Source of the DNA: a bacterium
GTDB taxonomy: Bacteria; Bacteroidota; Ignavibacteria; Kapaibacteriales; UBA2268
Length of the DNA: 35,824 bases
Direction of reading: 5' to 3'
NCBI GenBank assembly: GCA_030431515.1
Contig: JAUIIX010000031.1
Span: 1-35,824, forward strand
The notes beneath the pieces were generated by a model. That model was not told where the DNA came from and did no database searches. It was given only the letters and a program-made list of their open reading frames with translations. Shown here one piece after another: positions 1-35,824 of this stretch (position 1 is its first letter; each line of letters begins with the position of its first letter). A program made the translations under genes and the position numbers.

Positions 1-3000
1 CTTAATAGAGGTGGTTTTGATATGACTGGGACTATAATTAGAGGTGACAAACCAATCGCAATTATTTCAACTCATGAAAGAGTTATGATTCCTCCATTTT
101 TAGTATCAACAGGAAGAGATCACTTGTCTGCAATGCCACCACCTGTAAATACTTGGGGTAAGAATTATGTAACTATAGAATTAGATAGGGGTACTGACAA
201 AGGTGATTATTTTAGAGTTGTAGCAGGTGAAGATAATACATCTTTTGATGTAAGATGGTATGATAAAAAAACAGGTGAGTATTTAGGTAGATGGGATGGA
301 GTATTAGCAAAGAAAGGTGACTTTGACGATTATTCTAAAACTAATGCAAATATGCCTCATGATAATGAGTCAATTAGAGGAATATCATACTTTAAGTCAG
401 ATAAACCAATATTTGTAATGCAGTATTCATATTCTGCTAATTGGGATCAACCAAAAAAAGGAAATTATGACCCTTTTATGTTTCCAGTGTCATTAGTTGA
501 GCAGTTTACAACAGCTACAATATTTCAAACTCCTTCAAACTCTTCTGGTAACAACGAATATCTTGATAATTATTTGAATTTAGTAATTCATGCTGATGCT
601 GAAACAGAAGAAGAAAGACAAGATTTATTAAAAACTTTAAAAATGGATGGGAAATTTTTATTTGCGGCACATCCAGAAATGTTAGGTCAAAAATTTCCAC
701 CTTTGGGAACTCCTTATGATGATAAATTATACTGGGTAGTTGTAGAACCCGAAATTGGTGCTCATACTTTAGCTGGAGATGTATCATTTGGTGGATATAT
801 TTATGGATTTGCAAGTTATGATTCTTATGGTTGGCCAGCGGCAACTGCCTATAGAAATTTAGGTGAATTAGATACTTTACCTCCTGTATTAGAAATAATT
901 GAAGATTGTGGATATTATGAAATAAAAGCAACGGAATTTAGAAACTTTGAAGCGGGTTGCGATACATGTAGGCCTCAAGTCGATCAAGGAATGTCTCAAT
1001 TACCAACAATAATATCAATAGAGAATTTTAAAGATGCAAGAATTGATTATACAAAAGAACCAGATAAAAAACCAACTGAAAAATGGTTTGGATCACCAAT
1101 AGACTATGACTTAAATTTTATTTATGAAGTTATAGATAAGAAGAAAGATGCAATGGTGCATTTTATTTTACCTGACAATACTTTTGAAAATTTTGCTGAC
1201 ACAACTATTTATTATTATGCTGATAAACTACGCTTAGAAGAAGTAGTAGATTTTGGATTAAAAAGATTATATACTACAAATGAAATTAAAGTAAAATTAA
1301 TTTCTGACAAAGATTCAGAGACAATTATTTCTTCAATGAAATTCAAAAAACAAGATGGTGATTTCTTTACTATAGTTGATCCTGTAGGAGAAGTTATTAT
1401 ACCACCTAAAGGAGAAATTGAATTAACTTTGCAATATATACCTAAAAGAGAGTATTTGGATGCTAAAACTTTTGATGATGGTCAATATGATTTAGATTCA
1501 TTAATTATTGTAACTGAATGTGTTGAGTTTGCTTTCCCTGCTAAAGGTCAAGGTGGAGAGCCATATATGTATGTTTCTGATTGGAAAAATGAAACTATTG
1601 CTATAAACACTAAATCTCTTTCTAGTAATGGTGGAACAGATAAAGTATTTATCCAGAACTATAATATACAAAAACAAAGAATGGCTACATTCCCATTATA
1701 TGTAACTGGAATTGATGCTGATAAAATAATGGATGAAAATGGAACTTTAATGACTATAGCTCCATTTAGTTTTGTTAATAATATAGCATTAAATGTAAAT
1801 AACGATTTTACTACAACTTATACTTTACCACACACTGATATAGATAAAAGAGTAGGTTTAAATAGAGGAGAATTTGAATCTCCAACAACTGGTGTATTTA
1901 TTAGAGATATTCCTTTTAAATCAAATGCTGTTAACTATTTAATACCAGGTGGTGATGTTTTAGATGATACAACATCAAGATGGACAAGAACTGTTTTAAA
2001 TAGTTCTTCTAGTATTACTAGTGAGAGCTGGTTGAAAGAAAGATTATTGAGAACTGCCGCTGATTCTAAAGGACAAGTAAATAATGGAACTGTTTTAGTT
2101 AAAAATACTTCTACTCAAGTGGATGTTAAGAATAAATTAACATTAGTTGATTTATATATTACTCCTGGAAGTACAGGACTTAATAAATTGAAATCATCTG
2201 ATGGTGCATTTGTTATTAATATAGATCCAACATCGAATGGAAATAATTGGTTACAAAGAATAATTGATGGTAATCAGGGTAACTTAGAGTTATTCCCTAA
2301 TGGAACAACAGGTAAACCATTTGAAATTGGTATTCCATTCAAATTTACTCCACAATCAAGTTATGCAGGAAATTCAAATATAGTAAACGAAAATATCTAC
2401 GCAGTTTTAAAGAATGAAAGTGGAATATTAGATACATTAATTGGGAATTTAACTGGTGAGGTTTATTTACCAATTATTAAAACAACAGGTGAAGAAAATC
2501 TTAATGCTGTTTTAATAAATAATTTAGCTCCATACCAATTACAAATCATTATTGAAAATATTGGGTATAACAAACCACTTACAATATGGAATATAGCAGC
2601 ACCGGATAATGCTGATTTCACTTTTGATCCTGTATCAACTGGAGAAGCATTACCTACAGAAGCTAGTCCTTGGAATTTAGCTGTTGGTGAAAGTAAAGTT
2701 ATATATTATAATTTTACCCCAAGTGCTGTTGGTAGAAGAATTGGAAATGTTGAAATTACGCATTCTGGAAATATTGAAGGTGTCGAACCAACTGAAGATG
2801 GTGTTAATACTAGACAAATTGCTACAGAAACAATTATTGCTCCAGGTAGATCTTCAGGATTTAATGTTACTAATTTGAATTTAGAAGCAGATGTTAAATG
2901 TGATAATGATGATGGTATTATAACTGTTAGTAACTCAGGTTCTGATCCAGTTACAATTTCACATCTAAAACTAAGCGATGGTACAGACTTAAATAATGTT

Positions 3001-4029
3001 AATGAATTTATTTTTAGCTTTAATGGTGGAAATGTAAATAATTTCATTGGGGAAGTAATTGAAGCAGGTGGAAGTAGAGATATTAATGTTGAATTTAGAG
3101 CAAGAAGTTTACCAGCAGGTGTATTTAATTCTACTATAGTTGTTGATATTAGAGGGGAAAACTTAAATAATGAAACTCAATCTACTTCTTCAACTATTAC
3201 TGGTGTGACTGATGAAAATACAGTAATTTTCACAATGAAGAAGAATACTAATGTGCAGGATTTGAATCCTAATCTAATCTTAAATGATAGTGATTTTAAC
3301 TTAGGAGTATCTGTACAATTAGAAAAAGCAGATCCAACATGGGCAGAAGCAAACATTACAGAAGTAATATTCTCAATTAGATATAAATTAAATTGGTTAC
3401 AACCAGTTTATAAAGCTGGAAGTGCTAATACATTACAAGACATAGTATTAAAAGCTGGTTCAGCAGCTCCTGGTTGGAATTTTCAAGTTATTAGTAAGCA
3501 ATTGGATTACAATGAGGCAAGTTTAGAATGGGAAATTTTAACAATAAAAGGTACTGGTAATCCAATTCCAAACAATGGAGTTTTAGTTTTCCCTTACTTT
3601 AATGTTAAACTACCAAGTCTAAATTCTGATAGTACTAAATTAGAAAGTATTGAACCTGAATTAATTGATATTTCTTTTGGTGAAAGAGACTTCTGTATTT
3701 ACAATGTACCTGATAAAGGATTTGTAGATGTACAAGCATGTGCAGCTGCTGCAAGAACTATTCCTATCACTTTAGGACAGTTTGATAATACAATAAATCA
3801 AACAGCAAGTGCAATTGAAATGAATTATGCAGTACCTTTTGATTGTGAAGCAAAAATTGAAGTTGTAGATGTTAATGGTAATGTTGTTAGTATCCCAGTA
3901 TCTGAAAATAAAGGTAGAGGATTCTATAATGTATCAATTCCATTAAATAAACTATCAAGTGGAGCTCATATTATTAGATATACTGCAGGTCCATTAATTA
4001 AGACTGACAAGATTGTGATTGTAAAATAA
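1..4029 (+). CDS. Large secreted IgGFc-binding-like protein with T9SS sorting tail (5' partial)
   Basis: The reading frame is open to the left edge, so the ATG at 22 is internal and the true N-terminus is missing. Numbering from that Met, the first ~90 residues match the IgGFc-binding N-terminal domain: a D-M-T-G-T strand, DKPIAI, then DHLSAMPPPVNTWGKNY and the RVVAGEDNT segment. The middle holds beta-sandwich segments of the choice-of-anchor / ASPM-SPD-2-Hydin type (for example around residues 405-520 and 840-930). Residues ~1090-1200 resemble a cohesin-like fold, which is a weaker call. The last ~65 residues look like a type A T9SS C-terminal domain: KIEVVDVNGNVV, then LSSGAHIIRY, then KTDKIVIVK. 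I infer export through the outer membrane and cell-surface attachment or release, probably as an adhesin. The ligand is unknown. A strong terminator follows. Confidence 0.75.
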   Translation, partial: LNRGGFDMTGTIIRGDKPIAIISTHERVMIPPFLVSTGRDHLSAMPPPVNTWGKNYVTIELDRGTDKGDYFRVVAGEDNTSFDVRWYDKKTGEYLGRWDGVLAKKGDFDDYSKTNANMPHDNESIRGISYFKSDKPIFVMQYSYSANWDQPKKGNYDPFMFPVSLVEQFTTATIFQTPSNSSGNNEYLDNYLNLVIHADAETEEERQDLLKTLKMDGKFLFAAHPEMLGQKFPPLGTPYDDKLYWVVVEPEIGAHTLAGDVSFGGYIYGFASYDSYGWPAATAYRNLGELDTLPPVLEIIEDCGYYEIKATEFRNFEAGCDTCRPQVDQGMSQLPTIISIENFKDARIDYTKEPDKKPTEKWFGSPIDYDLNFIYEVIDKKKDAMVHFILPDNTFENFADTTIYYYADKLRLEEVVDFGLKRLYTTNEIKVKLISDKDSETIISSMKFKKQDGDFFTIVDPVGEVIIPPKGEIELTLQYIPKREYLDAKTFDDGQYDLDSLIIVTECVEFAFPAKGQGGEPYMYVSDWKNETIAINTKSLSSNGGTDKVFIQNYNIQKQRMATFPLYVTGIDADKIMDENGTLMTIAPFSFVNNIALNVNNDFTTTYTLPHTDIDKRVGLNRGEFESPTTGVFIRDIPFKSNAVNYLIPGGDVLDDTTSRWTRTVLNSSSSITSESWLKERLLRTAADSKGQVNNGTVLVKNTSTQVDVKNKLTLVDLYITPGSTGLNKLKSSDGAFVINIDPTSNGNNWLQRIIDGNQGNLELFPNGTTGKPFEIGIPFKFTPQSSYAGNSNIVNENIYAVLKNESGILDTLIGNLTGEVYLPIIKTTGEENLNAVLINNLAPYQLQIIIENIGYNKPLTIWNIAAPDNADFTFDPVSTGEALPTEASPWNLAVGESKVIYYNFTPSAVGRRIGNVEITHSGNIEGVEPTEDGVNTRQIATETIIAPGRSSGFNVTNLNLEADVKCDNDDGIITVSNSGSDPVTISHLKLSDGTDLNNVNEFIFSFNGGNVNNFIGEVIEAGGSRDINVEFRARSLPAGVFNSTIVVDIRGENLNNETQSTSSTITGVTDENTVIFTMKKNTNVQDLNPNLILNDSDFNLGVSVQLEKADPTWAEANITEVIFSIRYKLNWLQPVYKAGSANTLQDIVLKAGSAAPGWNFQVISKQLDYNEASLEWEILTIKGTGNPIPNNGVLVFPYFNVKLPSLNSDSTKLESIEPELIDISFGERDFCIYNVPDKGFVDVQACAAAARTIPITLGQFDNTINQTASAIEMNYAVPFDCEAKIEVVDVNGNVVSIPVSENKGRGFYNVSIPLNKLSSGAHIIRYTAGPLIKTDKIVIVK

Positions 4030-4050
4030 TTCAATCGATAATTGACATGA

Positions 4051-4082
4051 AAAAAGCTGTATGAAAATACAGCTTTTTTTTT
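4051..4082 (+). terminator. Rho-independent terminator of the surface-protein gene
   Basis: A perfect 11-bp stem (AAAAAGCTGTA at 4051-4061 with TACAGCTTTTT at 4068-4078) encloses a 6-base loop and runs into T residues on the plus strand. It lies 21 bases after the stop codon. The A/T ends make it usable in both directions. Confidence 0.85.
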
Positions 4083-4138
4083 GGATTAAATGAAATCTAA
4101 ATAGGTATAAATTTAATGATTAGTATATTTTAATGTTT

Positions 4139-4174
4139 AAAAAAATCCCCAAGTACTAATTGTATTTGGGGATT
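4139..4174 (-). terminator. Rho-independent terminator of carB
   Basis: A 9-bp stem (AATCCCCAA at 4144-4152 with TTGGGGATT at 4166-4174) is followed on the minus strand by a run of T (A residues 4139-4145 on the plus strand). It lies 35 bases beyond the carB stop, so the convergent genes have separate terminators placed side by side. Confidence 0.85.
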
Positions 4175-4208
4175 ATTTTATTTATAAACTCTAAAAGATA
4201 TAGTAAAA

Positions 4209-7200
4209 TTATATTCTATCTTTAATTGGTCCGAAAACAGTAATTTGATGTTTTTGTAACCATTCAATACCTTCTACTGCCGCTTTCGCAGCTGATAAAG
4301 CAGTAATACAATGAATTTTCTTTTGCAAAGATGCTTCTCTTATTCCTAAATCATCTTGATATGATTTTCTCCCAAGAGGTGTATTAATTACTAATTCGAT
4401 ATTACCAGAGTTAATTTGCTCTATTACATTTGGACTTCCAGCACCAATTTTAGGAACTAATATACTTTCAATTTTATTTACATTTAGTACATTTCGAGTA
4501 CCTATTGTTGCATAAATTTTGAAACCTAAATCTACAAGTTGCTTTGCAATAGGAACCAGTTCTTGTTTATCGAAATCATTAACAGATATAAATACATTAC
4601 CAGAGATTGGTAATTTATTTCCAGCAGCGATTTGAGATTTAATATATGCTTCACCAAAGAATTCTGAAATACCCATAACTTCTCCAGTACTTCTCATTTC
4701 AGGTCCAAGTACTGTATCAACACCTGGGAATTTATTAAATGAGAAAACAGGAGCTTTTACACTATAATGGTTGGGCATTGAAAAATCATTAAAATTAAAT
4801 TCTGATAATTTTTTACCAAGCATTAATTGAACTACTACTCTTGTTAATGGAATTCCTATAGATTTAGAAACAAATGGAACTGTTCGAGATGCACGAGGAT
4901 TAACTTCAATAACATATACAGAATCTCTATAAACTGCATATTGAATATTGATAAAGCCCATTATCTTTAATTCTTTTGATAATCTATAAGTATAGTCTTT
5001 AATTGAATCTATAATTTTAGCATCAAGTTTGAATGATGGTAAAACACTTGAACTATCCCCTGAGTGAATACCTGCTTCTTCGATGTGTTGCATAATTCCA
5101 GCAATAAAAGTAGTTTCTCCATCAGAAATTGCATCTACATCTATTTCATCATTAATTTTAGTTGCTTCTGTAATATATTTAGTTAAATCATATTCATTAT
5201 AAACAATAGCCATTCCCCTACCACCTAATACGTAACTTGGTCTTACGATTACTGGGAAACCAATATTAATTGCAATTTTATGTGCTTCATCTTCACTATG
5301 TGCTATATCTCCAATTGGGTATGGAACTTGTAATTCTTCTAACATATTAATAAATGAACCACGATCTTCTGCCCTATCAATTGATTCTTGACATGTTCCA
5401 AGTATGTTAACTTTCTCATTTTTTAATCTTTTTGATAAATTTAACGGAGTTTGACCACCTAATTGTAAAACTACACTTTCTGGGTTTTCAAGATCTAATA
5501 CATTCATTACATCTTCATAAGTAACTGGTTCAAAATATAGTTTATGGGAAGTATCATAATCAGTTGAAACAGTTTCTGGATTACAATTAATCATTATAGT
5601 TTCTACATTCATTTCCTTAAGAGTTAAGGCTGCTTGAGATGCACAGTAATCAAATTCTATACCTTGACCAATTCTAAATGGACCACCACCTAGAACAACA
5701 ACTTTCTTTTCATTAGACGGAATAGATTCGTTTTCAGTTAAGTAAGTAGAGTAGAAATATGGAGTTTGTGCTTCAAATTCTGCTGAACATGTATCTACTT
5801 TTTTGTAAGTAGGCACAATTTTTAAAGATTTTCTTTTTGCTCTAACTTCCTTTTCAGTAGCATTTAATAAACTTGCAAGTTGAATATCAGAGAATCCAGA
5901 TAATTTCATTTGTTTTAATTTATCAGCTCCAATAGTTTGAAGAGTTTTACCTTCAACACTTCTTTCTAAATCAACAATTTGTATTATATTGTCAAGATAC
6001 CATCTATCTATAAAAGTTAAATCAAATACTTGGTCAATAGTCCAATTTCTTTTGAATGCTTCTTTAATATAGAATGGTCTTAGTGGAGTTGGTGTTTTTA
6101 AATAATAAGTAATATCTTCTTCTGTTGCATCTTTTAAAGAAGGCATATCCAAACCATGAACACCAATCTCTAAAGATCTTAATGCTTTTTGAATTGCTTC
6201 TCTAAAGTTCGATGCAATTGACATTACTTCGCCAACGCTTTTCATTTGTGTTGTTAATATTGGAGGAACACTGAATTTTTCAAAATCCCAACGAGGTATT
6301 TTTACAACTATGTAATCTAAACTTGGTTCAAATGAAGCCGGTGTAGTACCAGTTATTTCATTTGTAATTTCATCAAGTGTAAGTCCAACAGCAAGTTGTG
6401 CCGCAATTTTAGCAATAGGAAAACCTGTAGCTTTACTTACTAAAGCAGAACTACGAGAAACTCTTGGGTTCATTTCAATTATTCTAACTTCCCCATTATC
6501 TGGGTTTACTGCAAATTGAATATTACTACCACCTGTGGCAACACCAACTTTTCTGATTACTGCTAAACTATAATCTCTAAGTACTTGGTATTCTTTATCA
6601 GTAAGAGTTTGAGCAGGAGCTACAGTGATTGAATCTCCAGTATGAACACCCATAGGATCAAAATTTTCAACAGATGCGATGATAATAGCATTATCGTTTA
6701 CATCCCTCATAACTTCAAATTCATATTCCTTCCAACCAATTAAACTTTTTTCAATTAATAATTCACTTGTTGGTGATAAATCTAAACCTCTTTTTACAAT
6801 TTGTTCATATTCATCTAAAGAATAAGCAACTCCCCCACCTGTACCTCCAAGGGTAAATGATGGACGGATAATAATTGGAAAATCCATTTTCTTTGGTAAT
6901 TCCATGGCTTCTTCATAAGTATGAACTATTAATCCTGTTGGACAAGATAAACCAATTTCATTCATTGCATTATTAAAAAGTTCTCTACTTTCAGCTATAT
7001 AAATAGATTTAGTATTTACACCTAATAATTCAATGTTATATTTTTCTAAAATACCTAATTTTTCAAGTTCCAAAGTTACATTTAAAGCTGTTTGCCCTCC
7101 AACTGTTGGTAAAATAGCTTCAATTTTTTCACGTTGGATAATTTGTTCAATAATTTCAGGGCTAATTGGTTCGATATAGGTTTTATCGGAGATATTTGGA

Positions 7201-7370
7201 TCTGTCATGACTGTTGCAGGATTTGAATTAATAACTACAACATAATAACCTAGTTTTTTTAGTGATTTTATCGCTTGAGAACCGGAGTAATCAAATTCAC
7301 CAGCTTGACCAATTACAATTGGACCTGAGCCAATTACTAAAATTCTATTTATATCTCTTCTTTGTGGCAT
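4209..7370 (-). CDS. carB: Carbamoyl-phosphate synthase large subunit
   Basis: This enzyme makes carbamoyl phosphate from bicarbonate, ATP and ammonia supplied by the glutaminase subunit CarA, feeding pyrimidine and arginine synthesis in the cytoplasm. At 1053 residues it is close to the E. coli protein (about 1070). Two tandem ATP-grasp halves are visible. The first begins [18 protein letters not shown] and the second [18 protein letters not shown]; both carry the typical [12 protein letters not shown] / [12 protein letters not shown] phosphate loops and the [12 protein letters not shown] / [12 protein letters not shown] metal-binding strands. The last ~130 residues form the MGS-like allosteric domain. 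carA is not in the window. A TAnnTTTG element lies just upstream and a terminator just downstream, so the gene can be its own unit while also following pepT by 86 bases. Confidence 0.97.
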
Positions 7371-7401
7371 TTTTCTTTTCTATTGTTTTAAATAAATTTT
7401 A

Positions 7402-7409
7402 CAAAATTA
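7402..7409 (-). promoter_or_regulatory. Bacteroidota-type -7 element (TAATTTTG) before carB
   Basis: TAATTTTG on the minus strand fits the TAnnTTTG consensus of the Bacteroidota primary sigma factor. It predicts a leader of about 25 nt before the carB ATG. No TTG lies at the expected -33 distance, so the promoter call rests on one box and its position. Confidence 0.5.
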
Positions 7410-7456
7410 ACAAAATGATATTAAAATATACCTAAATTGTTTCAACAAATTTTAAT

Positions 7457-8689
7457 TTAAGCATTTTTATACCAAACTTGAACTAAATTTTTCATAGTTT
7501 CAATTGTTTTAGCAAGTGAATTAACTGAAAGCCATTCTTGTTCTGAATGGAAATTTTGACCACCTGTGAAGATATTAGGACAAGGTAATCCCATTTCTGT
7601 TAAACGAGAACCGTCAGTTCCACCTCTAATTGGTTTCCATACAGGATTTACGCCAGCTAAATCAGCGGCTTCGAATAAATAATCACATCCTTTTGGATTA
7701 TCCTGAAGAACATAAAGCATATTTCTATAGACTTTTTTAATTTCAAGTTCTATTCTTGTTTTCGGAAATTCTTTTTTTAATTGATCAACTAAATTATTTA
7801 AAAAATCATGTTGAGTTTTTAAATCTTTATCATTAAATGTTCTTAGCAAAATCATCAATTCTGAATATCCAACTGCTCCCTTTACAGTATGTGGATGAAT
7901 GTAGGGTTGATGTCCTTCTGTTGTTTCAGGTGCTTGGTCTTTTGGCAACAATTCTATAGCTCTAGCTATTGCTCTTGAGGAATTGACCATAATATCTTTT
8001 GCTGAACCTGGGTGAATTTCTCTTCCATAACATTTTATCCAAGCATGATCGGCAGTGAATGTTTCTTTATTGATTTCTCCAGGCATTTCGCCATCAATAG
8101 TGTAAGCATATTCACATCCAAATTTATCAAGGTCGAATTTATCGGCTCCACGTCCAATTTCTTCATCGGGAGTAAAGCATATTCCTATAGGACCATGTTC
8201 AATATTTGGATTATCTGCATAATATTTAGCAAGTTCCATAATAGCAGTTACACCTGATTTATCATCAGATCCAAGTAATGTTGTACCATCAGTAGTTATT
8301 ATAGTATGACCTAAACAATCTTTTAAATGTTTATTTTCATCAAATTTAATAGTTATATCACTTTGTCCTAATTTAATATCCCCACCTTGATAATTCTCAA
8401 TTATTTGAGGATTTACATTTTGACCACTTCTATCTGGTGAGGTATCAACATGTGCTACAAATCCTATTTTAGGTAGTTTTTTATTGCTTGGATTATTCTC
8501 AGGTATCTCAGCGTAAATGTAACACATATTATTTAATTCTACATTTTCATATCCCATTTCCTTTAATTCATTATAAAGCATATTACTTAAATCAAACTGC
8601 TTTTTTGTAGAAGGAATTGTTTCAGAAGCTGGGTCTGACTGAGTATCTATTTTAGCATATCTTGTAAATCTTTCTATTATATTATTCAT
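7457..8689 (-). CDS. pepT: Peptidase T (tripeptide aminopeptidase, M20B)
   Basis: This cytoplasmic zinc peptidase removes the N-terminal residue from tripeptides. Its 410 residues match the E. coli length (408). The N-terminus (IIERFTRYAKIDTQSD) is typical. Metal-site motifs of the M20 family are present in order: VAHVDTSPD (H80, D82), GSDDKSG, FTPDEEIGRG, TIDGEMPGE and, near the C-terminus, GGTDGSRLTEMGLPCPN with NFHSEQEW. It starts 12 bases after the YbbR-like gene and ends 86 bases before carB, so it is probably the last gene of the dnaG-containing run. Nothing in it looks degraded. Confidence 0.95.
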   Translation of the reverse strand: MNNIIERFTRYAKIDTQSDPASETIPSTKKQFDLSNMLYNELKEMGYENVELNNMCYIYAEIPENNPSNKKLPKIGFVAHVDTSPDRSGQNVNPQIIENYQGGDIKLGQSDITIKFDENKHLKDCLGHTIITTDGTTLLGSDDKSGVTAIMELAKYYADNPNIEHGPIGICFTPDEEIGRGADKFDLDKFGCEYAYTIDGEMPGEINKETFTADHAWIKCYGREIHPGSAKDIMVNSSRAIARAIELLPKDQAPETTEGHQPYIHPHTVKGAVGYSELMILLRTFNDKDLKTQHDFLNNLVDQLKKEFPKTRIELEIKKVYRNMLYVLQDNPKGCDYLFEAADLAGVNPVWKPIRGGTDGSRLTEMGLPCPNIFTGGQNFHSEQEWLSVNSLAKTIETMKNLVQVWYKNA

Positions 8690-8701
8690 TTTAAACTTTT
8701 T

Positions 8702-9676
8702 TTATATTACAAATTTTTCTTTTTCTAGTACTTTGATAATTTTAGGATAAAATTCAACTTTAAATTTATTTGAAATATTTAAAGTTGCTTCAAAATAATT
8801 ATCATATTTTTCAATTTTTCTAATTTGAATTCTATTCTTTAATTCTTTTATATTTAACAGGGTAAGGTCATTTACACCCCCTGTAATAATTAGCTTTAAG
8901 GTGCTGGGTATTAATATTTTATTTTTTGAGGATAAAAAATTATCGACTTGAATGTTTTCAATAATAAGATGTGATTTTTGTTGAACATCTATATTTACTT
9001 TAATATTATCTACATTATATTCAATTATAGCTGATAAAGTATCTTTTATTTTTAAAGTAGATTTTACAGATTTCGTTAAATTTAATAGAGTTAATTTTTC
9101 TGTAGTAATGTAATCAATGCTGTCAATAATTCTTTTGTTTCCTCTAATTTCAACTCTATTCGGTTTTAATCTTATTGAGTCAGAAAAAATAAAATTATCA
9201 AGAGTTGTTACGTTTATGTTAGCTACAATAGGAACTACTTTAGATTGTATTGTTCCGTAATATATGTCTATTACATCAGGAATAACTTCTCTTGTTTCAA
9301 TATTTTGAAAGTATTCTACAGATTTAATAATTTCTTGTCTTGATATTTGGTAGTAGTCAGATTGCAAGTCTTTTGATTGAAGTAAAATATTACATTGTTT
9401 TGCAGTATTGAAGTAAATAAGATTAAATAAATTCCAACCAGTTCCTTTTACCATAATATTAAGATGTTCAGGAATATCTTTTTCAATTGCTTTATCTTTT
9501 GGTAACTCAATTTTTAAAGGAACTGAAACAGTAGTTTGAAATTCTTCATTTAAGTTTGTGTATAGCCATAAAGCAATACTAAAAATTAATGCTCCATAAA
9601 ATGAAGTAGAAAGATAGAATTTTGATTCTTTCTGAACGGTAGTTTTATTTTCACTATTTAGATTTTTTTCAGACAC
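8702..9676 (-). CDS. YbbR/CdaR-like membrane-anchored protein
   Basis: This 324-residue protein has a short polar cytoplasmic N-terminus and one membrane helix (~26-42, FYGALIFSIALWLYTNLNEE). It then shows the YbbR entry strand (VSVPLKIELP) and repeated beta-rich segments of about 85 residues outside the membrane. In Firmicutes the YbbR-domain protein CdaR regulates the diadenylate cyclase CdaA. No cyclase gene is adjacent here, so that role cannot be transferred. Its ATG overlaps the end of dnaG by 8 bases and pepT follows after 12, so it is translationally linked to dnaG. The exact number of YbbR repeats is uncertain. Confidence 0.75.
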   Translation of the reverse strand: MSEKNLNSENKTTVQKESKFYLSTSFYGALIFSIALWLYTNLNEEFQTTVSVPLKIELPKDKAIEKDIPEHLNIMVKGTGWNLFNLIYFNTAKQCNILLQSKDLQSDYYQISRQEIIKSVEYFQNIETREVIPDVIDIYYGTIQSKVVPIVANINVTTLDNFIFSDSIRLKPNRVEIRGNKRIIDSIDYITTEKLTLLNLTKSVKSTLKIKDTLSAIIEYNVDNIKVNIDVQQKSHLIIENIQVDNFLSSKNKILIPSTLKLIITGGVNDLTLLNIKELKNRIQIRKIEKYDNYFEATLNISNKFKVEFYPKIIKVLEKEKFVI

Positions 9677-11516
9677 TTATTGTTTCATTTCTTTTTAAAA
9701 GAGTAGCTTTATTTTTGTTGTCTCTTTGCATAATTTTTTTAAATTGCTCTTCATCTAATTCTAATACCTCTGAATCAATTTCTTCATCATATTTATTATT
9801 ATTCTTTTCAATTTCAATAGATAATAATGCTTGATGAACATCTTCTTTAGGATATTTTAATTCAATACTTTTGTCCTTTGCCAATTTTTCATTTATATCA
9901 TTTCGGAAAAAAAGTAATCCAGAAATAATATCTTTATATTCTTCTTCTACTTCATTATTAGAATTAATAAAGTCAAGAATATCTTCTTCATCTGCTTCTA
10001 AAAATATTTGATATATTCTTTTTGCTTTTTTGGTAAAGAAAGAATCTTCTCCAAGTTCATATTCTTCAACTATTTCATGAAAATCTTCGTAGTTATTTAG
10101 AATGTATTTTAATATGATTATTTCAGAATCTAATAAATCGTTAATTTTATTAGCGAATGTTTCAATAGATTCACGTGCATCTTCTTTATATGATGCTTGT
10201 GACAGAGTTTTATCAAAATTTTTACGCCGCTCTTTTTTCTCAATATTTACTTTTTCTGCATAAACATTTGTAATTTGAGTTTCGGATAATTTTAATATAT
10301 CTGATGCTCTTTTTATATAAAAGTCATGTTTTAATCTATCTGGTATTAATTTAATAGAGTTAACAATACCACGAAGTAAATCTGCTTGATAATTAGGATT
10401 GTTCAAATCTTTAGAAGTAGATATTCTAAACTCAATAAAATCTATTGCTTTAGTTACATATTGATTGAAAGTATTTTTACCATAGTGATGTATAATTGAA
10501 TCAGGGTCTTCCCCATCTGGTAATTGCACTAATTTTATATTAATATTATTCTGTAAAGCCAAATCCATTACTTTATTAGCTGCATTGATTCCTGCTTTAT
10601 CAGAATCAAAAATTATATATAAGTTTTGTGAATGTCTTGAAATTATCCTTAACTGATGTTCACTTAAAGCAGTACCAGATGAAGCAATTACATTTTTTAC
10701 TCCATATTGATTAAGAGAAATGACATCTAAATAACCTTCTACTAAAATTGCTTGGTCAAGGTTATTTATCTCTCTTTTAGATTCATATAAACCGTACAAC
10801 AATTTAGACTTATCATAAATTAGATTTTGAGGTGAATTGATATATTTTGCAGATTTTTCATCATTTTTAATAATTCTGCCACCTAATCCTACTACTCTTC
10901 CTAAGTCATCTCTAATTGGAAATATTATTCTATTTCTATAAGCATCATATACTTTATTGTTTTTACTTTTGATTAATCCAGCTTCAATTAAAAGTTCGTC
11001 TTCAAATTCATATTTTTTTAGATAATTATATAATTCATTCCAAGAATCAGATGCATAACCTATTTGAAATTCAACTATTGATTCATTTGAAATTCCTCTA
11101 TTAAATAAATAGTGATATGCTTCGCCTTGCTTTTTTAATAGATTATTATGGAAGAAATCTGAAGCAATTGTAATGGCTTTTCTAATATTATCAATTTTGT
11201 CTAAGTTAGTTTTTACAGATTGGTTTTTAGTTAATTCAATTCCTGCTTTGTCAGCCAGAAATTCTATTGATTCACCAAAACTCATATTATGAAATTGCTG
11301 TACGAAAGCAAAAACATCTCCACCTTTTCCAGAAGAAAAATCTTTGAAGAATTGTTTATCACGAGAAACAACAAAAGAAGGAGTTTTTTCGTTAGTAAAT
11401 GGTGATAATGCCTTAAAATCTCTACCTGCACTTTTTAATGAAGGTAGATTTTCTCTGACAATATCCACTATATCGATATTCTCTTTAATCCTATTTATTG
11501 TTTCTTTATCGTACAT
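9669..11516 (-). CDS. dnaG: DNA primase without zinc ligands
   Basis: DnaG makes RNA primers for replication with DnaB at the fork. The protein is 615 residues (E. coli 581). The N-terminal region aligns with the CHC2 zinc-binding domain (FKALSPFTNEKTPSF, then KQFFKDFSSGKGGD), but all four ligands are replaced: S38, T41, D59 and S62 stand where Cys, His, Cys, Cys normally sit. The catalytic core is intact. The TOPRIM motifs EGYLDV and FDSDKAG are present, and TALSEHQLRII lies between them. The C-terminal ~170 residues would bind the helicase. The same zinc-free pattern occurs in many Bacteroidota primases, so this is a lineage trait rather than damage. The ATG abuts the aspA-like stop codon with no gap. 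Confidence 0.95.
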   Translation of the reverse strand: MYDKETINRIKENIDIVDIVRENLPSLKSAGRDFKALSPFTNEKTPSFVVSRDKQFFKDFSSGKGGDVFAFVQQFHNMSFGESIEFLADKAGIELTKNQSVKTNLDKIDNIRKAITIASDFFHNNLLKKQGEAYHYLFNRGISNESIVEFQIGYASDSWNELYNYLKKYEFEDELLIEAGLIKSKNNKVYDAYRNRIIFPIRDDLGRVVGLGGRIIKNDEKSAKYINSPQNLIYDKSKLLYGLYESKREINNLDQAILVEGYLDVISLNQYGVKNVIASSGTALSEHQLRIISRHSQNLYIIFDSDKAGINAANKVMDLALQNNINIKLVQLPDGEDPDSIIHHYGKNTFNQYVTKAIDFIEFRISTSKDLNNPNYQADLLRGIVNSIKLIPDRLKHDFYIKRASDILKLSETQITNVYAEKVNIEKKERRKNFDKTLSQASYKEDARESIETFANKINDLLDSEIIILKYILNNYEDFHEIVEEYELGEDSFFTKKAKRIYQIFLEADEEDILDFINSNNEVEEEYKDIISGLLFFRNDINEKLAKDKSIELKYPKEDVHQALLSIEIEKNNNKYDEEIDSEVLELDEEQFKKIMQRDNKNKATLLKRNETISV

Positions 11517-13361
11517 TTAAATCTTACCAATCAAATTTTCAGGTTTTAAGATTTCGTCAAGTTGCTCACGAGTTAATAATTTTCTTTCTAATACAATACC
11601 AATTATACTTTTATCCATTTCAAGTGCTTCTTTAGCTATTGATGACGAAGTTTCGTATCCTAATATTGGATTTAAGAAAGTTACAATTCCAATACTATTT
11701 TCAACCATACTTCTACAAACTTCTCTATTTGCGGTAATACCATCTACGCATTTTGTTTTTAAAACTACCATTCCATTTTTAAGAGAATCCATCATTTCGA
11801 ATAAACTAACTGCGATTATTGGCTCCATTACGTTTAATTCAAGTTGACCTGCTTCAGATGCCATTGTTATTGTTAATTCTTTACCTATGCAGTTGAAAGC
11901 AATTTGATTTACAACTTCTGGGATAACAGGGTTAACTTTACCAGGCATAATTGATGAACCTGGTTGCATTTTTGGAAGATTAATTTCATTAAATCCAGCT
12001 CTTGGACCTGAACTTAGAAGTCTTAAATCATTACAAATTTTTGATAATTTAACAGATAGTCTTTTTAAAACTGATGCAAAAATTACAAATGCTCCTGTAT
12101 CTTGAGTTGCTTCTATGTAATTTTCGGATTTTCTTAATTTTATTCCAGTAATTTTAGATAAATGTTTGATTACTAAATCTCTATATTCAGAACTTGCATT
12201 AATTCCAGTTCCAATTGCAGTTCCCCCAATATTCAATTCAAAAAGAAGTTGAACATTCACATCTATTCTAGATAATTCTTCTTCAAGTGTACAAGCATAA
12301 GCTTCAAAACTTTGTCCTAAAGTCATAGGTACTGCATCTTGTAATTGAGTTCTTCCCATTTTAATTACATCTGCAAATTCTTTACCTTTTTCTCTAAATG
12401 ATTCTACTAAATTCTGCAATGCTGCTTTCAATTTAATTGTTTTATAATAACAAGCAATTTTAATTGCATTAGGATAAATATCATTTGTAGATTGAGATAA
12501 GTTGATATGATTATTAGGATGACAATGGTCATAATCCCCTTTTTCATAACCCATTATTTCTAAAGCACGATTCGCAATTACTTCATTGGCATTCATATTT
12601 GTTGAAGTTCCTGCACCACCTTGGATTACATCTACAATAAAGTGAGTGTGAAATTTTCTATTTACAATCTCGTTACATGCTTTAATAATAGCTTTATACA
12701 TTTTTTCTGGAATTAAGCCAATATCATAATTGGCTTTACAAGCCGCTTTTTTAATTTGAATTAAAGCTATAATCAAATCAGTGTAATGATTTATAGAAAC
12801 GCCTGTAATAGGGAAATTTTCCTTTGCTCTTAAAGTTTGAATACCATAGTAAGCTTCATCGGGAACTTCTCTTTCGCCAAGTAAATCATGCTCTAATCGT
12901 GTCTTACCAGAAATATATTGGGTAGCAGTTCCTGTTGCATCAGTTGATGCTTTTTTTAGTCTTCTAGAAATTACTTTAGATATTTGAGTCAGAACTTTAG
13001 AAATAAGTCTTGGTTGTTCATCAAAAAGTTTATCAAAATCTGATTTATGTAATCTTAATAAAGTAGATTCCTTTTTAATTCTTGCACTACTTGAATGAGG
13101 ATAATCATCTAATAATCCACCTTCACCAAAGAAATCAGAAGTTTGAAAAGTTGTGATTAAGACTTCTCTACCAGGTGGAATTGTTTGAAGTAATTCTATT
13201 TGACCTTTTTCAAGGATATAAAAATATTGTCTTTTGTCATTAGCTTTAAATAAATATTCTTCACTTTTTGCAATTATTCTTTCAAATGATTTTGAAATTA
13301 AACTTAATTCTTCATTGTTAAGTGTTTTAAAAATTTCAACTTTTTCTAATATATTTTGCAT
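11517..13361 (-). CDS. Cyclic-nucleotide-binding domain fused to aspartate ammonia-lyase
   Basis: Residues ~1-135 form a CAP_ED-type cyclic-nucleotide-binding domain. It shows FYILEKGQIELL and then a phosphate-binding cassette around 78-96 (FGEGGLL, G79/E80). The cassette Arg that contacts the cyclic phosphate in CRP is His (H89), so ligand binding is uncertain. A linker (~136-152) leads to a complete lyase from ~154, beginning RLEHDLLGEREVPDEAYYG. The lyase carries the family signature GSSIMPGKVNP (468-478) and EAGQLELNVMEP, which favour AspA (aspartate to fumarate plus ammonia) over fumarase. E. coli AspA is ~478 residues with no such domain. I infer ligand-gated or localised aspartate breakdown. 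The gene is 3 bases after the metallopeptidase gene and abuts dnaG. Confidence 0.9.
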   Translation of the reverse strand: MQNILEKVEIFKTLNNEELSLISKSFERIIAKSEEYLFKANDKRQYFYILEKGQIELLQTIPPGREVLITTFQTSDFFGEGGLLDDYPHSSSARIKKESTLLRLHKSDFDKLFDEQPRLISKVLTQISKVISRRLKKASTDATGTATQYISGKTRLEHDLLGEREVPDEAYYGIQTLRAKENFPITGVSINHYTDLIIALIQIKKAACKANYDIGLIPEKMYKAIIKACNEIVNRKFHTHFIVDVIQGGAGTSTNMNANEVIANRALEIMGYEKGDYDHCHPNNHINLSQSTNDIYPNAIKIACYYKTIKLKAALQNLVESFREKGKEFADVIKMGRTQLQDAVPMTLGQSFEAYACTLEEELSRIDVNVQLLFELNIGGTAIGTGINASSEYRDLVIKHLSKITGIKLRKSENYIEATQDTGAFVIFASVLKRLSVKLSKICNDLRLLSSGPRAGFNEINLPKMQPGSSIMPGKVNPVIPEVVNQIAFNCIGKELTITMASEAGQLELNVMEPIIAVSLFEMMDSLKNGMVVLKTKCVDGITANREVCRSMVENSIGIVTFLNPILGYETSSSIAKEALEMDKSIIGIVLERKLLTREQLDEILKPENLIGKI

Positions 13362-13364
13362 TTT

Positions 13365-14087
13365 TTATTCGCTATATAGTGTTAAAATAAAGGAATTCTC
13401 TTTAAGCCAGAGATTACTTTCCTTTGAATTGATGTCATATTTATCAATTAATTCATAGAATCGTTTTGAATGATTAAATTCCAAAGTATGAACTAATTCA
13501 TGTATAAAAACAGAGTTTATTACTTCGTAAGGTGCCATAGCTAATCTCCATGATAAGTTAATAGTACCTTTTGTAGAACATGAACCCCATCTTTTTTGAG
13601 CGTTTGATAATTTAATACTTTCGTAATTAAAGATATCGAAAGAATCATTTTTTATCAAATTGTTATTTATATATTTAATGAACTCTGATTTTATAAGATA
13701 TTTAATACAATTATTAATATTCTTATGACTTGAAATGTAAATATTTTTAATATTAACTTTATTTTCAATTCTATAATTCTTGTAATTTTTTATATCATTC
13801 TTTATTTGAATATTAAATAGTTCACCAAATAAAAATAATTTATTATAAGAAATTATATCATCATAAAATTCATTTTTGGACTCTAATTTTTCTTTTAGAT
13901 GTTTTAAAATCCATTTTTTATGTTTTTCAATAATTGAATTATAATCTTTATCTTTGAAATGAAGCGGAACTCTTAATTCAACTTCATTTTTACTATTAAT
14001 TTTAACTAAATAGGACTTTCTATTTGACTTAATAATATTAACAATGAAGTTAGAAGAATCGCTCAATTTAATCTTATAAAAATTCAA
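13365..14087 (-). CDS. YgjP-like (DUF45) zinc metallopeptidase
   Basis: The C-terminal half carries the YgjP/SprT-like zinc site: RWGSCSTKGTINLSWRL (167-182), then HELVH at 196-200 with H206 as probable third ligand (HELVHTLEFNH). The N-terminal ~110 residues are the beta-rich region common to this family, containing KSNRKSYLVKI and ELRVP. The natural substrate of the family is poorly known. There is no signal peptide, so it should be cytoplasmic. No ATG is available near the start. TTG at 14087 is the longest reading, but the promoter element at 14099-14106 puts the expected transcript start near 14092, so TTG at 14066 is a good alternative. It heads the run that continues with the AspA fusion and dnaG. 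Confidence 0.8.
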   Translation of the reverse strand: MNFYKIKLSDSSNFIVNIIKSNRKSYLVKINSKNEVELRVPLHFKDKDYNSIIEKHKKWILKHLKEKLESKNEFYDDIISYNKLFLFGELFNIQIKNDIKNYKNYRIENKVNIKNIYISSHKNINNCIKYLIKSEFIKYINNNLIKNDSFDIFNYESIKLSNAQKRWGSCSTKGTINLSWRLAMAPYEVINSVFIHELVHTLEFNHSKRFYELIDKYDINSKESNLWLKENSFILTLYSE

Positions 14088-14098
14088 TAAATATTATA

Positions 14099-14129
14099 CA
14101 AAAATAATAAAATTTGGAGTAATAATCAA
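14099..14129 (-). promoter_or_regulatory. Bacteroidota-type promoter TTG-N20-TATTTTTG
   Basis: On the minus strand, TTG (14129-14127), a 20-base spacer and TATTTTTG (14106-14099) fit both boxes of the Bacteroidota consensus (TTG-N17-23-TAnnTTTG). The element lies between the lipoprotein gene and the metallopeptidase gene, indicating a new transcription unit for the metallopeptidase-aspA-dnaG run. Confidence 0.6.
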
Positions 14130-14154
14130 TATATTAATTAGAAATGTATTAACA

Positions 14155-14910
14155 TTATTTAATATTTAATGTTATGTCGCAGTTGTTTTTAATTATAACA
14201 CCATTTTGAGATTCAAAAATGATTGAAGGGTTGAATGTACCTACATCTTTTCCATATACTTTAAATTCAATATTTGAATTTGAATTTGCTTGTATCCATT
14301 TACCAAAACTAAGATTTGATAATAATTTAATATTATTATCATCATCATTAACTATAGATACTTTTTCGATTTTTCGAGGATAATTACTATAATTATAAAT
14401 TTTAACTTCGATTACCATAGAGTCATTTTTAGTTAAGTCAATATTTCCATAATCTTTTACCATTATATCTGGAACTATAGATTTAACAAATAGATTGTAA
14501 GTTGAATCATTTTGAATAACAATGTTATCTGTAGATATACCTACGTTTTTTTGAGAATGATTTATATATAGATTAAGACTTTTATTAGTATCAGGTTGAA
14601 TATAAATATCATTTAAATCTTGTAATGGATCGAAAAAGAAAAACGAAGGTTGGCTATTTAAAACACTGGCTAACTTAATATATTTAATATTGATAACTTT
14701 ATCAGTAATGTTTTTTATTCTAAATAATTCTTTGTTGAATGCATCTTTTTCTACAAAACCAAAATCAATTGTATCAACTGAAACAACAATATTTTTTTTG
14801 ATTTTATACTCATATTGTATATCTCTTGGTACATCAATATCAGTAGGAGATTGACAAGAAATAAATATAAGTAATATGAAAATATAATATTTGAGTTTAT
14901 TCAATATCAT
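14155..14910 (-). CDS. Lipoprotein with ASPM/Hydin-like beta-sandwich domains
   Basis: The 251-residue product begins with a lipoprotein signal (hydrophobic residues 8-17, then FISC with C19 as the lipidated Cys). The mature part contains two segments resembling Ig-like choice-of-anchor D / ASPM-SPD-2-Hydin domains: VDTIDFGFVEKDAFNKELFR (45-64) with an IKNITDKVINIKYIK strand pair, and a second around 153-250 (DYGNIDLTKNDSMVIEVKIYN). The start overlaps the anti-sigma/beta-barrel gene by 14 bases, so the two are translationally coupled. I infer a membrane-anchored periplasmic or surface partner of that signalling protein; no enzyme motif is visible. The operon ends here, 67 bases before the next unit. 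Confidence 0.7.
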   Translation of the reverse strand: MILNKLKYYIFILLIFISCQSPTDIDVPRDIQYEYKIKKNIVVSVDTIDFGFVEKDAFNKELFRIKNITDKVINIKYIKLASVLNSQPSFFFFDPLQDLNDIYIQPDTNKSLNLYINHSQKNVGISTDNIVIQNDSTYNLFVKSIVPDIMVKDYGNIDLTKNDSMVIEVKIYNYSNYPRKIEKVSIVNDDDNNIKLLSNLSFGKWIQANSNSNIEFKVYGKDVGTFNPSIIFESQNGVIIKNNCDITLNIK

Positions 14911-16081
14911 ATTTCATCCCGACATTTAAGCCACTTTTTGTAGAGTTAAATGTACTTCCACCATGGAAATATGTTAAGTTAGAAATTTCACCACCTGTGT
15001 ATAAGTACCATTTATTGTTTAATCTAAATTGAACAGCAATTTCACCTCTTGTAACTGGACCTAAGTTATTACCACCAATAAATGCTTTAGTGTAAAGTCT
15101 AAATCTATCATTAAATTCAATTGGAAGATAATATTTAGTAGATACTCCAAAATAATAAGCATTGAAATATTGTTGATATTTAATAGTTAAGTCATTTTGA
15201 ACGAATTGATACTTCTGGGCAAAGCTCTCTGAACCAGCTTCTATACCTACATCTATATTATCACTATATTCATAATATATTGATATTGAAGAGATATTAA
15301 ATTGATTAGTTTCAGGATTTTGAAAATTTAAATCTAAATTATTATTCGCAAAGGATTTTCTAATATCTATATTTAACTTATCGTAAAATGAGCTAAAATC
15401 TTCCTCGTTTCCATAAATTTTTCTTAATTTATATTTTTTATTTTTTGGTAATTCGAAATTTTGAGAATTTGTAGAGTTAAATATATTTGATTTAACTAAT
15501 TGATTTTCTGAATCAATTTTAGTATCAAAGTTAGAAACAAGATCATTATTAGAATTAATGTTAGTATTTTCTGAAGACTCTTCCTTTGTATTATAATTGA
15601 CATTACTATTTTGTAATCTATTTATATTGTACGAGTTAAAATTAGTATATTCCTGAATATTATTAATTTCATTTACATAAATATCTTGTAAATTAGGTAA
15701 ATCAATGGAAGATGAAACTTTATTGTAATTTAAATTTGCAAGTTCTTTGTTTTCTGTATTGACATTATTGTCATTAATCCCAAAGTAATATCCAACTGTT
15801 GTTGCTACTACAATTGCTGTAGATATAGATGAAATTATAAATGACTTAGATTTCCAGAATATGAATCCCAAACCAGAAGTTGCCAATATTTTTGATTTTA
15901 AGAAAGCAGGTGGTTGTTCTACTATTTTTCCATAAACATTCTTCATTTTTAAATGATAATTAAATTCATCCTGCAATTCAGGATTTTGATTAATAATATT
16001 TAAAATTTCAGAGGATTCGGTTGCATCTAACTCTCCATCCACTAAAGCAATGATTTTTTCAATTAGTATGTCATTATTCAT
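14897..16081 (-). CDS. Putative dual-membrane-spanning anti-sigma factor with C-terminal beta-barrel
   Basis: This 394-residue protein has four parts. Residues 1-60 resemble a short anti-sigma domain (IIALVDGELDATESSEI, then NPELQDEF) without the HxxxCxxC zinc motif. Residues ~80-101 are a membrane helix. Residues ~102-258 are a low-complexity Asn/Ser-rich linker. Residues ~260-394 show alternating amphipathic strands rich in Tyr/Phe/Gly, such as LTIKYQQYFNAYYFGVSTKY and KWYLYTGGEISNL, like an 8-stranded outer-membrane barrel. It ends YDIE, so the usual terminal aromatic is not the last residue. The sigma gene is 3 bases upstream. The layout matches the dual-membrane-spanning anti-sigma (Dma) type described in Bacteroides thetaiotaomicron. 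The barrel could instead be a periplasmic beta domain. Confidence 0.7.
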   Translation of the reverse strand: MNNDILIEKIIALVDGELDATESSEILNIINQNPELQDEFNYHLKMKNVYGKIVEQPPAFLKSKILATSGLGFIFWKSKSFIISSISTAIVVATTVGYYFGINDNNVNTENKELANLNYNKVSSSIDLPNLQDIYVNEINNIQEYTNFNSYNINRLQNSNVNYNTKEESSENTNINSNNDLVSNFDTKIDSENQLVKSNIFNSTNSQNFELPKNKKYKLRKIYGNEEDFSSFYDKLNIDIRKSFANNNLDLNFQNPETNQFNISSISIYYEYSDNIDVGIEAGSESFAQKYQFVQNDLTIKYQQYFNAYYFGVSTKYYLPIEFNDRFRLYTKAFIGGNNLGPVTRGEIAVQFRLNNKWYLYTGGEISNLTYFHGGSTFNSTKSGLNVGMKYDIE

Positions 16082-16084
16082 AAA

Positions 16085-16657
16085 TTATTCCAATAAAAAG
16101 TTTATTTCTTTAGAATAAGGAGACAAAACTTTTCTTAATTTTTCTTTTGCTCTATGGATTCTTATTCTAACAACAGGTAAAGTAATATCAAGCATTTCAG
16201 CAATTTCTGAATAAGAGAAGTTTAAAAACTCTTTTAATATCAAAGATTCTCTATATTCAAACGCTAGACTATCTAATGCAATACTTATAATTTCATTTAA
16301 TTCTTTGTCATCTCGTTTTTGATTTGAGATTAAATGAAAATCTTCAACATACACCATAGTGTTTCTAATATTGTCTTTTTCATTTAAGCACAAGTTTCGT
16401 GCAACTCTAATAACGTAACCAGCAAAATTAGTCATAACTTTGCCTTCTTTTGAAGCTTCTATCACTCTGAGAAAAGTTTCTTGAAAAATATCACTCGAAG
16501 AATTTTCATTAGATAATATTTTTTTACAATAATTATATAAAATTATTGAATATCTAGAATATAACTCTTCAAATGCTGATTTTGCAACACTTTTCTTGCT
16601 ATTTGCAAGTAATGAGAATAGCTCTTCATCTGAAATATTTGAAAATTGTATTTTCAT
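16085..16657 (-). CDS. ECF-type RNA polymerase sigma factor
   Basis: The 190-residue protein has sigma region 2 (FEELYSRYSIILYNYCKKIL, SSSDIFQETFLRVIE, then FAGYVIRVARNLCLN) and region 4 (LAFEYRESLILKEFLNFSYS, EIAEMLDITLPVVRIRIHRA), with no region 1.1 or 3, as expected of group 4 sigma factors. A TTG at 16666 would add three residues; the ATG at 16657 is preferred. It is followed after 3 bases by the anti-sigma/beta-barrel gene, the usual sigma/anti-sigma order. The target promoters are unknown. The upstream region shares a 9-bp inverted repeat with the divergent glycosyltransferase gene and lacks a clear TAnnTTTG box, which would be compatible with autoregulation. Confidence 0.92.
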   Translation of the reverse strand: MKIQFSNISDEELFSLLANSKKSVAKSAFEELYSRYSIILYNYCKKILSNENSSSDIFQETFLRVIEASKEGKVMTNFAGYVIRVARNLCLNEKDNIRNTMVYVEDFHLISNQKRDDKELNEIISIALDSLAFEYRESLILKEFLNFSYSEIAEMLDITLPVVRIRIHRAKEKLRKVLSPYSKEINFLLE

Positions 16658-16700
16658 CTTACTCAATTAACTAAATAGAGGCGATTTTGTTACATTTTTA

Positions 16701-16724
16701 TATGATTTTTTTTTCAAAATCATA
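16701..16724. repeat. 9-bp perfect inverted repeat between divergent genes
   Basis: TATGATTTT (16701-16709) and AAAATCATA (16716-16724) are separated by 6 bases. The repeat sits midway between the ECF sigma gene and the glycosyltransferase gene. It could be an operator or a small hairpin; the arms are AT-rich, so chance is not excluded. Confidence 0.4.
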
Positions 16725-16742
16725 GTTTAGAAATAAATTTAT

Positions 16743-16750
16743 TAATTTTG
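16743..16750 (+). promoter_or_regulatory. -7 element (TAATTTTG) before the glycosyltransferase gene
   Basis: TAATTTTG matches TAnnTTTG and predicts transcription from about 16757. The upstream TTG codon at 16748 lies inside this box, so it cannot be the translation start if the promoter is real. No TTG is found at the -33 distance. Confidence 0.5.
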
Positions 16751-16777
16751 AAATTACAATATAACAAAAATAATAAA

Positions 16778-17671
16778 TTGAAATATCATTTCATAATAGT
16801 TGAACATAACTCTAAAATTTACTTAGACGAATTTATAGCGTCAATTATTGGATTAATTGGTGAAATAAAGATTACAATTGTAAATAATAATTCTGATTAT
16901 AGTTTAGAAGGACTTTATAATGAATCAATTGAGATTTATAACATCAATGAAAATGTTGGCTATGGTGCTGCTATTAATAAAGTTGCTTTAGATTCTGATT
17001 CTGAATTTATTTGTATATGTAATTCTGATTTAGTTTTTTTAGAAAATAGTTTTAGTGATTTGAAAAGTTTTGTGGACAACAATTCTAATGTAAAACTTTT
17101 TGGTGGTCAACAAATTACTCCTAAAGGTGATTGGCATTATAGCTATGGAGATTATCCGAGCATTTCTCAAATTTTAAAAAATTTACTATTTTTAACTCAA
17201 ATCAATACATTATTTAAGAAAATAAAATATAAAATTAATTTTAGAGTTCGTATTAAAAAAGTAAATTATTTAGATGGTGCATTTTTAGTTGTTGAGAACA
17301 AGCTATTTAAAAGATTAAATGGTTTCGATGAGGATTACTTTTTCTATTCGGAAGATGCTGACTTTTGTTATAGAGCTAAAAAAATTGGAGAAAATTCATA
17401 TTTCACTTCAAATTTTAAAATTATTCATCATAGAGGTGCATCTTCAGATTTGAATTTGATTAATGAAAACAAAGCAATTCTATTTACAAATGCTTATAAA
17501 CTATTTCTTAAAAAACATTATTCTGAATTTTATTCAAAAATTGTAATCATATTAAATAGAGTTCAATTAACAAATTCTATTTTTGTTAATAAATTAGCAT
17601 TTTTACTAACTGGTAAACTTGAAATAAAGTCTAAAATTGAAAATATTAAAAATATTAAGAGAAACTTTTAA
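16778..17671 (+). CDS. Family 2 glycosyltransferase (rhamnosyltransferase-like)
   Basis: This is a GT-A-fold transferase acting on the cytoplasmic face of the inner membrane in surface-glycan assembly. Visible motifs are the N-terminal strand YHFIIVEHNS, NVGYGAAINK, the nucleotide-sugar/metal site ICNSDLVF, LDGAFLVVE, and the acceptor-site block GFDEDYFFYSEDADFCYRA followed by IIHHRGAS. These resemble WbbL-type rhamnosyltransferases, but the sugar cannot be fixed from sequence. I place the start at TTG 16778 (protein beginning MKYHFIIVEH) because the longer reading from 16748 begins inside the -7 promoter element and adds only Asn/Lys-rich residues. It abuts the next gene with no gap. Confidence 0.85.
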   Translation: MKYHFIIVEHNSKIYLDEFIASIIGLIGEIKITIVNNNSDYSLEGLYNESIEIYNINENVGYGAAINKVALDSDSEFICICNSDLVFLENSFSDLKSFVDNNSNVKLFGGQQITPKGDWHYSYGDYPSISQILKNLLFLTQINTLFKKIKYKINFRVRIKKVNYLDGAFLVVENKLFKRLNGFDEDYFFYSEDADFCYRAKKIGENSYFTSNFKIIHHRGASSDLNLINENKAILFTNAYKLFLKKHYSEFYSKIVIILNRVQLTNSIFVNKLAFLLTGKLEIKSKIENIKNIKRNF

Positions 17672-18493
17672 ATGTATGATTTAACAATAGCATATAGAAT
17701 CTACCCTAAGATTTCTAAAGTTCCTGCCATTTATCCTGATAACAAGTTTAAAATGTCGGAGATTTGTCTAAAATCATTTCTTAATGGTTTGGGAAATTTG
17801 AATGTTAAAATTTTTATTATTTTTGATGGTTGCCCTGATGAATATAGAGATTTGTTTACTAATGAACTTTCAGGTTTTGATTATGAGTTTATTAATGTAG
17901 ATGGAATTGGTAATGGAAATACATTCAAATTGCAATTAGATTTATTGAGTAAAGCAGATTCCAATTTTGTTTATTTTGCTGAAGATGACTACTTTTATTT
18001 GAATAATTCTATTCTAGATCTCTTTGATTTTGCAAAAAATAACAATGTTGATTTTGCAACGGCTTATGATCATTTGGATCATTATAATCATAAATTACAT
18101 AAAGAAAGTAAATTAAAAACGATTAAGTATAAAAATAAAACTTATACGAAAAGATTAACTACAACTATGACATTTTTAGCTAATAAGAAATCTTTAATTG
18201 AATGTTATGACATCTTTGAAACGTATTCAAGAAATAACTGGGATAATTCAATGTGGTTGGCTATTACTTCTTCTAAATTAATAAATCCTTTTGAGTTTTT
18301 AAGATTGGCATTTAAAGATATTCAAATGTTAAAAATGTATGTAAAAGCATATATTTACACATCTAAATATTTATTTTCAAACAAGAAATACTCCTTGTGG
18401 ATTCCTAATTTAGGAACTGCTACCCATTTAGATAATAAATTCTTATCACCAGGTGTTGATTGGGAAAAAGAGTTTTCAAAATATTCTATATAA
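17672..18493 (+). CDS. Putative glycosyltransferase (GT-A-like)
   Basis: This 273-residue protein has no signal peptide. It begins with a GT-A-like strand (DLTIAYRIYPK), has FIIFDGCPDE (48-57), and then AEDDYFYL (103-110), whose acidic group could be the DxD-type metal site. Basic residues and KRLTTTMTFLANKKSLIECY follow. The overall pattern suggests a sugar transferase, but I do not recognise a named family. The ATG directly follows the stop of the family 2 glycosyltransferase, so the two are cotranscribed and probably act on the same surface polysaccharide. The stop codon overlaps a TAATTTTG element that may drive the next gene. Confidence 0.6.
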   Translation: MYDLTIAYRIYPKISKVPAIYPDNKFKMSEICLKSFLNGLGNLNVKIFIIFDGCPDEYRDLFTNELSGFDYEFINVDGIGNGNTFKLQLDLLSKADSNFVYFAEDDYFYLNNSILDLFDFAKNNNVDFATAYDHLDHYNHKLHKESKLKTIKYKNKTYTKRLTTTMTFLANKKSLIECYDIFETYSRNNWDNSMWLAITSSKLINPFEFLRLAFKDIQMLKMYVKAYIYTSKYLFSNKKYSLWIPNLGTATHLDNKFLSPGVDWEKEFSKYSI

Positions 18494-18498
18494 TTTTG
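18491..18498 (+). promoter_or_regulatory. Possible -7 element before the deiodinase-like gene
   Basis: TAATTTTG overlaps the preceding stop codon and lies 61 bases before the ATG at 18560. It has no TTG at the expected distance and would give a longer leader than the other promoters in this window, so support is weak. Confidence 0.3.
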
Positions 18499-18559
18499 AA
18501 AAGTTATAATATTTAACTAATTTAACATTTTAATAATTACAAATAAAACTATTTAATTT

Positions 18560-19222
18560 ATGAATAATGAAGAATTTGAAAAATTAAAATTTAATTTTAA
18601 TGACACTGAAGATTTGATAAACAATAGTACTGAATTTTATAAATTAATGCAAAATAGAAGAACTACAAGAGATTTATCTAATAAAAAAATACCAAAAGAA
18701 GTATTATACAACTTAATAAAAATTGCATCAAATGCACCTTCAGGAGCAAATATCCAACCTTGGACTTTTTGCTTAGTTACATCCGATGAAATAAAATCAA
18801 AAATTAGAGATGAAGCTGAAAAAATAGAAAAACTAAATTATGAGAAATGGTTTTCTGAACAGAAAAAGTTTGATTTACAATTTACAGGATTAGACTATCA
18901 AAAAGAATTTTTGACAGAAGCACCTGCATTAATTGTAGTTTTTAAACATAAGTATAGAATAGAAAATAATGAAAGTATTCCTAATTATTATCCTATGGAA
19001 TCTGTTGGTTTGGCAATTGGAATGTTGATTACTGCAATTCACTATACTGGTTTAAGTACAATACCTTACACTCCTTCTCCGATGAAGTTTCTTAAGAAAA
19101 TATTAAATAGACCCAGTAATGAATCACCTGTAATGGTTTTACCAGTTGCTTATCCAAAAGAAAGTGCATTAGTACCAATTATTACTAAGAAGAAATTAGA
19201 TGAAGTTTTAGTTGAATATTAA
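18560..19222 (+). CDS. Iodotyrosine deiodinase-like flavin reductase (nitroreductase fold)
   Basis: The 220-residue protein aligns along its length with the iodotyrosine deiodinase (IYD) branch of the FMN nitroreductases. FMN-site motifs are RRTTRDLSNKKIP (33-45) and NAPSGANIQPWTF (58-70). The three residues that clamp the zwitterion of halotyrosine in IYD are present with the same spacing: E90, Y94 and K115. The C-terminal half has EAPALIVVFKH, HYTGLSTIPYTP, and VMVLPVAYPKESALVP. IYD removes iodide or bromide from halotyrosines using reduced FMN; bacterial homologues are known, including one from the Bacteroidota member Haliscomenobacter hydrossis. The physiological substrate here is unknown. 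There is no membrane anchor, so it should be cytoplasmic. A MarR gene follows after 90 bases on its own promoter. Confidence 0.85.
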   Translation: MNNEEFEKLKFNFNDTEDLINNSTEFYKLMQNRRTTRDLSNKKIPKEVLYNLIKIASNAPSGANIQPWTFCLVTSDEIKSKIRDEAEKIEKLNYEKWFSEQKKFDLQFTGLDYQKEFLTEAPALIVVFKHKYRIENNESIPNYYPMESVGLAIGMLITAIHYTGLSTIPYTPSPMKFLKKILNRPSNESPVMVLPVAYPKESALVPIITKKKLDEVLVEY

Positions 19223-19250
19223 AATGTTTATAAGTATTTTAATCTTTATA

Positions 19251-19281
19251 TTGTAAGATATTATAATTTTATATAATTTTG
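19251..19281 (+). promoter_or_regulatory. Bacteroidota-type promoter TTG-N20-TAATTTTG before marR-like gene
   Basis: TTG at 19251-19253, a 20-base spacer and TAATTTTG at 19274-19281 match both consensus boxes. The predicted transcript starts near 19288, about 25 bases before the ATG at 19313. Confidence 0.65.
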
Positions 19282-19312
19282 GAATATTTTATTATACAAC
19301 TATTATATTTAT

Positions 19313-19762
19313 ATGAATAACATAGATATTGACAATACTTTATTTCAAATAATAAATGATGTATCTAAGGATATTAAAAAAAATTATTATAATGAATTAG
19401 AAAAGAATAATATTTCTTTGCCTATAGAGCAATTAAATGTTTTGATGTATATTAATAACAATAAAAATGTTAAACAACAAGATATTGCTGATGCTACAGG
19501 AAAAGATAAGACAACTATTACTCGCTTTCTTGAGACTATGATAAAGAAAAAACTTATTTTAAAGAAATCTTCGAAAATTGATACTCGTCAAAAACTTATA
19601 TCTATTAGTAAAAATGGTCTAGAAATATTAAACAAAAGCTTAGAAGTAACTTTCCAATTCAATAAAAATCTTGAAAAGAATTTTGATAAAAAAGATTTAG
19701 TGTTTTTAAAAAAACAATTAAAAAGTACTAGTTCTTTAATGGATCAAGAGTCTCTGTTTTAA
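19313..19762 (+). CDS. MarR family transcriptional regulator
   Basis: The 149-residue protein has the MarR layout: N-terminal dimerisation helix (IDNTLFQIINDVSKDIKK) and a winged helix-turn-helix at ~37-95. That region contains IEQLNVLMYI, QQDIADATGKDKTTITRFLE and the wing KIDTRQKLISISKNG. C-terminal helices close the dimer. MarR proteins usually repress a neighbouring gene and release DNA on binding a small aromatic ligand. The nearest upstream gene encodes the deiodinase-like flavoprotein, so control of that gene is a reasonable guess. The AT-rich region before the gene holds no convincing long palindrome. Confidence 0.9.
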   Translation: MNNIDIDNTLFQIINDVSKDIKKNYYNELEKNNISLPIEQLNVLMYINNNKNVKQQDIADATGKDKTTITRFLETMIKKKLILKKSSKIDTRQKLISISKNGLEILNKSLEVTFQFNKNLEKNFDKKDLVFLKKQLKSTSSLMDQESLF

Positions 19763-19935
19763 AATAATTTTATATTATTTATCAATTTATCTACACTTTT
19801 GTTTTTTAATATTAAATATATTTTAAAGCAATATCTTTATTTCTATGTATGTTATTAAGTGTGCAATAAAAATAATTGGAATTTAATTAAAATCTTTGTA
19901 TTATTGTGGCTTATTTAAAATCAAAATTAAAAAAA

Positions 19936-22900
19936 ATGTATAAGAATTTACCTGAAAAATTAAGTTATCCAGATTTAGAACAAGATGTTTTGAAATTCTG
20001 GGAAGAAAATGAAATTTTTAATAAAACATTAGAATTAAGAAAAGATGCTCCTTATTTTACATTTTACGAAGGACCTCCAACTGTAAATGGTAAACCAGGC
20101 ATTCACCACATGATGGCAAGAACTATTAAAGATGCTATTTGTAGGTATAAAACTATGCGTGGTTATTATGTAAGAAGACAAGCAGGTTGGGATACTCACG
20201 GATTACCCGTGGAAATTCAAGTAGAAAAAGAACTTGGTATTAAAGATAAATCTGAAATTCCGAATTTTGGAATAGATAAGTTTAATAAAGCATGTAGAGA
20301 ATTAGTTTATAGAAATATTGATATGGCTGAGGGTTGGAGAACTCTTACTACCAGAATGGGTTATTGGGTTAACTTAGATGAAGCATATATTACTTGTACA
20401 AATGAATATATCGAGTCTGTTTGGTGGGCTTTAAAGCAATATTTTGATAAAGGTTTAATTTATAGAGGATTCAAAGTTGTTCCTCAATCTCCTACTATTG
20501 CAACACCTCTAAGTTCACATGAGTTATCACAAGGATACAAAGATGTTCAAGATCCAAGTTGTTTTTTAAAAACAAAATTACTTGAATCAAAAATAAGCGA
20601 GATAGTTGGTAGCGAAATCTTAATATGGACTACTACTCCTTGGACTTTATTAGGTAATGTTGCTACTGCCGTAGGAGAAGATATTGATTATGTACAAGTT
20701 AAAAATGTTAGAAAAACAAAGGAATTAGTTGAAGAATTTACTTTAGTATTAGCTAAAGAAAGAATTTCTGTTTTAGAAGGTGAAGTTGAGATACTAAATG
20801 AGTTTAAAGGTTCTGAGTTAATCGGGACTGTTTATGAAGCAATTTTACCTTTTGCTCCTATTGATAGAAATGAGACTCCAAATGCTTTAACTATTATTGC
20901 TGGTGACTTTGTTTCGACTGATAATGGTTCTGGTATTGTTCACTTAGCTCCTGCATTTGGTGAAGATGATTATAGGATGTCTTTAGTTCATAATTTACCT
21001 TTTATTCAGCATGTTACTCCAGATGGTCATATTAGAGAAGGTTATGGAGAGTTTTCTGGTAGAGCTATTAAAAACTTTACTTACGAAGATCATAAAGAAG
21101 AAGGTGTTGATAAAGATGTTGTAATTTATTTGAAGAAAACTTTTAAAAATTATAGAACAACAAATGATTACCTACACAGTTATCCTCATTGTTGGAGAAC
21201 TGGTAATCCAATTATGTATTATGCTCGTGAATCTTGGTTTATTAAATCACCTGAGTATAAAGCAGACTTGATTAAATTAAATAAAGAAATAAATTGGCAA
21301 CCACCTGAAGTTGGGTCTGGTAGATTTGGAAATTGGCTTGAAGAGGTTAAAGAATGGTCATTATCTCGTGATAGATTTTGGGGTTCTCCCCTGCCGCTAT
21401 GGGTAAACGAAGATGATGAAAATGATATTATTGCTGTTGGTTCAATTGCTGAACTAAAAGAAGGTAAGTATAAAATGCCTGATGGAAGTTTAGTTTCATT
21501 AGAAGAATCTGGTGAAGAAATTGATTTGCATAGACCTTTTGTGGATCATGTTGTATTTGAAAGAAATGGTAAGAAATTTTATAGAGTGCCAGAAGTTATT
21601 GATGTTTGGTTTGACTCTGGTGCAATGCCATTCGCTCAATTGCATTATCCTTTTGAAAATAAGGAATTATTTGAAAAATCATTTCCTGCTGATTTTATTG
21701 CTGAAGGGATTGACCAAACTAGAGGATGGTTTTATACTTTGCACAATATTTCTACTGCTTTATTTAATAAACCAGCATATAAGAATATTGTTGTTAATGA
21801 ATTAATATTAGATAAGAATGGTGTTAAGATGTCTAAGAGATTAGGCAATACTATAGACCCATTTGAAGTTATGGATAATTTAGGTGCTGATGCAGTTAGG
21901 TGGTATTTATTTGTAAATAATCCTCCTTGGAAAACTACTTTATTCAATACTGATGATATTGCAAAAACAGTTATTAGTGATTTCTTTAGATCATTAACTA
22001 ATACTTATGCTTTCTTTACTTTGTATGCTAATATTGATGATTTTACAGGAAATGAAGACTTTATTCCTATTAATGAAAGACCTGAAATTGATAAATGGAT
22101 AATTTCACGTTCTAATTCTGTTCTTAGTCAATTTATTGAATTAATGGATGCTTATGAATTAACTAAAGCACATAGATTAATTCAAGAATTTGCTATAAAT
22201 GAATTGTCAAATTGGTATATTAGAAGAAATAGAAGACGTTTTTGGAAAGGGAAAATAGATAAAGATAAAATAGCTGCTTATCAAACTTTAAAAGAAGTTT
22301 TGGTAAATATTTTAACTATGTCTGCTTCAACTGCTCCTTTTTTAAGTGAAAATTTATATTTGAGACTTAGAACTGAAAATGATCCTATTTCAATTCATTT
22401 ATATGATTTACCAAATCCTGATAAGAGTTTGATTGATGTTGATTTGGAACGTAGAATGGACATAGCTCAAAAGATTGTATTTTTATCACGTTCTTTACGT
22501 GAAAAAGAAAATATAAAAACTAGACAAGCGTTAAAAAGAATTTTAGTTCCTGTTATGAATGAAATTCAAAAAAATGATATTATTTCAGTTGAAAAAATTA
22601 TTTTAGAAGAAATAAACGTTAAAAGTATCGAGTTTGTTACTGAAGAAACTTCAAATGTAATTAGTAGAAAAGCTAAAGGTAATTTTAGATCATTAGGTAA
22701 ACGATATGGTAAAACAACAAATTTAGTTGCAAATGCTATAAAAGATTTAAGTAATGAGGATATTATTAACTTGGAAAAAGGCGACACTTTAACTTTGAAA
22801 TTGAAAGATTTTGATGCAGAAATTACTTTTGAAGATATTGAGATATTAAGTGAAGATATAAAAGGATGGAGCGTTGCTTCTGAGCATGGAATAACTGTTG

Positions 22901-23187
22901 CTTTAGATACTGAATTAACTCAAGAACTTATTAATGAAGGTATTTCAAGAGAATTTGTTAATAGAGTACAAAACTTAAGAAAAGATTTGGGATTTGAAGT
23001 AACTGACAGAATAGTTATTTCATATAATGCAACGGAGAAAATAAATGATGCTTTAGTATCTGAAAAGGAATATATTTGTAATGAAACATTATCTTTAAAT
23101 ATCGAATTTGATGAAAATTTACAAGAGGCAAATGAAGTTGAAATATTAGATGAAAAATTATTAATTAAAATTGAAAAACAAAATTAA
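19936..23187 (+). CDS. ileS: Isoleucyl-tRNA synthetase, type 2 with GIHH motif
   Basis: Class I synthetase that charges tRNA-Ile in the cytoplasm. The N-terminus FWEENEIF and FYEGPPTVNGKPGIHHMMAR contain the nucleotide-binding HxGH motif in inverted form, G-I-H-H (residues 55-58 from the ATG). YKTMRGYYVRRQAGWDTHGL follows. The editing domain is recognisable from ILIWTTTPWTLLGN and GSGIVHLAPAFGEDDY. The second ATP motif is KMSKRLGN. The long C-terminal half lacks the cysteine zinc site of type 1 enzymes. I prefer ATG 19936 (MYKNLPEKLSYPD); a GTG at 19906 would add ten Lys-rich residues. It is followed after 22 bases by the TraR/DksA-like gene. Confidence 0.95.
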   Translation: MYKNLPEKLSYPDLEQDVLKFWEENEIFNKTLELRKDAPYFTFYEGPPTVNGKPGIHHMMARTIKDAICRYKTMRGYYVRRQAGWDTHGLPVEIQVEKELGIKDKSEIPNFGIDKFNKACRELVYRNIDMAEGWRTLTTRMGYWVNLDEAYITCTNEYIESVWWALKQYFDKGLIYRGFKVVPQSPTIATPLSSHELSQGYKDVQDPSCFLKTKLLESKISEIVGSEILIWTTTPWTLLGNVATAVGEDIDYVQVKNVRKTKELVEEFTLVLAKERISVLEGEVEILNEFKGSELIGTVYEAILPFAPIDRNETPNALTIIAGDFVSTDNGSGIVHLAPAFGEDDYRMSLVHNLPFIQHVTPDGHIREGYGEFSGRAIKNFTYEDHKEEGVDKDVVIYLKKTFKNYRTTNDYLHSYPHCWRTGNPIMYYARESWFIKSPEYKADLIKLNKEINWQPPEVGSGRFGNWLEEVKEWSLSRDRFWGSPLPLWVNEDDENDIIAVGSIAELKEGKYKMPDGSLVSLEESGEEIDLHRPFVDHVVFERNGKKFYRVPEVIDVWFDSGAMPFAQLHYPFENKELFEKSFPADFIAEGIDQTRGWFYTLHNISTALFNKPAYKNIVVNELILDKNGVKMSKRLGNTIDPFEVMDNLGADAVRWYLFVNNPPWKTTLFNTDDIAKTVISDFFRSLTNTYAFFTLYANIDDFTGNEDFIPINERPEIDKWIISRSNSVLSQFIELMDAYELTKAHRLIQEFAINELSNWYIRRNRRRFWKGKIDKDKIAAYQTLKEVLVNILTMSASTAPFLSENLYLRLRTENDPISIHLYDLPNPDKSLIDVDLERRMDIAQKIVFLSRSLREKENIKTRQALKRILVPVMNEIQKNDIISVEKIILEEINVKSIEFVTEETSNVISRKAKGNFRSLGKRYGKTTNLVANAIKDLSNEDIINLEKGDTLTLKLKDFDAEITFEDIEILSEDIKGWSVASEHGITVALDTELTQELINEGISREFVNRVQNLRKDLGFEVTDRIVISYNATEKINDALVSEKEYICNETLSLNIEFDENLQEANEVEILDEKLLIKIEKQN

Positions 23188-23209
23188 AGAAAACTGAGAG
23201 GTTTATATT

Positions 23210-23638
23210 ATGGCTAAGAATAAAATAATCCAATACTCTGATGCAGAATTAGAAGTATTTAGAAAGAATATTATGATGTCGAAAGATGAGACTTTAGACG
23301 AAATTTCTATGTTAAAAGATAGATTAGAAGATTTGAATAGTAGCAACTCTGCAGAAGAAACAAGTACTTATGGTATGCACATGGGTGACCAAGGTAATGA
23401 AGCTCAAGAGATGGAAAAAACTTATGCTCAAATACAAAGAATGAATGATTATCTTAAAAAATTAGATGAAGCTTTAGAAAGAATTGATAATAAAGTTTAT
23501 GGAATATGTAAGGAATGTAGTATATTAATTGCAAAAGAAAGACTATTAGCAGTTCCTGTAACTACACTGTCTGCATCTTTTAAAATCCATCAAAAATGTC
23601 CAGATGATGGAATTGATAGGATTCAACCTTTAGGATAA
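23210..23638 (+). CDS. TraR/DksA-family protein with half zinc finger
   Basis: This 142-residue protein has the family's helical coiled region (~20-95) and the C-terminal finger block YGICKECSILIAKERLLAVP. The first Cys pair is present (C100, C103). The second pair is lost: S121 and F124 occupy those positions, though a lone C130 follows. Family members bind the secondary channel of RNA polymerase or act as small zinc-finger regulators. Bacteroidota homologues often have reduced fingers, so function is probably retained. A clear ribosome-binding site (GAGAGG, eight bases before the ATG) is present, which is uncommon in this window. It sits between ileS and the uracil-DNA glycosylase gene, with one base to the latter. 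Confidence 0.85.
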   Translation: MAKNKIIQYSDAELEVFRKNIMMSKDETLDEISMLKDRLEDLNSSNSAEETSTYGMHMGDQGNEAQEMEKTYAQIQRMNDYLKKLDEALERIDNKVYGICKECSILIAKERLLAVPVTTLSASFKIHQKCPDDGIDRIQPLG

Positions 23639-23639
23639 A

Positions 23640-24398
23640 ATGAGTGAGTTAATAAATAAGATTTATGCCAATTTGAATTATCAAAAGCAATTTGGTAATT
23701 TACTTTATGTAGATAAAGATGTAAAAGTAAAAGATTTGAAAAATGAATTTATCAATGAGGAAGTTGTTATTAAAAAAGAAGTAAAAAGTAATAATATTAG
23801 CAAAAATTCTGTTAATAAAAATTGGGATAAATCAGAATCATTAGATATTTTAAGGTCAAATATCCATAATTGTATGGAATGTGAGTTAGGTGCTACTCGT
23901 AAAAGCTTTGTTTTTGGCTCAGGAGACCCAAAATCAAAAATATTGATAATAGGTGAAGCTCCAGGTGCAGATGAAGATGAACAAGGTGTTCCATTTATTG
24001 GAAGAGCTGGAAAACTACTCACTAAAATATTAGAAGCTATAAATTTTAGTAGAGATGAAGTCTATATCGCTAATATTATTAAATGCCGCCCTCCTGAAAA
24101 TAGAAGACCGACTAAAGATGAAGTGGATCAATGTGAACCATATCTGAAAAAACAAATTGAACTATTAAATCCTGAATTTATTCTTGCTTTAGGACTTACT
24201 GCTGTAAACACTTTATTGAAGGGTGATTATAAAATGAAAGATGTAAGAGGTAAGGTACTTGAATATGAAGGTAGAAAGCTTTTAATTACTTATCACCCAG
24301 CTGCTCTATTACGTAATCCCACTTGGAAAAGACAAGCTTGGGAAGATGTAAAACAATTGAGAGCAATGTATGATGAGTATATGGGGAAGAATAGTTAA
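23640..24398 (+). CDS. Family 4 (Fe-S) uracil-DNA glycosylase
   Basis: The enzyme excises uracil from DNA at the start of base-excision repair. The conserved core starts at about residue 78: GEAPGADEDEQG with PFIGRAG (105-124) is the catalytic/uracil pocket, and HPAALLRNP (219-227) is the DNA-intercalation motif. Four cysteines fit the iron-sulfur cluster of family 4: C78, C81, C149 and C165. An N-terminal extension of ~75 Lys/Asn-rich residues of unknown purpose precedes the core. The ATG follows the TraR/DksA-like stop by one base, so they are cotranslated. The symbol udg is often used, but subfamily naming varies. Confidence 0.92.
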   Translation: MSELINKIYANLNYQKQFGNLLYVDKDVKVKDLKNEFINEEVVIKKEVKSNNISKNSVNKNWDKSESLDILRSNIHNCMECELGATRKSFVFGSGDPKSKILIIGEAPGADEDEQGVPFIGRAGKLLTKILEAINFSRDEVYIANIIKCRPPENRRPTKDEVDQCEPYLKKQIELLNPEFILALGLTAVNTLLKGDYKMKDVRGKVLEYEGRKLLITYHPAALLRNPTWKRQAWEDVKQLRAMYDEYMGKNS

Positions 24399-24496
24399 TT
24401 TGTTAGAAATTAATTGAAATTATAATTATCTTATCAATTTATAAACATTTTTGTAGTTTTATCAAGTTTATTTAATATTAATATAAATAAATTTGT

Positions 24497-24504
24497 TAAT
24501 TTTG
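24497..24504 (+). promoter_or_regulatory. -7 element (TAATTTTG) before lpxC-fabZ
   Basis: TAATTTTG matches TAnnTTTG and predicts a leader of about 22 nt before the ATG at 24533. No TTG lies at 17-23 bases upstream. It probably drives the whole lpxC to radA run. Confidence 0.5.
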
Positions 24505-24532
24505 AAATATTTTTATTTTCTTTGAGAATTTA

Positions 24533-25927
24533 ATGGAAAAACAGAAAACCGTAAAAAATCCAGCTTCATTTGAGGGAGTAGGGTTACATACGGGAAATAA
24601 ATCAACAATTACTTTTAATCCAGCACCTACTAATTATGGTTTGAGATTTATAAGAATAGATGTTGATTCTAACTTTGAAATACCGGCTTTAGTTGATTAT
24701 GTAGTTGATTTGTCGAGGGGTACCACTTTAGGTATAAATGGGATTGAAGTTCATACAGTAGAACATGTATTGTCTGCTTTAACAGGTTTGGGGATTGATA
24801 ATTGCAGAATTGAATTATCAGCAAATGAACCACCTGTTGGTGATGGAAGTGCTATGCCTTATGTTAATACTCTATTAGAAGCGGGGATTGTAGAACAAGA
24901 TAAAGAAATTGAAGTTTTTAATCTTAAAGAAATGATAAGATTTAAAAATGACGATAAAGAAATTGAAATAGTTGCTTTACCTAATGAAGATTATAGATTA
25001 ACAGTCTTAGTTGATTATGCTAATCCTGCATTAGGTAGCCAACATACTGGTTTGTTTGATTTTAAAAATGAATTTGTACCAGAATTTGCTTCGGCACGTA
25101 CTTTTTGTTTTTTAACTGAATTACAATATTTACATAAATCAGGTTTGATTAAAGGCGGTTCTTTAGAGTCTGGTGTAGTTATTGAAGACAAAGCAGTAAG
25201 TAATGACGAACTTAACGAAATAAAAGATATTTTTAATTTAGATGTTGCTCCTGTAAAAGGAACAAATGGAATCTTAAACAATACTGAATTAAGATATAGA
25301 AATGAACCTGCAAGACATAAATTGCTTGACATGATTGGTGATTTGACTTTAATTGGTGTTAGAATAAATGCACAAATTATGGCTGCAAGACCTGGACACG
25401 CAAGTAATATAGAAGTAGCAAAGAAAATAAGGGAGCAATATTTGAAATACAAAGATAAAGAAAAACTTATGCCTAATGTTGATAACTATTATAATATTCA
25501 ACAGATTCTTGAAATTCTTCCTCATAGATACCCTTTTCTACTTGTAGATAGAGTATTAGATTATAATGAAGAAGAGTCTTTAATGACTGCATTGAAAAAT
25601 GTTTCATTTAATGAACCATATTTTCCAGGACATTTTCCAGAAAAACCTATTATGCCAGGAGTACTTATACTTGAAGCAATGGCTCAAGTTGGAGGTATAT
25701 TAATTTATGTATCTCAAGATAAAAAAGTTACAGAAGGTAAAAAAGCATTTTTTATGACAGTGAATAATGCTAAATTTAGAAAACCAATAGTACCTGGTGA
25801 TCAGATTATTATGAAAGTAAAACTTGTTCAAAAAAAATTAGGGGCTTTTAAGTTTGAAGCAGTTGCTTATGTTGATGATGGCATAGTAGCTCAAGCTGAA
25901 CTTCAAGCCGCTTTAGTAGAGGGTTAA
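24533..25927 (+). CDS. lpxC-fabZ: LpxC-FabZ fusion: UDP-acyl-GlcNAc deacetylase / hydroxyacyl-ACP dehydratase
   Basis: This bifunctional cytoplasmic enzyme works in lipid A and fatty-acid synthesis. Residues 1-~305 are LpxC, with the N-terminal FEGVGLHTG, zinc ligands H78 (HTVEH), H262 and D266 ([10 protein letters not shown]), and catalytic H289 (GHASN). Residues ~318-464 are FabZ, with [13 protein letters not shown] and active-site H367 (FPGHFP) and E381 (ILEAMAQ), 14 residues apart as in E. coli. The fusion is characteristic of Bacteroidota, Chlorobi and relatives and couples lipid A commitment to supply of the 3-hydroxyacyl chain. lpxA follows after 5 bases. Confidence 0.97.
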
Positions 25928-25932
25928 TTTAT

Positions 25933-26697
25933 ATGATTCATGAAACTGCAATTGTTTCAAAAGATGCTAAAATTGGACAAAATGTTGTTATAGGTCCTTA
26001 TTGTGTGATTAGTAGCGATGTTGAAATTGGTGATAATTGTCATTTTGCAAATGGAGTTATTATTGATAATGGTGCAAGAATTGGTAATAATGTGAAAATT
26101 TATTCTTATGCATCTATTTCTACTGACCCACAAGATTTAAAATATGATAATGAAAAAACTACCGTTGAGATTGGTGACAATACTGTAATCCGTGAGTTTG
26201 CTTCTATCAATAGAGGAACTACTCACTCGTGGAAAACTGTAATTGGTAAGAATTGTTTAATAATGACTTATTGCCATGTTGCTCACGATTGTATAGTAGG
26301 TGATAATGTAATTATCTCAAATGCAACTCAATTAGGTGGCCATGTAACTGTAGAAGATTGGGTTATACTAGGTGGTGTTGTAAAAGTACATCAATTTTGT
26401 ACAATTGGTAAGCATTCAATGGTTGGTGCTGATGTAAAAATAGTAAAAGATGTACCACCCTATACTTTAATTGGTAGAAATCCAGCTCAAGTTGAAGGAA
26501 TTAATAAAATTGGACTGAAGAGAAGAGGTTTTGAAGATAAAGTAATTAAAGAAATTGAAAAGTTTTATTATGAATTAATTTTTTCAGGTAAATCTAATAA
26601 GGAAGTTATTTCTTATTACGAAGATTTAGAGAATATAGATGAAATTAATGGTTGTTTAGATTATATTAAAAACTCAAAACGTGGAATTCATCGTTAA
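25933..26697 (+). CDS. lpxA: UDP-N-acetylglucosamine acyltransferase
   Basis: LpxA catalyses the first step of lipid A synthesis, transferring a 3-hydroxyacyl chain from ACP to UDP-GlcNAc. The 254 residues (E. coli 262) start with IHETAIVSKDAKIGQNVVIG and continue through left-handed beta-helix hexapeptide repeats. The central YCHVAHDCIVGDNV block holds the catalytic His, and DWVILGGVVKVHQFCTIG follows. The C-terminal helical part contains NKIGLKRRGF. It sits 5 bases after lpxC-fabZ, and its end overlaps the next gene's GTG by 17 bases. The gene order lpxC-fabZ-lpxA is usual in this group. Confidence 0.96.
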   Translation: MIHETAIVSKDAKIGQNVVIGPYCVISSDVEIGDNCHFANGVIIDNGARIGNNVKIYSYASISTDPQDLKYDNEKTTVEIGDNTVIREFASINRGTTHSWKTVIGKNCLIMTYCHVAHDCIVGDNVIISNATQLGGHVTVEDWVILGGVVKVHQFCTIGKHSMVGADVKIVKDVPPYTLIGRNPAQVEGINKIGLKRRGFEDKVIKEIEKFYYELIFSGKSNKEVISYYEDLENIDEINGCLDYIKNSKRGIHR

Positions 26698-27496
26698 AAC
26701 TTTGTTAATTATTTTGCTTTTTACAAGTTCATTATTTTCAAATGAACAAAATTTTGAAGCACCAATTGCAGCTCAAATTGAAGCAAGAGTTGGTTCATTT
26801 TATCAAACAAATGTTGATAAAATGAGATTAGATATTGGTAATTCATTTGATTTAAGTAAATTATATGAGTCTGAATCTTTATTAGTTAATTCTGGTGCTG
26901 ATTTAATGACTTATACAAGATTGAGATCAGTTGGGAAATTTAAATTCCCAGTTGAAACAACTGATTATTATTTTGGTGTAAATTCATCAATAATTATAAA
27001 AAGTAAAACTAATAATTATTTTAGTTCTAGAATTAGAGTGGCTCATATTTCTTCTCACTTGATTGATGGGTTTTCAAAAGATGGTGTGTTTAACAAACTA
27101 CCATATACTTATTCAAGAGAGTTTGTTGATTTGTTAGTTGCTTATAATTCTAAATATAATGAAGATATTAATTATAAGGTTTACGCTGGGTTGAATATTA
27201 TTTTTTCAACTATTCCTGATGAAGTTAATTTATTTGAACCTCAGTTAGGTTTTGATTTTAATTATAATTTATATAAAAACAAATTTAACTTTGTTTTAGC
27301 TTATGATTTAAGATTATTGGGTCAAAATGGGAATTATATTGGGTCAAATTCTTTGCAAAGTGGAATTAATTATTTAACTTCGGAAACTAAAAGTATCTTT
27401 TTTGGATATTATTATTATAGCGGACAAAGTATTCATGGATTGTTTATAAAGGAATATGATCAATACCATGGTATAGGTGTTCAATTATATTATTAG
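26681..27496 (+). CDS. Outer-membrane beta-barrel protein, DUF1207-like
   Basis: This 271-residue protein begins at a GTG inside the end of lpxA and has a signal peptide (~1-20, hydrophobic LLIILLFTSSLFS). The mature part is mostly alternating strands rich in Tyr/Phe/Asn, including RIRVAHISSHLIDGF, which resembles the H-x-SSHL segment of DUF1207 proteins. It ends GVQLYY with aromatic residues, as barrels recognised by BamA do. The function is unknown. The overlap with lpxA ties expression of an outer-membrane protein to lipid A synthesis. The family assignment is tentative; the membrane location is better supported. Confidence 0.65.
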   Translation: MEFIVKTLLIILLFTSSLFSNEQNFEAPIAAQIEARVGSFYQTNVDKMRLDIGNSFDLSKLYESESLLVNSGADLMTYTRLRSVGKFKFPVETTDYYFGVNSSIIIKSKTNNYFSSRIRVAHISSHLIDGFSKDGVFNKLPYTYSREFVDLLVAYNSKYNEDINYKVYAGLNIIFSTIPDEVNLFEPQLGFDFNYNLYKNKFNFVLAYDLRLLGQNGNYIGSNSLQSGINYLTSETKSIFFGYYYYSGQSIHGLFIKEYDQYHGIGVQLYY

Positions 27497-27525
27497 AAAA
27501 TTAAAAAATATATAAAGGTGATTAA

Positions 27526-27984
27526 ATGGCAAGATCAGTAAATAAAGTTATTATTGTAGGTAATTTGGGACAAGACCCAGAAATAAGAACTACTCCTCAA
27601 GGCACACCTGTAGGAACAATAAGTGTTGCAACTTCTGAAAGTTATAAAGACAAATCAGGAGAATGGCAAGAAAACACTGAATGGCATAGAATTACATTAT
27701 GGGATTATATGGCAGATACTGCTAGTAAATATCTTCATAAAGGAAGTAAGGTTTATATAGAAGGAAAATTACAAACTCGTTCTTATGAAAAAGATGGGAT
27801 AACAAGATATATAACTGAAATTAGAGCTAAAGAATTAGTATTGTTAGATTCAAATCCAAATAGTGGTGGAAGTTCAGATAGTTATAGCGGTGGTGGTCAA
27901 TCTAATCAGTATTCTAAACCATCAAATAAAGTTAATGAAAGTGATTTGATTTCTGAAGAAGAAGATGACGACATTCCATTTTAA
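27526..27984 (+). CDS. ssb: Single-stranded DNA-binding protein
   Basis: SSB coats single-stranded DNA in replication and repair. The OB-fold (1-~108) starts [17 protein letters not shown] and contains [10 protein letters not shown] and [18 protein letters not shown] Gly/Ser-rich linker leads to the acidic protein-interaction tail EEEDDDIPF. The 152 residues are within the usual range. A ribosome-binding site (AAAGGTG) precedes the ATG. It is followed within 9 bases by cmk. Confidence 0.97.
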
Positions 27985-27993
27985 TTGATTAAA

Positions 27994-28671
27994 ATGAATA
28001 ATAAAATTAATATTGCAATAGATGGACCTGCAAGTTCTGGGAAATCAACTACTGCAAAGTTATTGGCTAATAAACTGTCTTATAGATATTTAGATACAGG
28101 GGCTACTTATAGGGCAGCTACTTATCTTTGGATCTTAAATGATAAAATAGATATTAGTGAATTTCAAAAAGTATTTGAAAAGTCAAATATAGAGATTAAG
28201 TTTGATGGACTTAAACAGTTGACTTTTTTAAATGGAATTGATGTAAGTTTAGAAATTAGAAATCAAGAAGTTACTGCCAATGTTAGTTTTATCAGTAGTT
28301 TAGGTTTTGTTAGGACATCATTAGTTAATCTTCAAAGAGAGTTTGCTAAATCTAAAAGTGTGATAGTAGATGGTAGAGATATTGGGACTGTAGTTCTTCC
28401 TGATGCTGAATTAAAAATATATTTAGTTGCGAGTATTGAAGAAAGAGCTAAAAGAAGACATCTTGAATATCAAAAAATGGGACAACAAATAGATTTTGAT
28501 ACTTTAAAAAATGAAATTGCAAACCGTGATAAATTAGATTCAGAAAGGGAAATAAGTCCTTTGAGAAAAGCAGAAGATGCAGTTGAGATTGATACAACTG
28601 GACTTACAATTGGTGATCAAGTTAATAGAATTTATAAACTTGCCTTAAAGAAGATTAATGAACATAATTAG
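27994..28671 (+). CDS. cmk: Cytidylate kinase
   Basis: Cmk phosphorylates CMP and dCMP with ATP for nucleotide salvage and phospholipid precursor supply. The P-loop is IDGPASSGKSTTAK near the N-terminus. The CMP-site strand LDTGATYRA, the VDGRDIGTVVLPDA block and the lid with EERAKRRHLE follow. The size (225 residues from the ATG) matches E. coli (227). An upstream TTG at 27985, directly after the ssb stop, would add three residues; the ATG at 27994 gives the normal start MNNKINIAIDG. The end overlaps plsC by 14 bases. Confidence 0.95.
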   Translation: MNNKINIAIDGPASSGKSTTAKLLANKLSYRYLDTGATYRAATYLWILNDKIDISEFQKVFEKSNIEIKFDGLKQLTFLNGIDVSLEIRNQEVTANVSFISSLGFVRTSLVNLQREFAKSKSVIVDGRDIGTVVLPDAELKIYLVASIEERAKRRHLEYQKMGQQIDFDTLKNEIANRDKLDSEREISPLRKAEDAVEIDTTGLTIGDQVNRIYKLALKKINEHN

Positions 28672-29335
28672 TACTTTGAAAGTTTTGATTTATACTTTAA
28701 CAGAATCTTTTAAAATCATTAATATAATGAAGAAAGAAGGTTCTGATAAGTTTTATGACGCTGCAAAAATATGGTCAACTAAACTTTTAAAAAAAGCTAA
28801 AGTTTCTATTAAAATTAAATCTTACAACTATGATAAAAATAAAAGTTATATCATTGTTGCAAACCACTCTAGTTATTTAGATATTCCTATATTATTATCT
28901 TCCTTAGATATTCCATTTGTAATAATGTATAAAAGAGAACTTGAAAAAATCCCTTTATTTGGTGAAGGGTTACGTCTCTCCCCTTTTATATCTGTTGATA
29001 GGTCAAATCCAAGAGATGCTGTAAAAAGTTTAGCAAGTGCTGTAAACCTCTTAAGTAATAATATTTCTGTTTTAATCTTTCCTGAAGGTACACGTTCAGT
29101 TGATGGCAACTTAGGCGAATTCAAAAAAGGTGCTACTCGAATTGCTTACAAGAGTAAATCTTCTATCTTACCTGTTAGAATAACTAATTCAAATGAATTA
29201 ATGAAAAAAAATTCTTTGTTTATTAAACAAGGTGAAGTTTTATTGGATATCAAAGAGGAAATTAAATTTGAAGATTATACTAATATTAAAGAAGATGAGT
29301 TACTTAGTAAACTAAAGACAATTCTATCTAAATGA
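28658..29335 (+). CDS. plsC: 1-acyl-sn-glycerol-3-phosphate acyltransferase
   Basis: PlsC acylates lysophosphatidic acid to phosphatidic acid at the inner membrane. The 225-residue protein has the HX4D catalytic motif (NHSSYLD) and the phosphate-binding FPEGTRS, with GVDRS-type block FISVDRSN between them. A hydrophobic N-terminal segment (ISTLKVLIYTLTESF) could contact the membrane. It overlaps cmk by 14 bases and radA by the 4-base ATGA, so translation is coupled on both sides. A lysophospholipid acyltransferase for another acceptor, such as an ornithine-lipid OlsA-type enzyme, cannot be excluded. Confidence 0.85.
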   Translation: MNIISTLKVLIYTLTESFKIINIMKKEGSDKFYDAAKIWSTKLLKKAKVSIKIKSYNYDKNKSYIIVANHSSYLDIPILLSSLDIPFVIMYKRELEKIPLFGEGLRLSPFISVDRSNPRDAVKSLASAVNLLSNNISVLIFPEGTRSVDGNLGEFKKGATRIAYKSKSSILPVRITNSNELMKKNSLFIKQGEVLLDIKEEIKFEDYTNIKEDELLSKLKTILSK

Positions 29336-30669
29336 AAACTAAACAATTATATAAATGTAAAAATTGTGGGGCTTCCTCAACTAAATGGCAGGGCAAGTGC
29401 TTTAATTGTGATCAGTGGGATACTTTTGAAGAAATTACTTTTAATCCTAAAAAAGTAAGTGGCAAACATAGAAATATAGAAATCAAGAAGTTATCTAATG
29501 TTAATGATGAACTTGGAGTAAGATATTTATCAAATATTGAAGAGCTAAATAGAGTACTGGGTGGTGGAATTACACCAGGTAGCCTGATATTAATAGGTGG
29601 TGACCCTGGAATTGGTAAATCAACTTTAATGTTACAATTAGCTTCTAACTTATCTAAATTTAATCCTATTTATATTACTGGTGAAGAATCATTATCTCAA
29701 ATTAAGAATAGAGCTAAACGTCTTAGTGACACAAATTTAGATTTAGATATTGTATCAAATAATTCTTTAGAAGATATTATTTATCTTTTAAAAAACAGTG
29801 AAAATCAAATATATATTGTTGATTCTATTCAGTCAATTCATAGTGATGAAATATCTTCTGCCGCTGGTTCTGTAGTGCAAGTTAGAGAATGCACTCAAAG
29901 AATAATGGAAGTTTGCAAGCAATATAATAAAACAGTTTTCTTAGTAGGTCACATAACTAAAGATGGTGCGATTGCAGGACCAAAAATATTAGAGCATTTA
30001 GTTGATACAGTTTTACAATTTGAGGGTGATTCTGGTTTAAATTATCGAATATTAAGAACAATAAAGAATAGATTTGGTTCGACTAATGAAATTGGTATTT
30101 TTGAAATGAAAAGTTCTGGTTTAGTTGAAGTTAAGAATCCTTCTGGTATATTTTTATCACATAATACTAATTTAGAACCTGGTGTAGCAATTACTCCAAC
30201 TATTGAAGGGACAAGACCTTTTTTAAACGAAATACAATCATTGGTAACATTTACTGGGTACTCTATGCCACAGCGAATCGCAAATGGTATGGATTTAAAA
30301 AGATTGCAAATGATATTGTCTGTTTTAGAGAAACGACTTGATATTAAATTCTTCAAACATGATGTATTTCTAAATATTACTGGTGGTTTATCTATCAATG
30401 ACCCTGCTGCAGACCTTGCTATTGCTGCTTCTCTTATAAGTTCTTATGAAAATAGGGCTTTATCGAAATCTACTATTATTGTTGGCGAAATTGGTTTGAC
30501 TGGTGAGATTAGACCAGTATCTTTAGTGGAAACAAGGATAAACGAAGCCGCTAAATTAGGATTTAAAAAAGCAATAGTGCCAGAACAGAATATAAATGAA
30601 GTAAATTCAAATATTAAAGTTATCCAAATTCCAAGACTTTCACTTGCAATTCAAAAGTTTTTTGTTTAA
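29332..30669 (+). CDS. radA: DNA repair protein RadA
   Basis: RadA is a RecA-like ATPase that drives branch migration in recombination. The N-terminal zinc finger has C9, C12, C23 and C26 (CKNCGASSTKWQGKC, then FNC). Walker A is GGDPGIGKST (89-98), the RadA-specific KNRFG motif is at 245-249, and the C-terminal third is Lon-protease-like (GGLSINDPAADLAIAASLIS, VGEIGLTGEIRPV). The 445 residues are near the E. coli 460. It closes the run that began with lpxC-fabZ. Its stop codon directly abuts the stop of the convergent DUF2490-like gene with no intergenic base, so no terminator separates them. Confidence 0.96.
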   Translation: MKTKQLYKCKNCGASSTKWQGKCFNCDQWDTFEEITFNPKKVSGKHRNIEIKKLSNVNDELGVRYLSNIEELNRVLGGGITPGSLILIGGDPGIGKSTLMLQLASNLSKFNPIYITGEESLSQIKNRAKRLSDTNLDLDIVSNNSLEDIIYLLKNSENQIYIVDSIQSIHSDEISSAAGSVVQVRECTQRIMEVCKQYNKTVFLVGHITKDGAIAGPKILEHLVDTVLQFEGDSGLNYRILRTIKNRFGSTNEIGIFEMKSSGLVEVKNPSGIFLSHNTNLEPGVAITPTIEGTRPFLNEIQSLVTFTGYSMPQRIANGMDLKRLQMILSVLEKRLDIKFFKHDVFLNITGGLSINDPAADLAIAASLISSYENRALSKSTIIVGEIGLTGEIRPVSLVETRINEAAKLGFKKAIVPEQNINEVNSNIKVIQIPRLSLAIQKFFV

Positions 30670-31419
30670 TTATTTATCAAGTAAATCAAAATTATTTGAA
30701 ATTGAAAATACTATTGCATTTCTTGATAAATAATGAAATGTTTCATTAGTAAATTTATTTGTTTCTTGAAACCAGTGCATATATCCTAATTTTAAGTTAA
30801 ACATTTTATTAGGGTTATAATAAATTCCCGTCTGAAATCTATTTTGATCAAATGTATTAAATATTATTTTACTACCAAAATGAACTAATATCTCATCAGA
30901 AATATAAACTCCAAAGTTTTCATTTTCAGAGTATATTTTAAATAAATCATAAGTAAATTGACCTAATAACCTTAATCTTATACTAAAATTATATTTATCT
31001 GTTAATTTGTTATTTTCAATTGCTTGAAAAAATCTTTCTTCAATTAAAATTCTATTTTGAAATTTTAATTTATCAGTTATCATATTAGAGAAAGAAATAA
31101 ATTGATTTGGTCTAAATTCTTGAGGGATTATTTCAATAGGAGTACCTTCAGATTGAGGCAAATGTAAAAGAAAATATGTAAATCCAGTTCCAACTTTAAC
31201 ATTTTGATTTATTTTATAAATATATGCCAGATTAAATTGATCATGATTACTTTTATCAGGTATTAATCTTCTAGTTTGATAATATGCTTGCAATTGAGAG
31301 TTGTCATCTAGGTTCATATTTATAGTATAATAAATACAATATTGTTTGTCATAAGTGTATTGTTTTTCAAGTGATTTACTTGTAAATGTAAAGAGAAAAA
31401 AGATAAATAATATTTGCAT
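30670..31419 (-). CDS. Outer-membrane beta-barrel protein, DUF2490-like
   Basis: This 249-residue protein has a signal peptide (~1-16, LFIFFLFTFTSKS) and a mature part of amphipathic strands typical of an outer-membrane barrel. The segment FQNRILIEERF, the RLRLLGQFTYDL strand and a later FDQNRFQTGIYYN resemble the DUF2490 family, where NR-x-x-x-G patterns recur. The function is unknown. It follows the TonB-receptor-like gene by 71 bases containing an inverted repeat, and ends exactly at the radA stop. Confidence 0.65.
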   Translation of the reverse strand: MQILFIFFLFTFTSKSLEKQYTYDKQYCIYYTINMNLDDNSQLQAYYQTRRLIPDKSNHDQFNLAYIYKINQNVKVGTGFTYFLLHLPQSEGTPIEIIPQEFRPNQFISFSNMITDKLKFQNRILIEERFFQAIENNKLTDKYNFSIRLRLLGQFTYDLFKIYSENENFGVYISDEILVHFGSKIIFNTFDQNRFQTGIYYNPNKMFNLKLGYMHWFQETNKFTNETFHYLSRNAIVFSISNNFDLLDK

Positions 31420-31435
31420 AGATTTTATATTTTAA

Positions 31436-31461
31436 GTATTAGGAGTAAAACGTCTTAATAC
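31436..31461. repeat. Inverted repeat in the leader of the DUF2490-like gene
   Basis: GTATTAGGA (31436-31444) and TCTTAATAC (31453-31461) form nine pairs with one G-T, around an 8-base loop. There is no T-run, so it is not an ordinary terminator. It could be a leader structure or protein-binding site; support is weak. Confidence 0.3.
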
Positions 31462-31490
31462 AATAATTATTTGAAATAAAATTGAATATA

Positions 31491-33425
31491 TTAGAAAGTC
31501 CAATTAAATGACATTCTAAAATTATTTGGTAAAGAATTATACATTGGTATATAAAAATAATCATTCCCAAGAAAATTGGAAAGAGTTAATTTAAGGTAGG
31601 CTTGACCCAATCGTAGTTTTACATAAAGTTCATTTCTTGCAAAAGAAGAAGGCATTTGCATCTGATTATCTATAAAAATATTCAAGTCTGTCAAATGTGA
31701 AGGCATATTGTTCTGAGATAAAAATGAAAATCTAAATCCTAAGTCTGCTCTACTCCTTCCCTTTGGAATTGTAATATAAGTATCTATAAATGAATGTAAT
31801 AATGGATTTAATTCTTTAGAATCATTTAAAGGAAAACTTAAATTATTTTTTATTATAGAATAAACTTCATCATTTGTAAAAAATAATTCATTGAATAGTT
31901 TTACTTTTAATGTTATATTTGAACCTATATATGTTTTCGTTGTTAAGTCATTTGTATAATTTAAAGTAGAATCAATTAAACTATAACTTAGCATATCATT
32001 GATTGTTCTATAGTAACCATCTATTTCAAATGAATTATTAATTCCTTGATTTATATATCTCAAATACAGTAATTGATTATTTTCAGTTTCAAGATTATTT
32101 AGAAATATTAATGGTGAAATTTCAGAATGACTATAGTCTAAAATTAAATATTGATAATCTTTGATATGATATTTAAAATTTATACCATAATTTAATAAGT
32201 TATTCTCATTCAAGTTAGAATATCTGAATCCTGTAGAAATATCTAAATTTGTTAAACTATATTTTGAAAATAGTAGTCCAGAGTAATTTATATAATAATC
32301 TATATTTGAAATATATAAATTATCCTCGATAGCAGAATTATTTAGATCTAATTTTCCTTTGATAAATAAATTAGAAATATTTTTCTCATAAGAAAAATTT
32401 AATCCTAATTTTGAAGTAGTGTATTTTACTCTATTTGGATAAAATGTACTTGAATATAAAGTTCTATTAGTAAAATCATAATTAAGATTATTAATATAAT
32501 AGACTTGTGTAGATATAGCTGAGTTAGTATCTTTTGATAATTTTGAATAATTTGCAATAACATTATTTGAAACTGTTCTATTAGAATTTACAGTAAAGCT
32601 ACTTATAGCAGTGATAGGATCAGTATCTAAACTATTGTTTTCATCAATTGATTGAATTGATAAGCCACCATAAATATCAAGATAATGATTATTATGCAAC
32701 CAAGTAATTGATAAATTTTGAAGACTATCAATATTCCATCGTAATCCTGATCTTATACTTCTACTTCTGACTTGATCATTTTCATAAACTCCTTTACCCG
32801 TGAGACTTCTAATCCCAAGATTGAAATTAATATTTGGTGCTATATTTTGAGAAAATACTCCATCAAGTGCTAAATAATCTTCTCCTGCATCTGCTGCCCA
32901 AAATCTGAAGTATGGTTTACTCGTATTGTACTTTATTTCTGGTAAATTAATAAGAGTAGAATTAGAATTATCTGAAAAGATAGAAGCCAACATTCCAGTA
33001 TAAATTTCAATATTTTCTGTATTTTCTGGTGAAAATGATGAAAAATTATTACTCAAAATCAATGGGTCTGAAAGATTAACTCCATTAAATTGTATCTGGT
33101 TATTAAGACCTGATGCAAAACTAACATTATTATTCAATCCAAGTGAAGCAAAATGTAAGGGATACATATTAGTTTCTTGAATCAAAATATCACCTAAATC
33201 TAAATAATCATTTTTTTGAATATTTCTCTTATTTATGTATTGATGTCCATTATTATTTATTAAAAATAATGATCCATGTTTAGAAAGTGGAGTATAAAGT
33301 ATAATTTTCTTTTCAACTGAATCTATTTTTGATACTTTAGAAGAATCAGATTCCATTGAAAATAAAAAATTGCCCTTTAATATTATATAAAGGGCAATAA
33401 TTGTTGTTATATGAATCTTAGACAT
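31491..33425 (-). CDS. TonB-dependent-receptor-like outer-membrane protein
   Basis: The 644-residue protein has a signal peptide (~1-23) and a short plug-like region: LGDILIQETNMYP (76-88), FASGLNNQIQFNGVNLSDPL and ENTENIEIYTGMLASIFS. A long barrel of alternating strands follows and ends RMSFNWTF, the terminal Phe signature of outer-membrane barrels. No TonB box is obvious and the protein is short for a full receptor, so it may be a plug-bearing porin-like relative rather than an active transporter. The substrate is unknown. The ATG lies 3 bases after the gyrA stop, and its signal-peptide codons contain the terminator hairpin described separately. An ATG at codon 24 would remove the signal peptide and is unlikely. 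Confidence 0.7.
   Translation of the reverse strand: MSKIHITTIIALYIILKGNFLFSMESDSSKVSKIDSVEKKIILYTPLSKHGSLFLINNNGHQYINKRNIQKNDYLDLGDILIQETNMYPLHFASLGLNNNVSFASGLNNQIQFNGVNLSDPLILSNNFSSFSPENTENIEIYTGMLASIFSDNSNSTLINLPEIKYNTSKPYFRFWAADAGEDYLALDGVFSQNIAPNINFNLGIRSLTGKGVYENDQVRSRSIRSGLRWNIDSLQNLSITWLHNNHYLDIYGGLSIQSIDENNSLDTDPITAISSFTVNSNRTVSNNVIANYSKLSKDTNSAISTQVYYINNLNYDFTNRTLYSSTFYPNRVKYTTSKLGLNFSYEKNISNLFIKGKLDLNNSAIEDNLYISNIDYYINYSGLLFSKYSLTNLDISTGFRYSNLNENNLLNYGINFKYHIKDYQYLILDYSHSEISPLIFLNNLETENNQLLYLRYINQGINNSFEIDGYYRTINDMLSYSLIDSTLNYTNDLTTKTYIGSNITLKVKLFNELFFTNDEVYSIIKNNLSFPLNDSKELNPLLHSFIDTYITIPKGRSRADLGFRFSFLSQNNMPSHLTDLNIFIDNQMQMPSSFARNELYVKLRLGQAYLKLTLSNFLGNDYFYIPMYNSLPNNFRMSFNWTF
33361..33398 (-). 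terminator. Rho-independent terminator after gyrA, inside the next coding region
   Basis: On the minus strand an 11-bp perfect stem (ATTGCCCTTTA at 33398-33388 with TAAAGGGCAAT at 33379-33369) around an 8-base loop is followed by TTTTTATTTTC. It lies 30 bases past the gyrA stop, within codons 10-21 of the TonB-receptor-like gene. Confidence 0.8.
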
Positions 33426-33428
33426 ATA

Positions 33429-35824
33429 TTAGAATTCTAATTCGCTTTGCTCGTCATTAGTATCTCCCTCTTGTCTTTCGATATGTTCGTTGTCTTCATC
33501 TTCATCTTGAATAGTTGTAATATCTGCAATAGTATCATTGTTATCAAGTCTAATTAATTTGACACCTTGTGTATTTCTTCCGATTGTTCTGATATTTTCG
33601 ATAGATTGACGAATCAAAATACCATTTTTAGTGATTACAACTAAATCTTCTGTATCAAAGGCAATAACCATACGAGTTATAGGTCCAGTTTTTGGAGTTA
33701 TTCTCATTCCAATTACACCTTTACCACCTCTATTAGTTAAACGGAAGTCTTCGTATTTAGTACGTTTACCGAAACCATTTTCAGAAACTACAAGAACTTG
33801 AGCATCTGGGCGTTTGATAACTAACATAGAAACAACATAGTCATTGTTAGCAAGTCTAATACCTCTAACTCCAGCTGCAGTTCTACCCATTTCTCTTACT
33901 CCAGATTCTAAGAATCTACAAGCCATACCATTTCGAGTACCAAGAATTATCTCTGCTTTACCATCTGTAATGTCAGCAGCCATCATACTATCATCGTCAT
34001 TAAGGCCAATTGCAATTATACCATTTTGTCTGACATTTGCAAAAGCTGATAAATTAGATTTTTTAATAGTACCATTACGAGTACACATAACCACGTGCTT
34101 ATCATCACTAAATTCAGTAATGGCTAAAGTTGCAGTTACTTTTTCATCAAGATCTTTTGCAATTACATTTGATAATGATCTACCTTTAGATTGACGACTT
34201 CCTTCTGGAATATCAAAAACTCTAATTTTATAAGCTTTACCTTTATCTGTAAAGAATAATAGATGGTGATGAGTACTTGCTTGGAATACCATTTCAATAA
34301 AGTCTTCATCATGAGTTTGAGAACCTGAAGCTCCCCTACCACCTTTATTTTGTCTTCTATAATTAGTAACTTTAGTTCTTTTAATAAAACCAGAATGAGA
34401 AATAGTAACAATCATTTCTTCATTAGCAATCATATCTTCAATTGAAAAATCTTTTGGATCCATAACTATTTGAGTACGTCTTTCATCACCGTACTTAGCA
34501 TTAAGTTCTATTAATTCTTCAGATACGATTCCCATTTGAAGTTCTTTACTTGCTAATATTGCTTTTAATTTTTCAATTAACTGAATTAGATCTCTATATT
34601 CTGCTTGGATTTTATCTCTTTCAAGACCAGTTAATCTTTGCAGTCTCATATCAAGAATTGCTTTCGCTTGAATTTCAGATAGACCAAATCTTTCTTGCAA
34701 TTTACCTGAAGCTTCTGCCCCATCACTTGATCCTCTAATTATTTTGATAACTTCATCAATATTATCTAAAGCAATTATAAAACCTTCTAAAATATGAGCT
34801 CTTTTCTCTGCTGCATCTAATTCAAACTGAGTTCTTCTAACAATTACTTCATTTCTATATTTTAAGAAGTACTCCATCATTTCTTTGATGTTCAATACTC
34901 TTGGTCTTCCTTCTACTAAAGATAGCATTATCGCACCAAAAGTAACTTGCATTTGAGTATGTTTGTATAAGTTATTAAGAACTACACTTGAATTTGCATC
35001 ACGTTTTAATTCTACAATCATTCTCATACCATCTCTACCAGACTCATCTCCTACATAAGAAATTCCTTCGAGAACTTTATTTTTAACTAAATCTGCAATT
35101 TTCTCTATTAGATTTGCTTTATTTACCTGATATGGTAATTCATCAATAACAATAGTTTGTTTTGTTCCTTGCTGATTTTCTTCAATAGTTGCTTTTGCAC
35201 GAACAATAATTTTACCACGACCAGTAGTATAAGCATCCTTAACTCCACTATATCCATAGATAATACCTCCTGTAGGAAAATCTGGAGCAGGAACGTGTTC
35301 CATAATTTCTTCAACAGTTATATCAGGATTTTTTATTAGTGCTAATAATCCATTTGTGATTTCTCTTAAATTATTAGGTGGTAAATTGGTAGCCATACCA
35401 ACAGCAATACCACTTGCTCCATTTACTAGTAATGAAGGTAAAACTGAAGGTAAAACAGTAGGTTCTTCTAATGAATCATCAAAGTTTGGTCTAAAATCAA
35501 CTGTATTTTTATCTATATCTTTAAGTAGTTCGGTTGCTACATTAGCTAATCTTGTTTCTGTGTAACGCATTGCCGCTGCAGGGTCACCATCAACAGAACC
35601 GAAATTTCCTTGACCGTCAACTAATGGATAACGCATGTTCCATTGTTGAGCAAGACGTACCATTGCTTCATAAACAGAACTATCACCGTGTGGGTGATAC
35701 TTCCCAAGTACTTCCCCGACTAAACGAGCAGATTTTTTATAAGGTCTATTTGGTTGGAGACCTAACTCTTGCATCGCAAATAAAATTCTTCTGTGTACTG
35801 GTTTTAATCCGTCTCTTACGTCTG
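33429..35824 (-). CDS. gyrA: DNA gyrase subunit A (5' partial)
   Basis: GyrA is the DNA-cleaving subunit of gyrase. The frame is open through the right edge; residues [20 protein letters not shown] precede the internal Met at 35774, so about 35 N-terminal residues are missing. The quinolone-resistance region reads [17 protein letters not shown], with Ser at the position of E. coli S83 and Glu at D87. The catalytic Tyr is in [11 protein letters not shown]. The coiled-coil tower and a six-bladed C-terminal pinwheel follow, with a GyrA-box variant QNKGGRG that favours GyrA over ParC. The tail is strongly acidic ([20 protein letters not shown]). A terminator follows within the next gene. Confidence 0.95.

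Follow-up and report, generated by a model that had tools for sequence, protein, structure and literature searches.

Within the window (the whole 35,824-nucleotide stretch of DNA that was analysed), three genes on the minus strand encoded an ECF sigma factor, an anti-sigma protein and a lipoprotein (Table 1), which we read, with a probability of roughly 0.58, as an autoregulated outer-membrane sensing operon in which the barrel of a Dma-type anti-sigma protein docks a tagged and exchangeable lipoprotein. An anti-sigma protein that spans the envelope, usually paired with a tagged lipoprotein, points to an outer-membrane sensor made of two parts and linked to gene regulation. Computed evidence came from gene order, protein architecture, folds, the lipobox, recurrence, the tag, its covariation with the barrel, and the promoter with its further copies. 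The operon and the 14-base overlap of its last two genes were as originally predicted. By itself this overlap says little (overlap counts across loci were made on the longest ORFs and are possibly overestimates); the recurrent order, the common tag and the covariation between tag and barrel are stronger evidence.

Table 1. Positions of the operon, its promoter elements and the predicted protein regions within the window.
Feature	Position	Strand	Details	Basis
-35 element of operon promoter	16689..16694	-	TGTAAC	Hexamer enrichment, bipartite alignment, site match
-10 element of operon promoter	16666..16671	-	GTTAAT; 17-base spacer; 8 bases 5' of sigma ATG	Bipartite alignment, site match; positions counted in sequence
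ECF sigma factor gene	16085..16657	-	190 aa from ATG 16657; 193 aa from TTG 16666	
Anti-sigma gene	14897..16081	-	394 aa	Sequence, Pfam, AlphaFold2 model, Foldseek, VIA-align
Predicted cytoplasmic anti-sigma domain	15932..16081	-	Residues 1-50; no Cys; DGEL motif	Model helices 3-14, 20-32, 34-50
Predicted inner-membrane helix	15776..15835	-	Residues 83-102	Model helix at pLDDT <50 and hydrophobicity
Predicted disordered Asn/Ser-rich periplasmic tether	15377..15775	-	Residues 103-235	Low pLDDT, composition
Predicted 8-stranded outer-membrane barrel	14900..15376	-	Residues 236-394	Model, Foldseek, VIA-align
Anti-sigma/lipoprotein gene overlap	14897..14910	-	14 bases	Coordinates and sequence
Lipoprotein gene	14155..14910	-	251 aa; two ASH/Hydin-like domains	Lipobox by sequence, model, fold matches
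11-residue tag	14821..14853	-	QSPTDIDVPRD; residues 20-30, directly after predicted lipidated Cys19	Tag consensus and profile scoring
Tandem ASH/Hydin-like domains	14158..14796	-	Residues about 39-148 and 149-251	Model, fold matches

The sigma protein matched Pfam Sigma70_r2 (E 7e-10) and r4_2 (E 2e-12) and scored above the cut-off of TIGR02937 (sigma70-ECF), its best match, TIGR02985, lying below its own cut-off. The anti-sigma protein was modelled with AlphaFold2 from 18 aligned sequences (mean pLDDT 62.8). Its N-terminal helices (residues 3-50) reached a block pLDDT of 78-88, and the sole Pfam trace in the protein was a sub-threshold match to RseA_N over residues 8-44 (E 0.0086). As had been predicted, there is no zinc motif, since the protein contains no Cys; the zinc anti-sigma (ZAS) motif HxxxCxxC was found in none of 129 Dma proteins, that of the window included, and 98% of these 129, the window's protein among them, had a hydrophobic 19-residue segment. 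The tether comprised 25% Asn and 11% Ser, with a model pLDDT below 50 over residues 65-226, so the Asn/Ser-rich linker of the original prediction was borne out in composition, although not in length (133 residues rather than about 155). A linker motif, [IL]P..SF near residue 129, looked conserved in an 18-sequence alignment but was rejected, as few of 102 proteins matched it. The eight barrel strands at residues 236-392 were modelled at a block pLDDT of 74-95 save for the loop 251-259 (<50), and the charged barrel positions conserved in the family consensus (R241, E281, E285, R345, E365 and K382) were all present in the window. The best 50 of 62 Foldseek matches (E≤0.001) were outer-membrane or designed membrane barrels, and with VIA-align residues ~230-394 most resembled NspA (Z 14.7, rmsd 3.0), OmpA (Z 14.6, rmsd 3.4), OprF (Z 14.0, rmsd 3.2) and OmpW (Z 13.1, rmsd 4.0), soluble barrels ranking lower (Z up to 11.8). 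The model and the fold matches thus point to an outer-membrane barrel rather than a soluble C-terminal domain, and support the earlier reading of the anti-sigma as a single polypeptide predicted to span the envelope in the published Dma architecture.

Judged by sequence, the lipoprotein carries a lipobox (ILLIFISC-QSP) with Cys19 as the predicted site of lipidation, and it presumably sits in the outer membrane. Its model (pLDDT 83.7) showed two Ig-like domains that matched CEP192 and HYDIN best, in keeping with the two Hydin-like domains first proposed: CEP192 SPD-2 aligned over both domains at Z 13.1-13.5 (rmsd 8.6-9.0), a single CEP192 ASH domain at Z 11.7 (rmsd 2.6) and HYDIN domains at Z 10.7-11.1 (rmsd 2.2-2.5). 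Other Ig-like folds were close behind (complement C4, Z 10.9), and Pfam matches were sub-threshold only. In Bacteroidota, the LES of surface lipoproteins follows the cysteine as K-(D/E)2 or Q-A-(D/E)2 (part of PMC5080379); it was absent from the window's lipoprotein (CQSPTDID), and a scan found it in 1 of the 129 tags linked to Dma and in 3 of the 60 lipoproteins of the background.

Upstream of the sigma genes, TGTAAC was the top enriched hexamer, in 48 of 172 segments compared with 10.5 expected, and bipartite alignment of these segments gave the pattern TGTAAC-N17-GTTA (the upstream slices of loci L032 and L333 were overlong in this alignment and probably also in the hexamer count). Transcribed from this promoter, the operon mRNA would be near-leaderless. 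The extended form of the promoter occurred at 16 sites in the window's genome, its own operon included, and the reversed pattern at none. By eye, 12 of 14 assessable sites preceded genes starting with a signal-peptide-like stretch, and most other candidate regulon genes also look exported. Upstream sequence was shared by 10 of the 16 sites, which may derive from transposon ends, but not by the window's site and five others, for which this origin was rejected. A search of two sister MAGs, of which one is 76% complete, did not turn up the extended promoter. Most sites of this kind thus precede genes for exported products, which makes autoregulation and control of a set of surface proteins likely.

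In the window's order, which its named members identify as Kapabacteria, 116 of the 123 genomes covered matched the Dma profile (E≤1e-20), and a genome often carried several copies. From subsets of all profile matches we took 102 unique Dma proteins for discovery and 80 held-out ones, whose barrels were less than 80% identical to the discovery set and to one another (48 of 128 candidates were dropped). A sigma gene lay upstream of the Dma gene in 95/102 discovery and 77/77 held-out loci. The search of related genomes for the three-gene order that had been suggested, using one mechanical lipobox test, placed a lipoprotein gene directly downstream of the Dma gene in 68 of 98 discovery loci (two short tails and two fragments being excluded from the 102) and 60 of 77 held-out loci (three short tails excluded from the 80). 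The background was 31 of 378 same-strand pairs (Fisher p about 2e-34 and 4e-36, respectively), drawn from 1.04 Mb of four genomes with 728 ORFs, 60 of which had a lipobox, a few of these 60 probably not being lipoproteins. Because architecture and gene order recur in more than 100 divergent loci, the arrangement is beyond chance. The strict test found no lipoprotein in 30/98 discovery loci, 17/77 held-out loci and 2/7 of the Dma loci encountered in the genome from which the window comes; on inspection by eye, lipoproteins seem to have been missed in ~12 of the 30 and ~7 of the 17, and the remainder are real or unclear absences, which means that Dma can do without the lipoprotein. The term "obligate" used for this partner was therefore too strong, with ~10 of the 17 failing held-out loci (n=77) being real or unclear absences and two of seven loci in the own genome lacking it. 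In a sample of the phylum, the Dma profile hit 53 of 296 genomes (E≤1e-6), with 24 of the 53 in the window's order and most others aligned over the N-terminal part only. A Dma profile search of five genomes reached through the loci, run without a positive control, gave no matches.

The Dma-linked lipoproteins had differing bodies and a common 11-residue tag after the predicted lipidated cysteine. Scored with profiles built without a protein's own cluster, the tag reached at least 6 bits in 56 of 79 discovery lipoproteins (the cysteine being re-picked by hand in three, L173, L183 and L187) compared with 0 of 60 in the background; with the discovery profile fixed, it did so in 45 of 60 held-out lipoproteins and again in 0/60 of the background. 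The remaining 23/79 and 15/60 fell below 6 bits. Bodies formed 26 clusters among 79 lipoproteins at E 1e-3 and 16 among 129 at E 0.01, where the DUF4397 and ASH groups merged; with these 16 looser clusters the tag was recovered in 69/129 proteins (background 0/60). It occurred in both of the two largest body groups (63 and 45 members), which had an hhalign probability of 0.1%. Tag and barrel covaried, with a partial Mantel r of 0.30 (p 0.0005) over 71 of the 79 discovery pairs (exclusions: no sigma found, short Dma, L024) and 0.32 (p 0.001) over 58 of the 60 held-out pairs (L343 and L344 excluded), although such tests leave some shared-ancestry signal. The tag showed no significant correlation with the anti-sigma domain (-0.07 discovery, 0.06 held-out) and a weak one with sigma (0.13 and 0.15; 0.18 where the bodies are not homologous). 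Restricting the comparison to pairs with unrelated bodies left the tag-barrel covariation in place (r 0.26); it was 0.275 for the N half and 0.228 for the C half of the barrel, the half nearer the lipoprotein gene thus not being stronger. Lipoprotein bodies correlated with the barrel and with the anti-sigma domain alike (0.23-0.31). A hint that tag covariation is concentrated at the barrel's extracellular rim (Spearman 0.29 in discovery) was weak on replication: Spearman was then 0.13, which 5, 5 and 14 out of 150 null draws equalled or exceeded, and the top 25 columns did not lie higher on average.

From these results we infer the physical docking, the location of the lipoprotein, the signal, the release mechanism and the regulon of the proposed sensing operon. 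The N-terminal helices of the anti-sigma would hold sigma at the inner membrane, while the disordered tether would cross the periplasm to an 8-stranded barrel end in the outer membrane. There, the anchored lipoprotein would dock its post-cysteine tag on the barrel, and its exchangeable body, in the window a pair of ASH domains, would do the sensing or bear the load. Should the pairing of barrel and lipoprotein, or the assembly of the outer membrane, be disturbed, the state of the barrel would change or the tether would be pulled; the anti-sigma would then be inactivated, probably via proteolysis, and the freed sigma would transcribe the operon itself together with genes for a group of exported surface proteins. 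As an 8-stranded barrel is narrow, threading through its lumen is doubtful. We propose tentatively, at somewhat less than even odds, that the barrel recognises the 11-residue peptide as a docking code, which would make each operon a modular outer-membrane receptor. If so, a fixed tether and barrel with an exchangeable lipoprotein sensor would allow the sensed input to be swapped at the surface while the wiring is kept.

Alternatively, the lipoprotein could be one of the products of the regulon. It would then be the output of the system, a sigma-induced lipoprotein that protects the envelope, comparable to the NigD proteins of Bacteroides and Phocaeicola, with the tag as a signal for effector delivery or packing; we regard this as rather unlikely, though several published observations favour it. 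It is reported that nigD genes and dma2-operon genes are upregulated upon anti-sigma loss and that NigD1 is required for the surplus vesicles of a dma1 mutant (PMC13088901, PMC13114119); NigD lipoproteins act like members of a regulon's output (PMC13114119), and deletion of BT_1557 in a dma2 mutant of B. thetaiotaomicron left vesiculation unchanged (PMC13088901). The exported look of most other candidate regulon genes here fits an output as well. However, a pure effector need not directly follow the anti-sigma gene in most loci or carry one tag across unrelated bodies, nor need that tag vary with the barrel yet not with the anti-sigma domain.

Gene order and tag-barrel covariation would also suit a special case of docking, in which the barrel is an assembly or export checkpoint for its own lipoprotein, the tagged protein being loaded onto it as assembly proceeds, and an empty barrel leads to sigma release. 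RcsF offers a precedent of a lipoprotein-barrel complex that reports outer-membrane damage (part of PMC4942254), but some Dma operons have no lipoprotein, and we consider such a checkpoint improbable. Least credible to us is that the lipoprotein is a passenger kept by linkage, its tag and covariation stemming from common operon descent. The merging of body clusters at the looser cut-off (26 of 79 to 16 of 129) does indicate that some bodies are remote relatives; against a passenger stand the dissimilarity of the two largest, both tagged, body groups (hhalign 0.1%), the absence of any background lipoprotein at 6 bits, and the lack of any excess covariation in the half of the barrel encoded closer to that of the lipoprotein.

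The sensing operon has its closest counterparts in the Dma1/Das1 and Dma2/Das2 pairs of B. thetaiotaomicron, which likewise combine an ECF sigma with an adjacent anti-sigma built of an N-terminal anti-sigma domain, one membrane helix, a long disordered tether and a C-terminal barrel (part of PMC13088901). The Dma architecture itself is thus already published. Nor is the third gene the novelty that the original prediction took it to be: dma2, das2 and BT_1557 (DUF4943) form a three-gene operon, BT_1557 being called a protein of unknown function (PMC13088901). In the five DUF4943 loci from the family of a Bacteroidaceae MAG, DUF4943 followed a Dma-like gene in three and had a lipobox in all five. 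The DUF4943 family differs from the window's lipoprotein, and none of these five proteins evidently carried the post-cysteine tag. The HYDIN and CEP192 ASH (PapD-like) domains share the fold of both lipoprotein domains, but these are eukaryotic ciliary or centrosomal proteins and the likeness is one of fold only. Alignment of 18 sequences of the window's Dma family with three Bacteroidaceae Dma-like sequences gave an hhalign probability of 14% (E 0.0019, 27 columns) and did not demonstrate homology between them. What is new here is what the comparison shows, namely the recurrent lipoprotein partner, the common tag and the tag-barrel covariation. The passages of the Dma literature on B. thetaiotaomicron and Phocaeicola vulgatus that were consulted mention neither a ligand nor a partner for the barrel. 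A third component that recurs and is tagged gives a testable candidate for one-step signalling from the outer membrane to sigma, and the promoter sequence is now available for reading regulons.

In EcfO/Reo of P. vulgatus (M0N98_03761/03760), the anti-sigma likewise spans the periplasm to an outer-membrane barrel, and a NigD surface-lipoprotein gene has the adjoining locus number 03762 (parts of PMC9308784 and PMC13114119); by locus number it lies on the sigma side, whereas the window's lipoprotein gene lies behind the anti-sigma. As an analogy in favour of the sensing reading, a toxin that binds the lipid A-core is described as inducing a P. vulgatus sigma/anti-sigma pair of like architecture, in that organism only (part of PMC9308784). 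RcsF and outer-membrane barrel proteins are a lipoprotein-barrel pair reporting envelope damage, a functional analogy; RcsF triggers the Rcs response via borrowed barrels, whereas the barrel in the window is within the anti-sigma and encoded beside the lipoprotein (part of PMC4942254). Compared with the Dma proteins of B. thetaiotaomicron, a member of the gut Bacteroidales, those of the window's order, Kapabacteria, extend the architecture through an order outside that group.

The three open reading frames of the locus were confirmed in the window sequence at the coordinates given earlier, all on the minus strand, and the anti-sigma and lipoprotein genes overlapped by the 14 bases claimed. A promoter-like site stops eight bases ahead of the ATG at 16657, which makes this ATG the most likely start of the sigma gene. 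The anti-sigma protein contained zero cysteines and therefore lacked a zinc motif, as the original prediction had held. In its AlphaFold2 model (18 aligned sequences; overall pLDDT only 62.8, because of the tether), residues 3-50 form cytoplasmic helices and 83-102 a hydrophobic helix, 65-226 are disordered, and 236-392 make up an 8-stranded barrel (block pLDDT 74-95 apart from loop 251-259). Helix 83-102 lay inside a low-confidence stretch, so its assignment to the membrane rests on hydrophobicity. The barrel matched NspA, OmpA, OprF and OmpW at Z 13.1-14.7 and rmsd 3.0-4.0 (Foldseek, VIA-align); the Z of 16.0 reached by a Legionella porin came at rmsd 5.1, and soluble barrels ranked lower (Z 11.8 or less). 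The lipoprotein was modelled as two Ig-like domains (pLDDT 83.7), with CEP192 and HYDIN ASH domains as top structural matches and other Ig-like folds scoring slightly lower. The domains read earlier from sequence were upheld, apart from the length of the tether, which is 133 residues.

Features of the Dma locus located in the window sequence
Feature	Position	Strand	Basis
TGTAAC promoter element	16694-16689	minus	match in window
GTTAAT promoter element	16671-16666	minus	match in window
Anti-sigma gene	14897-16081	minus	ORF in window sequence
Lipoprotein gene	14155-14910	minus	ORF in window sequence

Elsewhere in the window, a 614-aa protein (11517-13361, minus strand) carried an N-terminal cyclic-nucleotide-binding domain and a fumarase-type lyase (PF00027, PF00206, PF10415), a fusion that looks unusual, and a 464-aa protein (24533-25927, plus strand) joined LpxC to a FabA-like domain.

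A Dma profile matched 116 of 123 searched genomes of the window's order (E<=1e-20); the most Dma-like matches per genome seen in those searches, 14 or 15, were in the 7.9 Mb genome G050. The nearest named loci by sigma (L052-L072, n=21) came from MAGs labelled Candidatus Kapaibacterium, Kapabacteria, Ignavibacteria, Bacteroidetes, Chlorobiota, Chloroherpeton or bacterium, and the three-gene order sought in these relatives was present by eye at 13 of the 21. By its named members, the window's order belongs to Kapabacteria. Seven Dma loci were seen in the window's own genome, five with the lipoprotein (L001, L002, L003, L004, L382) and two where it was absent (L381, L383). One mechanical lipobox test, applied alike to Dma loci and to a background of gene pairs taken from four of the order's genomes, placed a lipoprotein gene directly behind Dma at 68/98 discovery and 60/77 held-out loci, against 31/378 in the background. 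These counts are lower bounds because the test overlooks visible lipoproteins, which were found by eye in about twelve of 30 discovery failures and seven of 17 held-out failures (e.g. loci L012 and L061); a lenient test yielded 79 lipoproteins among 102 discovery rows. The partner, originally suggested to be obligate, is frequent but not obligate.

The 11 residues directly after the lipidated cysteine formed a shared tag with the consensus C-x-[SD]-[PS]-[LTI]-[DG]-[IVL]-[DEN]-[AT]-[NP]-[RVI]. Scored with profiles excluding each lipoprotein's own body cluster, 56 of 79 discovery tags reached >=6 bits and 64 reached >=4 bits, compared with 0/60 and 1/60 background lipoproteins; with the discovery profile fixed, held-out tags gave 45/60 and 49/60. 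Clustering the bodies at E 1e-3 divided 79 proteins into 26 clusters, while at E 0.01 a set of 129 proteins fell into 16; when each of the 16 looser clusters was excluded in turn, 69/129 tags reached >=6 bits and 75/129 >=4 bits, against 0/60 in the background. That tag-bearing bodies are unrelated held when re-tested by hhalign on the largest group (63 members) and the next largest (45), which had no profile-profile similarity (probability 0.1%), and in which 34/63 and 23/45 tags reached 6 bits. DUF4397 proteins (L014) had a weaker tag (3.2 bits with their own cluster excluded) and merged into the ASH group at the looser clustering cut-off. The published surface-export signal, K-(D/E)2 or Q-A-(D/E)2 after the cysteine (PMC5080379), occurred in 1/129 Dma-linked and 3/60 background lipoproteins. 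The sole background lipoprotein with a tag-like start (L227:12396-13079, minus strand; CKENTIYDNNR, 4.4 bits) directly preceded a gene whose 313-aa product begins with a signal-peptide-like stretch, and no Dma was found among the ORFs examined around it.

Partial Mantel tests controlling for sigma, anti-sigma domain and lipoprotein body, which do not fully remove shared ancestry, correlated tag with barrel in both discovery (r 0.30, p 0.0005) and held-out loci (r 0.32, p 0.001), and did not detect covariation of the tag with the anti-sigma domain (r -0.07 and 0.06). Tag-barrel covariation remained when the comparison was confined to non-homologous bodies (0.26), and the C half of the barrel, nearer the lipoprotein gene, was not the stronger (0.228, N half 0.275). 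Correlations were weaker between tag and sigma (0.13 and 0.15; 0.18 among non-homologous bodies) and stood at 0.18 and 0.11 between tag and body; lipoprotein bodies correlated with barrel and anti-sigma domain alike (0.23-0.31). Covarying positions lay toward the outer end of the barrel as a hint in discovery, weak on replication.

The most enriched hexamer 5' of sigma genes was TGTAAC (48/172 segments, 10.5 expected), followed in the clearer segments by GT[TC]A 17 bases later. A loose bipartite pattern had 28 sites in the genome versus 14 for its reversal, and the extended form of the window site (<=3 mismatches) had 16, including the window's own, versus 0. With the window site and another at the end of a contig set aside, 14 sites remained, and 12 of these preceded an ORF that by eye starts like a signal peptide. 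In six cases the ORF lay 266-396 bases downstream, and most of the ORFs extended past the stretch examined. One further site preceded a small ORF that encodes a T9SS sorting domain. Genes behind these sites encode, among others, a VWA protein, several IgGFc-binding proteins, propellers of the sortilin/BNR-like type, for which some matches fell under the Pfam cut-off, and proteins that belong to no family. An IgGFc-binding domain also occurs in the window, in a 1335-aa protein (22-4029, plus strand) whose relatives elsewhere in the genome lie behind promoter copies at L395, L420 (Pfam) and L424 (by eye). The 16 sites are not all independent, because ten (L395, L402, L409, L413, L415, L419, L421, L423, L425, L426) have upstream sequence in common, over about 40 bases where this is clearest, a pattern that suggests they spread along with a gene that was duplicated or with a family of repeats. 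The extended promoter was not found in two sister MAGs, and we treat the regulon as a candidate, not a result.

The best supported mechanism is a docked lipoprotein-barrel pair that would signal via the tether. By analogy with other anti-sigma factors, sigma might be released by proteolysis. The main rival makes the lipoprotein an effector, as the NigD lipoproteins of Bacteroides and Phocaeicola apparently are (PMC13114119). Deleting BT_1557, the DUF4943 third gene of the Bacteroides thetaiotaomicron dma2 operon, in a dma2 mutant left vesiculation unchanged (PMC13088901), a null result compatible with either docking or an effector role because, with Dma2 gone, a partner would be left with no target.

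The same paper describes BT_1557 as a protein of unknown function. DUF4943 was present in 5/41 genomes of the family of a Bacteroidaceae MAG, with a lipobox at 5/5 loci. At L223, L225 and L226 it came after a sigma end-piece and a protein resembling an anti-sigma, in which a membrane helix, a tether and a barrel-like end were seen by eye; at L222 and L224 it had no adjoining Dma and sat between nadC-like and nitronate-monooxygenase-like genes (named by eye). No report of a tagged lipoprotein partner of Dma was found in the literature searched, though one may still exist. We count as new the spread of Dma through Kapabacteria, its systematic lipoprotein partner, the shared tag and its covariation with the barrel, and the promoter with its candidate regulon. 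The architecture itself is of a known kind, Dma, assigned on structural features and not on sequence homology to Bacteroides Dma.
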